Below, one piece after another: positions 1 to 64,000 of a DNA stretch of 64,000 nt. The stretch's first letter is position 1. The number at the start of each line of letters is the position of its first letter. The notes beneath the pieces were generated by a model, which ran no database searches, was not told where the DNA came from, and was given only the letters and a program-made list of their open reading frames with translations. The position numbers were made by a program, and so were the translations under genes. Origin of the DNA: Sphingomonas carotinifaciens (lineage in GTDB: Bacteria > Pseudomonadota > Alphaproteobacteria > Sphingomonadales > Sphingomonadaceae); the NCBI RefSeq assembly GCF_009789535.1, contig NZ_WSUT01000005.1:3052001-3116000 (forward strand). Reading direction: 5' to 3'.

Positions 1-760
1 CGCCTTGTGGGGGCTGGCCCTGGCGGTGATCGCGAGCTGGTATCCGCGGCTGCGCGTCGCCGTCGCCAATCCGCTGGCTCGTGGTGGCGCCATGCTGGTG
101 CTGCTCGCCGGGGTGTTCGTCGTCGTCCAGCCGTCGCTCGCCTGGTTCCACGAAAGCTGGGCCGGACTGCTGATCGCCTGGTCGCTGGGTCGCCATGCGC
201 AAGGCCGCTGGGCGGAGGCCGCCGCACTCGGCCTTGCCGCTGCCCTGATTCGCGAAACGGCGGCGCTGTATCTGCTGGTCATGGCCGCATGGGCGTGGCG
301 CAGCGGTGCTGTGCGCGAGTTGCGGGGCTGGGGGATCGCGCTCGCCGTTCTGGCCGTTGCGGTCGCGGCCCATGCCTACGCCGTCTCGCTCGTCGTCAAG
401 CCGCTCGACCCCGTCTCGCCGGGCTGGACCGGGCTGATGGGCCCCGGCTTTGTTGTGCAGGCGATCGCCGGCGCCACCGCGCTCGCCCTGCTGCCCATGG
501 TCGTCGCCGCGGTCGGCGTGGTGCTGGCGCTGTTCGGCTGGGTGGCGTGGGACGATGCCGTCGCGCGGCGGACCGGCTCGGTCATCGCGGGCTATGCGCT
601 GCTGTTGATGCTCTTCGCGCGCGCCGACAATTTCTACTGGGTACTGCTGATCGCACCGCTCGTCCCCATCGGCCTGCTCTTCGCCGTCGATGGCCTGCGC
701 GACCTGATCGGTTCGGCGCGTGACGCGCGGCGCATCACGGTTACACGGGTGGTACGATGA
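1..760 (+). CDS. Polytopic membrane protein, C-terminal part (5' end outside window)
   Basis: The reading frame is open from base 2, so the start most likely lies to the left; a TTG at 5 is available but has no visible ribosome binding site. The roughly 250 residues seen are almost entirely alternating hydrophobic stretches, about seven membrane segments, with a basic C-terminal tail. A segment reading [16 protein letters not shown] followed by an IRETAALY motif recalls polytopic lipid-linked-sugar glycosyltransferases of the inner membrane, but this is only a resemblance and I do not assign a function. The TGA overlaps the ATG of coaBC (ATGA), so it is probably the proximal gene of the coaBC-dut operon. 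Confidence 0.7.
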
Positions 761-1944
761 AGCGCATCCTGTTGATCGTCGGCGGCGGCATCGCGGCCTA
801 CAAGGCGTGCGAGTTGATCCGCCTGCTCCGCCGCCGCGGCTATGCGGTGCGCTGCGTGCTGACCGAGGGCGGCAGCCATTTCGTCACCGCCATGACGCTG
901 GCCGCCCTGACCGAGGATCAGGTCCATACCAGCCTGTGGGACCTGAAGAACGAGGCGGAGATGGGGCATATCCGGCTCAGCCGGGAGGCCGATCTGGTCG
1001 TCGTCGCACCCGCCACCGCCGACCTGCTCGCCCGCATGGCCGCCGGCCTGTCCAACGACCTCGCCACCACGCTGCTGCTCGCCACCGACAAGCCCGTGCT
1101 CGCGGCCCCTGCGATGAACGTCCGCATGTGGCTGCACCCCGCCACGCAGCGCAACGTCGCGCAGCTTCGCGCCGACGGCATCACCGTCATGGCCCCCGAC
1201 GAGGGCGCAATGGCCTGCGGCGAATATGGCCCCGGTCGCCTGCCCGAGCCGGAGGCGATCGCCAACGCCGTCGACGCGCAGTTCGCCAGCGCGCAACCAT
1301 CGCTCTCCGGCCGCCACATCCTCGTCACCGCCGGGCCGACGCACGAGGCGATCGATCCCGTCCGCTACATCGCCAACCGCTCCTCGGGGCGGCAGGGCTA
1401 TGCCATCGCCGCGGCACTCGCCGGCCTTGGCGCCCGCGTCACGCTGATTTCCGGCCCGGTCACGCGTCCCACGCCGCCGGGTGTCGAGCGGATCGACGTG
1501 GAAAGCGCGCTCGACATGGCCGCCGCGGTCGAGGCGGCTCTGCCCGCCGACGCGGCCGTCATGGTGGCCGCGGTGGCCGACTGGCGGGTCGAGGCCGCCG
1601 GCCAGAAGGTGAAAAAGGGCGACGGCGCCCCCCCGGCCCTCACGCTGGTCGAAAACCCCGACATCCTTGCCACCCTTGGCCATTCGCCGCGCCGGCCGCG
1701 CCTCGTCATCGGCTTCGCCGCCGAAACGCAGGACGTGGTCGCGCATGCGACCGCCAAGCGGACCCGCAAGGGCGCGGACTGGATCGTCGCCAACGACGTC
1801 TCGGCCGACGTGTTCGGCGCGGACGCAAATGCCATCCATCTGATCACCGCGGACGGCGTCGAAAGCTGGGAACGGCTGCCCAAATCGACCGTCGCGACCA
1901 GGCTCGCGCAACGCATTGCAAATGCGCTACAAGGTGCGTCATGA
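757..1944 (+). CDS. coaBC: Bifunctional phosphopantothenoylcysteine decarboxylase / phosphopantothenate-cysteine ligase
   Basis: This is the Dfp enzyme of coenzyme A synthesis. The CoaB part joins cysteine to 4'-phosphopantothenate using CTP, and the CoaC part is an FMN decarboxylase giving 4'-phosphopantetheine. At 395 residues it has the usual full length. The N-terminal flavoprotein domain begins with a GGGIAAYKA motif and carries PAMNVRMW, the conserved PXMNXXMW substrate clamp, near residue 120. The CoaB half starts around residue 185 with [20 protein letters not shown] sequence and [10 protein letters not shown], then has VAAVADWR and a KKGDG lysine segment near residue 285. Its start overlaps the upstream stop and its TGA overlaps the dut ATG, so translation is coupled. 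Confidence 0.97.
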
Positions 1945-2387
1945 CCGATCCGATCGCTCTTCGCCTGCGCCGCCTGCCCCATGGCGAGGGCCTGCCGCTC
2001 CCCGCTTATGCGACGGCCGGTGCCGCCGGGCTGGACGTGGTCGCCGCCGAGTCGCTGACGCTCGCGCCCGGCGCGCGCGCGGCGGTCGCGACCGGCTTCG
2101 CGCTCGCCATCCCGGCCGGCTATGAGGTACAGGTCCGCCCCCGCTCCGGACTTGCGCTCAGGCACGGCGTCACCTGCCTCAACACGCCGGGCACCATCGA
2201 CCATGACTATCGCGGCGAGGTGAAGGTGATTCTCGCCAATCTCGGTCAGGAGCCGTTCGAGGTGTCGCGCGGCGATCGTATCGCGCAACTCGTCCCCGCC
2301 CCCGTACAGCGCGCGCTGCTTGCCGAGGTCGATGCGCTCGACGACACCGATCGTGGTGCCGGCGGCTTCGGATCGACCGGCCGGTGA
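1941..2387 (+). CDS. dut: Deoxyuridine 5'-triphosphate nucleotidohydrolase (dUTPase)
   Basis: Trimeric dUTPase hydrolyses dUTP to dUMP and pyrophosphate, keeping uracil out of DNA and feeding dTMP synthesis. The 148 residues hold the five family motifs in order: AGLDVVAAE (motif 1), [10 protein letters not shown] (2), [13 protein letters not shown] with the catalytic Asp (3), RGDRIAQLV (4) and [10 protein letters not shown] at the C-terminus (5), whose Phe stacks on uracil. The ATG at 1941 overlaps the coaBC stop. The coaBC-dut neighbourhood is common in Proteobacteria. The TGA overlaps a GTG that begins the next gene. Confidence 0.97.
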
Positions 2388-2758
2388 TCGCGCTCCTGCT
2401 CTTCGCCGCGCTTCAGGTGCCGGCCGCGGAAACGCCCCCCGCCGACTGGACCGCGCTGCCGCTGCTGCCGCTTCCCGAAAATGCCGGCGAGCGCATCACC
2501 TATGCCCGCGCCGAGGTTGCCGCCGGCCGCTGCAAGGCCGATCCGCTCCCCGATGGCCGCTCGCAGGTCGTCGCTCCCGTGGCGTTGCTGCTCGCCGCTG
2601 ACGGCACGGTGCGTCGCGCGCTTCCGCAGGCGATCGATTGCCCCACCGTCGAACAATATACCGCCGGCTATGTCTCGACGATGGTGCGTACCGGTACGGT
2701 CCGGACCGCCTCGCTGCGTCCCGGCTGGTACAAGGCGACGATCACCTATCAATGGTGA
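2384..2758 (+). CDS. Small exported protein of unknown function
   Basis: This 124-residue protein starts at a GTG that overlaps the dut stop and ends overlapping the next ATG, so it is an integral operon member. Residues 1-15 form a short hydrophobic export signal ending PAAE. The mature part has two cysteines (about residues 48 and 81, in GRCKAD and IDCPT) that could form a periplasmic disulphide, and ends in alternating beta-type sequence [11 protein letters not shown]. That ending vaguely recalls the last strands of TonB C-terminal domains, but I see no firm family match. Its place between dut and a moeB-like gene gives no functional clue. Confidence 0.75.
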
Positions 2759-3528
2759 GCCTGTCCGACGACGAACTCACCCGCTACGCCCGCCAGATCA
2801 TCCTGAAGGAAATCGGCGGCGCCGGGCAGATGCGGCTGAAGGGCGCCACCGTGCTCCTCATCGGTGCCGGCGGCATCGGAGCCCCTGCCATCCCCTATCT
2901 GGCGGGCGCCGGCATCGGCCGCCTGATCCTGGTCGATGACGACCGCGTCGACCTGTCCAATCTTCAGCGCCAGACGCTCTACGATGTGACACAGGTCGGC
3001 CAGCCCAAGGTCGACGCCGCCGCCGCCTTTGTCGCCGCGCGCAACCCCCATGTCGCGGTCGAGACGCAGCGCCTTCGCATCGATGCCGCGACAGCCCCCG
3101 CGCTCGTCGCCCGTGCCGACGTGGTGATCGACGGCAGCGACAATTTCGACACCCGCCTCGCCGTCGCCGATGCCGCGCTTGCCCTGCGCGTCCCCCTCGT
3201 CTCCGCCGCAGTCGGCCAGTTCGAGGGACAGCTCGCCGTCTATCGCGGGTGGGAGCCCGGCCGCCCCTGCTACCGCTGCTTCGTCGGCGACACGCCCGAC
3301 GACGCCGCGCTCAGTTGCGCCGACGCCGGCATTCTCGGCCCCGTCACCGGCATGATCGGTAGCCTCGCCGCGCTGGAGGCGATCCGCGCCGTCGCCCCCT
3401 TTGGCGAGGACCCGACCGGCACGCTCCTGATTGCCGACCTGCTCGCCGCCCGCTACCGCACCCTGCGCCTGCCCAAGGACCCCGGCTGCCGCGCCTGCGG
3501 CCCCTCGAGTCTTGCCGTAACCGATTGA
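2752..3528 (+). CDS. moeB: HesA/MoeB/ThiF family adenylyltransferase
   Basis: E1-like enzyme that adenylates the C-terminal Gly-Gly of a small sulphur-carrier protein (MoaD for molybdopterin or ThiS for thiazole). It is 258 residues, the normal MoeB length. It opens with LSDDELTRYARQIIL, typical of MoeB. The nucleotide-binding GAGGIGAPAIPYLAGAG comes near residue 40, followed by DDDRVDLSNLQRQ with the ATP-contacting Asp and Arg. Zinc-binding CYRC (about residue 173) and CRAC (near the C-terminus) pairs are present. The ATG at 2752 overlaps the upstream stop. MoeB versus ThiF cannot be decided from sequence alone; a modABC system at 34-36 kb shows that the cell uses molybdate. Confidence 0.88.
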   Translation: MVSLSDDELTRYARQIILKEIGGAGQMRLKGATVLLIGAGGIGAPAIPYLAGAGIGRLILVDDDRVDLSNLQRQTLYDVTQVGQPKVDAAAAFVAARNPHVAVETQRLRIDAATAPALVARADVVIDGSDNFDTRLAVADAALALRVPLVSAAVGQFEGQLAVYRGWEPGRPCYRCFVGDTPDDAALSCADAGILGPVTGMIGSLAALEAIRAVAPFGEDPTGTLLIADLLAARYRTLRLPKDPGCRACGPSSLAVTD

Positions 3529-3637
3529 AGCACCGGCCGAAGTCGCCTCGGCGACCGCGCCTGGCATCGGCATGCCGCACCTTTCGCACCGGTCAACAGG
3601 ATTGACCGCATTCTGCCCGCCAACCCCCTTTGGGATC

Positions 3638-3651
3638 GACGAAGTTTCGTC
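3638..3651. promoter_or_regulatory. Short inverted repeat upstream of the priming sugar transferase
   Basis: The arms GACGAA and TTCGTC are separated by 2 bases, in the 239-bp gap between the moeB-like gene and the sugar transferase, about 117 bp before its start. It could be an operator or chance. The remainder of this gap shows nothing I can identify. Confidence 0.25.
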
Positions 3652-3767
3652 CTACAGCATCCATGTTGCGGTGCGGGATGAACTTATCTGTCCCCCTGCT
3701 TCGAGTAGCGTATCATCGTGCCGCCGGCCACTCGCCGGCAGACGTGAAGGCGGGAGCGTTGCAGCTT

Positions 3768-5162
3768 ATGACCCATCACGCCCAACAGGCTTTTCCGGCC
3801 GCGCCGCCGCCACAGGCATCGCGTTGGCAGCCGCCCGCCGCCACGCTGCGCGCGCGCGTGTTCTGCGGCCTTGTGGCCCTCGATGCCGCCTGCCTCGTCC
3901 TCGGCTTCGCGCTGGCGGCATGGGCACGCGAGGCACAGCCCGGCACCACCCACTGGGCGTTCATCGTCGCGGCGGTGCTGCCGCTCTACATGTTCACCGC
4001 CTTCTACATGCATGCCTATGACGCCCGGAACCTCCAGGAGCCGTCGCGCGCCGCGATCAAGGGGGTGCAGACCGCCGCCGTCGCCGTCTGCGCGGTGATC
4101 CTGGTCGCCTTCTGCTTCCGTGCGACCGATCACTTTCCGCGGCTGGTGGTCTCGATCGGCACCGCCGCCACCCTCGTCATGGTCGCGATCTCGCGCTACC
4201 TGTTCGTGCGCAACATGCCCGCGCTGGTGGGCGGTCGCCCGTTCAACGTCATGCTGCTGCATGACGGTCGCGTGCCCCTGCCGACCCACGACTTCTCGAT
4301 GATCCTGAACGCGGCCGACGGCTTCGACCCCGACCGGCACGACCCGATGATGTACGACCGCCTGGCCGAGACGCTGTCCGGCGCGGACCGCGTCATCGTC
4401 GCCTGCGCGCCCGAGCAGCGCACCGCCTGGGCGCATGCGCTGAAGGGCGCCAACGTCCAGGCCGAGATGTTCCTGCCCGAACTGGAAACCCTCGCCCCGC
4501 TCGGCGCCTCGTCCTACGCCAAGACCCCCACGGTCATCGTCGCCGCCGGCCCGCTCGGCCTGTTCGAACGCTTCGTGAAGCGGGTGTTCGACATCACCCT
4601 GTCGCTCGCCGCGATCCTGCTGCTCGCCCCGCTGCTCGCCATGGCCGCGCTCGCCATCAAATACGACTCCCCCGGCCCCGTCCTGTTCAAGCAGGTTCGC
4701 ATCGGCCGCGCCAACCGCATGTTCCGCATCTGGAAATTCCGCAGCATGCGGGTCGAGGGCTGCGACAGCGCCGGGGCCCGTTCCGCCAGCCGCGACGACG
4801 ACCGCATCACCCGCATCGGCGCGATCCTGCGCAAGACCAGCGTGGACGAGCTGCCCCAGCTCTTCAATGTGCTGAAGGGCGACATGAGCATCGTCGGCCC
4901 CCGCCCTCATGCGCTGGGCAGCCGCGCGGCCGAGAAGCTGTTCTGGGAAGTCGACGGCCGCTACTGGCACCGCCACGCCGCCAAGCCCGGCCTGACCGGA
5001 CTGGCACAGGTGCGCGGCTATCGCGGCGCGACGATCATCGAGGATGATCTGAAAAACCGCCTCCAGGCCGATCTGGAATATCTGGAGCGCTGGTCGATCT
5101 GGCGCGACCTGAAGATCATCGCGATGACCTTCCGCGTCGTTCTCCACCGCAACGCATTCTGA
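3768..5162 (+). CDS. Exopolysaccharide polyprenyl glycosylphosphotransferase (priming sugar transferase)
   Basis: Transfers a hexose-1-phosphate from a UDP-sugar to undecaprenyl phosphate at the inner membrane, starting a polysaccharide repeat unit (WcaJ/PssY/GelB type). The 464-residue form starts at ATG 3768, with a GGGAG about 13 bases upstream; an in-frame ATG at 3630 would add 46 residues unlike the family. The N-terminal half has about four membrane segments and a soluble Rossmann-like region. The C-terminal catalytic domain (from about residue 265) starts with KRVFDITLS, then SPGPVLFKQVRIG, the WKFRSMR motif, and DELPQLFNVLKGDMSIVGPR. It is followed by convergent galU. No other transferase or polymerase gene lies near, so the rest of the pathway is elsewhere. 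Confidence 0.92.
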   Translation: MTHHAQQAFPAAPPPQASRWQPPAATLRARVFCGLVALDAACLVLGFALAAWAREAQPGTTHWAFIVAAVLPLYMFTAFYMHAYDARNLQEPSRAAIKGVQTAAVAVCAVILVAFCFRATDHFPRLVVSIGTAATLVMVAISRYLFVRNMPALVGGRPFNVMLLHDGRVPLPTHDFSMILNAADGFDPDRHDPMMYDRLAETLSGADRVIVACAPEQRTAWAHALKGANVQAEMFLPELETLAPLGASSYAKTPTVIVAAGPLGLFERFVKRVFDITLSLAAILLLAPLLAMAALAIKYDSPGPVLFKQVRIGRANRMFRIWKFRSMRVEGCDSAGARSASRDDDRITRIGAILRKTSVDELPQLFNVLKGDMSIVGPRPHALGSRAAEKLFWEVDGRYWHRHAAKPGLTGLAQVRGYRGATIIEDDLKNRLQADLEYLERWSIWRDLKIIAMTFRVVLHRNAF

Positions 5163-5170
5163 GCGGCGCA

Positions 5171-5190
5171 GGGCGGCACCGTCGCCGCCC
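5171..5190. terminator. Hairpin between convergent genes
   Basis: The 7-bp arms GGGCGGC and GCCGCCC enclose a 6-base loop in the 41-bp gap between the sugar transferase and galU, which converge here. There is no T-tract on either side, so it may be a stabilising or Rho-linked 3' structure rather than a classical terminator. Confidence 0.4.
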
Positions 5191-5203
5191 CGCGCCCGTC
5201 ACC

Positions 5204-6073
5204 TCAACCCAGCAGATTGCGCGCGAAGTCGCGCACCGCCGGCCCGATATCCGCGCGGGCCAGCGCCAGCGCGAAGTTCGCCTGCGCATACCCCGCCTTG
5301 TCGCCGCAATCGTACCGGTCGCCGTCGAACGTCACGCCGTGGAAGGGCTGCGTCCCGATCAGTTGCGCCATCGCGTCGGTCAGCTGGATCTCGCCGCCCG
5401 CACCCGTTTCCTGCTTTTCCAGGATGCGCATCACGTCGGGCTGCAGGATGTAGCGGCCGGGGATCATCAGGTTCGACGGCGCGGTCCCTCGCGCCGGCTT
5501 CTCGACCAGCGCCTTCACCTCGGTCAGCGCGCCGTCACGCGTACCGGGTGAGATGATGCCGTATTTGTCGGTTTCGCTGTCCGCCACTTCCAGCGCGCCG
5601 ACCAGATTGCCGCCGACCCGGTTATAGGCCTGCACCATCTGCGACAGGAAGCCGGGGGTGCCGACCATCAGCTCGTCGGGCAGCAGCACCGCGAACGGCT
5701 CGTCGCCGACGATCTCGCGCGCGCACCACACCGCATGGCCCAGGCCCAGCGGCTCCTGCTGGCGGACATAGACGGGGCTGCCCGGCTTCTGGCGGATGCC
5801 CTCGATCAGCGCCATCGACTTGCCGCGCGCCTTCATCGTCGCTTCCAGTTCGTAGGAAACGTCGAAATGATCCTCCAGCGCGCCCTTGCCGCGACCGGTG
5901 ACGAAGATGATCTGCTCGATCCCGGCTTCCAGCGCCTCTTCCACCGCATATTGGATCAGCGGCTTGTCGACGACGGTCAGCATTTCCTTCGGCATGGCCT
6001 TGGTCGCCGGCAGGAAGCGCGTGCCCAGGCCCGCGACCGGAAACACGGCCTTGCGGAGCGGCTTGATGGTCAT
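5204..6073 (-). CDS. galU: UTP-glucose-1-phosphate uridylyltransferase
   Basis: Makes UDP-glucose from UTP and glucose-1-phosphate, the precursor for exopolysaccharide and glycolipid glucose. It is 289 residues, the standard length. The N-terminal VFPVAGLGTRFLPATKAMPKEML is the nucleotide-binding loop with the catalytic Lys (shown here only as family signature), followed by DKPLIQYAVEEA and the GRGKGALEDHFD segment. LPDEL binds the metal/sugar, and VEKPARGTAPSNL contains the conserved sugar-binding Glu-Lys-Pro. It is transcribed towards the priming transferase and divergently from wecB (119-bp shared upstream region), in keeping with a polysaccharide-precursor cluster. Confidence 0.97.
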   Translation of the reverse strand: MTIKPLRKAVFPVAGLGTRFLPATKAMPKEMLTVVDKPLIQYAVEEALEAGIEQIIFVTGRGKGALEDHFDVSYELEATMKARGKSMALIEGIRQKPGSPVYVRQQEPLGLGHAVWCAREIVGDEPFAVLLPDELMVGTPGFLSQMVQAYNRVGGNLVGALEVADSETDKYGIISPGTRDGALTEVKALVEKPARGTAPSNLMIPGRYILQPDVMRILEKQETGAGGEIQLTDAMAQLIGTQPFHGVTFDGDRYDCGDKAGYAQANFALALARADIGPAVRDFARNLLG

Positions 6074-6192
6074 CGTATGAAATTCTCCCTGAGATTCCGT
6101 TCATTGCGCCTAGCGCGCGGTTCTGCTTGCGGCAAATCCGATTGCGTCCAGAATTGACACGCTCTTAAACAACGCCGGCCTATGCTTGGTTC

Positions 6193-7323
6193 ATGACACA
6201 GCGCACCGTTCTCGTCATCTTCGGCACCCGGCCAGAGGCCATCAAGCTCTTTCCCGTGGTCCGCGCCCTGGCGGACCAGCCGGCCCTGCGCGTCCGCACC
6301 TGCGTCACGGCGCAGCATCGCGGCCTGCTCGATCAGGTGCTGGCGATCGCCGATCTCGCGCCCGATATCGACCTCGACCTGATGGAGCCGGGCCAAACGC
6401 TCGACCGGCTCACCGCGCGCCTGCTCACCGGCCTTGGCGAGGTCATGGATGCCGAACGCCCCGACCTCGTCGTCGTGCAGGGCGACACCGCCACCGCGAT
6501 GGCCGGCGCACTGGCCGCCTATTACCGCAAGCTGCCCGTCGCCCATGTCGAGGCGGGCCTGCGCTCCGGCGACATCTACCATCCCTGGCCGGAGGAGGTG
6601 AACCGCCGCATCGTCGCGCCCATCGCCACCTGGCACTTCGCCCCCACCGACACCGCTGCGGAGGCGCTGCGCCGCGAGACGATCGATCCGGCCGCCATCC
6701 ACGTTACCGGCAACACCGTCATCGACGCGCTGCTCTGGACGCAAGGCCGCATCGCCGCCGACCCGATGCTGGCCGCCGGGCTCGACCCCATCGCCGATCG
6801 CCTGGCCGGCCGCCGCCTCGTCCTCGTCACCACCCACCGCCGCGAAAATTTCGGGGATGGCATGGGGGCGATCGCCCGCGCCATCGGCCGCATCGCCGAC
6901 CGCGAGGATGTCGCCCTTCTCTTCCCCATGCACCCGAACCCCTCGGTGGGCAGCGTCATGGATGCCATGCTGGGCGAGCGCGGGAATGTGTGGCGCATCC
7001 CGCCGCTCGATTACCCGCATTTCGTGCGCGCGCTTGAACTCTGCGACATCGTCCTGACCGATTCGGGCGGCGTGCAGGAGGAGGCGCCGGCGCTCGGCAA
7101 GCCGGTGCTGGTCATGCGCGAAACCACCGAGCGCCCCGAGGGGGTCGCGGCCGGCACCGCCCGGCTGGTCGGTACCGATGAAAACCGCATCGTTTCCGAA
7201 GTCTTCACGCTTCTCGACAATAGCGGGGCCTATGCCGCCATGGCCCGCGCGCACAATCCCTTCGGCGACGGCCAGGCGGCGACACGGATAGCGAGGATCA
7301 TCGCCGATGCTGGGCGCGCCTGA
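6193..7323 (+). CDS. wecB: UDP-N-acetylglucosamine 2-epimerase (non-hydrolysing)
   Basis: Interconverts UDP-GlcNAc and UDP-ManNAc in the cytoplasm. The 376 residues match the family length. The start FGTRPEAIKLFPVV is the classic signature, with QHRGLLDQ and VVQGDTATAMAGALAAYY following. HVEAGLRSGDIYHPWPEE near residue 115 is the epimerase motif containing active-site Asp and Glu residues, and THRRENFGDG and TDSGGVQEEAPALGKPVLVMR contact UDP and the allosteric UDP-GlcNAc. It overlaps wecC by 17 bases, so the two are translated together and should channel UDP-GlcNAc to UDP-ManNAcA. Confidence 0.96.
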   Translation: MTQRTVLVIFGTRPEAIKLFPVVRALADQPALRVRTCVTAQHRGLLDQVLAIADLAPDIDLDLMEPGQTLDRLTARLLTGLGEVMDAERPDLVVVQGDTATAMAGALAAYYRKLPVAHVEAGLRSGDIYHPWPEEVNRRIVAPIATWHFAPTDTAAEALRRETIDPAAIHVTGNTVIDALLWTQGRIAADPMLAAGLDPIADRLAGRRLVLVTTHRRENFGDGMGAIARAIGRIADREDVALLFPMHPNPSVGSVMDAMLGERGNVWRIPPLDYPHFVRALELCDIVLTDSGGVQEEAPALGKPVLVMRETTERPEGVAAGTARLVGTDENRIVSEVFTLLDNSGAYAAMARAHNPFGDGQAATRIARIIADAGRA

Positions 7324-8578
7324 ATTGAACGTCGTCGTCATGGGGCTGGGCTATATCGGCCTGCCCACCGCCGCGGTGATCGCCCGCACGGGCGCCCGCG
7401 TGCTGGGCATCGATGTCAGCGCCACCGTGGTCGACACCGTCAACGAAGGCCGCGTCCATATCGAGGAGGTCGATCTCGACGGCCTCGTCTCGGGCGTCGT
7501 CGCCCGCGGTACGCTGCGCGCCTCCACCGAGGTGGCACCCGCCGACATCTTCGTCATCGCCGTGCCGACACCGTTCGCCGACGATCACCAGCCCGACATC
7601 GCCTATGTCCTGCAAGCGGCGACCAGCATCGCCGCCGTGCTGAAGGCGGGCGACACGATCATCCTCGAATCGACCTCTCCGGTTGGCACCACCGAACAGG
7701 TCCGCGACCTGATCGCGCAGCTGCGCCCCGACCTGAAGGTCCCCGGTCGCTGCACCGACCAGCCGGATATCTCCATCGCCTATTGCCCGGAACGCGTGCT
7801 GCCCGGCCGCATCCTGGTGGAATTGATCGACAATGACCGGGTGATCGGCGGCATCACCCCGCGCTGTGCGCGAAAGGCGCTCGCCTTCTACCGCCGCTTC
7901 GTGCGCGGCGCCTGCGTCACGACGACCGCACGCGCCGCCGAGATGACGAAGCTGACCGAAAACGCCTTTCGCGACGTCAACATCGCCTTTGCCAACGAAC
8001 TCAGCCTCGTTGCCGACCGGCTCGGCGTCGATGTGTGGGAGGTGATCCGCCTCGCCAATCGCCACCCGCGCGTCAACATCCTGTCGCCCGGCCCCGGCGT
8101 CGGCGGCCATTGCATCGCGGTCGATCCGTGGTTCCTCGTCGCCGCCGCGCCCGAAGAGACCCCGCTGATCCGCACCGCCCGCGAGGTGAACGACGGCAAG
8201 ACGGATCATGTGGTCGCACAGGCGGAGACATTGCTCGCCGCCACCGGCGACGCGCCCGTCGCCTGTTTCGGCCTCGCCTTCAAGGCCAATATCGACGATT
8301 TCCGCGAAAGCCCTGCGCTGCGCGTCGTGCAGGCGCTTGCGCAAAGCCATGCCGACCGCATCCGCGTGGTCGAGCCCTATGCACAGGCGCTGCCGCCGAC
8401 ACTGGCCGATACCGGTGCCACGCTGGTCGATATCGATACCGCGCTGGAAACCTGCCCCGTGCTGATCGTGCTGGTCGATCACGACCTGTTCCGCTCGATC
8501 CCGCTGGAGGAACGCCGGGGCAAGCGGGTGCTCGACACGCGCGGGCTCTGGCCCGATCAGCCGCTCGCCCCGGCCTGA
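7307..8578 (+). CDS. wecC: UDP-N-acetyl-D-mannosamine dehydrogenase
   Basis: NAD-dependent four-electron oxidation of UDP-ManNAc to UDP-ManNAcA, an acidic sugar for surface polysaccharides. It has 423 residues, with the Rossmann start VVVMGLGYIGLPTAAVIA near residue 9. The central domain has YCPERVLPGR and the TENAFRDVNIAFANEL helix with conserved Lys/Asn. The catalytic Cys lies in GPGVGGHCIAVDPWFL near residue 268. The C-terminal UDP-binding domain has FGLAFKANIDDFRESPA. Start at ATG 7307 gives the family N-terminus. WecC rather than a UDP-glucose dehydrogenase is favoured by the coupled wecB. Confidence 0.95.
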   Translation: MLGAPELNVVVMGLGYIGLPTAAVIARTGARVLGIDVSATVVDTVNEGRVHIEEVDLDGLVSGVVARGTLRASTEVAPADIFVIAVPTPFADDHQPDIAYVLQAATSIAAVLKAGDTIILESTSPVGTTEQVRDLIAQLRPDLKVPGRCTDQPDISIAYCPERVLPGRILVELIDNDRVIGGITPRCARKALAFYRRFVRGACVTTTARAAEMTKLTENAFRDVNIAFANELSLVADRLGVDVWEVIRLANRHPRVNILSPGPGVGGHCIAVDPWFLVAAAPEETPLIRTAREVNDGKTDHVVAQAETLLAATGDAPVACFGLAFKANIDDFRESPALRVVQALAQSHADRIRVVEPYAQALPPTLADTGATLVDIDTALETCPVLIVLVDHDLFRSIPLEERRGKRVLDTRGLWPDQPLAPA

Positions 8579-8698
8579 CCGGCTGCCTGACCGGCCGGCT
8601 GCGCGCCGGCTGCGCGGGGGACCATCGTCGCCGGGCACGTTGCGGTACGGAGGCCAAGGGCTTATGGGCCATGGGTCCTGCCACAGTGAAGCAGCCCG

Positions 8699-9490
8699 AT
8701 GATCGCCAAGTTCCTTCGAAGCCGCCGGCGCGGGTCATCCGATGCCAACGCGGCCATTCCCGCCGGTCAGCGCGTTTATGCGATCGGCGATATCCATGGT
8801 CGGCTCGACCTGCTCGACCTGCTGTTGGCGCAGATCGACGCCGATGACGCGGTCCGCGGTCCGGCCGAAACCACGCTCATCTTTCTGGGCGATCTGGTCG
8901 ACCGGGGCGACGACTCGGCCGGCGTGGTGACGCGCCTGCTGCAATTGTCGCAAACCGGTCGCGACGTGCGCGTGATCGCCGGCAATCACGAGGAGATCCT
9001 GCTCTCCGCGCTGGACGGCGATGCCAAGGCGTTGCGGCTGTTCTGCCGCGTCGGCGGGCGCGAGACGATGCTGAGCTATGGCCTGTCGGCGCCCGATTAC
9101 GAACGGCTCGATTATGCCGAGGTGGCGGAACGGCTCGGAGAGCTGGTGCCGCCCGAGCATCAGGCGTTCCTGCGTGCGCTGGAGACGATGGTGGTGATCG
9201 GCGATTATGCCTTTGTTCATGCCGGCGTCCGCCCCGGCGTCGCGCTCGATGCGCAGCGTCCGGCCGATCTGCGCTGGATCCGCGATCCCTTTCTCGATCA
9301 TCGCGGCCTGCTCGAAAAACGGATCGTTCACGGCCATACCGTCAGCGAGGAGGTCGAATGGCTTCCCCACCGCATCGGCATCGATACCGGCGCCTATACC
9401 AGCGGCCGGCTGACCGCCCTGGGGTTGCAGGACGACCAGAGCTGGACGCTGGAGGCGATACTCGCCCCCGATGTCGCCTCTGCCGCCTGA
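8699..9490 (+). CDS. Metallophosphoesterase of the serine/threonine phosphatase (PPP) type
   Basis: A cytosolic two-metal phosphatase of 263 residues. The metal ligands are in the expected order: GDIHGRLD (about residue 31), GDLVDRGDDS (about 65), AGNHEEIL (about 95), and histidines in VHAGVRPG and HGHTVSEE towards the C-terminus. This is the bacterial PPP layout of PrpA/B-like protein phosphatases and ApaH (diadenosine tetraphosphatase). Length and motifs fit generic PPP proteins better than ApaH. The 120-bp gap after wecC is rich in CCGGC repeats; no operon partner is evident, and the protein's substrate cannot be read from the sequence. Confidence 0.9.
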   Translation: MIAKFLRSRRRGSSDANAAIPAGQRVYAIGDIHGRLDLLDLLLAQIDADDAVRGPAETTLIFLGDLVDRGDDSAGVVTRLLQLSQTGRDVRVIAGNHEEILLSALDGDAKALRLFCRVGGRETMLSYGLSAPDYERLDYAEVAERLGELVPPEHQAFLRALETMVVIGDYAFVHAGVRPGVALDAQRPADLRWIRDPFLDHRGLLEKRIVHGHTVSEEVEWLPHRIGIDTGAYTSGRLTALGLQDDQSWTLEAILAPDVASAA

Positions 9491-9521
9491 TCGTGTGTGA
9501 CTGCGGCGCAACATGGAAATA

Positions 9522-9549
9522 TTACAAATTTGCGTCGATCGACTAGCAT
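9522..9549 (+). promoter_or_regulatory. Possible sigma-70-like promoter of the small exported protein
   Basis: TTACAA and TAGCAT are separated by 16 bases in an unusually AT-rich patch, about 60 bp ahead of the ATG at 9610. A short hairpin (CTGCC / GGCAG) follows in the untranslated leader, and AAAGGGAG lies 7 bases before the start. Confidence 0.35.
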
Positions 9550-9609
9550 CTTGTCATGGTCTTGCTGCACTGCCATAGGGCAGCCTGACGAGCACAAAGG
9601 GAGTTCATC

Positions 9610-9855
9610 ATGCGTCTTGGAAAGTTTCTCGTAGCTGCTGCTGCCGTGTCGATGACGGCTGCTCCGGCTCTCGCCGCTCCGGCGAACTCGGCTGCCAGCC
9701 TGTCGGTCGCCAAGTCGGCCCGCGCTGGTTCGGCTTCGGCCAAGAAGAACGAGCTGGCCGGTGGCGGCGTGATCGTGGCGGTTCTCGCTGCGGCGGCTGT
9801 TGTCGCTGGTATCGTCGTGGTCGCCGACTCGGACGACGACGCCGACAGCAACTAA
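9610..9855 (+). CDS. Small exported or membrane-anchored protein, unknown function
   Basis: An 81-residue protein with a strong Shine-Dalgarno (AAAGGGAG). A classical signal peptide covers residues 1-22 and ends ALAAPA. A low-complexity Ala/Ser/Lys stretch follows, then KKNELAGGG, one long hydrophobic segment (about residues 52-70) and a very acidic tail, DSDDDADSN. The predicted topology is a processed protein held by one C-terminal membrane helix with the acidic tail beyond it. I know no characterised family. A strong terminator just downstream and its own promoter-like region make it monocistronic. The strong translation signals suggest it is abundant. Confidence 0.75.
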   Translation: MRLGKFLVAAAAVSMTAAPALAAPANSAASLSVAKSARAGSASAKKNELAGGGVIVAVLAAAAVVAGIVVVADSDDDADSN

Positions 9856-9878
9856 GCTGTTCATAGCTTCGGCTAGGG

Positions 9879-9908
9879 AAATAGCGGCTTTCGGGCCGCT
9901 ATTTTTTT
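9879..9908. terminator. Intrinsic terminator, bidirectional
   Basis: A perfect 10-bp stem (AAATAGCGGC / GCCGCTATTT) with a 6-base loop is followed by a run of T on the + strand; the A-run on the other side gives a T-run on the - strand. It serves the 81-residue protein gene (+) and overlaps the end of queG (-). Confidence 0.88.
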
Positions 9909-10951
9909 GCCTGTCTTCCTAGCTGTTCCAGCGCCCAGCGCGCCGCCTCCGCCACCGTCTCCGACGCATCCGTCGTCAGTCGCTGCAACACCGGCACCAG
10001 CGCGTATTCGCCGCTGTTCCCTGCCGCGATCGCGGCATTGCGCACCATCCGCTCCCGCCCGATCCGCTTGATCGGCGACCCCGCGAACACCTGCCGAAAA
10101 CCGGCATCGTCCAGGTCGAGCAGATCGGCCAACGCCGGCGCGGTCAGTTCCGCGCGCGGACGGAACGCCATGTTGGCGCTCGCCGCCACCGCGAACTTGT
10201 TCCACGGGCACGCCGCCAGGCAATCGTCGCAGCCATAGATGCGGTTGCCCATCGCTGCCCGGAATTCCTCCGGGATCGGCCCCTTATGCTCGATCGTCAG
10301 GTACGAGATGCACCGCCGGGCATCCAGCCGGTAGGGCTTGGGAAAGGCGGCGGTCGGGCATGCCTGCTGGCACGCGTCGCACGACCCGCACGTATCGCGC
10401 CCCGCCACGTCGGGCGTCAGCTCCAGCGTCGTGTAGATCGCCCCCAGGAACAGCCAGCTGCCATGCGCACGGCTCACCAGGTTGGTGTGCTTGCCCTGCC
10501 ACCCCAGTCCCGCCGCCTCCGCCAGCGGCTTCTCCATCACCGGCGCGGTATCGACGAACACCTTCAGCTCGCACGCCGCCTCCGCCACCAGCCACCGCCC
10601 CAACGCCTTCAACTGCCGCTTCACCACGTCGTGATAGTCGGCCCCTTGCGCATAGACCGAGATCCGCCCGATATCGCCTGCATCCGCCAGCTTCATCGGA
10701 TCGTCCTTCGGCGCATAGCTGACGCCCAGCGAGATCACCGTGCGCACCTCGGGCCACAGTCCGGCCGGGCTTTCGCGGTGATGGGCGCGCTCCTCCATCC
10801 AGATCATCGAGCCATGCGCCCCGTCCGCCAGCCATTCGCGCAGCCGTGCGGCACTGTGAGGCGCCGCATCGGCACGCGCGATGCCGATGCTCGCAAAGCC
10901 GAGTTCGGCCGCCTTGGCCTTGATCCGGGTTTCCAGCTTGTCTTGGGGCAC
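9899..10951 (-). CDS. queG: Epoxyqueuosine reductase
   Basis: Catalyses the last step of queuosine synthesis in tRNA, reducing epoxyqueuosine with cobalamin and two [4Fe-4S] clusters. It has 350 residues. The N-terminal cobalamin-binding region includes [11 protein letters not shown] and [11 protein letters not shown]. Cluster ligands are in [16 protein letters not shown] (about residue 188) and [11 protein letters not shown] (about 244), with [11 protein letters not shown] joining them. The C-terminal 50 residues look like HEAT repeats ([12 protein letters not shown] and onwards). GTG at 10951 is the chosen start; no strong ribosome binding site is visible. It is divergent from the ABC transporter genes, 36 bp apart. 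Confidence 0.95.
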
Positions 10952-10987
10952 CCCCGCCCGCTACCACGTCGTGAAGGCGGGAGGAAC

Positions 10988-11911
10988 ATGGGCATGGACG
11001 AACGATGGGCGGTACATGCCTCGGGACTGGTGAAACGCTTCGGCGACCGTCGGGTGGTGGACGGCGTGGATATCGCGGTGCCGACCGGCGCGGTCTACGG
11101 CGTGCTCGGCCCCAATGGCGCGGGCAAGACGACGACGCTGCGCATGCTGCTCGGCATCATCGAGCCGGATGAGGGCCACCGCGCCCTGCTGAACACCCGC
11201 CACCCGCGCGATGCCAGCGACGTCGTCGGCTATCTGCCCGAGGAACGCGGCCTCTACCCTGCGATGAAGGCGCGCGAGGCGATCGCCTTCATGGGGGCGC
11301 TGCGGGGCCTCGACTGGAAAACCGGCCGCGCCCGTGCCGTCGAGATGCTGGACGCCGCCGGTCTCGGCCACGCCGCCGATACCAAGATCCGCAAGCTCTC
11401 CAAGGGTATGGCGCAGCTTGTCCAGTTACTCGGCTCCGTCGTCCACCGCCCCTCGCTCCTCGTGCTGGACGAGCCCTTTTCCGGCCTCGATCCGGTCAAT
11501 CAGGAAAAGCTGGAAGCGCTGATCCTGGCGGAGCGCGACCGCGGCGCCACCATCCTGTTCTCCACCCACGTCATGGCGCATGCCGAGCGGCTGTGCGACC
11601 GGCTGGCGATCATCGCGGGCGGCAAGCGCCGGTTTGAAGGCACGGTGGACGAGGCCCGCGCCACCCTTCCCTCACAGGTTCATTACCAGCCGCGCCGCCC
11701 CGATCCCGCCATCGCCGCGCTCCTGCCCGCCGATGCGCGGTCCGAAGGATCGGGCTGGCGCTTCCAGTTGCCCGATGGCGGGATCGAGCCCCTGCTCGTC
11801 CGCTTGATCGAGGCCGGGCACGGCATTTCCGGCCTGTCGATCGAACGTCCCCGCCTGCACGACGCATTCGTCCGCATCGTCGGCCGCGAAGCGCTGGAGA
11901 AGGCCGCATGA
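10988..11911 (+). CDS. ABC transporter ATP-binding protein (NatA/CcmA-like exporter)
   Basis: A cytoplasmic ATPase subunit of 307 residues, starting at ATG 10988 after GGGAGGAAC. Walker A is GPNGAGKTTT (about residue 43), the Q-loop is in YLPEERGLYPAM, the signature KLSKGMAQ deviates from LSGGQ but is typical of the NatA/YhaQ group, and Walker B LLVLDEPFSGLD is followed by the H-loop STHVM. The C-terminal 80 residues form the DUF4162-like domain of these exporters. The stop overlaps the ATG of the permease (ATGA). An exporter of sodium, drug or peptide type is likely; the substrate is unknown. Confidence 0.93.
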   Translation: MGMDERWAVHASGLVKRFGDRRVVDGVDIAVPTGAVYGVLGPNGAGKTTTLRMLLGIIEPDEGHRALLNTRHPRDASDVVGYLPEERGLYPAMKAREAIAFMGALRGLDWKTGRARAVEMLDAAGLGHAADTKIRKLSKGMAQLVQLLGSVVHRPSLLVLDEPFSGLDPVNQEKLEALILAERDRGATILFSTHVMAHAERLCDRLAIIAGGKRRFEGTVDEARATLPSQVHYQPRRPDPAIAALLPADARSEGSGWRFQLPDGGIEPLLVRLIEAGHGISGLSIERPRLHDAFVRIVGREALEKAA

Positions 11912-13134
11912 GCAACGCCCGCCGCCTGATCCGCCAGACGCTGACCATCGCGCGCCGCGATTTCGTCGCCACCGTCTTCACCCCCATCTTCCTGCTGTTC
12001 CTTTTCGCGCCGCTCATCATGGGCTCGTTCGGGGCGATCGGGGGTGCGGGTGCCGCCGCGGTCGCCGACGGCGCATCGGACAAGACACGCATCGTCGCCA
12101 TCGTGCCCGACCGGTTGGCCCGCCCGATCGCGGAGGTCGACACGCGGTTGCGCGGCGTGTTCCGCCAGGAAGAGGCGCCCCCTGCGTTGATGACGCTGAC
12201 GCCGTCCGCCGACCCTGCGGCACAGGCGCGTGCCGCCTTCGAATCGAAGGCGTATGACGCCTCCGCCGTCCTCTATGGCCCGCTCGACCGGCCGACGATC
12301 CTGTATGGTCTGCGCGGCGCACGCACCGCCGATTACCTCACCCTGCTGGCGCAAGGCACGCTCGCCTCGGAGGCGCTGGACGGCGGCCTGCCCCGCGTGC
12401 AGGCGACGAAAACCTCCGTGACCCGCACCACCGGATCGCAAGGGGGGCAGAACCGCTCCGCCTTCCTGGCGGTGTTCGGCATCTTCTTTCTCACCCTGTT
12501 CCTTTCCGGCCAGGTCGTCGGCACCATGGCGGAGGAGCGCAGCAACAAGGTGATCGAGATCCTCGCCGCCGCCGTACCGCTGGAAAGCGTGTTCCTGGGC
12601 AAGCTGGTCGGCATGTTCGGCGTCGCGTTGCTGTTCGTCGGCTTCTGGGGCACCGTCGTGGGCCAGGCCTTGTCCTACCTGCCGCCCGCCGCCGCCGCCG
12701 CATTCGGCGACCTGTCGCCCGCGGTCGGCGCCCCCACCTTCGCGCTGCTCTTCGCCGCCTATTTCGCGATGGCCTATCTGCTGCTCGGCTCGGTGTTCCT
12801 CGGCGTCGGCGCACAGGCCTCGACCATGCGCGAGATCCAGATGCTGTCGCTGCCGATCACGGTGTTGCAGGTCGGCATGTTCGCGCTGTCCTCGGCGGCG
12901 GCGGGGCGTCCCGGCTCCTGGCTCGCGACGGTGGCGGAGGTGTTTCCGCTGTCCTCCCCCTTTGCCATGGCGGGGCATGCCGCCAACAGCCCGGAGCTGT
13001 GGCCCCACGCACTGGCACTGGCGTGGCAGGCGCTATGGGTCGCGATCTTCGTGACGCTGGGGGCGCGCTTCTTCCGTCGCGGGGTGCTGCAATCGGGCAG
13101 CGCGCGGCCCTTCTGGAAACGGGCCCGCACGTAA
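11908..13134 (+). CDS. ABC-2 type permease (NatB-like)
   Basis: Membrane subunit partnering the preceding ATPase. In its 408 residues, one membrane segment near the N-terminus (FLLFLFAPLIMGSFGAIGG) is followed by a large external domain of about 150 residues, then five or six membrane segments from residue 185 on. The MAEERSNKVIEILAAAVP coupling-helix motif is characteristic of the NatB/YhaP group of ABC-2 exporters. The stop is followed by a strong hairpin at 13142. The gene pair is compact and likely a complete two-gene transporter. Confidence 0.92.
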   Translation: MSNARRLIRQTLTIARRDFVATVFTPIFLLFLFAPLIMGSFGAIGGAGAAAVADGASDKTRIVAIVPDRLARPIAEVDTRLRGVFRQEEAPPALMTLTPSADPAAQARAAFESKAYDASAVLYGPLDRPTILYGLRGARTADYLTLLAQGTLASEALDGGLPRVQATKTSVTRTTGSQGGQNRSAFLAVFGIFFLTLFLSGQVVGTMAEERSNKVIEILAAAVPLESVFLGKLVGMFGVALLFVGFWGTVVGQALSYLPPAAAAAFGDLSPAVGAPTFALLFAAYFAMAYLLLGSVFLGVGAQASTMREIQMLSLPITVLQVGMFALSSAAAGRPGSWLATVAEVFPLSSPFAMAGHAANSPELWPHALALAWQALWVAIFVTLGARFFRRGVLQSGSARPFWKRART

Positions 13135-13141
13135 AGGGCAA

Positions 13142-13171
13142 CGGCCCTCCCCGCCTGTGCGGGAAGGGCCG
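13142..13171. terminator. Long hairpin between convergent genes
   Basis: Thirteen-base arms with one mismatch and a CTGT loop lie between the ABC permease stop and the end of the outer-membrane protein gene. There is no T-tract immediately beside the stem on the + strand; on the - strand TTGCCCTTT follows. It probably protects or ends both transcripts. Confidence 0.5.
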
Positions 13172-13177
13172 AAAGCC

Positions 13178-13834
13178 TCAGAAGCGGATGCCGTAGCTCG
13201 CCACCACCTGGTGACGGTCGGTGTCCACGTCGAAGCGGGCGCTGGTCGCGCCGCTGGCATAGTCGATCTGGCCACGATTGTAGTTGGAGTAGCGATATTC
13301 CAGCTTGGCATAGGTGTTGCCGCTGATCGCACGCTCGGCACCCGCACCCAGGCGCCAGCCGTCCAGCTTGAAGCCGGTGTCGGTCTGCGTGTCGGTGTTG
13401 CCCGCCAGCACGTTCAGCTTCAGGTTGGTGTAGCCGCCCTTGACGTAGATCAGCGTTGCCGGATCGGCCATGATGCCCGCACGCGCACCGACATACAGGT
13501 CGCGGCCCGTCTTCACCCGGCCGAACCCGAACTGGTCGTCATAGGCGCGGCGATCGCTCTTGGCGGTCGAACCGGTGATCTCGCCCTCGACGCCGAGCAG
13601 CGCCCCGCCGGCCGCGAAGTCGTAACCGATGCCACCGCCGTACAGCAGGCCATCGATATTCTGGTCGCTACCGTCATTGTCGTTGTCGACGCTGCTTCCG
13701 GCACCGACATGGTCCCAACCCAGCGTTCCTTCGACGCGCGGGCCGGTGAAGATCGGGTTCACGCCCGACTGCGCCAGTGCGGGGGTGGCGACCGCCGAAC
13801 CGGCGACAAGCAAAGCAACAGCAATTTTACGCAT
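13178..13834 (-). CDS. Outer-membrane beta-barrel protein (OmpA/Omp25-like porin family)
   Basis: The 218 residues begin with a signal peptide (residues 1-21, ending TPALAQ). The mature part alternates aromatic and polar residues in about eight strands, with GGGIGYDFA, VGARAGIMA, YVKGGYTN and KLEYRYSNY motifs. It ends GIRF, a C-terminal Phe recognised by the BAM machinery. This is the small eight-stranded barrel seen in alphaproteobacterial Omp25/31-like proteins. An acidic external loop (DNDNDGSDQN near residue 50) could bind calcium, which is speculative. It is monocistronic, with a hairpin at its 3' end. Confidence 0.88.
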   Translation of the reverse strand: MRKIAVALLVAGSAVATPALAQSGVNPIFTGPRVEGTLGWDHVGAGSSVDNDNDGSDQNIDGLLYGGGIGYDFAAGGALLGVEGEITGSTAKSDRRAYDDQFGFGRVKTGRDLYVGARAGIMADPATLIYVKGGYTNLKLNVLAGNTDTQTDTGFKLDGWRLGAGAERAISGNTYAKLEYRYSNYNRGQIDYASGATSARFDVDTDRHQVVASYGIRF

Positions 13835-13915
13835 GGGATACCCTCATTGACCGTTCCCCCGATAAGCTGGGGAGGACGCTTCAAATGGCGAATGTCCGGC
13901 GTGGTTGCATGAACC

Positions 13916-14497
13916 TCAGCTAAACGAGGAAATCTGTTGCTGCGGCGCAACAGTCCGCTTGCGGCGTGGAGGGGGCGTGAACCACTCGGCCAGTGTCAAC
14001 CCCGTCACGGCCATCGCCTGCAGGACCACCTGCCCCGCCGCCCGCGCATCGCTCAGCGCATCATGGTGACGATGCTCCAGCCCCAGGTGGCGCGCCAGCG
14101 TGCCCAGCTTGTGGTTGGGCAGGTCCGGCCACGCCCGCCGCGCGACGCCCACGCTGTCCAGCCAGCGCGCCGCGATCGGCGGCAGCATGTGCAACGTGCA
14201 CGCCCGGCCCAGCGCCCCCTTGTCGAAACTGGAATGCGCCACCGTGATCCGGTTCCCCAGATGCCCCGCCACGATTTCATGGAGCATGGCAAAGGTCGGC
14301 TGGCCGGTCACATGATGCGCAGCGATGCCATGGATGCGCGTGTTGAACGGGCTGAAGTCATCCAGCGGATCGACCAGCGATTCATAGGCGAACGTCTCGA
14401 CCCCGTCGCGATAGCCGACGATGCCGATCTGGCAGATGCTGCTGGTACGCTGACACGCGGTCTCGACGTCGATCACGACGAAGTCGGGTTCGGACAT
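13916..14497 (-). CDS. DEDDh 3'-5' exonuclease (DnaQ-like)
   Basis: A 193-residue exonuclease of the DnaQ/RNase T superfamily. Exo I is VIDVETA (Asp and Glu), Exo II is HSSFDKGAL (Asp), and Exo III is HHDALSDARAAG with the His and Asp of the DEDDh set. The residues needed for two-metal catalysis are thus present. The C-terminal tail is Pro/Arg-rich, PPPRRKRT. It lacks the beta-clamp and PolIII-alpha contacts that I could recognise, so it is probably a stand-alone repair or RNA-trimming nuclease rather than the replicative epsilon subunit. It is preceded on its 5' side by a 327-bp gap full of palindromic repeats. Confidence 0.85.
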   Translation of the reverse strand: MSEPDFVVIDVETACQRTSSICQIGIVGYRDGVETFAYESLVDPLDDFSPFNTRIHGIAAHHVTGQPTFAMLHEIVAGHLGNRITVAHSSFDKGALGRACTLHMLPPIAARWLDSVGVARRAWPDLPNHKLGTLARHLGLEHRHHDALSDARAAGQVVLQAMAVTGLTLAEWFTPPPRRKRTVAPQQQISSFS

Positions 14498-14549
14498 GCC
14501 GCCTTATACGCCGCCCCCAGCCGCCGCGCTAGTCACCCTCGACCCACAC

Positions 14550-14619
14550 CCGTTCGTCTCGAGTAACCGTCGAGTAGCGGCGCAGCCGCGTACCGAGACG
14601 GTGTATCGAGAGACAGGTT
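14550..14619. repeat. Extragenic palindromic repeat, copy A (CGTTCGTCTCGAG type)
   Basis: It starts with CCGTTCGTCTCGAGTAA, then CCGTCGAGTAGCGGCGCAGC and a GTATCGAGAGACAGGTT end. The left part is nearly identical to the elements at 36372 and 50252. The closing right arm found in those copies is missing here, where a different module (copy B) follows instead. Confidence 0.85.
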
Positions 14620-14651
14620 GATCCCCGCGACCGTCTGCACCACCGCCCCCC

Positions 14652-14733
14652 CCGTTCGTGCTGAGCCCTTCGACTGGCTGGCAAGCCACCCGCTCAGGAT
14701 AAACTTCAGCGCCGAGCGCTGAAGTCGAAGCAC
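14652..14733. repeat. Extragenic palindromic repeat, copy B (CGTTCGTGCTGAG type)
   Basis: It begins CCGTTCGTGCTGAGCCCTTC and ends GAAGTCGAAGCAC. It contains a perfect hairpin at 14704-14724 with 9-bp arms CTTCAGCGC and GCGCTGAAG. The family resembles the element at 16137, which shares CGTTCG and TGAGCGAAGTCGAAG. Confidence 0.8.
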
Positions 14734-14824
14734 AAGCCCCACCACGTAACAAATGATCCCCAACAGCCTCGACAGCGACCGTTTCGATCCGCTAGGCGGT
14801 CACTTCAACCAGCAAGGATGGAAG

Positions 14825-16114
14825 ATGGCGGACGCGCTACGGGTGGCATTGGCAGGTCTCGGCACGGTAGGGGGCGGTGTCATCCGCCTGCTGGACACCA
14901 ATCGCGACCTGATTACCCGGCGCGCCGGTCGCCCGATCGAGGTCGTCGCGGTCTCCGCGCGCGACCGGACCAAGGATCGCGGCGTCGATCTGTCGCGCTT
15001 CGACTGGGTGGACGACACCGCGGCCCTCGCGACGCATGAAAAGGCCGATGTCGTGGTCGAACTGATCGGCGGATCGGACGGCCCGGCGCTCACGCTGGCG
15101 CGCAACACCCTTGCCGCCGGCCGCGGATTCGTCACCGCGAACAAGGCGATGCTCGCCCATCACGGGCTGGAACTGGCGCAAAAGGCAGAGGGCGCCGGCG
15201 TGCCCCTGAAGTTCGAGGCGGCGGTCGCGGGCGGCATTCCCGTCATCAAGGGCCTGCGCGAAGGGGCGGCGGCCAACGTCATCAGCAACGTCTACGGCAT
15301 CCTCAACGGCACCTGCAATTTCATCCTGTCCAAGATGGAAGCCGAAGGCCGCGACTTTGCCGAGGTGCTCGCCGAGGCGCAGGCGCTGGGCTATGCGGAG
15401 GCGGATCCCAGCTTCGACATCGACGGCGTCGATGCCGCGCACAAGCTGTCGATCCTCGCCGCGATCGCCTTCGGTACGCAGCCGGCGTTTGACGATGTCG
15501 CGATCAGCGGCATCCGCCACGTCCTCGCCGCCGACATCGCGGAGGCCGCCGCCCTCGGCTACCGCGTCCGCCTCGTCGGCGTCGGCGAGGCGGGGCCGCA
15601 TGGCCTGTTCCAGCGCGTTCACCCGCATCTCATCCCCCTCGATCATCCGCTGGCGCACGTCACCGGTTCGACCAATGCGGTGGTGGCACAGGGCAATTTC
15701 GTCGGCCGCCTGCTCTTCCAGGGTGCCGGTGCCGGTGACGGCCCCACCGCCAGCGCGGTGGTCGCCGACCTGATCGACATCGCCCGCGGCGAATTCGGCC
15801 CCGCCTTCGCGATGCCCGCGGCGTCGCTGGTGCAAGAAAAGCCCGCCGATGCCGGGGAGCGTCGTGGCCGCGCCTATCTGCGCTTCACCGTGGAGGATAA
15901 GGTCGGCGTGCTGGCCGAGATCGCCGCGGCGATGCGCGATGCCGGTGTCTCGATCGAAAGCCTGATCCAGCGCGGCGCGACCGCGGGCGGCGGCGTCCTC
16001 GTCGCGATCGTCACGCATGAGGGCCCCGAACGCGCCGTCGCGCAGGCGCTGGAACGCCTGCGTGGCAGCTCCAGCGTCATCGGCCAGCCGCTGCTGATGC
16101 ACATCCTCGGCTGA
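14825..16114 (+). CDS. hom: Homoserine dehydrogenase
   Basis: Reduces aspartate semialdehyde to homoserine for threonine, methionine and isoleucine synthesis. The start is ATG 14825 with AAGGA six bases before it, giving 429 residues; an in-frame ATG at 14753 lies within repeat-flanking DNA and is unlikely. The Rossmann start is ALAGLGTVGGGVIRLL. The catalytic domain has YGILNGTCNFILSKME and EADPSFDIDGVDAAHKLSIL with the active-site Lys/Asp, both hallmark motifs. A C-terminal ACT domain from about residue 345 (RFTVEDKVGVLAEIAAAMRD) implies feedback control by threonine. A palindromic repeat follows the stop. Confidence 0.96.
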   Translation: MADALRVALAGLGTVGGGVIRLLDTNRDLITRRAGRPIEVVAVSARDRTKDRGVDLSRFDWVDDTAALATHEKADVVVELIGGSDGPALTLARNTLAAGRGFVTANKAMLAHHGLELAQKAEGAGVPLKFEAAVAGGIPVIKGLREGAAANVISNVYGILNGTCNFILSKMEAEGRDFAEVLAEAQALGYAEADPSFDIDGVDAAHKLSILAAIAFGTQPAFDDVAISGIRHVLAADIAEAAALGYRVRLVGVGEAGPHGLFQRVHPHLIPLDHPLAHVTGSTNAVVAQGNFVGRLLFQGAGAGDGPTASAVVADLIDIARGEFGPAFAMPAASLVQEKPADAGERRGRAYLRFTVEDKVGVLAEIAAAMRDAGVSIESLIQRGATAGGGVLVAIVTHEGPERAVAQALERLRGSSSVIGQPLLMHILG

Positions 16115-16136
16115 CGAAGCGGCCTCTGAAACCCGG

Positions 16137-16212
16137 CTGCCGTTCGGACTGAGCGAAGTCGAAGTCCATGCCCAGCCCTTCCCTCACGGGCTTGGCGGCA
16201 TCCGAACGGCAG
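16137..16212. repeat. Extragenic palindromic repeat, copy C, at convergent gene ends
   Basis: Perfect 12-bp outer arms CTGCCGTTCGGA (16137-16148) and TCCGAACGGCAG (16201-16212) enclose TGAGCGAAGTCGAAG and an inner hairpin (AGCCC / GGGCT). It lies between hom (+) and the lipoprotein gene (-) and so could also act as a 3' transcript boundary. Confidence 0.85.
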
Positions 16213-16219
16213 ATCCGGC

Positions 16220-16609
16220 CTACCGCCCGCCGTCACGCCGAACGAGGGCCGCCACGCAACTCGCCCGGTCGATCGCGCTGCCATCGGGCTCGCGCGCATC
16301 CAGATAGGTGACGCGCGGCGGCTCCGATCCCTTGGGGTACAGATACGCATCCAGCACGCAGAACGTGCCCTGGAACTGCAGCTTGCGTGCATTGCCTTCG
16401 CGCACATCGGCATCGGGCTGGCCGAACAGCTTGACTAGTCCGGCCATGTCCTGCCCCACCACCCGCTCCAGTCCGACGCTGGTATAGGGCACCGCCACCG
16501 GCCCCACCGTCGGCGGCGCCACGGTCGCCGGGGTCGCGCACCCGGCCAGCATCGCGCCCAGCACTGCCGGCACCGTCCATGCGGGCCGCCCGTTCCTTAT
16601 CGTCGTCAT
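16220..16609 (-). CDS. Small lipoprotein, unknown function
   Basis: A 129-residue protein with a lipoprotein signal: positive start (RNGRPAW), hydrophobic core and lipobox LAGC with the Cys at about residue 24. The mature part has GLERVVGQDMAGLVKLFGQP, like the helix-turn of SmpA/BamE-type lipoproteins that read 'G.s...v...lG.P', followed by KLQFQGTFCVLDAYLYP. A BamE/OmlA-like fold is therefore possible but unproven. Two mature cysteines could form a disulphide. The ATG overlaps the stop of the EI24 protein gene (ATGA), so the two are coupled. Confidence 0.8.
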   Translation of the reverse strand: MTTIRNGRPAWTVPAVLGAMLAGCATPATVAPPTVGPVAVPYTSVGLERVVGQDMAGLVKLFGQPDADVREGNARKLQFQGTFCVLDAYLYPKGSEPPRVTYLDAREPDGSAIDRASCVAALVRRDGGR

Positions 16610-17280
16610 GTCCGGTTCCGGTGAAAGAGATGGGTCGCCATCGCCGCTCCGAGGACCGGCGCGAGGATCGCCAGCACCGGAACCACGAACAGCGCCGTAC
16701 CCGCAAGCCCCAGCAGGAAACGCTCCGCCCGGGTCGTCTTGCGCCAGGCACGCAACCCCGCATCGTCCAGATGACGCACCGCCACCATGTCGCCCAGGTC
16801 GCGCCCGAGCAGCCAGCCATTGACCAGGAAGAACACCGCCGCCGTCCCCACGCCCGTCGCCAGCAGCACCAGATAGACCGGCAGCGCGATCAGGTTGACC
16901 AGGATCACGCGGGCCCCCGACCGCAGGCCCATGGCGGCCCCCTTGGCGAACGACACCGGTCGGGCGGTCTTCAAGGCCGCCGGATAATGCCGCGCCTCCA
17001 CCGCCTCCACCACCGTATCGGCGAACAGCCCCACGACCGCGATCGCCACCGCCCGGAACAGCAGCCACAGCGCCAGCCCGGTGACGACCACCGCCACCAC
17101 CGCCGCCAGTCCGTCCGTCTCCCATGCGATCCAGTGGGCCAGCATCGCCTGCACCCCCCACCACACACCGACGCCCAACACCCCGAACAGCGCCAGCGTC
17201 AACGCCATCGACAGCGCCAGCACCCGCAGGATCGGCGGATCGCCCAACTGGGCCAGTGAGCGGAGGAAGGCGCGGAACAC
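16606..17280 (-). CDS. EI24 domain (CysZ-like) membrane protein
   Basis: A 224-residue inner-membrane protein starting at GTG 17280. It has about six hydrophobic segments with the EI24/CysZ pattern: an N-terminal amphipathic helix FRAFLRSLAQLGDPPI, paired membrane helices, and KGAAMGLRSGARVILVNLIALPVY in the middle. CysZ proteins are sulphate permeases, but EI24 proteins without cys neighbours may have other roles and I see no sulphur-assimilation genes here. It is the promoter-proximal gene of a two-gene unit with the small lipoprotein. Confidence 0.8.
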   Translation of the reverse strand: MFRAFLRSLAQLGDPPILRVLALSMALTLALFGVLGVGVWWGVQAMLAHWIAWETDGLAAVVAVVVTGLALWLLFRAVAIAVVGLFADTVVEAVEARHYPAALKTARPVSFAKGAAMGLRSGARVILVNLIALPVYLVLLATGVGTAAVFFLVNGWLLGRDLGDMVAVRHLDDAGLRAWRKTTRAERFLLGLAGTALFVVPVLAILAPVLGAAMATHLFHRNRT

Positions 17281-17399
17281 GGGGGACGGGATGGCGGTCC
17301 CGGTGCCGCCCTGTCAACCGCCCCGCCGGATCGGTCGTTGCACGCATCGACGCGCCTCGGTACGGCAACGCCTTTCTGCCTGTTTCCCGGAGCCTGTTT

Positions 17400-18392
17400 G
17401 TGACTCAACCTTCCTACGACGTCGTCGCGATCGGCAACGCGCTGGTCGACATTCTTGCCAACACCGACGACGCCTTTCTCGCACAGGAAGGGATGACGAA
17501 GGGCGCGATGCAGCTCGTCTTCTCCACCGACGACGCCGATGCGCTGTACGGCAAGATGGGACCCGGCCGCGAAATTTCCGGCGGCTCGGCCGCCAACACG
17601 CTGGCCGGCATCGCGGCTCTTGGCGGAAAATGCGCCTTTATCGGGCAGGTTGCCGATGATCAGCTGGGCGAGGTCTTCGCCCACGACATACGCTCCGTCG
17701 GCGTCCGCTTCGACACCCCCGCACGCCCCGCCGGCCCCTCCACCGGCCGCTGCCTCATCCTCGTCACCCCCGACGGCCAGCGCACCATGAACACCTTCCT
17801 CGGCGCCTCCCACTACCTCCCCGCCAACGCCCTCGACCGCGCCCTCATCGCCGACGCCGCCTACCTCTACATCGAAGGCTATCTCTGGGACCCCGAAGAA
17901 CCCCGCGCCGCGATGCGCGCCGCGATCCAGGTCGCGCGCGAAGCCGGTCGCAAGATCGCCTTTACCGCTTCGGCCGAGTTCGTGATCGAGCGTCACCGCG
18001 CCGATTTCCACAGCCTGTTCGACGGCGGGATGATCGACGTCCTGTTCGCAAACGAAGCGGAAATCATGGCGTTGACCGAGACCGGGGATGTCGAGGCGGC
18101 GATCGCGGCGGTGCAGGACAAGGTGGAGACGGTGGTGGTTACCCTGGCGGAGCGGGGAGCGTGCGCGGTACGGGGCGGGGAACGGTACGCGGTACCGGCG
18201 CAGCCGGTGGAGCAGGTGGTCGACACCACGGGTGCGGGCGACCTGTTCGCGGCGGGCTTCCTGCACGCACAGGCGCAAGGACGCGACCTGACCGCCTCGC
18301 TGACGCTGGGCGCGGCCTGCGCGGCGGAGATCATCAGCCATTATGGCGCCCGCCCGCAGGTCGACCTGAAGGCGCTCGCCGCCACCCTGTGA
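17400..18392 (+). CDS. PfkB-family carbohydrate kinase, probable adenosine kinase
   Basis: ATP-dependent kinase of the ribokinase superfamily, 330 residues. The start is GTG 17400 with GGAG seven bases upstream; no ATG fits the family N-terminus YDVVAIGNALVDI. PfkB signature 1 is seen in GGSAANTLAGIAALGG near residue 58 and signature 2 in DTTGAGDLFAAGFL near 280, containing the catalytic Asp and anion hole. The central TFLGASHYL and ANEAEIMALT segments match alphaproteobacterial proteins annotated as adenosine kinase. Substrate is inferred from that similarity; ribokinase or another sugar kinase is possible. Confidence 0.88.
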   Translation: MTQPSYDVVAIGNALVDILANTDDAFLAQEGMTKGAMQLVFSTDDADALYGKMGPGREISGGSAANTLAGIAALGGKCAFIGQVADDQLGEVFAHDIRSVGVRFDTPARPAGPSTGRCLILVTPDGQRTMNTFLGASHYLPANALDRALIADAAYLYIEGYLWDPEEPRAAMRAAIQVAREAGRKIAFTASAEFVIERHRADFHSLFDGGMIDVLFANEAEIMALTETGDVEAAIAAVQDKVETVVVTLAERGACAVRGGERYAVPAQPVEQVVDTTGAGDLFAAGFLHAQAQGRDLTASLTLGAACAAEIISHYGARPQVDLKALAATL

Positions 18393-18434
18393 TGCGATAT
18401 TGCGCGCAGGCTGGGGCGATCCCATCTTGCGCGC

Positions 18435-18917
18435 ATGGCATTCGATCCCGACCGTCGCTCCATCCTGTCGCTGGGCGTCGCCAGCCTTGCGCTGTGGGGA
18501 TGCGGTCGCGAGGCACGCGCGGCGGAACGCTTCCCGGTCATGCACAGCGATGCCGAATGGCGCCGCCTGCTGCCCGCCCCCGCTTACGACGTGCTGCGCC
18601 GGGAAGGCACGGAGCGCCCGTTCACCAGCCCGCTCAACGACGAACACCGGGCCGGCACCTTTGCCTGTCGCGGCTGCGCCCAGCCACTATTCGCATCGCG
18701 CACCAAGTTCGAGAGCGGCACCGGCTGGCCGAGCTTCTGGGCACCAATCCGCGGCGCGGTCGGCACCCACACCGACCGATCGATGATGATGGCGCGTACC
18801 GAAGTGCATTGCAGCCGCTGCGGCAGCCATCTCGGCCATGTCTTCGACGATGGTCCAAAGCCAACCGGCAAGCGATATTGCATGAACGGCGTGGCGATGA
18901 CGTTCCGACCCGCCTAG
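18435..18917 (+). CDS. msrB: Peptide-methionine (R)-S-oxide reductase, exported form
   Basis: Reduces methionine-R-sulphoxide in proteins. It has 160 residues. The catalytic Cys is C149 in RYCMNG, preceded by GTGWPSFW and CGSHLGHVF. A structural zinc site is formed by C78/C81 and C126/C129. The usual resolving Cys of the GCGWPSF motif is replaced by Thr96, so recycling must use another Cys or a direct reductant. Residues 5-30 look like a Tat signal (PDRRSILSLG, then a hydrophobic core), suggesting periplasmic protein repair. It converges with ispE, overlapping its stop by 4 bases. Confidence 0.93.
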   Translation: MAFDPDRRSILSLGVASLALWGCGREARAAERFPVMHSDAEWRRLLPAPAYDVLRREGTERPFTSPLNDEHRAGTFACRGCAQPLFASRTKFESGTGWPSFWAPIRGAVGTHTDRSMMMARTEVHCSRCGSHLGHVFDDGPKPTGKRYCMNGVAMTFRPA

Positions 18918-19747
18918 GCGCCCAGCCGCGTCTCCAGCGTCCACCAGCCACGCGCCGTCGCGGCATTCGCCGCGTCATGGCACGCCGCGGTATCGTCGAA
19001 CAACGCAAAGCAGGTCGCCCCCGACCCCGACATGCGCGACAGCAGCGTGCCGGGCGCACCGGCCAGCAGCGCCAGCACCGCGTCGATCGCCGGGGCAAGC
19101 GCACGAGCCGGCGCCTCCAGGTCATTGCGGCCCGCAACCGCGCGCGCCAGCAGATCCCCCTCGACGATCCTCCCCCGGTCCACGCCGTCCCAGCGCGCAA
19201 AAACCGCGGCGGTCGACACCGCGACGCCGGGGTTGACCAGCAGCAGCGAACGCCCCGGCATGCCGGCGATCACCTCCAGCGCATCCCCCTTGCCCCGCCC
19301 GAGCGTGGTACGGCCGAGCAGACATGCGGGCACGTCCGCCCCCAGCCCGGCGGCGATGCCGAACAGATCGGCATGGTCGGGCGCGATGCCGTGAAGCCGC
19401 GCCAGCGCTCGCAGGGTCGCGGCGGCATCCGCCGATCCCCCGCCGATGCCGGACGCGATGGGCAGCACCTTGTGCAGCATGATCGCGTGATGCGCCGCGA
19501 TGCCGAAGTGCGCGCAAAAGGCGGCGGCGGCACGGGTGACGAGATTGTCACCCCCAGCCTCCAATTCCGCCGCGAACGGACCGGTGATCGTGAACGCCGA
19601 CACCTCGGCAACCGCCACCTCGATCCGGTCGCCATCCTCGGCAAAGGCGAACAGCGTTTCCAGCTCGTGATAGCCGTCGGCCCGGCGGTGACGGACGTGC
19701 AGCGCCAGGTTGATCTTGGCGGGCGCGGTTTCGATGATCGGCGACAT
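18914..19747 (-). CDS. ispE: 4-diphosphocytidyl-2-C-methyl-D-erythritol kinase
   Basis: GHMP kinase that phosphorylates CDP-methylerythritol in the MEP isoprenoid pathway; dxs for the first step lies at 23.9 kb. I use ATG 19747, giving 277 residues beginning SPIIETAPAKINLALHV, the family N-terminus; a TTG at 19798 would add 17 residues. The GHMP ATP-binding loop is LPIASGIGGGSADAAATLRA near residue 90. The C-terminal part has LSRMSGSGATCFALF with the GHMP motif 3. Neighbouring proC is on the same strand, 61 bp upstream. Confidence 0.95.
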   Translation of the reverse strand: MSPIIETAPAKINLALHVRHRRADGYHELETLFAFAEDGDRIEVAVAEVSAFTITGPFAAELEAGGDNLVTRAAAAFCAHFGIAAHHAIMLHKVLPIASGIGGGSADAAATLRALARLHGIAPDHADLFGIAAGLGADVPACLLGRTTLGRGKGDALEVIAGMPGRSLLLVNPGVAVSTAAVFARWDGVDRGRIVEGDLLARAVAGRNDLEAPARALAPAIDAVLALLAGAPGTLLSRMSGSGATCFALFDDTAACHDAANAATARGWWTLETRLGA

Positions 19748-19808
19748 GACCGGCTGTGTGCGGGCAGGCGCCGTCGCTGGCAAGATGCCGTCCGCCAAGT
19801 CGGCAACC

Positions 19809-20609
19809 CTATCGCCGGGCCGCCGCCGCCATTTCCCGATTGCGTCGGTCGGACGCCGCCAGCGTGTCGGTCATCAGACGGACGAGCGCGTCGCCATCGT
19901 CCAGCACGTTGAGCCCCTGCCGCGTCGAGCCGCCCGGACTCGCCACCCGATCCGCCAGCGTCGCGGGCGATACGTCGGCGCCCGCTGCCATCGCGCTCGC
20001 GCCGGCAACGGTGGCGATCGCCAGCCTCCGCGCCTGATCGGCATCAAGACCGAGCGCGATACCCGCCTGCGCCATGGCGTCGATATAGCGGAACACAAAA
20101 CCCGGCCCACACCCGGCAAGCGCGGTGACCGAATCGAACCGGCCCTCTTCCTCGACCCATTCGACATGGCCGAGCGGGGTGGCGAACGCCTCCGCCGCGG
20201 CGCGCACATCGGCGTCGGCGGACGGCGTGTGGAGCGCCGTCACCCCCTGCCCGATCGCGACCGGCAGGTTCGGCATCATCCGGACAATGGCATCGGCGGC
20301 GAAGCGATCGGCAAGCGCCGCCACCTCGACCCCGGCCAGGATCGACAGCAACAACCGCGGATGCAGGCCTGCCAGCGATGGTGCGACGTCGTCAAGCTGC
20401 TGCGGCTTGAACCCCAGCATCAGCGTGGCCGGCGTCTCGTCCACCGGCAGGGCGGTGAGGGAGCGGACACCCTCCGGCGCGCCGCGGCCACTGCGGGTGA
20501 TGACGGTGACGCTGGCCGGGTCCAGCCCAGCGGCAAGCCAGCCGCGCAGCATCGCGCCACCCATATTGCCGCAACCGATCAGCCAGAGCGGCCCTTCAGG
20601 AAACGTCAC
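19809..20609 (-). CDS. proC: Pyrroline-5-carboxylate reductase
   Basis: Last step of proline synthesis, NAD(P)H-dependent. The 266 residues start with WLIGCGNMGGAMLRGWLA (Rossmann). Further family marks are MLGFKPQQLDD, RMMPNLPVAIGQGVTAL and the C-terminal VASPGGSTRQGLNVLDDG, which contains the proC signature. The GTG start directly abuts the TGA of the YbjN gene, with no spacer, so translation is probably by reinitiation. Confidence 0.96.
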   Translation of the reverse strand: MTFPEGPLWLIGCGNMGGAMLRGWLAAGLDPASVTVITRSGRGAPEGVRSLTALPVDETPATLMLGFKPQQLDDVAPSLAGLHPRLLLSILAGVEVAALADRFAADAIVRMMPNLPVAIGQGVTALHTPSADADVRAAAEAFATPLGHVEWVEEEGRFDSVTALAGCGPGFVFRYIDAMAQAGIALGLDADQARRLAIATVAGASAMAAGADVSPATLADRVASPGGSTRQGLNVLDDGDALVRLMTDTLAASDRRNREMAAAARR

Positions 20610-21122
20610 TCAGGCTTCGCCCTGCGTCTCGATCAGCGCGGCGGCCAGTGCCTCCTTGGCGCTCTTGCCGCCCCACAGCACGAACTGGAACACCGGATAG
20701 AAACGCTCGCATTCCTCGATCGCCGATTCGACCAGCAATTCGGCCGCGGCGAGCGAGATCGTGCCGTCGTCGCCACCATCGATCATCGCGGCGTGGCGGT
20801 AGAGCAGGATGCCGCTGGACGACCAGAGTTCGAAATGGCCGACCCATAATTGCTCGTTGACGAGGGCCAGTGCCTCATACACGCCCGCGCGGCGGTCATC
20901 GGTCACCTTGATGTCGGGAAACGCCAGGAATTGCAGGACGCTGTCGTCCTCGCGCCACAGGGCACGAAGCTCATAGGTGGTCCAGCTACCCTTGACGGTA
21001 GCGATCACCTCGTCCTCATGGCGTTCATGGTCCCAGCCATGCGCGGCGTAATACGCCTCCAGCATGTCGATGGGGGCGGCATCTTCGGTATCGTGGTCGG
21101 CGTGTTCGAGCATGTAGGTCAT
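20610..21122 (-). CDS. YbjN domain-containing protein
   Basis: A 170-residue acidic cytosolic protein. The YbjN region covers residues 15-150 with the pattern AYYAAHGWDHERHEDEVIAT, an LQFLAFPDI strand and a C-terminal helix; the fold resembles type III secretion chaperones. In enterobacteria YbjN affects motility and stress responses, but its mechanism is unknown. ATG 21122 is used; an in-frame ATG at 21113 has better Shine-Dalgarno spacing (AGG nine bases before) and may be the true start. It abuts proC downstream. Confidence 0.85.
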   Translation of the reverse strand: MTYMLEHADHDTEDAAPIDMLEAYYAAHGWDHERHEDEVIATVKGSWTTYELRALWREDDSVLQFLAFPDIKVTDDRRAGVYEALALVNEQLWVGHFELWSSSGILLYRHAAMIDGGDDGTISLAAAELLVESAIEECERFYPVFQFVLWGGKSAKEALAAALIETQGEA

Positions 21123-21225
21123 CCTGCGAACGGATCGTGACGCGGGCAGCGTGCCCGCGTCGACGCCGTATCGCAAGCCCGGCATCGGCCTGTGAAGCCC
21201 ACCCGCCGGGAAAGCTGTGGATAGA

Positions 21226-21549
21226 TCAGAGGATGATCTCCGGCGCGGCCGCCTCGGCCGTGGTTTCCGGCTTGCTCGCGACATCCTTTTGCGTGCCGGC
21301 GATCGTATCCTGCCCGGCCTCCAGCGCATCGAGACGTGCGCGCAGCGCTTCCGCCTCGTCGCGGGCGGCCACCGCCATCGCCTTCACCGCCTCGAACTCC
21401 TCGCGCGAGACGAAATCCAGGCCGCCGATCCACTCGCGCGCCCGCGTGCGCGCGCTCGATTCGGCTTCGCGGCCCATGCCGGCCACGGTGCCGGCAAAGC
21501 CATTCACGATCTTGGCGAAGTCGTCGAAAATCCGGTTGTCGGACTGCAT
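21226..21549 (-). CDS. ubiK: Accessory factor UbiK family protein (YqiC/BMFP)
   Basis: A 107-residue protein. The N-terminal amphipathic region (FDDFAKIVNGFAGTVAGMG) is followed by VSREEFEAVKAMAVAARDEAEALRARLDALE, which is the BMFP coiled coil used for trimerisation. UbiK assists the cytosolic ubiquinone-synthesis complex with UbiJ in Enterobacteria. The C-terminal 30 residues are a low-complexity Thr/Glu/Ala tail. It lies just downstream of tspO, 20 bp apart, on the same strand. Confidence 0.85.
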   Translation of the reverse strand: MQSDNRIFDDFAKIVNGFAGTVAGMGREAESSARTRAREWIGGLDFVSREEFEAVKAMAVAARDEAEALRARLDALEAGQDTIAGTQKDVASKPETTAEAAAPEIIL

Positions 21550-21569
21550 TGCAAATTCCCCGCTAAATT

Positions 21570-22088
21570 TCACAGCATTTGGGAGGTGCGGGCGCCCGGC
21601 ACAAGAGTGTCGGCACCGGGGTTCAGTCGCCCGATGCTCCAGGTCAGCACGCCGGCAAAGCTGATCCACACCAGATAGGGCAGCATCAGCCATGCCGCGA
21701 CGCGGCGGATGCGCGCAAAGGCGAAGGTGGTGGCGATCGACGCCAGCAGCATCGCCACGATGATGGCAAAGGCCAGCGTGACCCGGTGCGCCCCGAAGAA
21801 GGTCGGCGTCCAGGCCAGGTTCAAGGCCAGTTGCACGGCGAACAGGCCGACCGCGACACCACGCCCCCGGGCGCCGCGCGCGTTCAGCACGACCGCCAGC
21901 GCCAGACCGAGCAGGATGTACAGCGTGGTCCAGGCCACCGGAAACACCCATCCCGGCGGGGTCAGTTCCGGCTTGGTCAGCGCGACATACCACCCGTTCT
22001 CGCTGCCCGACGGTACCGATCGCCCCGATGCGAAGCCCAGCAGCAACACGCCGGGTACGGTAACGATCGCCCAGCGCAGGAAGGACAT
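21570..22088 (-). CDS. tspO: TspO/MBR family membrane protein
   Basis: A five-helix membrane protein of 172 residues that binds porphyrins and, in Rhodobacter, tunes photopigment and stress genes. The family motifs are WYVALTKPELTPPGWVFPVAWT in helix 1-2, LALNLAWTPTFFGAHRV in helix 3 and LPYLVWISFAGVLTWSI in helix 5, rich in the conserved Trp residues. I start at ATG 22088 (AAGGG upstream) rather than the GTG at 22121, which adds 11 non-family residues. Heme A synthase (ctaA) is 5 kb away, but no link between the two is shown. Confidence 0.92.
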   Translation of the reverse strand: MSFLRWAIVTVPGVLLLGFASGRSVPSGSENGWYVALTKPELTPPGWVFPVAWTTLYILLGLALAVVLNARGARGRGVAVGLFAVQLALNLAWTPTFFGAHRVTLAFAIIVAMLLASIATTFAFARIRRVAAWLMLPYLVWISFAGVLTWSIGRLNPGADTLVPGARTSQML

Positions 22089-22214
22089 CCGCAGCTGACC
22101 CTTGGAAGCAATTGCGCCCACTCGTGCCTCATTCGCTATGACCTGTGCCGGTGTGGCGGGTCACGCCATATCGGTAAAGTGCCAATGGCAAAGTTTCGTT
22201 GCAGTCGGCAGGCC

Positions 22215-22232
22215 CATCACCACGTAAGTGGT
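22215..22232 (-). terminator. Weak hairpin after tlyA
   Basis: A 5-bp stem ACCAC/GTGGT with a 4-base loop directly follows the tlyA stop. It lacks a T-tract, and the 144 bp between tlyA and tspO otherwise show nothing I recognise. Confidence 0.25.
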
Positions 22233-22967
22233 TCAATTCCGGGACGCAGCGACCAAAAATTCGATATTGCCCTCTGGCCCCGTGATCGGACTGGGCGTCA
22301 CGCCGGCAACGCTCCACCCCGCGCCCCCCAGCCATTCGACCACCGCGTCACAGACCCGCGCATGGACCGCGGGGTCGCGCACGACGCCGCCCTTGCCCAC
22401 TTCCTCGCGCCCCGCCTCGAATTGCGGCTTGATCAGCGCCAGCAGCCGGGCGCCGGGTGCGGCAAAGGTCATCGGCCGCTCCAGCACCTTGGACAGGCCG
22501 ATAAAACTGGCGTCGCAGACGATCAGGTCGACGGGCTCGGGGATATGCTGTTCGGTCAGGATGCGGGCGCTGGTCTGTTCATGGACGATGACGCGCTCGT
22601 CCTGGCGCAGCTTCCAGGCGAGCTGGTTCGTGCCGCTGTCCACCGCATAGACGCGGGCCGCGCCACGGGTCAGCAGCACATCGGTAAAGCCCCCGGTGGA
22701 CGATCCGACATCGATCGCCACCGCGTTGGCGACATCCCAGCCGAAATGATCAAGGCCATGCGCCAGCTTGATCCCGCCGCGCGATACCCAGGGATGATCG
22801 CGGCCACGCACGTCCAGCGTCACGTCCTCCGCCAGCGCCTGTCCGGGCTTGGCGATCTTCACCTCGCCGGCAAACACCAGCCCGGCCATGACCAGCGCCT
22901 GCGCACGTGCGCGCGACTCGGCCAGGCCGCGATCGACGAGCAACTGATCCACCCTCTTCTTCGCCAT
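22233..22967 (-). CDS. tlyA: TlyA-family rRNA methyltransferase (S4 domain)
   Basis: A 2'-O-methyltransferase family that modifies rRNA (mycobacterial TlyA acts on 16S and 23S; haemolysin naming is historical). The 244 residues start at ATG 22967 (MAKKRVDQLL). The S4 RNA-binding domain is residues 2-62, and the SAM motif I is DVGSSTGGFTDVLL near residue 85. VCDASFIGLSKVL and LIKPQFEAGREEVGKGGVVRD carry the catalytic Lys-Asp-Lys-Glu type residues. It sits downstream of dxs on the same strand with the + strand hydrolase gene in between. Confidence 0.93.
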   Translation of the reverse strand: MAKKRVDQLLVDRGLAESRARAQALVMAGLVFAGEVKIAKPGQALAEDVTLDVRGRDHPWVSRGGIKLAHGLDHFGWDVANAVAIDVGSSTGGFTDVLLTRGAARVYAVDSGTNQLAWKLRQDERVIVHEQTSARILTEQHIPEPVDLIVCDASFIGLSKVLERPMTFAAPGARLLALIKPQFEAGREEVGKGGVVRDPAVHARVCDAVVEWLGGAGWSVAGVTPSPITGPEGNIEFLVAASRN

Positions 22968-23109
22968 GGCGCGTCTGTCGCACCCCCGGCAATCCGTCGC
23001 AACCCGCCATCCACCGGTCGCAGCATCCATTGCCTAGTAGATCAGTAGGAATATGTAGGCTGTATCGACTTTCGGGGGCTTTCCCTCACGAAAGCGCAGG
23101 AGATGCACG

Positions 23110-23781
23110 ATGGGTTCGTTCGCACCGTTCGACGCCGCGCAGCCGACCATCCTGACCGTGCCGGGCCTTGGCGGCTCGGGTCGCTCGCACTGGCAGAGTT
23201 TGTGGGAAGAGGCGCGGCCCGACACCGTCCGCGTCGAACTGGGCATGTGGAACACACCGCACCGTAATGCCTGGGTGACCAAGCTGGACGAAGCGATCCG
23301 GCGGGCGCAAGCCCCCGTCATTTTGGCCGCGCATTCGCTGGGATGCCTGGCGGTGGCGTGGTGGGCGGAATTGTCGCCGCAGCCCTATGGCTGGCCGGTG
23401 GCGGGCGCGCTGCTGGTGGCGCCGGCCGATGTCGATCGCTCGGATGCGCCCGACGCGTTGAAGGGGTTCGCGCCCAGCCCGCTGACGCCCCTGCCCTTCC
23501 CCTCGATCCTGGTCGCCAGCCGCGACGATCCCTGGATCGGGATCGAACGTGCGCACAGCCTTGCGGTCAACTGGGGCAGCCATTTCGTCGATGCCGGCGA
23601 ACAGGGGCATATCAATGCGGCCAGCGGTCTTGGCTGGTGGACCGAGGGTCAGGCGCTGCTCGACCGGGTGATCCAGGCGAGCAGCGACGGCCACGGCCAT
23701 GCCCGCCACCCCAGCGACGCGCGGTCGATCCTGGCGGTCAACGCGACTGCCGCCGCGCAGAACCATTATCTGGGCCGGTGA
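23110..23781 (+). CDS. RBBP9/YdeN-family alpha/beta hydrolase
   Basis: A 223-residue serine hydrolase. The strand-loop GLGGSGRSHWQSLWE near residue 20 is typical of the RBBP9/YdeN group, the nucleophile is in AAHSLGCLA (Ser about residue 76), the acid Asp in ASRDDPW (about 140) and the His in EQGHINAASG (about 163), so the triad is complete. The C-terminal 33 residues (from SSDGHGHARH) are a His-rich extension beyond the usual domain. Its gene lies convergent to the dxs unit. Natural substrate unknown. Confidence 0.9.
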   Translation: MGSFAPFDAAQPTILTVPGLGGSGRSHWQSLWEEARPDTVRVELGMWNTPHRNAWVTKLDEAIRRAQAPVILAAHSLGCLAVAWWAELSPQPYGWPVAGALLVAPADVDRSDAPDALKGFAPSPLTPLPFPSILVASRDDPWIGIERAHSLAVNWGSHFVDAGEQGHINAASGLGWWTEGQALLDRVIQASSDGHGHARHPSDARSILAVNATAAAQNHYLGR

Positions 23782-23784
23782 GGA

Positions 23785-23925
23785 TCAGTCGCGGGGCGAC
23801 TGGCTCTCCGCCTCGCGACCTTTGCGCACCGCGGCGTTCATCCGCCGCCACAACCGCACGTTCACGCCGATCAGCACGACCAGCATCAGCGCGGTCAGGA
23901 TGATGACGGCGCGCCATCCGGTCAT
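23785..23925 (-). CDS. Small membrane protein translationally coupled to dxs (46 residues)
   Basis: A short ORF starting with ATG 23925-23923, which overlaps the dxs stop (ATGA), so ribosomes finishing dxs can reinitiate. It encodes one membrane helix (about residues 6-21, [15 protein letters not shown]) followed by [20 protein letters not shown], a basic cytosolic tail, ending SPRD. It follows the positive-inside rule, with N-out and C-in topology. No family is recognised. The stop is 4 bases from the end of the hydrolase gene. The overlap, hydrophobic core and basic tail support coding; conservation in relatives would confirm it. Confidence 0.7.
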
Positions 23926-25847
23926 GCGCGCGCGCCCGCGGTCACCCCCGCGCTGTTGTGGCGCAGCGCGGTCAGCACGGTTTCCACAATGTGGTCCGCA
24001 TCCAGCCCCGCCTCGGCATATTGCACCTGCGGCGAATCCTGATCCTGGAAGATGTCGGGCAGGCGCATCGTGCGGATCTTCAGGCCGGCATCGGTCAGCC
24101 CTTCGTCCGACGCCAGGGTCAGCACATGCGCACCCAGGCCGCCGATCGCGCCCTCCTCGATCGTCACCGCCACTTCATGCGTGGTCAGCAGACGGCGGAT
24201 CAGCGCCTCGTCCAGCGGCTTGGCGAAACGCAGGTCGGCGACGGAGGTGGACAGGCCCTTGGCCTCGAGCTGGTCGGCCGCCTTCAGCGCCTCGCCCAGA
24301 CGCGTACCCAGCGACAGGATCGCGACCTTCTTGCCCTCACGCACCATGCGACCCTTGCCGATCTCCAGCAGTTCGGGCGTCTCGGGCAGTGCCACGCCGG
24401 TGCCGTTGCCACGCGGATAGCGCACCGCGATCGGCCCTCCATCATGCTGCACGCAGGTGTGGACCATGTGGACCAGCTCGGCTTCGTCCGCCGCGGCCAT
24501 CACCACCATGTTGGGCAGCGTCGCCAGATAGGTGACGTCGAACGAGCCGGCATGCGTCGCCCCGTCCGCCCCGACCAGCCCGGCGCGGTCGATCGCGAAA
24601 CGCACCGGCAGGTTCTGGATCGCGACGTCGTGGACGACCTGGTCATACGCCCGCTGCAGGAAGGTGGAGTAGATCGCGCAGAACGGCCGCATCCCCTGCG
24701 CCGCCAGACCCGCGGCAAAGGTGACGGCATGCTGCTCGGCGATACCGACATCGAAGAAGCGGTCCGGATAATTGGTCGCGAACGCGTCCAGTCCGGTGCC
24801 CGACGGCATGGCCGCGGTAATCGCGCAGATCGTCGGATCGTGCGCCGCTTCACGGGCAAGCGCGGCGCCGAAGACGTTCTGATAGGCCGGCGGCCCCGGC
24901 GGCGCCTTGGCCTGGGCGCCGGTGATCACGTCGAACTTCTGCACGCCGTGATACTTGTCCGCCGCCGCCTCGGCCGGGGCATAGCCCTTGCCCTTCTTGG
25001 TCACGACATGGACCAGGATCGGGCCTTCCTCGGCATCGCGGACGTTTTCGAGGACGGGGATCAGGTGGTCGAGATTGTGGCCGTCGATCGGGCCGACATA
25101 ATAAAAGCCCAGTTCCTCGAACAGCGTGCCGCCCATGGTCATGCCGCGCGCGAACTCGTCGGTCTTGCGCGCCGCATTCTGGAAGGGGCGCGGCAGCTTC
25201 TTGGCGAAGCGCTTGAGCGTTTCGCGCACGCCGAGGAATTCGCGGCTGGAGACGATGCGCGACAGATAGGCCGAAAGCCCGCCCACGGGCGGTGCGATCG
25301 ACATGTCGTTGTCGTTCAGGATCACGACCAGCCGGTTGCCCGCCTGCTCGGCATTGTTCATCGCCTCATAGGCCATACCCGCCGACATCGCGCCGTCGCC
25401 GATCACCGCGATGCCCTTGCCGGGCGTCCCCGCCAGCTTGTTGGCGACGGCGAAGCCGAGCGCGGCCGAGATCGAGGTGGAGCTGTGCGCCGCCCCGAAC
25501 GGGTCATATTCGCTCTCCGACCGCTTGGTGAAGCCGGACAGGCCCCCGCCCTGGCGCAGCGTGCGGATGCGTTCGCGCCGCCCGGTCAGGATCTTGTGCG
25601 GATAGCATTGGTGCCCGACGTCCCAGACCAGCCGGTCGTGCGGCGTGTTGAACACGTAATGGATCGCAACGGTCAGCTCGACCACGCCCAGGCCGGAGCC
25701 GAGATGGCCGCCGGTCGTGCCCACCGCGGAGATCGTTTCGTCGCGCAACTCGTCCGCCAACTGGCGCAACTGTTCCGGCGCCAGCGTGCGCAGGTCGTCG
25801 GGGGTCTTCACCGTGTCGAGCAACGGGGTAGCGGGAAGGTCAGCCAT
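23922..25847 (-). CDS. dxs: 1-deoxy-D-xylulose-5-phosphate synthase
   Basis: Thiamine-diphosphate enzyme that condenses pyruvate and glyceraldehyde-3-phosphate, the entry step of the MEP isoprenoid pathway and of thiamine/pyridoxal synthesis. It is 641 residues, full length. The N-terminal part has [19 protein letters not shown], and the ThDP motif runs from [17 protein letters not shown] to NDN near residue 150-185. [11 protein letters not shown] follows near 250. The transketolase pyrimidine domain has [17 protein letters not shown] with the catalytic Glu, and [18 protein letters not shown]. The ATG is 1 base position from a small downstream membrane-protein gene overlap; zur lies 91 bp upstream. 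Confidence 0.97.
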
Positions 25848-25937
25848 CGGAGCGGCTTATCGCAGCAAAGCGGTGGTGTCGATTGCAACCGAACGTGCCG
25901 ATCACCGGACATGTCGGCGGCAATGCCCCGCACGGGG

Positions 25938-26414
25938 TCAGGCGCGCGCCTTGCTCCCGCATGCCGCGCACCGACCGCGCACCTCGATCACCGGTCGCTC
26001 GGCGGCGAACCCGGCGGCCGCGGCCGCACTGCGCACGCCGCGGGTGATATGGTCGTCGTCCAGATGGGTCGTCTGTCCGCACGAATCGCAAACCAGGAAG
26101 ATGCAGTCATGCAGGCAGTCTGGGTGCGCATTGGCGACATAGGCATTCGCGCTCTCCACCCGGCTCGCCAGGTTGGACGCCACGAACAGGTCGAGGATGC
26201 GATACACGCTGTTGGCCGCGACGCGGCGCCCCTCCGACTTGGACACCGATTCGGCGATGTCGTACGCGCTTGCCGGTTTGGAAAAGCCCGCCAGCGCCGC
26301 GAACACGCTTGCGCGCATCGTCGTCCATTGCTCGCCGGCTCGCTCCAGCGTCGCCTGCGCGGCCCGCGACAGGTCTTCGCCAAGGGGTTCGTGATGATCA
26401 TGCGCGTGCGCCAT
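25938..26414 (-). CDS. zur: Zinc uptake regulator, Fur family
   Basis: Metal-responsive repressor of 158 residues. The N-terminal His-rich AHAHDHHE may add metal contacts. The winged helix spans about residues 25-85 (GFSKPASAYDIAESVSK, then SVYRILDLFVASNLASRVES). The structural zinc site uses DCIFLVCDSCG (Cys-x2-Cys) and C-terminal GRCAACGS. NAHPDCLHDC replaces the Fur iron-site pattern, and HLDDDHITRG carries ligands typical of Zur. Zur rather than Fur is supported by these and by its position beside a merC-like gene with a candidate operator. Confidence 0.88.
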   Translation of the reverse strand: MAHAHDHHEPLGEDLSRAAQATLERAGEQWTTMRASVFAALAGFSKPASAYDIAESVSKSEGRRVAANSVYRILDLFVASNLASRVESANAYVANAHPDCLHDCIFLVCDSCGQTTHLDDDHITRGVRSAAAAAGFAAERPVIEVRGRCAACGSKARA

Positions 26415-26452
26415 GGGCCCTACCTAGGTGCGCCGCCCCCGACCGGCAAGCG

Positions 26453-26836
26453 TCAGGCCTCGGCGCGGCGGTTCAGATCATGTCCGAAAGCGAGCAGGCC
26501 GACCCCGATGATCGTCCACATCGCCTCCCCGCCTGATCCGTCGTGCGGCAGGTTCATCGCCCCGGCCATGATGCCAAGACCAAAGGCCCCCATCGCGGCG
26601 GGCATCAGGTAACCGTGCGTCATCGCGCCCCGCCCCAGCGCCAGCGCGCCCAGGATGATCGCCAGCACCAGCCCCACCTCATGCACCGCCGGGTGGAGAA
26701 ACATGCCCCCCGCCGCCGACATCAGCGCGAGCAGGACGGAGGTGGCAAGGCAATGGACGACGCACAGCCCCGACAGGCCGATCGCAATACGATCGAGCGA
26801 GGCGAACCAACGGGGGCGGGACTGCACCGTCATCAT
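26453..26836 (-). CDS. MerC-domain membrane protein
   Basis: A 127-residue protein with four membrane helices. The paired Cys motif LCVVHCLAT near residue 25 is the MerC metal-contact motif; the second Cys pair of true mercury MerC is absent. A cytosolic or loop His in PAVHEVGL, and the final HDLNRRAEA, complete the protein. Outside mer operons, such proteins often sit in Zur regulons of alphaproteobacteria, where they are presumed to handle zinc. It precedes zur on the same strand, 38 bp apart, so it may be Zur-controlled and co-transcribed. Confidence 0.82.
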   Translation of the reverse strand: MMTVQSRPRWFASLDRIAIGLSGLCVVHCLATSVLLALMSAAGGMFLHPAVHEVGLVLAIILGALALGRGAMTHGYLMPAAMGAFGLGIMAGAMNLPHDGSGGEAMWTIIGVGLLAFGHDLNRRAEA

Positions 26837-26865
26837 CTTGCAACGGCATCTAGGAGAGTAGAAAC

Positions 26866-26879
26866 GAGGTTACAACATC
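26866..26879. promoter_or_regulatory. Candidate Zur operator upstream of the MerC-like gene
   Basis: On the - strand the sequence GATGTTGTAACCTC is an imperfect palindrome (5 of 6 arm positions paired around GT), 30 bp ahead of the start. Its ATGTT-GT-AAC core is similar to the alphaproteobacterial Zur motif as I recall it. It sits in the divergent region with ctaA. Confidence 0.4.
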
Positions 26880-26989
26880 ACATCGCCGAAAAATCCGGCC
26901 GATGCCGCGTAAGTTCCGCGACCGTGCACGGCGGTGCCGACGGCGATGGCCCTTCCCCGCCGCCGCCCACGCGCCTATGTTCGGGCATC

Positions 26990-28075
26990 ATGCTCCAGCC
27001 CAGTGCCGCCTTCATGTCGACCGCCCGTCCCCGTTCCATCGCCTATTGGCTGTTCGGCGTCGCCGCGCTGATCGTCGCGATGGTCGTCGTCGGCGGGATC
27101 ACCCGCCTGACCAATAGCGGCCTGTCGATCACCGAATGGAAGCCGATCACCGGCATCGTGCCGCCGTTGAACGAGGCGCAGTGGCAGGCGGAGTTCGCCA
27201 ATTACAAGCGCATCCCCGAATATACGACCTTCAACCAGCACATGACGCTGGCCGGGTTCAAGGCGATCTTCTTCTGGGAATATCTTCACCGGGTATTGGG
27301 CCGGGTGATCGGCATGGCCTTTGCCCTGCCGCTGCTCTGGTTCTGGGTGCGGGGGCGCATTCCCGCCGGCTACAAGCCGCGCCTTGTCGCGCTGCTCGCG
27401 CTCGGCGGATTGCAGGGTGCGATCGGCTGGTGGATGGTCGCCTCCGGCCTCGTCGAGCGCACCGATGTCAGCCATATCCGGCTGACCGTCCATCTCGTCA
27501 CCGCGCTCGTCATCCTCGCGGGGATCATATGGACCGCCATGGATCTCATGGCGCTGCGCCGCTCGCCGCTTGCCGCGCCCGCCCGCCTCACACGCGGCTC
27601 CGGGATCGTGCTGGCGCTGCTCTTTGTTCAGATCGTCTACGGCGCGCTTACCGCCGGGCTCGACGCGGGCTATGCCTTTGCCAGTTGGCCGCTGATGGGG
27701 GACGCCTGGTTCCCGCAAGGCGTGCCGATGGCCTCCCCGGCACTCGCCAATGCCGTCGACAATCCCGTGGTCGTGCAGTTCATCCACCGCTGGTTCGCCT
27801 TTGTCGCGGCCGCCGGACTCGCCTGGATCGCCGTACGCACGGCGCGCGGCGGGGCGCTGCGCACCGGCGCGGTCGTGCTGGCACTGGTCGGGGTGCAGAT
27901 CGCCCTCGGCATCGCCACGCTGTTGAGCGGTGTGCAAATCGACGTGGCGGTCGCGCACCAGTTGAACGCGGCCCTGTTGCTGATCGCCACGGTGGCCGCC
28001 GCGCACCGGCTGGGAACGCCCCCGGCGCCCCTCTCGGTATCCAGATACCCGTCAGGAAACCCGCGGAAAGCTTGA
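26990..28075 (+). CDS. ctaA: Heme A synthase (COX15 type)
   Basis: Oxidises heme O to heme A in the inner membrane for aa3-type cytochrome oxidase. The 361 residues start at ATG 26990, or at ATG 27014 (8 residues shorter); no clear ribosome binding site decides. There are eight membrane helices. Conserved segments are [18 protein letters not shown] near residue 38, [11 protein letters not shown] with a heme ligand His near 98, the [12 protein letters not shown]is, [13 protein letters not shown] and [10 protein letters not shown]. The C-terminal 25 residues are Pro/Ser-rich. It is divergent from the MerC-like gene and followed by rplM-rpsI. Confidence 0.94.
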
Positions 28076-28169
28076 CTTAAACCGCCTCTTCGATCATTGG
28101 ACCTGCCGTTCGCGCCGCTTCCTGTCCGGGGGCGGCGTGCTGCATTTCAAACCGAAAGGTCCAACGCCC

Positions 28170-28649
28170 ATGAAGGCGCTCATGAAGACCACCAAGTCGG
28201 CCAAGCCGCACGAGGTGGAGAAGAAGTGGCACATCGTCGACGCCACCGACCTGGTGGTCGGCCGCGCGGCCACGATCATCGCCAACGTCCTGCGCGGCAA
28301 GCACAAGACGTCGTTCACCCCGCACGTCGATTGCGGTGACAATGTCATCGTCATCAACGCCGACAAGATCCGCTTCACCGGCAACAAGGCCGCCAAGAAG
28401 ATCTATTACAAGCACACCGGCTATGCCGGCGGCATCAAGGGCGTGACCGCTGCCAAGGTTCTGGAAGGCCGCTTCCCGGAGCGCGTTCTGGAAAAGGCCG
28501 TGGAGCGCATGATCCCGCGCGGCCCGCTGGGTCGCGAGCAGATGCGCAACCTGCGCATCTTCAAGGGCGCCGAGCATCCGCATGAGGCGCAGAACCCCGA
28601 GGTCCTCGACATCGCGGGCATGAACCGCAAGAACAAGGTGGGCGCATAA
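28170..28649 (+). CDS. rplM: 50S ribosomal protein L13
   Basis: An early-assembly 23S rRNA-binding protein of the large subunit, 159 residues. I start at ATG 28170, with AAAGG upstream, giving [27 protein letters not shown]; an in-frame ATG at 28137 is less suitable. The motifs are [36 protein letters not shown] and [15 protein letters not shown]. The 94 bp before it must hold a promoter and leader but I cannot name a structure there. rpsI begins on the base of the stop codon (TAATG overlap), the usual L13-S9 operon. Confidence 0.98.
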
Positions 28650-29209
28650 TGTCCGATAACCGTCAGTCCCTCGCCGATCTCGGCGCTGCGCTGAACCAGC
28701 AGCGCGATGCGGCCGTCGATGCCGACACGGGCGCCGCCACCAGCGCCGACGCCTATCTCGCCGGCGAGACCAACGAGCCCGCCGTGCAGCGCGCCCCACT
28801 GCGCGAGCAGGAGCTGGACAAGTTCGGCCGCGCCTATGCCACCGGCCGTCGTAAGGACGCCGTTGCACGCGTCTGGCTGAAGCCGGGTTCGGGCAAGATC
28901 ACGATCAACGGTCGCGATCAGGAAGTCTATTTCGCGCGCCCGTCGCTGCGCCTCGTCATCAACCAGGTGTTCGGCGTCGCCGAGCGCGAGGGCCAGTATG
29001 ACGTGATCTGCACCGTCAAGGGCGGTGGCCTTTCGGGCCAGGCCGGCGCGGTCAAGCACGGCATCAGCCAGGCGCTGACCAAGTACGAGCCGGTCCTGCG
29101 CGCCCCCGTCAAGGCCGCCGGCTTCCTGACCCGCGACAGCCGCGCCGTCGAGCGTAAGAAGTATGGCCGTGCCAAGGCACGTCGCAGCTTCCAGTTCTCG
29201 AAGCGCTAA
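28649..29209 (+). CDS. rpsI: 30S ribosomal protein S9 with an N-terminal extension
   Basis: S9 reaches the P site with its C-terminal basic tail, here ending [12 protein letters not shown]. The core begins at about residue 61 with [18 protein letters not shown], then [26 protein letters not shown] and [20 protein letters not shown]. The 186-residue protein is about 55 residues longer than E. coli S9: residues 1-58 are an Ala/Asp/Gln-rich, probably disordered extension. Such extensions occur in sphingomonads as far as I recall. It is coupled to rplM and followed by a strong terminator. Confidence 0.97.
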
Positions 29210-29235
29210 GTCGCAGGTTCAGATCTGCGTTACAG

Positions 29236-29268
29236 GAAAGGGCGGTCCGGCAACGGGCCGCCCTTTTC
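29236..29268 (+). terminator. Intrinsic terminator of rplM-rpsI
   Basis: A 9-bp stem AAAGGGCGG / CCGCCCTTT with an inner TCC...GG region is followed by T residues. It may also help end the TonB-receptor gene on the other strand. Confidence 0.85.
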
Positions 29269-29283
29269 CGTTGGGTCACCGCG

Positions 29284-31812
29284 TCAGAACAGCTTGCGCA
29301 GCGAAATCTGGACCGATCGCCCGATCGGGTCGAGAAAACCCCGCTGAAACCGGTACGGCGTGGCACCGAGGGCGTCGCGGACATCCTGCCGCTGGTTTGC
29401 CACATTCTCCACCTGTACGTTGAATGTCAGGCCCTTCGCCCAGGCGCGGTTCGGCGCCAGCACGCCGATCTCCGTCAACAGGCCGATATTGAAGACGAAC
29501 AGTCCTGAAAACTGCAGGTCCGATCCGGGTATCGCACCGCGCACCTGCGTCGCCGACTGATACCGCCCCCACAGATTGGCACTGAAGCCGCGATAATTGG
29601 CCCCCATCCATCCCGATCCCTCGATGCGCGGACGCCCGCCGCTGCCGGTAATCGTCTCCCCGGCAAGCAGGTCGAGTTCGGGCAGGCCGGAGCGCAGGCG
29701 CAGGCGATCGGACAGGATCAGCGTCGGCGTCAGATTGCCATAAACGAACAGGCGCGGTTTTGGGGGCGGTGGCGGCGGGGCGCCTGGCGCGGGTTCGGGC
29801 GGCGGCGGCGGTGCCGCACCCAGCGGTCCATGAAACTGGATCCTGCCGGCCAAAGCCCTTTGTCGCCCGCGCGCCAGATTGAGCGGACGCAGATCGGCCG
29901 CGATCAACTGCCCCGCGGCATTGCGACGGAACCGGTCGGGAAACGCTGCCTGGATCGCCGGGGTCGTGGCCGACAGGGTCATGGCCTGGTCCTCGATCAC
30001 TGTGTCTGTCAGGTTGACGCCGAAGCGGACCTCGCGGCGCTTCCACGGCTTGATGTCGACGCCCAGCGTGTTGATCCGGCGCTGCTCGGGGGCTAGCGTC
30101 GGATTGCCGCCGAACACCGTCGTCACCAGGGCGGTGGTGCCGGTGACGAAATCGAAAAAGGGCGATCCGGGCAGGCTGATCGCCGGCGTCACCAATTGCT
30201 CAATGGGCGGCGGCGTGCGCGACTCGCTGACCGAGGCGGTGAACTGCACCGGAGACCAGGGCGACCAGAGCAAGCCATAGCTGGCGTTGAGCAGGCTGCC
30301 GTACCCCGACACCTTCGACACGCCGACCGTGCCGTTTGCCGACAATTCGCCGATTGCCGCCAACGCCCCCTCCCGCGCGGATGCGATCGGCAGGTTCGCG
30401 CCGATGCTTGCGGTATGGATCGTGCGATCGACCGGGTTGGTGCCGGCGGACAGCAACTGTGTCGTGCCCGATGAATTGGCGTAATCCAGCGACGCGGTCA
30501 GCATCGCCTTGCCCGCGGGCAGGCGCAGCAGCGGACCATTGGCCACCGCCTTGCCGGTGATCGTGCGCGTGACCCCGCGGGTGCGATCGATGAGAAGCGG
30601 GCCGGACTGCCGCACAATCCCGGCCCCGAACGGGTCGACGCCCGCCGCTATGGCCGCCTCCGCCGTTACGGGATCAAAGCCCCGTGCGCTCAGGTTCGTG
30701 TTGCGCAACCGGTCGATGGTCCCGGTCATGTTCCAATTCCAGTCGCCCAGGGTACCCTGCACCGTCGCGCCGCCCGACAGCTTCAGCGACTGCGCACCCC
30801 CGGGCAAGGGGCCCGCCTCCTCCAGATAGCGATACAACAGCACGTCGTTGGCGAAGGGCAGCCCCCCTGCCCCGCCGGGCACGCGCCAGGCCGCCGCGGC
30901 ATAGCCGGGCGTGCCGGATTGCCGCTCGGCCTCCACCGTGAACTGCGCGGACGCCGTGATGCTTTTGCCGATCACGTCGGACCAACTGGTGTTGACCTTT
31001 ATTCGCTGCACAGCGGGGGCGATCGACCGCAGGCCGAGTGGATCGTCCGATCTCGACGCCGTCGCACCCGGCACATAGCCCGCCAGCGTGCTCCGCATGG
31101 CCGCAGCCAAAGGCACCAGCGCGCGCGTCACCGGCCGCCCCGCCAGCCGGTCCAGTTCCGGATCGATCGACCCACCACCGATCCCGGTCACCGTGCCGAC
31201 CGGATCATAGAGCAGATCGGGGTCGGGTCGGATCGACCGCTCGCGCTGGGTCAATCCGTCGCGGTGCGATGCGTTGACCGCGACGATCCACCTGCGGTCA
31301 TGCTGCAACACCGTTGATCCGGCATCGCCCTCCACGCCCAATGCCCCGCCATCCGTCGCACCGCGTATCGTCTGTTCGACCGTCACGGCACGGAACTTGG
31401 CCTTGGTGACGATGTTCATCACCCGCCGCGTCGGGGGATAACCGAACTGGATGGCCACCGGTTCGGGCAGGATGTCGACCCGCTCGATTGCCTCGGGCGG
31501 CAGGTTGCTCATCTCCTCCCAACCCGAGATGCGGCGACTGTTCAGCAACAGGATAGGATCCTCGCCACTATTGCTGGTGGTCAGGCCGCGCACCGCGCGT
31601 AGCAGGTCGCTGATCTTCGTCACGCCCAATGCCCGGATCGCGGCTTCGTCGAGCATCCCTACCGGCTTGGCATCGGTGATGACCGCATTGCGCTGCCGCT
31701 CACCGGTAATGACGATCTCGTCGGCAGACCGACCAGGCGACGGCGCATCCTGCGCAAACGCCGTCACTGGCGTGCCGAGCGTACTGCCCAGCAGCAGCCA
31801 GCGCTGCCACAT
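29284..31812 (-). CDS. TonB-dependent outer-membrane receptor
   Basis: Energy-coupled outer-membrane transporter. From ATG 31812 (GGGGGAT about seven bases upstream) it has 842 residues; an ATG at 31854 would add 14. The signal peptide ends at about residue 20 (TAFAQ). A plug domain (EIVITGERQRNAVI, then ISDLLRAVRGL and LNSRRISGWEEM) is followed by a barrel ending LRKLF, with terminal Phe. A long Pro/Gly-rich insert (PPPPPEPAPGAPPPPPPKP) near residue 690 is an oddity, probably a loop outside the membrane. The conventional TonB box is in the DEIVITG region. The ligand is unknown; a GH3 glycosidase divergent from it suggests a plant glycoside. Confidence 0.9.
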   Translation of the reverse strand: MWQRWLLLGSTLGTPVTAFAQDAPSPGRSADEIVITGERQRNAVITDAKPVGMLDEAAIRALGVTKISDLLRAVRGLTTSNSGEDPILLLNSRRISGWEEMSNLPPEAIERVDILPEPVAIQFGYPPTRRVMNIVTKAKFRAVTVEQTIRGATDGGALGVEGDAGSTVLQHDRRWIVAVNASHRDGLTQRERSIRPDPDLLYDPVGTVTGIGGGSIDPELDRLAGRPVTRALVPLAAAMRSTLAGYVPGATASRSDDPLGLRSIAPAVQRIKVNTSWSDVIGKSITASAQFTVEAERQSGTPGYAAAAWRVPGGAGGLPFANDVLLYRYLEEAGPLPGGAQSLKLSGGATVQGTLGDWNWNMTGTIDRLRNTNLSARGFDPVTAEAAIAAGVDPFGAGIVRQSGPLLIDRTRGVTRTITGKAVANGPLLRLPAGKAMLTASLDYANSSGTTQLLSAGTNPVDRTIHTASIGANLPIASAREGALAAIGELSANGTVGVSKVSGYGSLLNASYGLLWSPWSPVQFTASVSESRTPPPIEQLVTPAISLPGSPFFDFVTGTTALVTTVFGGNPTLAPEQRRINTLGVDIKPWKRREVRFGVNLTDTVIEDQAMTLSATTPAIQAAFPDRFRRNAAGQLIAADLRPLNLARGRQRALAGRIQFHGPLGAAPPPPPEPAPGAPPPPPPKPRLFVYGNLTPTLILSDRLRLRSGLPELDLLAGETITGSGGRPRIEGSGWMGANYRGFSANLWGRYQSATQVRGAIPGSDLQFSGLFVFNIGLLTEIGVLAPNRAWAKGLTFNVQVENVANQRQDVRDALGATPYRFQRGFLDPIGRSVQISLRKLF

Positions 31813-31973
31813 GCCACGATCCCCCAAGCGGCATCTCCCTGCCATCACTCCCACCGATAAGTGTATCAGGGGGATGTGACACCGGGCAAATGAATAAGCG
31901 TTGGGCTGTTCCGCGGCTTGCTCCGTCTGCCACCGGGGTCTAGCCCGGTATGCAAATCGATGCAGGAGCCGCC

Positions 31974-34208
31974 ATGACCGCCACCCTCCCCCGTCGCCAG
32001 GTGCTGAAAGCCGGTGCGACCATCGCCGGCCTGTCGCTCGGCCGCATGGCCTGGGCGCAAGGGTCCGACCGGATCGAGGCCCTGATCGCCCGCATGACCC
32101 CGGCGGATAAGGCCGGGCAGCTTTCCTGCTTCTCCGACCAGATCCGCCCCATCGGCCTGCCCTTCAACCCCGGCCTTCCCGCCCGCAACGATGCCACGGC
32201 ACAGCTTGCGCGGATCAGGACGGGGGCGATCGGCATGTTGTTCAACGGCGTGGGCTATGCCGGTGCCAAGGCGGCGCAGGACGCCGCGATGCAGACCCGG
32301 CTGAAGATCCCGCTGATCTTCGCCGGCGACGTGATCCACGGCCTGCGCACTGCCTATCCACTGCCCATCGCGGAGGCGTGCGCCTTCGATCCCGATCTGG
32401 CGCAGCGCACCGCACGCGCCGCCGCGGTGGAGACGACCGCGCTCGGCATGCACTGGACTTTCGCGCCGATGGTCGATGTCGCGCGCGACCAGCGCTGGGG
32501 CCGCGTGGCGGAAGGATCGGGCGAAGACGTCTATCTCGGCACGCAACTGGCGGTGGCCCGCGTCCGCGGCTTCCAGGGCCGCTCGCTGCGCGCACCCGAC
32601 AGCCTGGCGGCCTGCGCCAAGCATTTCGCCGCCTATGGCGCGGTGTCGGGCGGGATGGATTACAACTACACCGAAATCTCGCCGCAGACGCTGCGCGAGG
32701 TGCATCTCGCCCCCTTCAAGGCGTGCGTCGATGCCGGCGTCGCCACCATCATGTCGTCGTTCAACGACGTGAACGGCGTGCCAGCCTCGGGCAATCGCTG
32801 GCTGCTGACCGACCTGCTGCGCGGGGAATGGGGTTTTCGCGGCATGGTGGTGGGCGACTACACCGCCGACGAGGAACTGGTCGCGCACGGCTATGCCGCC
32901 GATGGCCGCGATGCGGCGAAAAAGGCGTTCCTGGCCGGCATGGACATGTCGATGGCCTCCGACCTGTTCAATCGCTGGCTTCCCGATCTGGTGGAGAAGG
33001 GCGAGGTGCCGGTCGCCCGCTTGGACGAGGCGGTACGCCGCGTCCTTCAACTCAAGGACGCGATCGGCCTGCTCGACGATCCCTATCGCTCGATCAGCGC
33101 AAAGGCGGAGCGGACACAGGTTTCGACGCCTTCGATGCTGAAACTCTCGCGCGAGGCGGGCGCCCGTTCGATCGTGCTGCTCCGGAACGAGGGCGACCTG
33201 CTGCCGCTCAAGGCCGATCCGGGCCGCATCGCGTTGATCGGTCCGTTCGGCGAGGATCGCGACAACGTGGTGGGCACCTGGGCGTTCATGGCGGATGCGA
33301 AGCTGAACGTCTCGGTCGCGCAAGGCCTGCGCAACCGCAAGCTGGCGGTGGACGTCGTCAAGGGATCGGAGGTCGAGGCGCCGATCGCCGGCGGCATCGA
33401 CGCCGCGGTCGCGGCCGCGCGGGGTGCCGATATCGTCCTGCTCGCGCTCGGCGAGACGCAACTGATGTCCGGCGAGGCGCAGTCGCGTACCGAGATCGTC
33501 ATCCCTGAGGCACAGATGGCGCTGGCCGAGGCGGTGGCCGCGACCGGCAAGCCGATCGTCGTCCTGCTCCGCCACGGCCGCGCCCTGGCGCTGCACGGCG
33601 CGGTCAAGGATGCGCCTGCGATCCTCGCCACCTGGTTCCTGGGGTCCGAAAGCGGCAACGCCATCGCCGATGTCCTGTTCGGCGACGTGAACCCGTCCGC
33701 CAAGCTGTCCGCCAGCTTCCCGCGCGAAAGCGGACAACAACCCTATTTCTACAACCACAAGAATACCGGCCGCCCCGCCCCGGATACCGGGTCGCAGGAA
33801 TACAAGGCGCGCTACCGCGAAACGAAGAACGAGGCGCTGTACCCGTTCGGCCACGGCCTCAGCTATACGCGCTTCGCCCTGTCGAACATCGTCGTGCCGC
33901 CCCGGATGACCGACCGGATCGAGGTCACCGTCACCGTCACCAACACCGGCACGCGCGCCGGTGCCGAGGTGGTGCAGCTCTACATCCACGACCGCGTCGC
34001 CAGCCGCACCCGTCCGGTGCGCGAGTTGAAGGGCTTCGCCCGCGTCGATCTGAAACCCGGCGAGAGCAAGCCGGTGCGCTTCACCCTCACCCGCGACGAC
34101 CTGCGCTTCTGGGGGGAGGATGGCTGGGTGATCGAACCCGGCGCCTTCGACCTGTGGGTCGCGACCGACGCCACGGGTGGCGAGCGGCACGGCTTCGAAC
34201 TGGTATAG
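31974..34208 (+). CDS. bglX: Glycoside hydrolase family 3, periplasmic beta-glucosidase-like
   Basis: It hydrolyses beta-linked terminal glucose, xylose or related glycosides. The 744 residues start at ATG 31974 with CAGGAG five bases upstream. Residues 5-35 form a Tat-type signal (PRRQVLKAGATIAGLSLG). The (beta/alpha)8 domain has AGDVIHGLRTAYP, KHFAAYG and GFRGMVVGDYTADEELV, with the nucleophile Asp in VVGDY near residue 285. The C-terminal part has the beta-sandwich with LALGETQLMSGEAQSR and TWFLGSESGNAIADVLFGDVNPSAKLS, then a fibronectin-III-like domain. The symbol is by similarity to BglX. It ends two bases before modC (convergent). Confidence 0.93.
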   Translation: MTATLPRRQVLKAGATIAGLSLGRMAWAQGSDRIEALIARMTPADKAGQLSCFSDQIRPIGLPFNPGLPARNDATAQLARIRTGAIGMLFNGVGYAGAKAAQDAAMQTRLKIPLIFAGDVIHGLRTAYPLPIAEACAFDPDLAQRTARAAAVETTALGMHWTFAPMVDVARDQRWGRVAEGSGEDVYLGTQLAVARVRGFQGRSLRAPDSLAACAKHFAAYGAVSGGMDYNYTEISPQTLREVHLAPFKACVDAGVATIMSSFNDVNGVPASGNRWLLTDLLRGEWGFRGMVVGDYTADEELVAHGYAADGRDAAKKAFLAGMDMSMASDLFNRWLPDLVEKGEVPVARLDEAVRRVLQLKDAIGLLDDPYRSISAKAERTQVSTPSMLKLSREAGARSIVLLRNEGDLLPLKADPGRIALIGPFGEDRDNVVGTWAFMADAKLNVSVAQGLRNRKLAVDVVKGSEVEAPIAGGIDAAVAAARGADIVLLALGETQLMSGEAQSRTEIVIPEAQMALAEAVAATGKPIVVLLRHGRALALHGAVKDAPAILATWFLGSESGNAIADVLFGDVNPSAKLSASFPRESGQQPYFYNHKNTGRPAPDTGSQEYKARYRETKNEALYPFGHGLSYTRFALSNIVVPPRMTDRIEVTVTVTNTGTRAGAEVVQLYIHDRVASRTRPVRELKGFARVDLKPGESKPVRFTLTRDDLRFWGEDGWVIEPGAFDLWVATDATGGERHGFELV

Positions 34209-34210
34209 CG

Positions 34211-34816
34211 CTACATATCCACGCGCTGGGTGCCGATGCGTGCCGCCTCTTCCGGGTCGTGCGTCACCATCAGGATCGGCACCCGCGTGGTGACGCGCAC
34301 CGCGATGATCGCGGCCATCACCTCCTCGCGCCGCGCCCGGTCGAGCGAGGACAAGGGCTCGTCGAGCAACAGGACGCGCGGGTCGCTGAGCAGGGCGCGC
34401 CCGATCGCCACCCGCCGCGCCTCGCCACCGGACAGGTTGCGCGGCCAGCGATCCAGCAGATGGCCGATGCCCAGCATCGCGATCGTCGATTCCCAGTTCG
34501 CCGGCGCCGGTCCCGCGCCGTAGAGCAGGTTCGCGCGCACCCGCATGTGCGGAAACAGGCGCGGGTCCTGAAAGACATAGCCGATCCGCCGGCGCTCCAC
34601 CGCCACGTCGATGCCCGCCCCAGCGTCGAACAGCGTCTCGCCCCCGACACGGACATGCCCGCGATCGGGGCGGATCAACCCTGCCACCATCTGCAACACG
34701 CTGGTCTTGCCGACACCCGACGGGCCGAACAGCACCGTCGCGCCCTCGCCGGTGCGAAACGACGCCGCGATCCGCGCATCGCCGCGCGTCACCGCGACAT
34801 CGACGTCAAAGGACAT
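34211..34816 (-). CDS. modC: Molybdate ABC transporter ATP-binding protein
   Basis: ATPase of the molybdate importer. Its 201 residues show Walker A GPSGVGKTSV (about residue 32), the Q-loop in YVFQDPRLFPHM, signature LSGGEARRVAIGRAL and Walker B LLLDEPLSSLD, followed by HDPEEA with the H-loop. It stops after the nucleotide-binding domain and so lacks the C-terminal MOP domain (about 150 residues) of E. coli ModC, meaning that molybdate is not sensed through this subunit. It overlaps modB by 11 bases. Confidence 0.93.
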   Translation of the reverse strand: MSFDVDVAVTRGDARIAASFRTGEGATVLFGPSGVGKTSVLQMVAGLIRPDRGHVRVGGETLFDAGAGIDVAVERRRIGYVFQDPRLFPHMRVRANLLYGAGPAPANWESTIAMLGIGHLLDRWPRNLSGGEARRVAIGRALLSDPRVLLLDEPLSSLDRARREEVMAAIIAVRVTTRVPILMVTHDPEEAARIGTQRVDM

Positions 34817-35498
34817 GCAAACCCCGCCCCATCCGCCGCGCCAGCATCTCGGACGCCACCAGCGCGATCAGCGACAAGGCGACGGAGACCCCCGCCAGCC
34901 GCCACACGATCGTCTCGCCCCCCGGCCGTTGCAGCGCCGAATAGATGGCGAGCGGCAGGGTCGCCGTCTCACCCGGCACGTTGGACACGAAGGTGATCGT
35001 CGCCCCGAACTCGCCGATCGACCGCGCGAAACCCAGCACCGCACCCGCGAGCACACCGGGCAGGCACAGCGGCAGCGTGATCGTCCGGAACGTCCGCCAG
35101 CGCCCCGCGCCCAGCGTCCGCGCCGCCTGTTCCAGCCGCCGGTCGACGCCCTCCAGCGACAGCCGGATCGCACGCACGGTCAGTGGCAGGGCCATCACCG
35201 CCGCCGCGATCGCCGCCCCCGTCCAGCGGAACAACACGCTGACGCCGAACCAGTTTTCCAGCCACATGCCAAGCGGCCCGTTCGGCCCGAACGCCAGCAG
35301 CAGCGCCCACCCCGTCACCACCGGCGGCACCACCAGCGGCAGGTGGACGATCCCGTCGAGCAGCACCTTGCCCGGAAACCGCCCGCGCGCCAGCACCCAC
35401 GCCAGCGCGAACGCCACCGGCAGCATCGCCACCATCGCGCTGCCCCCCACCAGCAGCGACAACCGCACGATCGCCCATTCCTCCGCCGACAGCATCAC
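34806..35498 (-). CDS. modB: Molybdate ABC transporter permease
   Basis: Inner-membrane permease of 230 residues with about five membrane helices. The binding-protein-dependent permease signature (EAA loop) is in EQAARTLGAGRWRTFRTITLPLCLPG at about residues 133-158, contacting ModC. The start may be GTG 35498 or ATG 35495. The family segments VHLPLVVPPVVTGW and FARSIGEFGATITFVSN, both typical of ModB, are present. It lies 7 bp downstream of modA and overlaps modC, in the usual modABC order. Confidence 0.95.
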   Translation of the reverse strand: MMLSAEEWAIVRLSLLVGGSAMVAMLPVAFALAWVLARGRFPGKVLLDGIVHLPLVVPPVVTGWALLLAFGPNGPLGMWLENWFGVSVLFRWTGAAIAAAVMALPLTVRAIRLSLEGVDRRLEQAARTLGAGRWRTFRTITLPLCLPGVLAGAVLGFARSIGEFGATITFVSNVPGETATLPLAIYSALQRPGGETIVWRLAGVSVALSLIALVASEMLARRMGRGLHVL

Positions 35499-35505
35499 CC
35501 GGCCG

Positions 35506-36255
35506 CTACTTCGCCGAAAACCCGTAACGCACGAAAATCCCCCGCCCCTCTCTCGACAGCAGGAAGCGCCGAAAGCCCTCCGCCTCGGGATTGGTGGAGG
35601 CCTTCAGCCGGGCGAGCGGATAGCGGATCGGCGGATGGCTGGCGGCAGGGAACAGCCCGGCGACGCGCACGCCTGCACTCGCTCGTGCATCGGTGGCATA
35701 GACGATGCCGTAGGGCGCCGCCCCTCGCTCCACCAGCGCCAGCGCCGCCCGGACATTCTCCGCCCGCACGACGCGCGGCGCCACCGCATCCCACGCCCCC
35801 AGCCGCTGGAGCGCGGCCTTGCCATATTTGCCCGCCGGCACCGAGGCAGGATCGGCCATGGCAAGCGGCCCGCGCGCCAGCGTCGGCCCCAGCGTCCGCA
35901 CCGTCAGCCGCACCGGGTTCGCCACCGGCGCCACCACCACCAGCCGATTGCCCAGCCATGCGGCGCGCGTCCCCGATGCGAGCAGGCCGCCACGGTCCAG
36001 CACGTCCATCCATGCCTCGTCGGCGGACGCGAACAGGTCCGCCCTGCCCCCCGCCTGCACCTGCCGGGCAAGCGCGGAAGACGCGGCAAACGAAATGACC
36101 GGCTTCGGATGACCCTTTGCCGCCCAGGCATCCGCCGCCGCCGTCATCGATTCCTGCAGGCTGGCCGCCGCCAGCACCAGCGGCGGGCGTGGCTGCGCCG
36201 TCGCAGCCGATGCCAGCCCCAGCACCGCGCACGCCATTGCCCGCCACCATCGCAT
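35506..36255 (-). CDS. modA: Molybdate ABC transporter substrate-binding protein
   Basis: Periplasmic receptor of 249 residues. A signal peptide covers residues 1-21 (ending ATAQP). The first lobe has VLAAASLQESMTAAADAW with oxyanion-binding Ser, and SFAASSALARQVQAGGRADLFASADEAWM; the hinge is in RLGAWDAV and the second lobe ends with EAEGFRRFLLSREGRGIFVRYGF. This is the ModA/WtpA-like type II binding fold. It is the first gene of modABC and has a candidate Mo-responsive inverted repeat upstream. Confidence 0.95.
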   Translation of the reverse strand: MRWWRAMACAVLGLASAATAQPRPPLVLAAASLQESMTAAADAWAAKGHPKPVISFAASSALARQVQAGGRADLFASADEAWMDVLDRGGLLASGTRAAWLGNRLVVVAPVANPVRLTVRTLGPTLARGPLAMADPASVPAGKYGKAALQRLGAWDAVAPRVVRAENVRAALALVERGAAPYGIVYATDARASAGVRVAGLFPAASHPPIRYPLARLKASTNPEAEGFRRFLLSREGRGIFVRYGFSAK

Positions 36256-36270
36256 CGCACGCCCCTTTGC

Positions 36271-36294
36271 CGTTATATACCGCCGTATAGATTA
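36271..36294. promoter_or_regulatory. Candidate ModE-type Mo box upstream of modA
   Basis: The inverted repeat TATAC-CGCC-GTATA lies in CGTTATATAC...GTATAGATTA, 16 to 39 bp ahead of modA. CGTTATATA is the type of half-site bound by ModE. It may also include the -10 region. No modE gene is in the window. Confidence 0.45.
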
Positions 36295-36371
36295 CCAGAC
36301 GCGGGTCCGGCCCCAAGGTTGCACAGCTTAAGACCCTATCAGCATTTCGTTTCGATCACCGATCCCCCCAC

Positions 36372-36490
36372 CCGTTCGTCTCGAGTAGCCGTCGAGCCTG
36401 TCGAGACGGCGTATCGAGAGATCCTCGCCACGGGCGGGCACCTCTCGATACGGGCTCTCGACAAGCTCGATCCCTACTCGAGGCGAACGG
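36372..36490. repeat. Extragenic palindromic repeat, copy D
   Basis: The outer arms CCGTTCGTCTCGAGTAG (36372-36388) and CTACTCGAGGCGAACGG (36474-36490) pair at 16 of 17 positions. Inside are further complementary units (CGTATCGAGAG and CTCTCGATACG). It lies in the 297 bp between modA and lepA; outside this repeat, the candidate Mo box and the hairpin at 36522 I see nothing else there. Confidence 0.9.
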
Positions 36491-36521
36491 ATAGGGCGGA
36501 TCTCAGGCAAGCCAGACAATG

Positions 36522-36542
36522 CCCGCCCCGAAAAGGAGCGGG
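36522..36542 (-). terminator. Hairpin at the lepA 3' end
   Basis: Eight-base arms CCCGCCCC and GGAGCGGG, one mismatch, with a GAAAA loop, just past the lepA stop. There is no strong T-run. Confidence 0.4.
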
Positions 36543-36552
36543 ACGGCCCGGC

Positions 36553-38364
36553 TCAGTTATCGTCCCCCATGCGCAGCGCGGCGATGAACGCTTCCTGCGG
36601 GATGCTGACCGATCCATATTCCCGCATCTTCAGCTTACCCTTCTTCTGCTTCTCCAGCAGCTTGCGCTTACGGGTCGCGTCACCGCCATAGCATTTCGCG
36701 GTCACGTCCTTGCGCATCGCGCTGATCGTCTCGCGTGCGACCACCTTGCCGCCGATCGCCGCTTGGATCGGGATCTTGAACAGGTGGCGTGGGATCAGTT
36801 CCTTCAACCGCTCGCACATGCCGCGTCCGCGCGTCTCGGCGGTGCCGCGGTGGACGATCATGGACAGCGCGTCCACCGGCTCCTCGTTGACCAGGATGCT
36901 CATCTTGACGAGGTCGCCCTCGCGCACGCCGATCTGGTGATAATCGAAGCTCGCATAGCCCTTGGACAGCGACTTCAACCGATCGTAGAAGTCGAACACC
37001 ACCTCGTTCAGCGGCAATTCGTAGGTCGCCTGCGCCCGGCCGCCGACATAGGTCAGGTTCTTCTGGATGCCGCGCCGGTCCTGGCACAGCTTCAGGATCG
37101 AGCCGAGATATTCGTCGGGAACGTAGATCGTCGCCTCGATCCACGGCTCGCTGATCGTGGCGATCTTGTTGGGATCGGGCATGTCGGCCGGATTGTGCAG
37201 CTCGATCGTGCCGCCGCCATGCGTCAGCTCGATCTCGTACACCACGCTGGGCGCGGTGGTGATCAGGTCCAGGTCATATTCGCGCGTCAGCCGCTCCTGG
37301 ATGATCTCCAGATGCAGCAGCCCCAGGAACCCGCAGCGGAACCCGAAGCCGAGCGCCGCGGACGTCTCCATCTCGAAGCTGAACGACGCATCGTTCAGCC
37401 GCAGCTTGGAGATGCTCTCGCGCAGCTTTTCGAAATCGTTGGCATCGACCGGGAACAGGCCGCAGAACACCACCGGCTGGACTTCCTTGAAGCCCTCCAG
37501 TGCCGCTGCCGCCGGCCGCTTGGCATCGGTCAGCGTGTCGCCGACGCGGGCCTGCGCCACGTCCTTGATCTGCGCGGTGATGAAGCCGATCTCGCCCGGC
37601 CCCAGGTCGGTCAGTTGCTCGATCTTGGGGCGGAAGCAGCCGACCCGATCGACGAGGTGCGTCGTCCCGGCCTGCATGAACTTGATCTGCTGGCCCTTCT
37701 TCAGCGTGCCGTCGATCACGCGCACCAGAATGACGACGCCCAGATACGGATCGTACCACGAATCGACCAGCATCGCCTTCAGCGGCGCATCCACGTCGCC
37801 CTTGGGCGCAGGGACCTTCTTCACGATCGCTTCCAGGATCTCGGCAATGCCGATCCCCGACTTGGCCGACGCCAGCACCGCCTCCGACGCGTCGAGGCCG
37901 ATCACGTCCTCAATCTCCTGCTTCACCTTTTCCGGTTCGGCGGCAGGCAGGTCGATCTTGTTGATGACCGGCACGATCTCGTGATTATGCTCGATCGACT
38001 GGTACACATTGGCCAGCGTCTGCGCCTCGACGCCCTGTGCGGCGTCCACCACCAGCAGCGCGCCCTCGCACGCGGCCAGGCTGCGGCTCACCTCATAGGC
38101 GAAGTCGACATGGCCCGGCGTGTCCATCAGGTTCAGCGTGTAGGTCTCGCCGTCCGACGCGGTATAGGCCAGGCGCACCGTCTGCGCCTTGATGGTGATG
38201 CCGCGCTCCTTCTCGATCTCCATATTGTCGAGCACCTGTTCCGACATCTCGCGGTCGGTCAGGCCGCCCGTTTGCTGGATCAGGCGATCGGCCAGCGTCG
38301 ACTTGCCATGGTCGATATGCGCGATGATCGAGAAGTTGCGGATCTTGTCGAGCGGAGTGGACAC
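36553..38364 (-). CDS. lepA: Elongation factor 4 (back-translocase GTPase)
   Basis: Ribosome-bound GTPase that acts on stalled or mis-translocated ribosomes and in 30S assembly. It is 603 residues, the standard length, starting at GTG 38364. G1 is [14 protein letters not shown] near residue 17, G2 [10 protein letters not shown]3 DTPGHVDF, G4 VINKIDLP; the LepA-specific CTD includes [23 protein letters not shown] sequence at its end. The G-domain switch 1 and the elongation-factor G-like domains II, III and V are all present. A palindromic repeat lies downstream. Confidence 0.97.
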
Positions 38365-38584
38365 GGGGGTCGGGGTCTTCCTGGGTAGAGGTTTCGCCCG
38401 CCGTTAGCACCGCTCTCGCCTAAATGCCAAAAGGATGGCCTCGTGCGCCGCGAGTTTGTGCGCGCCCGAGTTTTCGCACGCCCCTCAAAAACCTGCTTGC
38501 GCCACGCTGAGCGGCTGGGTATAGGCGCGCCTCCAGCACGGACCGGCCTTCCCGAAAGGCTTCGCAAATCGGTTCGTACTCCGT

Positions 38585-38661
38585 CGGGGAGTAGCTCAGC
38601 CTGGTAGAGCACTGCCTTCGGGAGGCAGGGGCCGGAGGTTCGAATCCTCTCTCCCCGACCA
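38585..38661 (+). tRNA. tRNA-Pro (anticodon CGG)
   Basis: A 77-nt cloverleaf with the CCA end encoded. The acceptor stem CGGGGAG pairs with CTCCCCG, followed by discriminator A. The D arm is GCTCAGCCTGGTAGAGC. The anticodon arm CTGCC-TTCGGGA-GGCAG presents CGG, which reads CCG proline codons. The T arm has GGTTCGAATCC. It is transcribed divergently from lepA, 220 bp away. The other Pro tRNAs must lie elsewhere. Confidence 0.96.
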
Positions 38662-38776
38662 TTTAGATCCTGCAAATTCCCGGTTCACCGACACGCGAAA
38701 GACCGCGTCGGGCATGGCACGCAGCCGCAGGCCGTTCCATCGACCTGCCTGCCCGCCGAACTCAGACCCGCCGAAC

Positions 38777-38932
38777 TCAGAACAGCGCGCGCAGGCGCTC
38801 CATCAGCGACGGGGTCGCGTTGCGGCTCGCTTCATAACGAACCCGCTCTTCGGCGGCGCGGCGGTACAAGGCGGTCAGCCGCTCTTCACGCGGCAAATCG
38901 GAAATCCGGATCGGCACGGAATGCGTGGCCAT
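38777..38932 (-). CDS. Small protein of 51 residues, unknown function
   Basis: The start is ATG 38932, with GGGAG seven bases upstream; a longer reading from 38989 lacks a binding site. It encodes MATHSVPIRISDLPREERL, then a predicted helix rich in Arg/Glu (ALYRRAAEERVRYEASR) and SLMERLRALF. It is basic, soluble, and has no membrane segment. The amphipathic helix suggests a small binding or regulatory protein. The strong ribosome binding site and family-like N-terminus favour coding. It is divergent from the metallophosphatase gene, about 196 bp away. Confidence 0.6.
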   Translation of the reverse strand: MATHSVPIRISDLPREERLTALYRRAAEERVRYEASRNATPSLMERLRALF

Positions 38933-39128
38933 GTCTTCACTCCCTGGTCTATCGGCGAACCGTTCCGAAAGAACGACGATGCGAACCAAAGGTTTCCGCT
39001 AAACTTATCAATGCAGATTGGGAGACGTTGAAACGCCGCCCACCCGCTGACATGATGGCGTCACCGAAGTGCGACGCCGCCGTAACAGTGAGCGCGTAGA
39101 GGCTCGTTGCGAAAAGCGCAGGGAGCCC

Positions 39129-39986
39129 ATGATGCCGATCGACGCTGCCGCCGACATTCTCGACATCACGCCGCGCCTGACGGCTGCCCGTGCGGGCAGT
39201 CGCCGGCATTACCGCACGATCTGGATTTCCGACGTGCATCTGGGCACGCGCGGCTGCAACGCGGACATGCTGATCGACTTTCTCGACCATGTCGACAGCG
39301 ACACGCTGTATCTCGTCGGCGACATCATCGACGGCTGGCGGTTGAAGCGCCGCTTCTACTGGCCGCCCGCGCATAACGACGTCGTCCGCCGCCTGCTCAA
39401 GCGCGCCCGGCGCGGCACCCGCGTCGTCTACATCCCCGGCAATCATGACGAGATGTTTCGCCAGTTTTCCGGCATGGACATCGGTGGCATCGCCATCTGT
39501 CGCAAGACGATCCACATCACCGCCGATGGCCGCCGCCTGCTGGTGCTGCACGGCGACGAGTTCGACGCGATCACGCTGGCGCATCGCTGGCTCGCCCATG
39601 TCGGCGACCATGCCTATACGCTGCTGATGATCGCCAATCGCTGGGTGAACGGGATCCGGCGGCGGTTGAACATGCCCTATTGGTCGCTGTCCAAGCACGC
39701 CAAGGCCAAGGTGAAGAACGCCGTCGCCTTTATCTCGCATTTCGAGGAGGTGGTCGCCCATGCCGCCGGCTCGCGCGGGGTGGACGGCGTGGTCTGCGGC
39801 CATATCCACACCGCCGAAATGCGCGAGATCGGCGGCATCGCCTATTATAACGACGGCGACTGGGTGGAGGGCTGCACCGCGCTGGTCGAGCATCATGACG
39901 GCCGGATGGAACTGCTTCACTGGGGTGACGAGATCGCCCGCCGCGCCGCGCCTCCCGAGGCGATCAGCGCGGCGAAAGCGGCCTGA
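39129..39986 (+). CDS. LpxH-like metallophosphatase (UDP-2,3-diacylglucosamine diphosphatase family)
   Basis: A calcineurin-like phosphoesterase of 285 residues. ATG 39129 or 39132 both follow GGGAG. The metal motifs are WISDVHLGTRGC (about residue 31), GDIIDGWR (about 65), PGNHDEMF (about 100), and HGDEFD and GHIHTAE with the later histidines. The size and the HGDEFD motif match COG2908 proteins often annotated as LpxH. Sphingomonads generally make glycosphingolipids in place of LPS, so a role in another lipid pathway is possible. It precedes a glycosyltransferase gene by 4 bases, a conserved-looking pair. Confidence 0.86.
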   Translation: MMPIDAAADILDITPRLTAARAGSRRHYRTIWISDVHLGTRGCNADMLIDFLDHVDSDTLYLVGDIIDGWRLKRRFYWPPAHNDVVRRLLKRARRGTRVVYIPGNHDEMFRQFSGMDIGGIAICRKTIHITADGRRLLVLHGDEFDAITLAHRWLAHVGDHAYTLLMIANRWVNGIRRRLNMPYWSLSKHAKAKVKNAVAFISHFEEVVAHAAGSRGVDGVVCGHIHTAEMREIGGIAYYNDGDWVEGCTALVEHHDGRMELLHWGDEIARRAAPPEAISAAKAA

Positions 39987-39990
39987 TTTC

Positions 39991-41013
39991 ATGCGGATCG
40001 CGATCGTCACCGACGCCTGGGCGCCGCAGGTCAACGGCGTCGTGCGTACGCTGGGCGCGGTCCGGGCCGAGTTGCAGGCGATGGGCCATCACGTCGCCAT
40101 CCTCGCGCCCGACGCACACGCCTCCGTCCCCTGCCCCACCTATCCCGAGATACGCCTCGCCGTCCTTCGCCCCGGCGCACTCGGCCGCCGCCTCGCCGCC
40201 ACCGCCCCGCACGCGATCCACATCGCCACCGAAGGCCCGCTGGGCCTTGCCGCCCGCCGCTGGTGCATCGCCCGCCGCCTGCCCTTCACCACCGCCTATC
40301 ACACGCAATTCCCCGATTACGTGTCGGCGCGCACCCGCATCCCCGCCGCCTGGATCTGGCGCTATGTCCGCTGGTTCCACGCCCCCGCCGCCGCGGTGCT
40401 CGCCTCCACCCCCGGCGTCGAGGCCAGCCTCAACGCCCACGGCCTGCCCCGCGTGCGCCGCTGGGGCCGCGGCGTCGACCTCGACCTCTTCACGCCCGAC
40501 GGACCGGTCGACGCGGTGATCGCCGCGCTCCCCCGCCCCATCCACCTCTATGTCGGCCGCGTCGCGATCGAGAAGAACCTGCACGCCTTTCTCGCCACCC
40601 CCACCACCGGCAGCCAGGTCGTGGTCGGCGACGGCCCCGCCCGCGCCGCCCTCGAACAGCGCTTCCCCCACGCCCATTTCCTCGGCAGCCGCTTCGGTGC
40701 CGCCCTTGCCGCCGCCTATCGCAGCGCGGACGTGTTCGTCTTTCCCAGCCGCACCGACACCTTCGGCCTCGTCATGATCGAGGCACTGGCCTGCGGCACC
40801 CCCGTCGCCGCCCTGCCCGTCACCGGCCCGCTCGACCTGATCGGCCCGCATTACGGCGCCCTCGACGAAGACCTCTCCGTAGCGATTCTCCGCGCGCTCC
40901 CCTGCGATCGACAGGCGTGCGCGGCCTATGGCCGGTCCTTCTCCTGGCGCCGCAGCGCGCAGGAGTTTCTCGACGCGCTCGTCCCGCTCGGAAACGCCTG
41001 CCGCGCCGCCTGA
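39991..41013 (+). CDS. Glycosyltransferase family 1/4 (GT-B)
   Basis: A 340-residue GT-B enzyme. The N-terminal domain starts RIAIVTDAWAPQVNGVVRTL, typical of MgtA/SqdX-like mannosyl- and glycolipid transferases. The acceptor-site YHTQFPDYV follows near residue 105. The C-terminal nucleotide-sugar domain has LYVGRVAIEKNL, VGDGPAR and the EX7E-like FPSRTDTFGLVMIEALACGTPV, whose Glu contacts the sugar donor. Coupled to the LpxH-like phosphatase, it may transfer a sugar onto a membrane lipid; donor and acceptor are not shown. The tail is short. Confidence 0.9.
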   Translation: MRIAIVTDAWAPQVNGVVRTLGAVRAELQAMGHHVAILAPDAHASVPCPTYPEIRLAVLRPGALGRRLAATAPHAIHIATEGPLGLAARRWCIARRLPFTTAYHTQFPDYVSARTRIPAAWIWRYVRWFHAPAAAVLASTPGVEASLNAHGLPRVRRWGRGVDLDLFTPDGPVDAVIAALPRPIHLYVGRVAIEKNLHAFLATPTTGSQVVVGDGPARAALEQRFPHAHFLGSRFGAALAAAYRSADVFVFPSRTDTFGLVMIEALACGTPVAALPVTGPLDLIGPHYGALDEDLSVAILRALPCDRQACAAYGRSFSWRRSAQEFLDALVPLGNACRAA

Positions 41014-41016
41014 TTG

Positions 41017-41202
41017 TCAGTCCGAAGGCTCGTCCAGCCGCGCGCCGTCCACCACCGCCCGTCGCCGCGCCTCCTCCGCCCGTTCGGCGGCGACCTCGCT
41101 CCTCGTCCTGCCGAAGCGCGCGCGGTTTTCCGCCGCCGTCACCGCCGCATCATCGCGTGCCCGGCGCTTGCGCGCCTGCCGCAGGTTGACGACCTCGCCC
41201 AC
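41017..41202 (-). CDS. DUF4169 family protein
   Basis: A 61-residue, strongly basic, helix-forming protein reading MGEVVNLRQARKRRARDDAA, then RARFGRTRSEVAAERAEEARRRAVVDGARLD. These match the DUF4169 family, found beside small genes in alphaproteobacteria, of unknown role. It ends 4 bases from the glycosyltransferase stop (convergent) and lies just downstream of the phospholipase-D-like gene, so it may be co-transcribed with that. Confidence 0.8.
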   Translation of the reverse strand: MGEVVNLRQARKRRARDDAAVTAAENRARFGRTRSEVAAERAEEARRRAVVDGARLDEPSD

Positions 41203-41205
41203 CGA

Positions 41206-42633
41206 TCAGCGCCGATGGTGGCGCCGCCGCCAGCGGCGGAACAGCCCGCGTTTGGCGAACGGCTCGAACATCTCGTCCGGCCCTTCGGGGTCCAGCACCT
41301 CATTGTCCGCCAGCCATTCCTCGACCGCGTTCAGGTCGGGCAGTTCGAACGGGCGCAGCGTCTTGCCTTGCCCGCGCAGCCGCTCGATCGTGTCGATCAA
41401 CGATCCCGTCTCCGCGATCGTCTCGGTCACCGTCTCGACCGGACAGCCCAGATGCTCGGCGATCAGGCCGTCGCGGATGCGCAGGATGCACGCGGCATGC
41501 GCATCGGTCTGCGCCACGATCGCCACGTCGCACTCGGTGTCCAGCCGCATGGACCGGTTGTTCATGTTCGACGACCCCAGCCGCAGCACCCGGTCGTCGG
41601 AAATGAGGATCTTGGCATGGCAATAGATCGGCGTGCCGCCCGCGGTGAACGGATGATACATGCGCAGCCGCCGGTGCGGATCGCGCCGGCGCAGCGCCTC
41701 CATCAGCCGCCCGCGCGCGGTATCCATCGCGATCGGCTCCAGCCAGCCTTGTGCGGTCAGCGGGTTGATGATGACGATCTCGGGCCCATCGGTCTCCTCC
41801 AGCCGCTTGACGATCGCTTCCGCAATGCGGCGCGACGCGAAATACTGGCTTTCGACATAGAGATGCCGCCGCGCATTCGCGATCTGCGTCATGAACAGCG
41901 CTTCGCTTTCCAGCACCGCCGGCTCGCCCGGCATCTCGGGCATGGTGCGCGCGATCCCGACCTCGATATCGGAAAAGTCGCTTTCCAGCCCCTCCGGCCA
42001 GCAATCGACGCCCGGCACCTCGGCCGCCATCGCCTTACCCCCCGCCGCATGCCAGCGGTCGCGGAACAGCGTGGCGAGCGCGCCGACCACCGGCCCCTGC
42101 ATCGCGCTGATCGCATCGTGCCACGGCTTGTAGGGAATGCCGAAGGACCGTTTGCGATACGGCTCGTGATCGCGGTGTTCGCGCGTGTCCCAACGGTCGC
42201 CCGTCATGTCGATGCCGCCGCAAAAGGCCAGCTGGTCGTCGATGATGACGATCTTCTGGTGATGCGACGCCGCGGTGGGATGATGACCGTCCAGCTTGGT
42301 ATGGATACGCGGATGCTGCATCCATTTCAGGATGGTAAAGGCGGTCGATCCGCGGAACAGCGACTTCAGCGCACCCACGTCCCAGCGCAGCAGGAAGATT
42401 TCCAGCTCCGGCTCGCGCTGGACCAGCGAATAGATGAAGTCGCCCAGCCGCCGCGGCTGCCCCTCGCGGTGGTCCAGCACGATGCGCGCATCGAAATCCC
42501 ACCCGATCAACAGGATGCGCTTCTTGGCCTTGAGCATCGCGCGCCTGGCCAGCCGGAAATAATCATCGGCATCGATGATGACGGCCATGCGATCGGCCCG
42601 CTCGACGCGCCATACTTCCTTGCCGACCCGCAT
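41206..42633 (-). CDS. Phospholipase D / cardiolipin-synthase-like protein
   Basis: A 475-residue soluble-looking phosphodiesterase starting at ATG 42633 with GGGAG five bases upstream. Two HKD motifs: HHQKIVIID (H125, K127) and HAKILISDDR (H339, K341) with SSNMNNRS after it. The N-terminus MRVGKEVWRVERADR has no membrane segment, unlike cardiolipin synthases, so it may be a cytosolic or peripheral PLD acting on phosphatidyl substrates. The motif FCGGIDMTGDRWD follows the first HKD. DUF4169 is the next gene. Confidence 0.9.
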   Translation of the reverse strand: MRVGKEVWRVERADRMAVIIDADDYFRLARRAMLKAKKRILLIGWDFDARIVLDHREGQPRRLGDFIYSLVQREPELEIFLLRWDVGALKSLFRGSTAFTILKWMQHPRIHTKLDGHHPTAASHHQKIVIIDDQLAFCGGIDMTGDRWDTREHRDHEPYRKRSFGIPYKPWHDAISAMQGPVVGALATLFRDRWHAAGGKAMAAEVPGVDCWPEGLESDFSDIEVGIARTMPEMPGEPAVLESEALFMTQIANARRHLYVESQYFASRRIAEAIVKRLEETDGPEIVIINPLTAQGWLEPIAMDTARGRLMEALRRRDPHRRLRMYHPFTAGGTPIYCHAKILISDDRVLRLGSSNMNNRSMRLDTECDVAIVAQTDAHAACILRIRDGLIAEHLGCPVETVTETIAETGSLIDTIERLRGQGKTLRPFELPDLNAVEEWLADNEVLDPEGPDEMFEPFAKRGLFRRWRRRHHRR

Positions 42634-42744
42634 GACGTCTCCCTTGCTGCGCCCACCCCCCATGCACAAACGGCGGGCGCTCGCCAAGCCTCGCCTAACT
42701 GCATGGCATGACGGGATGATGGCGCAGGGAGCGGGCTCGGCCGG

Positions 42745-43887
42745 CTAGTCGGTGATCGCAGCCACGGCTGCGCCGGCAACGGCAAGCAGATCGCCCAGAT
42801 CGTGATGATTGGGCAGGAAGCTGAACCGCGACGTCATCTGTCCGTTTTCCGGTTCCGCGTCGAAACCCAATGCCCGGCAGGCCGATACCGACGCATAGGT
42901 GCCGCAATGCAGGCGACCGCCGGCACGCGGCGACAGTGCCACCAGCACGCGTCGCCCCAGATAGATGCGAAGATCGGGAATGTTGGTGCACCCGATCGAC
43001 ATGCCGGATGGGCAGCGCGCGTGCAGGTCGTCCAGCATCGCCTCCCCGCCCTCGCCCAGCATGGCGCGGAACGCCGCTTCGCCCGGAGTTTCTTCGTGAT
43101 CATGCGGCATCAGGCTGTTCTCTTCGGATTGGAGGGACGAAGGGTTCGGCAGCGGCGGCATGGCAGCCACCCCGTCCGCGGGCGGTTCACCGACAAGCGC
43201 GGCAATGCGCGCGAGCAGCTCGTCGGGGCCGACATCGCAGAGCCCGCCAAGCGTCCCGCTGTTGCACGGCGGCTGCAACGCGGCGATCAGCAAGCGTTCG
43301 GGTTCGTGCAGCCAGTTCCGTTTCACCCAGCCGCTGGGCGTGCGCGTATCGCGTCCGCCGTCGATCGGTATCTCGTCGGCACGCGACGGGGGGAAGCGAT
43401 GATAGACAAAGCTTAACCGGTTCAGCATGCCGTCTTCGTTGCCGGGGCCGAATACGTCCCAATGGCGAACGGCGAAGCGCGCCTTTTCGAACGTGCAACT
43501 GCCACCATGACGGCCGATCAGCGGTTCGTCATACGGGCATGCGGCAATGGCTTCGATTGCCGGGCCGTCCAACTCGTCCGTGATGCGTTGCAACTGCTTC
43601 GCCGAGAACGATACTTCCGGCGCCCTGAGCGTTTGATACGCGATATGCTTGTGCCACCGGTCAAGCACCGATCCGCCGAATGGCCGCTGGGCATAGCCGG
43701 CATAGATACCGATATAGGCCAGCCGATCGTCCAGAAACATGCCGTAGATGCCCGGCCCGGCAAGATGGGCCGGCTCGCCGCGATATTCCGGGCGACGCCG
43801 GGCACGCTGGTTCATCCATTCCGGCTTCCCTTCCACCGCTGGCACGGTTTGCAGCGTGAACAGTTCCGCCGCGCAGTATTTCGTCAT
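42745..43887 (-). CDS. Orphan protein with a GIY-YIG-like N-terminal domain
   Basis: A 380-residue protein of unrecognised family, starting at ATG 43887 with AGGGAG eight bases upstream. Residues 44-81 read GPGIYGMFLD (GIY at 46-48), AYIGIYAG (YIG at 58-60) and DRWHKHI (R77), the layout of a GIY-YIG nuclease active site: GIY, a short gap, YIG, then Arg. A catalytic Glu could be E105 or E112. The rest, about residues 85-370, has no family I recognise; residues 255-290 are an acidic linker. The first 45 residues are also unassigned. It is divergent from dinB across a region with an SOS box, so it may be damage-inducible. Confidence 0.65.
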   Translation of the reverse strand: MTKYCAAELFTLQTVPAVEGKPEWMNQRARRRPEYRGEPAHLAGPGIYGMFLDDRLAYIGIYAGYAQRPFGGSVLDRWHKHIAYQTLRAPEVSFSAKQLQRITDELDGPAIEAIAACPYDEPLIGRHGGSCTFEKARFAVRHWDVFGPGNEDGMLNRLSFVYHRFPPSRADEIPIDGGRDTRTPSGWVKRNWLHEPERLLIAALQPPCNSGTLGGLCDVGPDELLARIAALVGEPPADGVAAMPPLPNPSSLQSEENSLMPHDHEETPGEAAFRAMLGEGGEAMLDDLHARCPSGMSIGCTNIPDLRIYLGRRVLVALSPRAGGRLHCGTYASVSACRALGFDAEPENGQMTSRFSFLPNHHDLGDLLAVAGAAVAAITD

Positions 43888-44007
43888 GATCGCGCTCCCT
43901 GAAGTTCGGCGTCGATCTGGCGCCAAACCACCAGCATGACGATCCGGGAATTTTCCGGCCCTCGGCCTCAACCAGATCTTCATTTCTACGCTGGCTGACA
44001 GGGATGC

Positions 44008-44022
44008 GTTCCCCAACCGTTC
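44008..44022 (+). promoter_or_regulatory. LexA (SOS) box, alphaproteobacterial type
   Basis: An exact GTTC-N7-GTTC, with N7 reading CCCAACC, lies about 79 bp before the dinB start. It also lies 120 bp from the start of the divergent GIY-YIG-like gene, so LexA bound here could control both. Confidence 0.75.
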
Positions 44023-44100
44023 TCACGAAAAACTGGCTTTCACCGTCGCGGCCGCGTAAATCCGGTGGCGCAAAGTCGGTCGCCCGGAAGAGCCAAGTCA

Positions 44101-45198
44101 TTGAGCAGCGCGCAGGATACCCCCGCGGCCAACCGCAAGATCATCCATGTCGACATGGACGCCTTCTATGCCTCGGTCGAACAGCGTGACGATCCCGCCC
44201 TGCGCGGCCGCCCCGTTGCGGTCGGCGGATCGCGTGCGCGCGGCGTGGTGGCGGCGGCGTCGTACGAGGCACGGCGTTTCGGCGTGCGCTCGGCCATGCC
44301 CTCGTCCACCGCGGTGCGGCGTTGTCCCGACCTCGTGTTCGTCAAGCCGCGGTTCGAGGTGTACCGGGCCGTCTCGCACCAGATCCGCGAGATCTTCGCG
44401 CGGTATACGCCGCTCATCGAACCGCTGTCGCTGGACGAGGCCTATCTGGACGTGACCGAGGACCGGATGGGCCTCGGCTCGGCACAGGCCATCGCCCAGG
44501 CGATCCGCGCCGCCATCCACGCCGAAACGCATCTCACCGCCTCCGCCGGGGTCAGCTACAACAAGTTCATCGCCAAGCTGGCCTCGGACCAGAACAAGCC
44601 CGACGGCATGTGCGTCATTCCCCCGGCCAGGGGTCCCGCCTTCGTCGCCAGCCTGCCGGTCTCGCGCTTCCACGGCGTCGGCCCGGTCACCGCGCGCAAG
44701 ATGGAGGCGCTGGGCATCCTGACCGGCGCCGATCTGCGCGACCGGCCGCTGCCCTTCCTGCAGGCGCATTTCGGCAGCTATGCCGACTATCTCTATCGCG
44801 CCGCGCGCGGCGTGGACGAACGCCCGGTGCGGGTCGAACGGACGCCAAAGTCGGTCGGGGCGGAGCGCACGTTCGAGACCGATCTGTCCGCCCGCACCGA
44901 CCTGCACGACGCGCTGGAACGGGTGGCCGATGCCGCCTGGGTGCGGATCGAGCGCGCCGCGATCGCCGGGCGCACCGTGACGCTGAAGCTGCGCCATGCC
45001 GATTTCCGCACCATCACCCGCGCCCGCTCCTTTCCCCATCCGGTCGGCGACCGGCCCACGATCCTCGCCGCTGGCCGGCTGCTGCTCGATGCGCAACTGC
45101 CGGTCGTCGGCGGCGTAAGGCTGCTCGGCCTCACCCTGTCCGGGCTCACCGCCGCCGACGCGGTCGATACCGAAATCCAGCCCCGGCTACCCCTATAG
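44101..45198 (+). CDS. dinB: DNA polymerase IV (translesion)
   Basis: Y-family error-prone polymerase that bypasses lesions. I use TTG 44101 (GGAAG ten bases before), giving about 365 residues; GTG 44065 is an alternative with no clear binding site. The palm motif HVDMDAFYASVEQ (about residue 14) and SLDEAYLDVT with the two catalytic Asp/Glu are present. VSYNKFIAKLASDQNKPDG is the finger/palm boundary. FHGVGPVTARKMEALGI is the HhH thumb. The little-finger domain ends in ADAVDTEIQPRLPL. The C-terminal clamp-binding peptide QPRLPL is close to the beta-clamp consensus QLxLF-type. An SOS box lies upstream. Confidence 0.93.
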   Translation: MSSAQDTPAANRKIIHVDMDAFYASVEQRDDPALRGRPVAVGGSRARGVVAAASYEARRFGVRSAMPSSTAVRRCPDLVFVKPRFEVYRAVSHQIREIFARYTPLIEPLSLDEAYLDVTEDRMGLGSAQAIAQAIRAAIHAETHLTASAGVSYNKFIAKLASDQNKPDGMCVIPPARGPAFVASLPVSRFHGVGPVTARKMEALGILTGADLRDRPLPFLQAHFGSYADYLYRAARGVDERPVRVERTPKSVGAERTFETDLSARTDLHDALERVADAAWVRIERAAIAGRTVTLKLRHADFRTITRARSFPHPVGDRPTILAAGRLLLDAQLPVVGGVRLLGLTLSGLTAADAVDTEIQPRLPL

Positions 45199-45265
45199 GC
45201 GTAGCCCGGCTGGACGAGCGGCCGGCTTTGCGCCTACCATTCGTTTACCACGATTGGGGCGGGGC

Positions 45266-46387
45266 ATGGGGATGTGGTTCATCGGCGCGGTGGCGCTCGG
45301 CCTTGCCGGCTATGCGCTCTACCTGGCGGGGCTGCGCCGACACCTGGTCGAACCCAACCGGGCATCCTGGCTGATCTGGTCGTCGGCGACGGGGATCGAG
45401 GCGGCAACCTATGCCGCGGTCAATCCCGGCACGCCGCAGGCGACGATCTTTGCCCTCTCGGCGCTGGCCTGCATCCTCGTCACCCTGGTCATGTGGCGCC
45501 GCTCGCGCTGGCGCGCGCCCGATGCGGGGGAAAGCCTGTGCATGGGCGCGGCCCTCGCCGCGTTGCTGCTGTGGGTCGCCTTTCGCGAAGCCTTCTGGGC
45601 GCACCTGCTGGTGGTCGCGGCGGTGCCGGTCAGCTTCTGGCCGACCTGGCGCAGCGTGTGGGAGGATGCCGAGCGCGAACGCTCCCCCGCCTGGGGATTG
45701 TGGACGATGGGCGATCTGGCGACGCTGATCGTCGCGATGCGCAATCCCGGCGGGGGCGCGGGCGAATATGTCTATGTCTTCGTCGAACTGCTCTGCCATG
45801 CCAGCATCTGGTTGATGATCGGCCTGCCCTCGATCAATCCGCTGCGCTCGCTCGGCCGCGCGGTCGGTCCGCTCCAGATTCGCGATGCCCATATCCCGCG
45901 CGGCAATCCCTTCGCCATCCGCGAAAACCATCTCGGCAAGGCGGTCTATGCCACGAGAGGTTTTGCGCAGGGTAGCAGGATCATCCGCTTCTCGGGCCCC
46001 AGCGTGCCGGCCGCGCGCGTGCCGGCGGCGCTGGCCGGTCCTGCCGACCGCTTCGTGCAGATCGCCGCCGACACCTATCTGGGGCCCTCCGGCCGGATCG
46101 ACGACCTCATCAATCACAGCTGCGCGCCCAACGCCGGCCTGCGCTTCTCGGCGCACGGCGTGTTCCTGATCGCCATACGCGCCATCGCCCCCGGCGAGGA
46201 GATCGCCTGGGATTATTCCACGACGCTGGCCGATCCCGACTGGCGCATGCCCTGCGCCTGCGGTGCGCCCGCCTGCCGCGGCGTCGTCGCGCATTTCGGC
46301 ACGCTGCCCGCCGACCGCCGCGCCTGGTATCTGGAACGCGGCCTCGTCGCCCCCCACCTGATCCCGCGCGAAGCCCGCGCCGCATAG
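45266..46387 (+). CDS. Membrane protein fused to a C-terminal SET domain
   Basis: A 373-residue protein with ATG 45266 or 45272 as start. Residues 1-195 hold about six hydrophobic helices with WLIWSSATGIEAATY and WGLWTMGDLATLIVA, a repeated pattern like the SWEET/PQ-loop group. Residues 205-345 form a SET domain: GKAVYATRGFAQGSRI (224-239), NHSCAPN (283-289) and GEEIAWDYS (310-318), which carry the SAM-binding and catalytic Tyr/Asn residues. A post-SET zinc motif CACGAPACRG is at 330-339. Such a combination would put a protein-lysine methyltransferase at the membrane's cytosolic side. It converges with the histidine kinase gene. Confidence 0.85.
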   Translation: MGMWFIGAVALGLAGYALYLAGLRRHLVEPNRASWLIWSSATGIEAATYAAVNPGTPQATIFALSALACILVTLVMWRRSRWRAPDAGESLCMGAALAALLLWVAFREAFWAHLLVVAAVPVSFWPTWRSVWEDAERERSPAWGLWTMGDLATLIVAMRNPGGGAGEYVYVFVELLCHASIWLMIGLPSINPLRSLGRAVGPLQIRDAHIPRGNPFAIRENHLGKAVYATRGFAQGSRIIRFSGPSVPAARVPAALAGPADRFVQIAADTYLGPSGRIDDLINHSCAPNAGLRFSAHGVFLIAIRAIAPGEEIAWDYSTTLADPDWRMPCACGAPACRGVVAHFGTLPADRRAWYLERGLVAPHLIPREARAA

Positions 46388-46388
46388 C

Positions 46389-48248
46389 TCAGGCGGCGGT
46401 CGCCAGCGCGTCGGCGGGTACGCTCGCCAGCGTCAGCACCGCCTCCGCACCCAGCCCGCGCCCGCGGCTGTGCAGGTGGAGCGCCCCGCCCATCGCGACC
46501 ATCGAATTGGCGCACCAGTGCAGGCCCAGCCCGCCCGACTTGTGCGCCCGCGTCGAAAAACCGCGTTGGAACAGCGTCGCGGCCGTATCCGCGTCGAACC
46601 CCTCGCCATCGTCGTTGATGCGGATCGTGGTGCGCTCGCCGGTCTGCTCGATCGCGACGATGATCGACCCGTGATCGCGCCCGGTCGCCGCGATCGCCTC
46701 CGCGGCATTGCCGAACAGGTTGCCGATCACCTGGCTCAGGATCACCCGGCTGGCCAGTACCGGGGCGGGCGTCGCCGGAAAGGTGAAGGCGATCGACACG
46801 CCTTCCGAATAGCGCGCGATGGTCGCGTTGCGCGCGATGATCTCGGTCACGTCGCACGCATCCAGCGGCGGGCGCTCATGGGCCTGCGCCTGTTGCTGGC
46901 CGATAATGTCCAGCACATGCGCCATCGCCTCGCGCCCCACCACCAGCTCGCTGCGCATCGCGTCGCGCGCCTGCACCTGCGCCTCCAGCCCCGCCGCCAC
47001 GAACGCCGCCAGCTTCTCGCGACGCTCCGGCGACACGTCCCCCCGCGCCAGCTCCGCCACCGCCCGGTCCAGCATCCCCCGCTCCACCGGCGGCGCCTGC
47101 GCGATCCCCTGGCTCAATATCGTGCTGATCGGGTTCAGTGCATTGCGCACATTGTGCATGACCGCCACCGCGCTTTCCGAGCGGCCGAGCGCGAAGCTCT
47201 GGATCTCGATCTGCTCGCGCAGGTCCTTCAACTGGCGCAGCATCGCGTTGAAACTGCGGCCGAGCGAGGCGATCTCGTCGCTCCGCGCGCCCTCTTCGTC
47301 CAGCAGCGTCAGCGATCCCGACACGCGCACGCGCTGCATATGCGCCTCCACCCGCCGCAGCGGCGCCAGCACCAGCCGCGCGATCGCCCGGCGCAGCACC
47401 ATCAGCACGATCAGCAGCAACATGGTCGAGCCCGCCACCGCCAGCAGCACCATTCGCCGCCCCAGATTGGACACCGCACGCGGCACGCTGAACCGCGCCG
47501 CGGCCACCGCATGCCCGTCCGCCCCCCGGATCGGCACGGCAATGTCCACCGCGCGCGCGCGTCGCCCGACCACCGCGCTGTCGCCCCGCGCGGCCGGATC
47601 GATCCGTGCGTCCAGTTGCAGCAGTTCGGACAGGCGCTGCGAGCTGATCACCCGCGCCATCAGCACATGGCCGCGCGGGGCTCCCGTCCCGTCCGACCGC
47701 CGGATCTGCGCCACGCCGACGGCGGCCACCACATCGCCCAGCCGCGCATAGAAGCGGCCCGAACTACGCCCCGCCAGCACCCGCGCGAACGGCACGCGCC
47801 CGATCATCGCGATCAGCTGCCCGCGCATCTCCGGCCGCTCGGCCCCGCTCGCCTGGTCGCGCCAGCGCGCCACTACGACCCGGCCGTCCGGCGCGACATA
47901 GGCCATGCCCTCCACCCCCAGATTGGCCATGGCGAGCGTGGAGAAACTGTCGCGCTCGAACGCCGCGCTCGGCCTTGCCATATAGTCGTAGCTGGCGGTC
48001 CAGTCGCCATAATCGCGCACCGCGCTTTCGACCTTGGACGCATATTCGGCCAGCGCCGCCTGCATCCGCTCGACATGGCCGTGGACCGCCCGGTTCTCCA
48101 ACTGGTTGAAGCTGGGGGTGATGACGCCGATCAGCAGCAGCGTGATCGCGATCGCACCGCCCACCCCCACCAGCGTCAACAGCCGGACCAGCTTGCCCCC
48201 CAGCGAGCCCCCGCCCCGCGTCATGGGCCGCGCGAGCGGCCGCTGCAT
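46389..48248 (-). CDS. Membrane sensor histidine kinase
   Basis: A 619-residue kinase. Two membrane helices (about 20-42 and 265-287) enclose a periplasmic sensor domain with DYGDWTASYDYM, a motif seen in CHASE4-type domains. A HAMP domain covers about 285-345. The phospho-accepting His is H365 in MHNVRNALNPIS, an unusual H-box of the HNVRN type rather than SHELRTP. The ATPase domain has the N-box NLFGNAAEAI, G1 DDGEGFD and G2 GGLGLHW. Its ATG overlaps the stop of the upstream REC-GGDEF-EAL gene (TGATG), so the two are coupled. That REC protein is the likely phosphorylation partner. Confidence 0.92.
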   Translation of the reverse strand: MQRPLARPMTRGGGSLGGKLVRLLTLVGVGGAIAITLLLIGVITPSFNQLENRAVHGHVERMQAALAEYASKVESAVRDYGDWTASYDYMARPSAAFERDSFSTLAMANLGVEGMAYVAPDGRVVVARWRDQASGAERPEMRGQLIAMIGRVPFARVLAGRSSGRFYARLGDVVAAVGVAQIRRSDGTGAPRGHVLMARVISSQRLSELLQLDARIDPAARGDSAVVGRRARAVDIAVPIRGADGHAVAAARFSVPRAVSNLGRRMVLLAVAGSTMLLLIVLMVLRRAIARLVLAPLRRVEAHMQRVRVSGSLTLLDEEGARSDEIASLGRSFNAMLRQLKDLREQIEIQSFALGRSESAVAVMHNVRNALNPISTILSQGIAQAPPVERGMLDRAVAELARGDVSPERREKLAAFVAAGLEAQVQARDAMRSELVVGREAMAHVLDIIGQQQAQAHERPPLDACDVTEIIARNATIARYSEGVSIAFTFPATPAPVLASRVILSQVIGNLFGNAAEAIAATGRDHGSIIVAIEQTGERTTIRINDDGEGFDADTAATLFQRGFSTRAHKSGGLGLHWCANSMVAMGGALHLHSRGRGLGAEAVLTLASVPADALATAA

Positions 48249-50125
48249 CAGCGCGTCGCCCCGGACGCCATCAGCGGCGGCGTCGCCATCGACCGTTGCT
48301 CGGCCAGCGCGCGTGCCCGCTCCGGCGGCACCGCCTGCGAGAAATAATAGCCCTGCATGTGGCTCGCCCCCGCCACGCGCAGCGCCTGTACCTGCGCCTC
48401 GGTTTCCACGCCCTCGGCCACCACGCCCAGCCCCAGTGCGCGGCCCAGATGGATGATCGAATGGACGATCGCCGCCGATTCGCGCTCACGCCCCATCCCG
48501 TCGATGAAGCTGCGATCGATCTTCAGGCAGTCCAGCGCGAACTTGCGGATATTGTAGAGGCTGGAATAGCCGGTACCGAAATCGTCCAGCGCGATGCGAA
48601 AGCCCATCTGGCGCAGCTTGTAGAGCGTCTCCGCGGCGCGCTCGGCATCGTCAAAGATCGCGGTCTCGGTGATCTCGATCTGCACCCGGCCCGGCGATAC
48701 GCCCGCACGCTGCACGCTTTCCATGACATGGCCGACGAAATTGTGCCGCCGGAACTGGCGCGGGCTGAAATTCACTGACACATATTGCCCGGGCCAATGC
48801 TGCAATTCCTTGAGCGCCGCGCCCAGGATCCAGTCGCCCAGTTCGTGGATCAGGTTCGATTCCTCGGCGATCGGGATAAAGGTGTCGGGGCTGATCAGCC
48901 CGAACTCGTTGGTGTTCCAGCGGACCAGCGCCTCGAACCCGTCGATCTCCAGCCCGTCGCGCGACACGATCGGCTGATAGGCCAGGCTCAACTCCTCGCG
49001 CTGTACCGCCTGGGACAACCGATCCTCGACATCGCGGCGGAAACGGATGCTGTCGTCCATGCTGTCGTCGAACAGGCGCACGACGCCGCGCCCCGATCGC
49101 TTGGCATCGTTCAGCGCCAGATCGGCGCGGCGCACGATATCCAGCGGGTCGCGGTCGTCGCGTCCGTCCACCGCGACCAGCCCGCACGAGGCGCCGCCGC
49201 GCACCGAATTGCCCAGCACGCTGAAGGTGACCGAGCAGGCCGCGATCATCCGCTCGCACGCCATCACCGCGGCCTCCTGCCCGGCCGTGTCGAACAGCAC
49301 GCCGAACTCGTCCCCGCCCAGCCGCGCCACCACCGCACCCTCGGGCGACGACTGCTGCAACTTGGCACACATCTCGCGGATCAGCGCATCGCCCGCCAGA
49401 TGCCCCAGCGTGTCGTTCACCAGCTTGAACCGGTCCAGGTCCAGCATCGCGGTGCCGAACAGTCCGGGCTTGCGCGCCCGCTCGCCCAGCGCGCGCAGGA
49501 AGGCGAGCCGGTTGGGCGCCTCGGTCAGCGAATCATGCGTCGCCAGATGCAGCGCGCGGCTCTCGTTCGCCGCCAGCTCCAGCCCCTGTTCCTCAAGCTG
49601 CTTCACCTGCGCGGCCAGCGTCTCGCGCGCGGCGCGCAGTTCCCGGTCCGCCTGCCAGCGATGGGTCAGCGCGGTGGCCGTCTGCACGATTTCGGCCACT
49701 TCGAACGGCTTGGCGATGTAGAAGATCTTGTCGGTCGGCCCGGCGACCTTGGCGATCTCCAGCGGCGAGAAATCGGAATAGCCGGTGACGATCACCAGGT
49801 TGATGTCCGGGTCCAGCGCGCGGATGCGGCGTGCGGTTTCGCGCCCGTCGATCCCCGGCGGCATGCGGATGTCGATAAAGGCGACCGGATACGGCGCCCC
49901 CTCGGCCAGCGCACGCTCCACCTCGGCCACCGCATCCAGCCCCTGATCGCACCGGGTCAGCGTGAAGGCGGGCGCGTCGCTTTCCGCGTCGCCGGCCGCG
50001 TCATCGCCGAACAACGCGGCGGCCATCGCATCCAGCGCGCCCGCATTCTCCGCGCGCACCGGCGCGAAGCTGCGGGCATAGCTGGCATGCATCGCCGGCT
50101 CGTCGTCCACGATCAGAATGCGCAT
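48248..50125 (-). CDS. Response regulator with GGDEF and EAL domains (c-di-GMP)
   Basis: A 625-residue cytosolic protein starting at ATG 50125 (MRILIVDDEP); upstream in-frame sequence lies in repeat DNA. REC residues 1-145 with acceptor Asp85 (FIDIRMPP) contain an acidic insert at 40-55. GGDEF domain: LDRFKLVNDTLGH, then RLGGDEFG at 268-275, intact; the RxxD inhibitory I-site is absent. EAL domain: FEALVRW (398-400), DDFGTGYSSL (514-523) and EGVE near 563, all intact. It can therefore both make and break c-di-GMP. It is coupled to the histidine kinase. Confidence 0.94.
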   Translation of the reverse strand: MRILIVDDEPAMHASYARSFAPVRAENAGALDAMAAALFGDDAAGDAESDAPAFTLTRCDQGLDAVAEVERALAEGAPYPVAFIDIRMPPGIDGRETARRIRALDPDINLVIVTGYSDFSPLEIAKVAGPTDKIFYIAKPFEVAEIVQTATALTHRWQADRELRAARETLAAQVKQLEEQGLELAANESRALHLATHDSLTEAPNRLAFLRALGERARKPGLFGTAMLDLDRFKLVNDTLGHLAGDALIREMCAKLQQSSPEGAVVARLGGDEFGVLFDTAGQEAAVMACERMIAACSVTFSVLGNSVRGGASCGLVAVDGRDDRDPLDIVRRADLALNDAKRSGRGVVRLFDDSMDDSIRFRRDVEDRLSQAVQREELSLAYQPIVSRDGLEIDGFEALVRWNTNEFGLISPDTFIPIAEESNLIHELGDWILGAALKELQHWPGQYVSVNFSPRQFRRHNFVGHVMESVQRAGVSPGRVQIEITETAIFDDAERAAETLYKLRQMGFRIALDDFGTGYSSLYNIRKFALDCLKIDRSFIDGMGRERESAAIVHSIIHLGRALGLGVVAEGVETEAQVQALRVAGASHMQGYYFSQAVPPERARALAEQRSMATPPLMASGATR

Positions 50126-50434
50126 GCCCGTCCGTTCCTCATCTATCGCCCGCGGGGCGCTTTCCCGATGAGGTAGGCAAGGATGCTTAAGGCGCCGTAA
50201 ACGATCGTCCGGACGGGCGTGGAGCATGATGATTTCAGATTGAACCATTTCCCGTTCGTCTCGAGTAGCCGTCGAGTAGCAGCAAGGCTGCGTATCGAGA
50301 CGGCGTATCGAGAGACAGGTTAGCTCGCCGGCGGTGCCTCGATACAAGCTCTCGATACGCTCCTGCGGAGCTACTCGATCTCTACTCGGCACGAACGGAT
50401 TAAGGTGAAGTCATCGCGGCCTAGCTGATAACGG
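50126..50434. other. Gene-free 309-bp region between the GGDEF-EAL gene and glmS
   Basis: Both flanking genes are on the - strand: the GGDEF-EAL start is on the left and the glmS stop is on the right. The region is largely the palindromic repeat copy E plus short flanks. There is no coding sequence. Confidence 0.7.
50252..50398. repeat. Extragenic palindromic repeat, copy E
   Basis: The outer arms CCGTTCGTCTCGAGTAG (50252-50268) and CTACTCGGCACGAACGG (50382-50398) pair at 15 of 17. It contains internal units such as GTATCGAGAC and CTCTCGATAC. Its left 28 bases are the same as in copy D (CGTTCGTCTCGAGTAGCCG and on). Confidence 0.9.
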
Positions 50435-52258
50435 TCATTCCACCGTCACCGACTTGGCCAGGTTGCGCGGCTGGTCGACATCGGTGCCCTTGGCGACCGC
50501 GACATGATAGGCCAGCAGCTGCACCGGCACCGCATAGACGATCGGCGCGATTAGCGGATGGACCTTGGGCATGGTGATCGTCGCGACGCAGCCGTCGCCC
50601 GCCGCCTCGATCCCGTCATAGTCGGAGATCAGGACGACGCGGCCGCCGCGCGCCTGCACCTCCTGCATGTTGCTCACCGTCTTTTCGAACAACGGGCCGG
50701 ACGGTGCGATGACGATCACCGGCACATTTTCGTCGATCAGCGCGATCGGCCCATGCTTCATCTCGCCCGCGGCATAGCCCTCGGCATGGATATAGCTGAT
50801 TTCCTTCAGCTTCAGCGCACCTTCCAGCGCCAGCGGATAATCGGTGCCGCGCCCCAGATACAGCACGTCGCGGGCCGCGGCGACCACGCCCGCCATGCCC
50901 TCGATCGCCTCGTCATAGGCCAGCGCGCCGTTGATCGCGGCGGGCGCCTCGGCCAGATGGCGGACGATATGCTTCTCTTCCTCGGCCGTCAGCCGCCCCT
51001 TCGCCTTGGCGAGATTGGCGGCCAGCGCGGCCAGCACCGCCAACTGGCAGGTGAACGCCTTGGTCGATGCCACGCCGATTTCCGGCCCGGCATGGGTGGG
51101 CAGCAACAGGTCCGCCTCGCGCGCCATCGAACTGGTCGGCACGTTCACCACCGCGGCGATCGTCTGCCCCTCGCTCTTGGCGTGGCGCAGCGCCGCCAGC
51201 GTATCGGCCGTCTCGCCCGACTGGCTGATGACGATCATCAGCCCGCCCGGCTCCATCACCGGCGCGCGGTACCGAAACTCGGACGCGACATCCAGGTCGA
51301 CGGGGACGCGCGCGAACTGCTCGAACCAGTATTTGGCGACCATGCCGGCATAGAAGCTGGTGCCGCACGCGACGATCGTCACGCGCTTGATCTGCGACAG
51401 GTCGAAATCCGGGATGGGCAGCGTGATCCGCTCCTCCATCCGCTGCAGGTACGAACGCAGCGTCTGCGCGACGACGATCGGCTGCTCGTAGATTTCCTTC
51501 TGCATGAAGTGGCGGTGATTGCCCTTGTCGATCAAGGCGCCGGTCACGCCGGAGATCGTCACCGGCCGCTCGACCGGATTGTTCTCGCGGTCATAGACCT
51601 GCGCACCGCCCGCGGTGCACACCACCCAGTCGCCCTCGTCCAGATAGGCGATACGCTGGGTCAGCGGCGCCAGCGCCAGCGCGTCGGAACCCAGATAGGT
51701 CTCGCCCTCGCCGTACCCGACGACCAGCGGCGAGCCGAGCCGCGCGCCGATCAGCATGTCGGGCGCATCCCTGAACAGGATGGCGAGCGCGAACGCACCG
51801 TGCAGGCGGGGCAGCACCTCGCGCACCGCGGCGACCGGCTCCAGCCCCTGCTCCACCTTCTCGCTGACCAGATGGGCGACCACCTCGGTATCGGTCTCGC
51901 TGGTGAAGGTACGGCCGCGCGCCGTCAGTTCCTCGCGCAGCGCCTTGAAATTCTCGATGATGCCGTTGTGCACCACCGCGACATGCTCGGTGGCATGCGG
52001 GTGCGCGTTGTTGGTCGTCGGGCCGCCATGCGTCGCCCAGCGGGTATGCGCGATGCCGGTCGTGCCGGGCAGCGGATGCTCGGCCAGTTCGCGCGCCAGA
52101 TTGACCAGCTTGCCCGACGCCCGCCGCCTGGCGATCGCATCGCCATCGATGGTCGCGATGCCCGCCGAGTCGTAGCCGCGATATTCCAGCCGCTTCAACC
52201 CGTCGAGCAGCCGGTCGGCCACGCCCTCGGTGCCCAGGATCCCCACGATTCCGCACAT
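50435..52258 (-). CDS. glmS: Glutamine-fructose-6-phosphate aminotransferase (isomerising)
   Basis: Makes glucosamine-6-phosphate from fructose-6-phosphate and glutamine, the entry to peptidoglycan and lipid amino sugars. It is 607 residues. The N-terminal Cys2 (MCGIVGILGTEG) is the glutaminase nucleophile, with HTRWATHG and HNGIIENF. The SIS isomerase domains include GTSFYAGMVAKYW, SQSGETADTLAALRHA and the C-terminal AVAKGTDVDQPRNLAKSVTVE. glmU is 6 bp upstream on the same strand, so both UDP-GlcNAc steps are in one operon. I see no glmS-ribozyme-like sequence in the 6-bp gap. Confidence 0.97.
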   Translation of the reverse strand: MCGIVGILGTEGVADRLLDGLKRLEYRGYDSAGIATIDGDAIARRRASGKLVNLARELAEHPLPGTTGIAHTRWATHGGPTTNNAHPHATEHVAVVHNGIIENFKALREELTARGRTFTSETDTEVVAHLVSEKVEQGLEPVAAVREVLPRLHGAFALAILFRDAPDMLIGARLGSPLVVGYGEGETYLGSDALALAPLTQRIAYLDEGDWVVCTAGGAQVYDRENNPVERPVTISGVTGALIDKGNHRHFMQKEIYEQPIVVAQTLRSYLQRMEERITLPIPDFDLSQIKRVTIVACGTSFYAGMVAKYWFEQFARVPVDLDVASEFRYRAPVMEPGGLMIVISQSGETADTLAALRHAKSEGQTIAAVVNVPTSSMAREADLLLPTHAGPEIGVASTKAFTCQLAVLAALAANLAKAKGRLTAEEEKHIVRHLAEAPAAINGALAYDEAIEGMAGVVAAARDVLYLGRGTDYPLALEGALKLKEISYIHAEGYAAGEMKHGPIALIDENVPVIVIAPSGPLFEKTVSNMQEVQARGGRVVLISDYDGIEAAGDGCVATITMPKVHPLIAPIVYAVPVQLLAYHVAVAKGTDVDQPRNLAKSVTVE

Positions 52259-52264
52259 GGCCTT

Positions 52265-53620
52265 TTACTCCCCGGTCTTGGCCGCGCTCTTCTTGGCGCG
52301 CATGATCTCTCGAAAACGGGCCGCCCAGCCCGGCTTGGTCACGCGGGTCGGCCGGACCAGCGCCAGCGCATCGGCATCCACATCCGCGGTCAGCACCGAT
52401 CCCGCCGCGACGATCGCGCCTGCGCCGATCGTGACCGGCGCGACCAGTGCGGAGTTGGAGCCGATGAACGCTCCCTCGCCGATCACCGTGCGATATTTCA
52501 GATAGCCGTCATAATTGCAGGTGATGGTCCCTGCGCCGATATTGGCGCCCGCGCCCACCTCGGCATCGCCCAGATAGGTCAGGTGGTTGGCCTTGGCACC
52601 GCGACCCAGGACGGCCTTCTTCATCTCGACGAAATTGCCGATTTTGGCGCCGTCCTCCAGCACCGCACCGGGGCGCAGCCGCGCATAGGGGCCGACCTCC
52701 GCCTTCGGGCCGATCGTCGCACCTTCCAGATGGCAGAAGCCGTGAATGGTCACGCCGTCCGCCACGGTCACGCCGGGGCCGAACACGACATTGGGCTCGA
52801 TCGTTACGTCGCGGCCGATCACCGTATCATGCGCGAACCACACGGTTTCCGGCGCGATCAGCGTCGCGCCCTCCGCCATCGCGCGGGCCCGGCGCGCCTG
52901 CTGCCACAGCGCTTCCACCGCGGCCAGCTCGCCGCGGCTGTTCACACCGGTAACCTCGCCCGCGTCCGCCTCGATCACCGCTGCCGATCCCGACATCTCG
53001 ACAACGTCGGTCAGGTAATATTCGCCCGCGGCATTGTCGTTGCCCAGCCGGCCGAGCAGCGCGAACAGGTCGGCCGATCGTGCCGCCATCAGGCCGGTGT
53101 TGCACAGGGTCACCGCCCGCTCGGCGTCGCTGGCGTCCTTATATTCGACGATCTTTTCCAGCCGGTCGCCGCCCTCGGCGACGATCAGCCGGCCATAGGC
53201 GCCGGGATCGGCCGGGCGGAAGCCCAGCACCACCAACGCCGGCGCGTCGGCGGCATTCAGCCGCTCCAGCATCGCGCGCATCGTCTCGGCCCGCACCAGC
53301 GGCACGTCGCCATACAGGATCAGCACGTCGCCATCGAACCCGGCAAGCGCATCCTCGGCCTGGGCGACCGCATGGCCGGTGCCCAGCTGCTCGGCCTGCA
53401 GCGCGGTGGATACGCCCAGCGGCGCTACCGCCGCCTCCACCTGCTCGCGCCCGGCGCCGGTGACCACCACCGTCCGTTCGGGCGACAGCGTGCCCGCGGC
53501 GTCCAGCAGATGCAGCAGCATCGACTGCCCCGCGATCGGGTGGAGAACCTTGTGCAGGTCGGATTTCATGCGGGTGCCCTTGCCCGCGGCGAGGATGATG
53601 GCGGCTACCGGTCGCGTCAT
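52265..53620 (-). CDS. glmU: Bifunctional N-acetylglucosamine-1-phosphate uridyltransferase / glucosamine-1-phosphate acetyltransferase
   Basis: Gives UDP-GlcNAc in two steps. It starts at ATG 53620 (451 residues); GTG 53638 is an alternative. The uridyltransferase domain has AIILAAGKGTRMKSDLHKVL and LILYGDVPLV, and NSRGELAA with Asp/Asn. From about residue 260 it is a left-handed beta-helix (hexapeptide repeats, FVEMKKAVLGRGAKANHLTYLGDA), where the acetyltransferase His lies in the KANHLTYLGDA loop. UDP-GlcNAc feeds wecB at 6 kb. It is divergent from gph. Confidence 0.97.
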   Translation of the reverse strand: MTRPVAAIILAAGKGTRMKSDLHKVLHPIAGQSMLLHLLDAAGTLSPERTVVVTGAGREQVEAAVAPLGVSTALQAEQLGTGHAVAQAEDALAGFDGDVLILYGDVPLVRAETMRAMLERLNAADAPALVVLGFRPADPGAYGRLIVAEGGDRLEKIVEYKDASDAERAVTLCNTGLMAARSADLFALLGRLGNDNAAGEYYLTDVVEMSGSAAVIEADAGEVTGVNSRGELAAVEALWQQARRARAMAEGATLIAPETVWFAHDTVIGRDVTIEPNVVFGPGVTVADGVTIHGFCHLEGATIGPKAEVGPYARLRPGAVLEDGAKIGNFVEMKKAVLGRGAKANHLTYLGDAEVGAGANIGAGTITCNYDGYLKYRTVIGEGAFIGSNSALVAPVTIGAGAIVAAGSVLTADVDADALALVRPTRVTKPGWAARFREIMRAKKSAAKTGE

Positions 53621-53683
53621 GGGGCGGTCGCCTGCCACGAAAGGCTTGCCAACGCCATAGCGCGACTGGCACCCGCCCCCGAC

Positions 53684-54373
53684 ATGGACATAAATTCATC
53701 CGCGCGTTTCCCATTCGACACGATCGGGTTCGATCTGGACGGCACGCTGCTCGACACCAGCGGCGATCTTGCCGCCGCGGTCAACCATGCCCTCGCCTCG
53801 ATCGACCGGCCGACGCTGACCGTCGAACAGGTCAAGCCGATGATCGGCGGCGGCGCGCGCCACATGCTGGCGCAGGGGCTGGCCGCGACCGGCGGCTGCG
53901 ACGAAGCGACTCTCGATATCCTCCAGCGCCGCCTGCTGGACCATTACGAGGCGAACATCACCGTCCACACCCGCCCCTTCCCCGGCGCGCTGGACGCGCT
54001 CGACGAACTGGCGGCGATGGGCGTGACCATCGGCATCATGACCAACAAGCTGGAGGCGCTGGCCGCCCGTATCCTCGCCGAACTGGGGCTTGCCGACCGC
54101 TTCGCCTGCCTGATCGGCGGCGACACGATGGGCATCGGAAAGCCTTCGCCGGTGCCCATCCAGGCGCTGGTCGACCGCTGCGGCGGCGGCCGGGCGGCCT
54201 TTGTCGGCGACTCGATCTATGACGTGCAGGCCGCCCGCGCCGCCGGGCTGCCGGTCGTCGCCTGCTCCTTCGGCTTCCTGATGCAACCGGTCGGGGAACT
54301 GGGCGCCGACGCGATCATCGACGGCTATGGCGAACTCATCCCGAAGCTGGCGCGCCTCGGCGGCGCCACTTGA
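53684..54373 (+). CDS. gph: Phosphoglycolate phosphatase (HAD family)
   Basis: Dephosphorylates 2-phosphoglycolate made by oxidative DNA-end repair. The 229 residues start at ATG 53684. The HAD motifs are GFDLDGTLLDT (Asp nucleophile, residue ~16), TNKLEALA (motif 2), GKPSPVPIQALV (Lys) and VGDSIYDVQAARAAG (motif 4). The cap domain is the helical C1 type. Its 3' end overlaps the end of the convergent nucleotidyltransferase-like gene by 38 bases. It is divergent from glmU by 63 bp. Confidence 0.93.
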   Translation: MDINSSARFPFDTIGFDLDGTLLDTSGDLAAAVNHALASIDRPTLTVEQVKPMIGGGARHMLAQGLAATGGCDEATLDILQRRLLDHYEANITVHTRPFPGALDALDELAAMGVTIGIMTNKLEALAARILAELGLADRFACLIGGDTMGIGKPSPVPIQALVDRCGGGRAAFVGDSIYDVQAARAAGLPVVACSFGFLMQPVGELGADAIIDGYGELIPKLARLGGAT

Positions 54374-55337
54374 TCCACAAATGCCGCGCCAGCATGGCGG
54401 GCGGCATCCGCAGGGCGTGCGAGCGCACATAGAAGCCGAACCGCACGCCCTGCCGCGTCTCGCGTCCCCATCCGTCGCGGGCCAGCAACCGGCGCATATA
54501 CAGGCGATCGACCGCGCCCAGCCCGGCCGTCCCCTTGCTGCCATATAGCGCTTCCGCCAGCCGTACCGCCCGCGCCACCGCACCTCCCAGCTGGTGATGC
54601 GCCGCCCGCTCGTGCAAGCCCCCGGTCCCGAACTCGCCGATCAGGCAGTGTATGTCCCACAAATTGCGCAGGCCGCCGGCCAGATCGCCATCGGCGAACA
54701 GATGCGCGGCGGCGTGGACGATCATGTCCATCGGCGCCAGTACCGACAGCCCGTTTTCCAGCGGCACTGCATCCGCGATCAGCGCGTCGGCATCGGGCGT
54801 CGGCCGCGCGGTCGGCGGCAGGATGGTGTGATGCACGTCGATCATCCGGTCCCGCTCGCGGTGGATCAGCGGCGGCAATTCATGCATCCATTGCCGATAA
54901 TAGGCGTCGTCGTAAGCGTCGGGCTTCACCCATTCCCACCCCGCCGCCAGCAACGCCGCCTCGACCGGCGCGAGAGCCTCGCGCGGCACCAATATGTCGC
55001 AGTCCCCGATGCTGCGCCCCCGCCCCGCCGCCAGCCCGGCCGCGACATAGGCGGTCCCCTTGAGCAGCACGACCGGCACGCCGAGCGGTGCGAGCGCGCG
55101 GCGCACCATCTCCGCCTCCCACAGCGCCGCCCGCCGGCCCTGCTCCGCCGAGCCCTGCGCATCCGCCAGCACCGCCGCCACCCGCGCCGGCACCGGCAAT
55201 CCCGCCAGCCGCTGCGCCAGCGTGCCCGCCAACTGCTCGGCCCGCGCAACTGTAAGGATCGCGGTCCACTGCGGCGCCTCCATCTCGGAGGCGCACGCAG
55301 GATTGCTTAGTATGCGAGTCAGCAAATTCGTCGTCAT
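54336..55337 (-). CDS. Nucleotidyltransferase-fold protein of the HprK/PqqD-like cassette
   Basis: A 333-residue protein. Its central domain matches the NTP_transf_5 type of uncharacterised nucleotidyltransferases: VVLLKGTAYVAAGLA, then RGRSIGDCDILVPREALAPVE near residues 110-128, where the GD-x-D pair are the presumed metal ligands. Further DVHHTILPP (about 170) and MDMIVHAAAHLFADGD (about 206) follow, and a basic C-terminus. It starts at ATG 55337, overlapping the stop of the kinase gene (ATGA), so it is coupled to it. Activity unknown; in the cassette it might transfer a nucleotide to a peptide or protein, which is inference only. Confidence 0.75.
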   Translation of the reverse strand: MTTNLLTRILSNPACASEMEAPQWTAILTVARAEQLAGTLAQRLAGLPVPARVAAVLADAQGSAEQGRRAALWEAEMVRRALAPLGVPVVLLKGTAYVAAGLAAGRGRSIGDCDILVPREALAPVEAALLAAGWEWVKPDAYDDAYYRQWMHELPPLIHRERDRMIDVHHTILPPTARPTPDADALIADAVPLENGLSVLAPMDMIVHAAAHLFADGDLAGGLRNLWDIHCLIGEFGTGGLHERAAHHQLGGAVARAVRLAEALYGSKGTAGLGAVDRLYMRRLLARDGWGRETRQGVRFGFYVRSHALRMPPAMLARHLWIKWRRRGAPASG

Positions 55338-56179
55338 AACGCCGCAAACAACGCCTCGACCTGCGCCACCCCCGCCGCCCCGTCCGGATAGTCGATCGCC
55401 ACCGCCGGCACCCCCTCCACCAGCCGGGTCAGCGCCCTGAACCCCGCCTCCCCAAGCATCGCATAGTTGGTGGACGCCTGGGTCAGCCGCACGAACGTCT
55501 CCGCCGCGTCCAGCCCGCGCACCGCCCCCGCAAACCCGAACCGCGGAAACACCAGCAGCGCGGGGCTCGCCCCCTCCGCCATCCGAGCCACCGCATCGCC
55601 CGGCGGGGCGACATGCCGGATCACCCCCTTGGGCGTCCCCCTCAGCATCGGCCCCAGCCTCGCCCCCTCCGCCGCCACCGCGATGCTCCCGTTCTTCAAA
55701 CTCACCGCCCGCGGAAACGGAACCACCCCCCCGCTCGCACAATCGACCAGCGCGAACTCGTCCCCCAGGAACCGCCACCCGCCCTGCCCCAGCATCAGCG
55801 CCAGCGTCGATTTCCCCGCCCCCGAAACGCCGCTCATCAGCACCGCCCGCCCGCCCCGCTCCACGACCGCGGCATGGAGCAGCAGATGCCGGCGATAGCC
55901 CAGCGCCATCTGCAGGTTCATTCCCAGCTCCGCCGCCAGCAGCCCTTGCGCCAGCGGCAGGGGCGCCGCTTCGGGCAGCCGGTAATCGCCATGGATCGCC
56001 ACCGACGGTCGCACCCAGCGCCGCCACGGCCGCAGCGCCTCCAGCCGGACGGTGAAATCGGGCACATCGACCGATGGATAGCCCTCGTAGAGCGCTGCCA
56101 GTTGCGCGATCGGCGCGCGCCAGTCCGACCCGACACGAAAGCCCACCGGCCCGACCTTCAGCGACAGGCTATGCCTCAC
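55334..56179 (-). CDS. HprK-like serine kinase (HPr-kinase-related)
   Basis: A 281-residue protein of the HPr kinase/phosphorylase fold without its N-terminal domain. The P-loop GVSGAGKST is at residues 117-125. LGDEFALVD at 138-146 carries the Asp that follows in HprK (catalytic or metal-binding). The C-terminal region includes AETFVRLTQASTNYAML and GVPAVAIDY. It is best matched by the family called 'HprK-related kinase A'. Starts at GTG 56179 overlapping the stop of the PqqD-like gene (GTGA). A PTS system is not seen nearby, so this is not a normal HPr kinase. Target unknown. Confidence 0.8.
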   Translation of the reverse strand: MRHSLSLKVGPVGFRVGSDWRAPIAQLAALYEGYPSVDVPDFTVRLEALRPWRRWVRPSVAIHGDYRLPEAAPLPLAQGLLAAELGMNLQMALGYRRHLLLHAAVVERGGRAVLMSGVSGAGKSTLALMLGQGGWRFLGDEFALVDCASGGVVPFPRAVSLKNGSIAVAAEGARLGPMLRGTPKGVIRHVAPPGDAVARMAEGASPALLVFPRFGFAGAVRGLDAAETFVRLTQASTNYAMLGEAGFRALTRLVEGVPAVAIDYPDGAAGVAQVEALFAAL

Positions 56180-56451
56180 AGCGCCTCGACCAGCCCGGTC
56201 GCGACCAGTTCGTCCAGCCGTTCGGCCAAGGTGTCGCGGTCGCCATCGGCCAGGTCATAGGCCGCGGCCAGCCGATCGAACAACGCCGCCGCGGTCAGCG
56301 GGTCGGGATACAGCATCGCCAGGATCTCGGGCGCCGGCTCGGTCAGCAGATGGGTGATGCCCGATGCGCGGTGAAACACCGCCACGAACGGATCGAGCGG
56401 TGCCGTCAGCAGCGTATCGGGCGCAGCGGCACGGTAGCGCGGCGGCGCCAC
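56176..56451 (-). CDS. PqqD-like protein of the HPr-related cassette
   Basis: A 91-residue protein from GTG 56451, which is 5 bases past the stop of the upstream gene. It reads RYRAAAPDTLLTAPLDPFVA, then HRASGITHLLTEPAPEILAML, followed by a helical region DRDTLAERLDELVATGLVEAL. The V-F-H-x-x-S-G-x-x-H-L-L pattern and helix match the PqqD/RiPP-recognition (winged helix) fold. PqqD-like proteins bind leader peptides of modified peptides. No precursor peptide is evident. It is coupled to the kinase. Confidence 0.75.
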   Translation of the reverse strand: MAPPRYRAAAPDTLLTAPLDPFVAVFHRASGITHLLTEPAPEILAMLYPDPLTAAALFDRLAAAYDLADGDRDTLAERLDELVATGLVEAL

Positions 56452-56456
56452 ACGCG

Positions 56457-56867
56457 TCAGCCGCGTGGCATCTGGAGCGAGGCGAAGCAGGTAAAACCGC
56501 CCTGCCCGCGCTGAAGCCGCCGGATATAGTTCACATAGGCGCGATTGCTGTTCCATTCGGTGCCGGGCAACTGCCCGCCCTGGAGGGCGCGGCGCACCTC
56601 CTCGCCCTTGAACGGCCGTGCGACCGGCGGAAACGCCCCCTTGGTCCGCGCCGGCACCAGACGGCCGTCCGGCGCGATATAGCTGCCCGCCCGGCCCGGA
56701 TCGGGCACCGGTATCTCGCAGGTCAGCACCGACCCCGCGCTCTGCGCCAGCGCCGGCCGGATCGACAGCACCGCGGTCGCGCCGGCCGCCCCCAGCATCA
56801 GCACCCGGCGGCGGCTGGCGCCGTCCTCGGCGTCGGGACGCATGTCGGGGGGCGTATCGTCGGTCAT
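56457..56867 (-). CDS. Tat-exported protein of the cassette, unknown function
   Basis: A 136-residue protein with start ATG 56867 (GTG 56897 also possible). A Tat signal is seen: SRRRVLMLGAAGATAVLSIR and on to ALAQ, cleaved after about residue 45. The mature part has two cysteines (LTCEIPVPDPGRAG and GGFTCFASLQ) and the pattern GTEWNSNRAYVNYIRRLQRGQGG; a YIAPDGRLVPA segment comes in the middle. I recognise no family. As first gene of the four, it may be the exported partner or target of the kinase and PqqD-like protein; that is inference. Confidence 0.6.
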   Translation of the reverse strand: MTDDTPPDMRPDAEDGASRRRVLMLGAAGATAVLSIRPALAQSAGSVLTCEIPVPDPGRAGSYIAPDGRLVPARTKGAFPPVARPFKGEEVRRALQGGQLPGTEWNSNRAYVNYIRRLQRGQGGFTCFASLQMPRG

Positions 56868-57157
56868 CGGGCGTCCATAGCGCGCCTGCTCTTTCACAAT
56901 CGTGAAGCACCAGCAAGCGGCACGCGAGGCGCGACAAGACCCGCCTGTCCCGTCTAGAGAGAGTCCCGATCAGGTTGGATCACCGGCACGGAGGAAATTC
57001 CGGTTCGGCGCAAGGCGGGAGGGAGGCGCGATGCGGATGGCATCGTGCCGGACGAGCAACGCCGCGCCGGGCCGAAAGCACCCCGCCGCGAAGCGATCGC
57101 CCAAAGGGCGACGACGGTGGTTCAACCTGGGCGGGAACCTCTCTAGAGAAGCTGCCC
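56868..57157. other. Gene-poor 290-bp region between the cassette and phoR
   Basis: It holds the divergent promoters of the cassette and phoR. A TCTAGAGAG at 56953 and its inverse CTCTCTAGA at 57139 bracket most of the region. A GGGAGGGAGG at about 57021 precedes an in-frame ATG at 57031, but the ORF that it would start runs into phoR in another frame. I see no supported gene here. Confidence 0.5.
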
Positions 57158-58348
57158 ATGGGATTCGGGATGCGCACCGTCTGGGGGGTCGTGGTGGCGT
57201 TGGTCACGGCCGGCACCGTTTTCGTCCTGGCCGGCCTGACCGCCGCGGTGATCGCGGCGGTGGGCGGGCTGGCGGCCACGCTGCTGGCGGGCAGCGGCGA
57301 GGCGGAGGAGCGCCCGCGCGTGCAGGCGCCCGTCGCCACCGATCCGCATCTGGGCGAGGTGCTGGACGCGATCGTCGAACCCGTGCTGCTGGTCGATGGC
57401 GGGCGCGTCACCATGGCCAACGCCGCGGCCCGCGACCTGCTCGGCGACCATATCGTGGACGAGGATGCGCGCGTCGCGATCCGCCACCCGGCCGCCGCCG
57501 AACGCCTCGTCGCCGACACGCCGGTGTCCGACGAGCCGGTCATGCTCGTAGGGCTCGGCGCGCCGGACCAGCGTTGGGAGATGCGCGTCGGCCAGGCCTC
57601 CGACGGACAGCGTATCGTCCACCTGATCGACCAGACCGACCAGGATGCGGCCGAGCGGATGCGGGTCGATTTCGTCGCCAATGCCAGTCACGAACTGCGC
57701 ACCCCGCTCGCCTCCATCCTCGGCTTCATCGAAACGCTGGGCGACGAGGCGGGCGAGGAACCCGCCCTGCGCGCCCGCTTCCTGAAGGTGATGTTCGACG
57801 AGGCGCGGCGCATGCAGCGGCTGGTCGAGGATCTGATCTCGCTCAGCCGGATCGAGGCGGACAAATACCGCCTGCCCGCCCAGCCGGTCGATCTCGGCCT
57901 GCTGATCGCCGATGTGTGCGAGGAACTGCGCGACTCCGGCGCGCCCCGCGCACAGGACATCAACTGCATCGTCGCGGAACAGGTGCCCGTTGCCGGCGAC
58001 CGTGCGCAATTGTCGCAGATGCTGCACAATTTGCTCGGCAATGCGATGAAATATGGTCGGCCCGACACGCCGATCGCCTTGTCGCTGGAAACCGATGCCG
58101 CCGCCGTCCGGCTGATCGTCGCCGATCAGGGAGAGGGCGTCCCCACCGTCCACTTGCCGCGCCTTACCGAGCGTTTCTACCGCGTCGATGCCGGGCGCAG
58201 CCGCACGCTGGGCGGCACCGGGCTGGGCCTCGCCATCGTCAAGCATATCGTGGAGCGGCATCGCGGCCGGCTGGAGATCGCCAGCACCGTGGGCGTCGGC
58301 ACCACCGTGACCGTGCGCCTGCCCCTGCTGACGGCACGAGGCGCGTAG
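57158..58348 (+). CDS. phoR: Phosphate regulon sensor histidine kinase
   Basis: Membrane-anchored kinase of PhoB, 396 residues from ATG 57158. Two close membrane helices (about residues 5-40, with no large periplasmic domain) are followed by a PAS-like region at 65-150 (VLDAIVEPVLLVDGGRV). The H-box is FVANASHELRTPLASILG, with N-box LLGNAMKYG, G1 DQGEGV and G2 GGTGLGLAIVKHIVERHRG. This is the PhoR type, which senses the Pst transporter state through PhoU. It precedes pstS by 220 bp holding a Pho-box-like repeat. Confidence 0.92.
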   Translation: MGFGMRTVWGVVVALVTAGTVFVLAGLTAAVIAAVGGLAATLLAGSGEAEERPRVQAPVATDPHLGEVLDAIVEPVLLVDGGRVTMANAAARDLLGDHIVDEDARVAIRHPAAAERLVADTPVSDEPVMLVGLGAPDQRWEMRVGQASDGQRIVHLIDQTDQDAAERMRVDFVANASHELRTPLASILGFIETLGDEAGEEPALRARFLKVMFDEARRMQRLVEDLISLSRIEADKYRLPAQPVDLGLLIADVCEELRDSGAPRAQDINCIVAEQVPVAGDRAQLSQMLHNLLGNAMKYGRPDTPIALSLETDAAAVRLIVADQGEGVPTVHLPRLTERFYRVDAGRSRTLGGTGLGLAIVKHIVERHRGRLEIASTVGVGTTVTVRLPLLTARGA

Positions 58349-58358
58349 CACGCGCCGA

Positions 58359-58373
58359 TGCGCCGAAGGCGCA
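58359..58373 (+). terminator. Short hairpin after phoR
   Basis: A 6-bp stem TGCGCC/GGCGCA with GAA loop, 10 bp after the phoR stop. No T-tract. Weak. Confidence 0.3.
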
Positions 58374-58410
58374 CGTGCCGGCACGGCCGGCATGGCACCG
58401 CCATGACCGA

Positions 58411-58435
58411 CGATACGGGACTTGATCCCGTATCG
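58411..58435 (+). terminator. Perfect hairpin between phoR and the Pho boxes
   Basis: The 10-bp arms CGATACGGGA and TCCCGTATCG have a 5-base loop. There is no T-run, so a Rho-linked or repeat-type structure is possible. It lies just before the pst promoter region. Confidence 0.45.
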
Positions 58436-58477
58436 GGCCGCAGAAGAAAGAAGATGCGCGCTCGCCAAGGAAGGCGC

Positions 58478-58517
58478 TGTCACAAAAGGGTAACCGCAAT
58501 GTCACACAAGGGTTGCC
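58478..58517 (+). promoter_or_regulatory. Tandem Pho-box-like repeat upstream of pstS
   Basis: TGTCACAAAAGGGTAACC (58478-58495) and TGTCACACAAGGGTTGCC (58500-58517) match at 15 of 18 positions and start 22 bp apart. Within each, the two half-sites are 11 bases apart, the spacing of the Pho box. It ends 51 bp before the pstS start. Confidence 0.75.
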
Positions 58518-58568
58518 AAGCGGTGGCAGCGACAGGTTCGCACCATCCGGTGAGCCCCAAGGACCTTC

Positions 58569-59615
58569 ATGCGCATCCCCTGCCTCATCGCCGCGGCGCT
58601 CGCGCTGGCGGCTTGCCAAGATCAGGCCAATGGCGGTGGTGCGGGCACGCGTGACCAGATCGCGGCGGTCGGGTCGTCCACCGTCTATCCCTTTACCACC
58701 ATCGTCGCCGAACGCTTCGTCGCCAACAATCCGGATGCCCGGGCCCCGGTGATCGAATCGACCGGCACCGGTGCCGGCATGAAGCTGTTCTGTGCCGGGA
58801 TCGGCGCCGGGCACCCCGACCTCGTCGATGCCTCGCGCCGGATGAAGGCCAGCGAATATGCCGCCTGCGCCCGCCACGGCGCGCGCGAACTGCTCGAAAT
58901 CCAGATCGGCATCGACGGCATCGCCTTTGCGCAGGCGCATGGCGGACAGCGGCTGCAACTGGGCGCCGCCGACATCTACAAAGCGCTGGCCGCGCGTCCC
59001 GGCGGCCGGCCGAACCGCACGCGCACCTGGACCGATGTCGACCCCCGCCTGCCCGCCATCCCGATCCAGGTCTATGGCCCGCCCGCGACCAGCGGCACCC
59101 GCGACGCGCTCGCCGACCTCATCATGGTCAAGGGGTGCGAGGCGACGAACCCGCGTGCCGCCACGCTCGCCCATAGCGATCCCGCCGCGCATCTCACGCT
59201 GTGCACCGCGGTGCGCGAGGACGGCGCCTATATCGACGCCGGCGAGAACGACAATCTGATCGTGCAGAAGCTGCAGTCGAACCCCGATGCGATCGGCGTC
59301 TTCGGCTACAGCTATCTGGAGGAGAATGCCGGCACCGTCGACGGTGTGGCCATAGATGGCGTCGCCCCCAGCTACGACACGATCGCCGATGGCCGCTATC
59401 CGGGCTCGCGGCCGCTCTACCTTTATGTGAAGAAGGCGCATCTCAGCGCCATTCCGGGCCTGCGCGATTTCCTGAAGCTGTATGCCGCGAACTGGGGCCG
59501 GGGCGGCCCGCTCGTCCGGCGCGGCCTGATCGCCTCGCCGCCCGCGGTGCAGGCGCGCGCCGCCGCGGTGATCGCCGATGAAATCCCGCTCGATCCCGGC
59601 GCGCTGCACGGATGA
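58569..59615 (+). CDS. pstS: Phosphate ABC transporter substrate-binding lipoprotein
   Basis: Periplasmic phosphate receptor of 348 residues. The signal ends with the lipobox ALAAC (Cys16), so it is probably lipid-anchored. VGSSTVYPFTTIVAERF is the first phosphate-contacting loop, STGTGAGMKLFC the second, and PATSGTRDALADL the third; the family Asp and Ser are present. PstS ligand loops use Thr and Ser as here. It is the first gene of pstSCAB-phoU, and the stop overlaps the pstC ATG. Confidence 0.95.
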   Translation: MRIPCLIAAALALAACQDQANGGGAGTRDQIAAVGSSTVYPFTTIVAERFVANNPDARAPVIESTGTGAGMKLFCAGIGAGHPDLVDASRRMKASEYAACARHGARELLEIQIGIDGIAFAQAHGGQRLQLGAADIYKALAARPGGRPNRTRTWTDVDPRLPAIPIQVYGPPATSGTRDALADLIMVKGCEATNPRAATLAHSDPAAHLTLCTAVREDGAYIDAGENDNLIVQKLQSNPDAIGVFGYSYLEENAGTVDGVAIDGVAPSYDTIADGRYPGSRPLYLYVKKAHLSAIPGLRDFLKLYAANWGRGGPLVRRGLIASPPAVQARAAAVIADEIPLDPGALHG

Positions 59616-60988
59616 GCCTGCCGCTGATCCTGCTGCTCGTCATCGGTTTCGGCCTGATCGGCTGGGCCTGTGCCCGCGTCCGCGCCGCGCGTTTCCGTCG
59701 CGGTACAACGCAGCGCTTCAGTGCGCTGCCCGGCCATCACGGCTGGTACGTCGCCTTGTGGACGATGATCCCGCCGCTGCTGTTCCTGGGGCTCTGGGCG
59801 CTCAACGCGCCGGCACTCGTCACCGATGCGGTACTCGCCACCCCGCCCGCCACGCAGTTGCCACCCCCCGGTTTCGAGCGGGCCGCGATCCTGTCGGAGG
59901 CGCGCGCGCTTGCCGCCGGCCGTGCCCACGGCGCCTTTCACGAACTGTCCACCGCGCTCGCCCCCGCCTATGCCGCGGCGCAGACCCGCTACGACTGGAT
60001 CGCGACCGCCATCGCGCTGCTGCTCGGCTTTGCCGGCGGCACCTTCGCCTATCTGCGCGTCAAGCCCGCCTTTGCCGCGCGCACACGGGTGGAACGCATC
60101 GTCATGGGCCTGCTGCTCGGCGCCTCGCTGGTCGCGATCCTGACCACCGCCGGCATCGTGCTGTCGCTGCTGTACGAGGCGGCCCGCTTCTTCTCGGTGG
60201 TGCCGATCACCGATTTCCTGTTCGGCACGCATTGGAGCCCACAGGTCATCGACCCCGCCGATCCCGGCGCCAATCTGGGCGCGGTGCCGCTCTTCTGGGG
60301 CACCTTCTTCATCGGCGCGGTCATCGCCATGGCGGTGGCGATCCCGTTCGGGCTGATGAGCGCGATCTATCTGACGCAATATGCCGCCCCAGCCACGCGC
60401 CGCTGGATGAAGCCGCTGCTCGAGATGCTCGCCGGCGTGCCCACCGTCGTCTATGGCTATTTCGCCGCGCTCACCGTGGCGCCTGCCGTGCGCGATCTCG
60501 CGGTCGCGATGGGCGTGCGCTGGGCCTCGTCGGAAAGCGCGCTGGCCGCCGGGCTGGTCATGGGCGTGATGATCATCCCCTTCGTGTCCTCGATGGCGGA
60601 CGACAGCCTTGCCGCCGTTCCCGCCAGCATGCGCGACGGCAGCCTGGCGATGGGCGCCACCTCGTCGGAGACGATCGGCCGCGTGCTCCTGCCCGCCGCC
60701 CTTCCCGGTGTCGTCGGCGGCGTCCTCCTGGCGGTCAGCCGCGCGATCGGCGAGACGATGATCGTCGTCATGGCGGCCAGCGGCGTCGCCACCCTCACCG
60801 CCAATCCCTTTGCCAGCGCGACCACCGTCACCCGCCAGATCGTCGACCTGCTGACCGGCGAAGCCGAGTTCGACAGCCCCAAGACGCTTGCCGCCTTTGC
60901 ACTCGGCCTGACGCTGTTCGTCGTCACCCTCCTTCTCAACATCGTCGCGCTCGCCGTCGTGAAGAAATACCGGGAAGCGTATGAATAG
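59612..60988 (+). CDS. pstC: Phosphate ABC transporter permease PstC
   Basis: Inner-membrane permease, 458 residues, longer than the roughly 300 of E. coli PstC. The extra is an N-terminal block of about 150 residues with two membrane helices and a soluble stretch (LSEARALAAGRAHGAFHEL). The transport domain follows with PFGLMSAIYLTQYAAPATRRW and the EAA-type loop LPAALPGVVGGVLLAVSRAIGE near the end. It starts at ATG 59612, overlapping pstS, and overlaps pstA at its end. Confidence 0.94.
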   Translation: MSLPLILLLVIGFGLIGWACARVRAARFRRGTTQRFSALPGHHGWYVALWTMIPPLLFLGLWALNAPALVTDAVLATPPATQLPPPGFERAAILSEARALAAGRAHGAFHELSTALAPAYAAAQTRYDWIATAIALLLGFAGGTFAYLRVKPAFAARTRVERIVMGLLLGASLVAILTTAGIVLSLLYEAARFFSVVPITDFLFGTHWSPQVIDPADPGANLGAVPLFWGTFFIGAVIAMAVAIPFGLMSAIYLTQYAAPATRRWMKPLLEMLAGVPTVVYGYFAALTVAPAVRDLAVAMGVRWASSESALAAGLVMGVMIIPFVSSMADDSLAAVPASMRDGSLAMGATSSETIGRVLLPAALPGVVGGVLLAVSRAIGETMIVVMAASGVATLTANPFASATTVTRQIVDLLTGEAEFDSPKTLAAFALGLTLFVVTLLLNIVALAVVKKYREAYE

Positions 60989-62231
60989 GCAGCCGACCGA
61001 CTGGACGACGCCCGAGATGCGGCGTCGCATCCGCCGCCGCTATGCCGCGGAACGCCGCTTCCGCTGGCTGGGGCTGGGCGCCGTCGCCCTGTCGGCGATG
61101 TTCCTCGCCTTCCTCCTCTTCACCATGGTGGCGCAAGGCGCGCGCGGCTTTACCGAGACGCGGGTAACGGTGCCGATCAACCTCGCCGCCGCGCGCCTCC
61201 CCGTCATGCCCGCCCAGTTGCGCGGCCGCGGGGCCGATCTCGCGCTCGCGGGCGCAGGGCTTCAGGATGTGGTGGAACGCAGCCCGACGCGCGTGTTCGG
61301 CCGCGATGGCGAGGGGCTGCTGTCGCCCGGCGCCTGGATGGTGGTGCGCGATGCGATCAAGGCCGATCCCGCCCTGCTGCATGGACGGCGCCGCTTCGAC
61401 CTGCCGCTCGCCAGCCCCTATGACGTCGCGGCCAAGGGCGAGGGCACGCCCCAGGCAGAGGCGGTCGTCGCTCGCCTGCGCGCGCGCGGCGCGATCTCGA
61501 CGGGCTTCAATCTCGGCTTCCTGCGCGATGCCGACGCCACCGATCCCACCCGCATCGGCATATGGGGCGCGCTCAAGGGCTCGTTGCTCACCATGCTCGT
61601 CACGCTGGCGCTCGCCTTTCCGATCGGCGTGCTGTCCGCGCTCTATCTGGAGGAATATGCGCCAAAAAATCGCTGGACCGATCTGATCGAGGTGTCGATC
61701 AACAACCTCGCCGCGGTGCCCTCGATCATCTTCGGCCTGCTCGGCCTCGCCGTCTTCCTCGGCACCTTCGGCCTCCCCCGCTCCGCGCCCCTGGTCGGCG
61801 GCCTGACGCTCGCGCTCATGACCATGCCGGTCATCGTCATCGCCGGCCGCAACGCGATCAAGGCCGTCCCCCCCTCGATCCGCGACGCCGCCCTCGGCAT
61901 CGGCGCCTCCCCCGTCCAGGTCGTCTTCCACCACGTCCTCCCCCTGGCGCTCCCCGGCATCCTCACCGGCACCATCATCGGCATGGCCCGCGCCCTGGGT
62001 GAAACCGCGCCCCTCCTCATGATCGGCATGCGCGCCTTTATCGCGGCCCCCCCCGCCGGCCTCGCCGCCCCCGCCACCGTCCTCCCCGTTCAGATCTTCC
62101 TCTGGTCCGACCAGGTCGATCGCGGCTTCGTCGAGAAGACCTCGGCGGCGATCATCGTGCTGCTCGTCGTGCTGCTCGCGATGAACGGGCTCGCCATCTA
62201 CCTCCGCAACCGATTCGAGACCCGCTGGTGA
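60981..62231 (+). CDS. pstA: Phosphate ABC transporter permease PstA
   Basis: Second permease subunit, 416 residues versus about 290 in E. coli. The N-terminal 170 residues have one membrane helix ([20 protein letters not shown]) and a large periplasmic region, the DUF3333-type extension seen in alphaproteobacterial PstA. The transport domain has [18 protein letters not shown] and the EAA loop [23 protein letters not shown] 60981 is 8 bases inside pstC. The stop overlaps the pstB GTG. Confidence 0.94.
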
Positions 62232-63010
62232 CCGCTTCCCCCAAAACCGCCGCCCGCCCCAAGATGGCCGCCCGCAACGTCAACGTCTTCTATGGGGACA
62301 AGCAGGCGATCGACGACGTCTCGATCGATATCGAGATGGACCGGGTCGTCGCCTTCATCGGCCCGTCGGGCTGCGGCAAGTCCACCTTTCTGCGCACGCT
62401 CAACCGGATGAACGATACCGTCGCCTCCGCGCGCGTGTCCGGCGACATCCGGCTGGACGGCGAGGATATCTATGCACCCGCCATGGACGTGGTGCAGCTC
62501 CGCGCCCGCGTCGGCATGGTCTTCCAGAAGCCGAACCCTTTTCCCAAGTCGATCTACGAGAATGTCGCCTATGGCCCGCGCATCCACGGGCTCGCCCGTT
62601 CGCGCAGCGACATGGACGCGGTGGTTGAACAGTCGCTGACCCGGGCCGGCCTGTGGAACGAGGTGAAGGACCGCCTGTCGGACAGCGGCACCGCCCTGTC
62701 GGGCGGGCAGCAGCAGCGTCTGTGCATCGCGCGCGCCATCGCGGTCGACCCCGAGGTGATCCTGATGGACGAGCCCTGCTCCGCACTCGACCCGATCGCC
62801 ACCGCCAAGATCGAGGAACTGATCCACGCGCTCCGTGGCCGCTACGCGATCGCGATCGTCACCCACAACATGCAACAGGCAGCGCGCGTGTCCCAGCGCA
62901 CCGCCTTCTTCCATCTCGGCACGCTGGTCGAATATGGCAAAACGTCCGACATCTTCACCAACCCAAGGGAAGAGCGGACAAAAGACTATATCACCGGCCG
63001 ATACGGTTGA
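62228..63010 (+). CDS. pstB: Phosphate ABC transporter ATP-binding protein
   Basis: ATPase of the Pst importer, 260 residues (GTG 62228; ATG 62264 is 12 residues in). Walker A is [19 protein letters not shown], the Q-loop in [17 protein letters not shown], the signature [15 protein letters not shown], and Walker [12 protein letters not shown], all matching PstB closely. It ends KDYITGRYG, as PstB does. phoU begins 11 bp after the stop. Confidence 0.97.
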
Positions 63011-63021
63011 GCGAGGCGAGG

Positions 63022-63705
63022 ATGGTAGAACACACGGTCAAGGCATTCGACACCGATATCGGGCGGCTGCGCGGTCTGATTTCCCAGATGGGCGGCATGG
63101 CGGAGGCGGCGATCGCCAACGCGATCCTGGCGCTTCAACGCAGCGACCTGGTACTGGCCGAGGAGGTGCGCGCCGGCGACAAGGCGGTGGATGCGCTGGA
63201 GGCCGAGGTGGAGCGCCTGTCGGTCCGCATCATCGCGCTGCGGGCACCGATGGCGAACGACCTGCGCGAGGTCGTCGCCGCGCTCAAGATCGCGAACGTG
63301 GTCGAGCGCATCGCCGACTATGCCAAGAACATCGCCAAGCGCGTGCCGCTCATCGAAAGCGAGGACCGGATCGAGCCGATCTCGGTCCTGCCCGCGATGG
63401 CGAAAATGGCCTCGGCCATGGTGCGCGAGGCGCTGGACGCCTTTGCCGCGCGCGATCCCGCCAAGGCGCTGGAGGTCTGCGCCAGCGACTCCGCGCTCGA
63501 CGATTTCTACGATTCCATCTTCCGCACGCTTGTCACCTACATGGTCGAAAATCCCAAGACGATCGGCCAGGTCGCGCATCTGCTGTTCGTCGCCAAGAAC
63601 CTCGAACGCATCGGCGACCATGCGACCAACGTGGCGGAAATGGTCTATTTCGCGGCAACCGGCACCCGCATGGGTGAGCGCGACCGCGGCCGAACTCAGG
63701 ACTGA
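63022..63705 (+). CDS. phoU: Phosphate signalling complex protein PhoU
   Basis: Links PstB and PhoR and represses the Pho regulon in excess phosphate. The 227 residues start at ATG 63022. Two three-helix bundles: residues 1-105 and 115-215, each with the metal/phosphate-linked E-x-x-x-D/ERIADYAKNIAKR (repeat 1) and LERIGDHATNVAEMVYF (repeat 2). The family length and order fit. phoB starts 11 bp downstream. Confidence 0.95.
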   Translation: MVEHTVKAFDTDIGRLRGLISQMGGMAEAAIANAILALQRSDLVLAEEVRAGDKAVDALEAEVERLSVRIIALRAPMANDLREVVAALKIANVVERIADYAKNIAKRVPLIESEDRIEPISVLPAMAKMASAMVREALDAFAARDPAKALEVCASDSALDDFYDSIFRTLVTYMVENPKTIGQVAHLLFVAKNLERIGDHATNVAEMVYFAATGTRMGERDRGRTQD

Positions 63706-63716
63706 GGGACAAGCAC

Positions 63717-64000
63717 ATGGCACGCGTCAAGATGTTGCTGGTGGAGGACGATGCGGCACTCGCCGAGTTGCTCGTCTTCCACTTCAAGCGCGAGGATTTC
63801 GAGGTCACGCACACCCCGGACGGGGAGGAGGCGCTGCTGCTCGCGCGGGAAACCGCACCCGACATCGTCCTGCTCGACTGGATGGTGGAGGGGATCAGCG
63901 GGATCGAGGTCTGCCGTCGCCTGCGGCGTGCCGCCGAAACCGCCAATGTGCCCATCATCATGCTCACCGCACGCGGCGAGGAAGAGGACCGGGTGCGCGG
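63717..64000 (+). CDS. phoB: Phosphate regulon response regulator PhoB, N-terminal part (cut by window edge)
   Basis: It has GAGGGA about eight bases before ATG 63717. The visible 94 residues are most of the receiver domain: MLLVEDDAALAELLVFHF, with the metal-binding Asp pair in VEDD, the acceptor Asp in IVLLDWMVEG (about residue 53) and MLTARGEEEDRVRG with conserved Thr. DWMVEGISGIEVCR is typical of PhoB. The DNA-binding winged-helix part lies beyond the window. Confidence 0.92.
   Translation, partial: MARVKMLLVEDDAALAELLVFHFKREDFEVTHTPDGEEALLLARETAPDIVLLDWMVEGISGIEVCRRLRRAAETANVPIIMLTARGEEEDRVR

What the first reader, a model, noticed from the sequence alone, without database searches (positions are those of the whole stretch)
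54336..56867. Four-gene coupled cassette: nucleotidyltransferase, HprK-like kinase, PqqD-like protein and Tat-exported protein
The genes overlap at ATGA and GTGA or lie 5 bases apart, so they are made together. The kinase has an HprK P-loop and Asp motif but no HPr or PTS gene nearby. The PqqD-like protein is the type that binds leader peptides, and an NTP-transferase-fold protein completes it. I recall the kinase and PqqD-like families being described as an 'HPr-rel-A' system with no known product. The first gene is exported by Tat and might be target or partner. No classical precursor peptide was seen.
Basis: partly seen in the sequence, partly recalled or inferred. Interest (0 to 1): 0.78.

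Follow-up and report, generated by a model that had tools for sequence, protein, structure and literature searches.

The report
Exported protein with its own modification enzymes
Next to three uncharacterised enzymes of the kind that decorate peptides, this Sphingomonas-type bacterium carries a small exported protein that, in the genomes searched, occurs only together with the enzymes, which suggests it is the missing target they modify.

Summary
The four coupled genes are real. They encode TIGR04353 (PqqD_rel_X), TIGR04352 (HprK_rel_A), an NTP_transf_5 nucleotidyltransferase (PF14907), and first a 136-aa twin-arginine-signal protein that no NCBIfam or Pfam model covers.

New here: that first protein is a regular fourth member. 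Across distant genomes it diverges to 17% mean column identity but keeps the twin arginine, a Ser and a Cys after the signal, and [ST]-C-hydrophobic-x-S near the C-terminus. A profile of it hits 88 of 196 genomes of the order, all 88 with the kinase, and none of 106 without it. The two kinase genomes it misses carry such a protein by eye. A second profile hits 39 of 398 phylum genomes, all kinase-positive. This holds in ten genomes where the gene has left the kinase; in four of them it kept pqqD, in four pqqD stayed with the kinase.

Best reading: lasso-type tailoring enzymes, without lasso cyclase or protease, act on an exported protein. PqqD binds its leader, the kinase phosphorylates the Ser of the C-terminal CxxS, the nucleotidyltransferase adds a glycosyl or nucleotidyl group, Tat exports it. 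The partnership is well supported; site, chemistry and function are inferred. A second class without CxxS forms one kinase clade.

The parts
56457..56867 (-). Tat-signal protein, 136 aa: candidate substrate of the cassette; no curated family model
56805..56813 (-). twin-arginine motif (residues 19-21, RRR) of the signal
   Evidence: R20 at 100% of 86 rows; the second Arg invariant in 30 rows; position checked
56718..56732 (-). S46-x3-C50, first conserved Ser and Cys just after the signal
   Evidence: both invariant
56478..56489 (-). C127-F-A-S130, the C-terminal C-x-x-S motif, proposed modification site at S130
   Evidence: both invariant; Ser or Thr just before the Cys in 107 of 108 loci
56176..56451 (-). 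PqqD-like protein, TIGR04353 PqqD_rel_X (proposed leader-binding partner)
   Evidence: 58.5 bits, cut-off 35
55334..56179 (-). HprK-related kinase A, TIGR04352; H102, P-loop K123, D140, E141 invariant
   Evidence: 224.9 bits, cut-off 200
54336..55337 (-). NTP_transf_5 nucleotidyltransferase, PF14907; D112, D114, D167 invariant
   Evidence: 171.6 bits; fold model pLDDT 94.6

Best explanation
The cassette is a RiPP-style protein-modification system whose substrate is the Tat-exported protein encoded first. The PqqD-like protein binds the N-terminal leader/signal of the precursor and presents it. The HprK-related kinase phosphorylates a serine, most likely the one in the C-terminal [ST]-C-hydrophobic-x-S motif. 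The NTP_transf_5 enzyme then adds a glycosyl or nucleotidyl group to that phosphate. The Tat machinery exports the finished protein, where the two conserved cysteines probably pair. Shown here: families, gene coupling, near-perfect co-occurrence of the Tat protein with the kinase in the genomes searched, the conserved motif, and conserved catalytic residues. Inferred: that it is the substrate, the PqqD contact, the modified residue, the chemistry, the order of steps, the disulfide and the Tat route. Not known: what the exported product does.
For: Co-occurrence: profile A2 hits 88 of 196 order genomes and all 88 have the kinase; 0 of 106 kinase-negative genomes are hit. Profile A3 hits 39 of 398 phylum genomes, all kinase-positive. 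It holds where the gene is away from the kinase: G035, G080, G097, G119, G167, G053, G589, G549, G497, G538. Motif: in 30 proteins at 17% mean column identity only five columns are invariant: the second Arg, the Ser and Cys after the signal, and the Cys and Ser of C-x-x-S. A pqqD-like gene sits beside the relocated Tat gene in L277 (G053), L278 (G589), L280 (G497) and L281 (G538), beside the inverted one in L283 (G599) and beside a second copy in L282 (G643). Catalytic residues are invariant in kinase and nucleotidyltransferase. Precedent: HprK-like kinases phosphorylate Ser of lasso precursors, a PqqD-type B1 accelerates this (BsfK/BsfB1, PMC10368454, passages), and the nucleotidyltransferase PsmN adds one or two hexoses to the phospho-Ser (PMC9266682 and PMC8498205, passages).
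Against: No biochemical evidence exists for any step. Ten kinase loci, in one kinase clade, have a different Tat-type protein without a C-terminal CxxS, so CxxS cannot be the site in all. Two of the 39 A3 hits (G567 = L111, G590 = L115) also end without CxxS. In the four fetched genomes of the group G035/G080/G119/G167 it is pqqD that stayed with the kinase and the Tat gene that left alone; in G549 (L279) and for the solo extra copies in family f5 no pqqD was found beside the Tat gene. So Tat and pqqD are not always a pair. The reported C-terminal lasso phosphorylations are on the last residue, whereas here the Ser is 1-49 residues from the end, median 7. Whether PsmN belongs to PF14907 is recalled, not tested. 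The fold of the Tat protein is unresolved (pLDDT 65).
Confidence: 0.57

Rival explanations
1. The enzymes modify something else (a sugar, lipid or polysaccharide precursor), and the Tat protein is a periplasmic partner that uses, binds or senses the product.
For: In L129 the cassette lies among XrtA/PEP-CTERM polysaccharide genes (TIGR03108 831.3 bits, TIGR03087 492.8, TIGR03088 426.5, all over cut-off; the only locus of that kind whose neighbours I scanned more than singly). HprK-like and NT folds could act on small molecules; fold matches of the nucleotidyltransferase include ANT(2'')-Ia, solved with tobramycin. In four genomes the Tat gene has left all three enzyme genes.
Against: A PqqD-type protein implies a peptide client, and in four genomes it went with the Tat gene rather than with the kinase. 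Over distant relatives the protein's interior is not conserved, only signal and motif are, which is odd for a binding protein.
Confidence: 0.22
2. The Tat protein is a RiPP precursor in the strict sense: the signal/leader is cut off and a short modified peptide is released as a signalling or antimicrobial product.
For: Only leader and a Cys...C-x-x-S core are conserved over distant relatives. L246 encodes an 82-aa version whose post-signal part is only about 18-20 residues, by eye. PqqD, kinase and nucleotidyltransferase are RiPP-type enzymes.
Against: The 108 loci measured encode 93-298 aa, large for a core peptide. Among close relatives the whole chain is conserved (71 rows at 59%, 32 rows at 70% mean column identity). 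No lasso-type leader protease (PF13471) was found in the genome.
Confidence: 0.12
3. A nutrient-sensing HPr/PTS-type phosphorelay: the kinase phosphorylates an HPr-like protein and controls phosphate or carbon use.
For: HprK-like P-loop; the locus abuts phoR-like and pstS-like genes, also in L074.
Against: The kinase scores 21.4 bits against TIGR00679 (cut-off 240). The genome has an HPr gene at about C5:2.113 Mb with, by eye, an EIIA-like ORF beside it and a second HprK-like match 1.6 kb away, about 1 Mb from the cassette.
Confidence: 0.03

Closest known systems
HPr-rel-A families of NCBIfam (TIGR04352 HprK-related kinase A, TIGR04353 PqqD family peptide chaperone)
   Same: Both enzymes score over the curated cut-offs; adjacent genes with an NTP_transf_5 gene.
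   Different: The one-line model descriptions that I saw name no substrate. The Tat-signal protein found here as fourth partner has no dedicated NCBIfam model: of 30 + 24 members scanned only general Tat-signal models and single stray hits came up. Pfam gave one sub-threshold Tat-signal hit for the window protein and single weak hits in the 24 A3 members.
Tailoring genes of phosphorylated/glycosylated lasso peptides (PadeK, ThcoK, SyanK, PsmK/PsmN, BsfK/BsfB1)
   Same: HprK-like kinase, PqqD-type recognition protein and nucleotidyltransferase acting on a ribosomal precursor (papers seen as passages). The PqqD profile's two best PDB hits are the lasso B1 proteins TfuB1 and TbiB1, but not significant (E 0.068 and 0.19). 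The kinase has H, P-loop and D-E where BsfK has H, P-loop and D-D.
   Different: No cyclase over cut-off and no B2-type protease found in the genome; the proposed target is a Tat-type protein, 93-298 aa in 108 loci, not a short peptide.
Canonical HPr kinase/phosphorylase
   Same: Weak similarity over the P-loop region (TIGR00679 21.4 bits; PDB 2qmh/1jb1, E 0.0006 by profile).
   Different: Far under the family cut-off; the genome's HPr genes and a second HprK-like match lie elsewhere.

Membership tests
HPr-rel-A system | HprK-related kinase A over curated cut-off | tested here: met
   TIGR04352 224.9 bits, cut-off 200
HPr-rel-A system | PqqD family peptide chaperone over curated cut-off | tested here: met
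   TIGR04353 58.5 bits, cut-off 35
HPr-rel-A system | PqqD and nucleotidyltransferase genes beside the kinase in relatives | tested here: met
   one locus per genome: pqqD at 123 and NTP_transf_5 at 121 of 136 kinase loci, short contigs included; 187 and 182 of 204 when duplicates are kept
HPr kinase/phosphorylase | TIGR00679 over cut-off | tested here: not met
   21.4 bits against 240
HPr kinase/phosphorylase | linked to an HPr gene | tested here: not met
   own genome: HPr domains lie about 1 and 2 Mb away
Lasso peptide biosynthesis | lasso cyclase | tested here: not met
   own genome, NF033535: no match over cut-off; best 174 bits of 525, at C5:1870242, far from the cassette; E. coli and others ring at that level too
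Lasso peptide biosynthesis | leader protease B2 (PF13471) | tested here: not met
   no match in own genome
Lasso peptide biosynthesis | HprK-like kinase with H/K/D/D catalytic residues | tested here: inconclusive
   H102, K123, D140 invariant in 32 kinases; the last acidic residue is Glu141, not Asp
Tat substrates | twin-arginine n-region, hydrophobic stretch, A-x-A site | tested here: met
   RRR at 19-21, hydrophobic stretch, ALA at 39-41, by eye; TatC present in the genome. No signal predictor was available
Tat substrates | actual export by Tat | not testable with these tools
   needs an export assay

The most novel reading that the evidence does not exclude
A widespread bacterial protein-modification pathway, so far without a known target, decorates a dedicated family of Tat-exported proteins on the serine of a C-terminal [ST]-C-hydrophobic-x-S motif with a phospho-glycosyl or phospho-nucleotidyl group before export, using lasso-peptide-type enzymes without making a lasso peptide. 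In some lineages the product may anchor or prime a cell-surface polysaccharide.
Probability: 0.4. Interest if true: 0.88.

Novelty: new variant of a known kind. Interest (0 to 1): 0.77.

Why it matters
HPr-rel-A enzymes are named in databases and common in this order (kinase over cut-off in 88 of 196 genomes), yet searches of open-licence PMC text for 'HPr-rel-A', 'HprK-related kinase A' and the model accessions found no paper, and seven searches by term combinations found nothing beyond the lasso-peptide papers. Identifying a likely substrate family, and one residue to test, turns an orphan system into a mass-spectrometry experiment. It would also extend RiPP-type recognition and tailoring from short peptides to exported proteins, and would explain why Tat, which carries folded cargo, is used: the modification needs cytoplasmic nucleotides (inference).

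Tried and rejected
HPr/PTS relay: rejected on family scores and genome position. Lasso peptide cluster: rejected, no cyclase over cut-off and no B2-type protease. Hidden short precursor upstream: only the end of an ORF antisense to phoR came up, not pursued.

My first gene callers failed in many loci and were rewritten. Rows left out: the one-locus-per-genome set holds 137 of the 144 kinase-positive genomes (not G045, G051, G097, G171, G180, G632, G647), and L077, with the kinase cut off, dropped out, leaving 136. For the tree I left out 36 loci that I took for near relatives of kept ones, and L065. For 23 of the 136 loci the substrate class was set by hand before the tree.

On re-checking I lowered the best explanation from 0.60 to 0.57 and raised the first rival from 0.20 to 0.22, because in four genomes pqqD stayed with the kinase when the Tat gene left, which I had not weighed.
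Full report
What is there. On the minus strand of the window four genes are translationally coupled: a twin-arginine-signal protein (56867..56457), a PqqD-like protein (56451..56176), an HprK-like kinase (56179..55334) and a nucleotidyltransferase (55337..54336), with a 5-base gap, a GTGA overlap and an ATGA overlap. NCBIfam names the second and third as the HPr-rel-A PqqD family peptide chaperone and HprK-related kinase A, both over the curated cut-off. Pfam names the fourth NTP_transf_5. The first has no family. The best named relatives of the kinase are from Sphingomonas. Upstream and divergent is a phoR-like gene, then a pstS-like gene, both under the cut-offs of the best models; downstream are a HAD-phosphatase-like ORF and, by eye only, glmU and glmS.

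Spread of the cassette. HprK_rel_A is over its cut-off in 88 of 196 genomes of the order, 8 of 289 of the class draw and 61 of 398 of the phylum draw. In the order 184 of 196 genomes have some match at E <= 0.001, but after G093 (197.7 bits) and G006 (187.8) the next best match has 54 bits; I count 90 genomes as kinase-positive and 106 as negative. At one locus per genome, pqqD was found at 123 and the nucleotidyltransferase gene at 121 of 136 kinase loci, some on short contigs.

The first gene is part of it. By sequence, relatives of the window's Tat protein are found in 32 of 196 order genomes at E <= 1e-8, and all 32 have the kinase; inside the window's own family they occur in 31 of the 32 kinase-positive genomes. 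In 80 loci with record titles, 75 carry it upstream of the kinase within 5.5 kb; of the five misses one (L207) begins at the kinase and four (L169, L185, L199, L202) lack it there. In more distant genomes the gene in that place has diverged but is of the same kind. Of 136 loci (137 of 144 kinase-positive genomes fetched, L077 dropped), 120 have a signal-bearing ORF just upstream, and in 104 of those 120 the ORF picked by rule has C-x-x-S in its last 45 residues. As background, among 1034 called genes of 80-330 aa in the loci of 7 kb or more, 119 do; 96 of these are among the 139 genes with an RR signal, the Tat proteins included, which leaves 23 of 895. By eye L022 and L026 also have the motif, further from the end. 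No such gene was found near the kinase in, for example, L084, L231, L122, L123 and L065.

The motif. In 30 such proteins with 17% mean column identity the only invariant columns are the second Arg, a Ser and a Cys after the signal, and the Cys and Ser of C-x-x-S (A2). In 86 rows of close relatives of the window protein R20, L23, G26, S46, C50, Y111, Y114, L118, G124, C127 and S130 are at 100% (row count). In 24 proteins from other loci, whose named relatives are Magnetococcales, a first Cys is invariant and the C, W and S of C-W-x-S are at 90% or more (A3). Over 108 loci the residue before the Cys is Ser or Thr in 107, the residue after it hydrophobic or aromatic in 108, and the Ser is 1-49 residues from the C-terminus, median 7 (that set was picked by having C-x-x-S, so only the neighbours are informative).

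Co-occurrence. The A2 profile hits 88 of 196 order genomes at E <= 1e-4. All 88 have the kinase: 87 over the cut-off, and G093. The kinase-positive genomes without a hit are G036 and G006, and both carry such a protein upstream of the kinase by eye. None of the 106 kinase-negative genomes is hit. The A3 profile hits 39 of 398 phylum genomes, all 39 kinase-positive. Two of these, G567 and G590, match mainly over the signal, and their proteins (L111, L115) end without C-x-x-S. The 22 kinase-positive genomes without an A3 hit are 11 of the window's family, nine of class II below (G492, G495, G718, G720, G761, G778, G780, G786, G809), and G742 and G647, unassigned. Caution: by my tally 29 of the 88 and 23 of the 39 positives contributed a row to the profile, so the informative parts are the other 59 and 16, the absence of hits in kinase-negative genomes, and the copies away from the kinase. 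The hypergeometric values ignore shared ancestry and are not used as probabilities. By group code, presence differs within genus g10 (G071, G152, G180 against G083, G131, G181), and kinase and Tat protein vary together there.

Copies away from the kinase. Ten genomes have the Tat gene elsewhere. In G053, G589, G497 and G538 it is followed by its own pqqD-like gene (HMM matches), while none was found in the stretch fetched around the kinase. In G549 no pqqD was found in the fetched stretch at either place (L123, L279). In G035, G080, G119 and G167 (G097 of the same kind was not fetched) pqqD stayed with the kinase, and the Tat gene stands, by eye, next to a sensor-kinase-like gene, L091, L093, L095, L097. 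In G599 the Tat-pqqD pair is inverted beside the kinase, and G643 has a second Tat-pqqD pair. So pqqD goes with the Tat gene in some lineages and with the enzymes in another; the Tat protein itself is kept in all ten. Extra solo Tat copies in family f5 (L270-L276, L284) have no pqqD match; seven of these eight (not L276) sit beside a sigma-factor-like gene, identified by Pfam in L271 only.

Two substrate classes. L098, L105, L106, L109, L110, L113, L114, L116, L117 and L118 have a Tat-type protein with a motif like [ST]PG-aromatic, with departures (L098, L109, L110), and no C-terminal C-x-x-S; the class was defined by eye. In a tree of 99 kinases these ten and three unlabelled rows form one group (SH-aLRT 95), and the class I/II label needs one change when unlabelled rows are left out. 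This fits kinases adapted to substrate classes, but shared descent of the whole cassette would give the same picture.

How it most likely works. In lasso clusters an HprK-like kinase phosphorylates a precursor Ser, in the earlier cases the C-terminal one; the PqqD-type protein BsfB1 speeds up the kinase BsfK; and PsmN, annotated as a nucleotidyltransferase, puts one or two hexoses on the phospho-Ser, though nucleotidylation followed by a host enzyme was not excluded (passages of PMC9266682, PMC8498205 and PMC10368454). The window has the same three enzyme kinds, in a genome without lasso cyclase over cut-off or B2-type protease, and with a dedicated exported protein. I conclude that they modify that protein before Tat export, most likely at S130. 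The partnership I hold at about 0.85, the chemistry at about 0.5, the exact site at about 0.5. The function of the product is open. In L129 the cassette lies among XrtA/PEP-CTERM polysaccharide genes, in the window and L074 beside phosphate-uptake-like genes; both are hints only.

Known or new. The enzyme families are curated. No paper in open-licence PMC text holds 'HPr-rel-A', 'HprK-related kinase A', or TIGR04352, TIGR04353, PF14907 or NTP_transf_5; the other seven searches, by term combinations, found nothing beyond lasso-peptide papers. Subscription papers and preprints were not searched. The exported substrate family and its link to the system appear to be new.

Noticed in passing
57158-59615: The Tat gene is divergent from a phoR-like gene followed by a pstS-like gene; the same neighbours are seen in L074, and by eye a sensor-kinase-like gene stands beside the Tat gene in genomes where it has left the kinase (L091, L093, L095, L097). 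A link to phosphate limitation is possible and untested.
   Followed up: partly
L129:3048-12658: In this genome the cassette sits inside an XrtA/PEP-CTERM polysaccharide cluster (TIGR03108, TIGR03087, TIGR03088 over cut-off).
   Followed up: partly
L270-L276, L284: Family f5 genomes carry extra solo Tat-CxxS genes away from the cassette; in seven of these eight loci (not L276) they sit beside a sigma-factor-like gene (Pfam match in L271 only).
   Followed up: partly
L246: An 82-aa minimal version of the Tat protein: signal plus about 18-20 residues that still hold Cys and C-x-x-S.
   Followed up: no
L098, L105, L106, L109, L110, L113, L114, L116, L117, L118: A second class of Tat-type protein beside the same kinase, with a motif like [ST]PG-aromatic instead of C-x-x-S.
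   Followed up: partly
54336-54373: The nucleotidyltransferase gene overlaps the 3' end of the convergent HAD-phosphatase-like ORF by 38 bases; the two also overlap convergently in L074.
   Followed up: no
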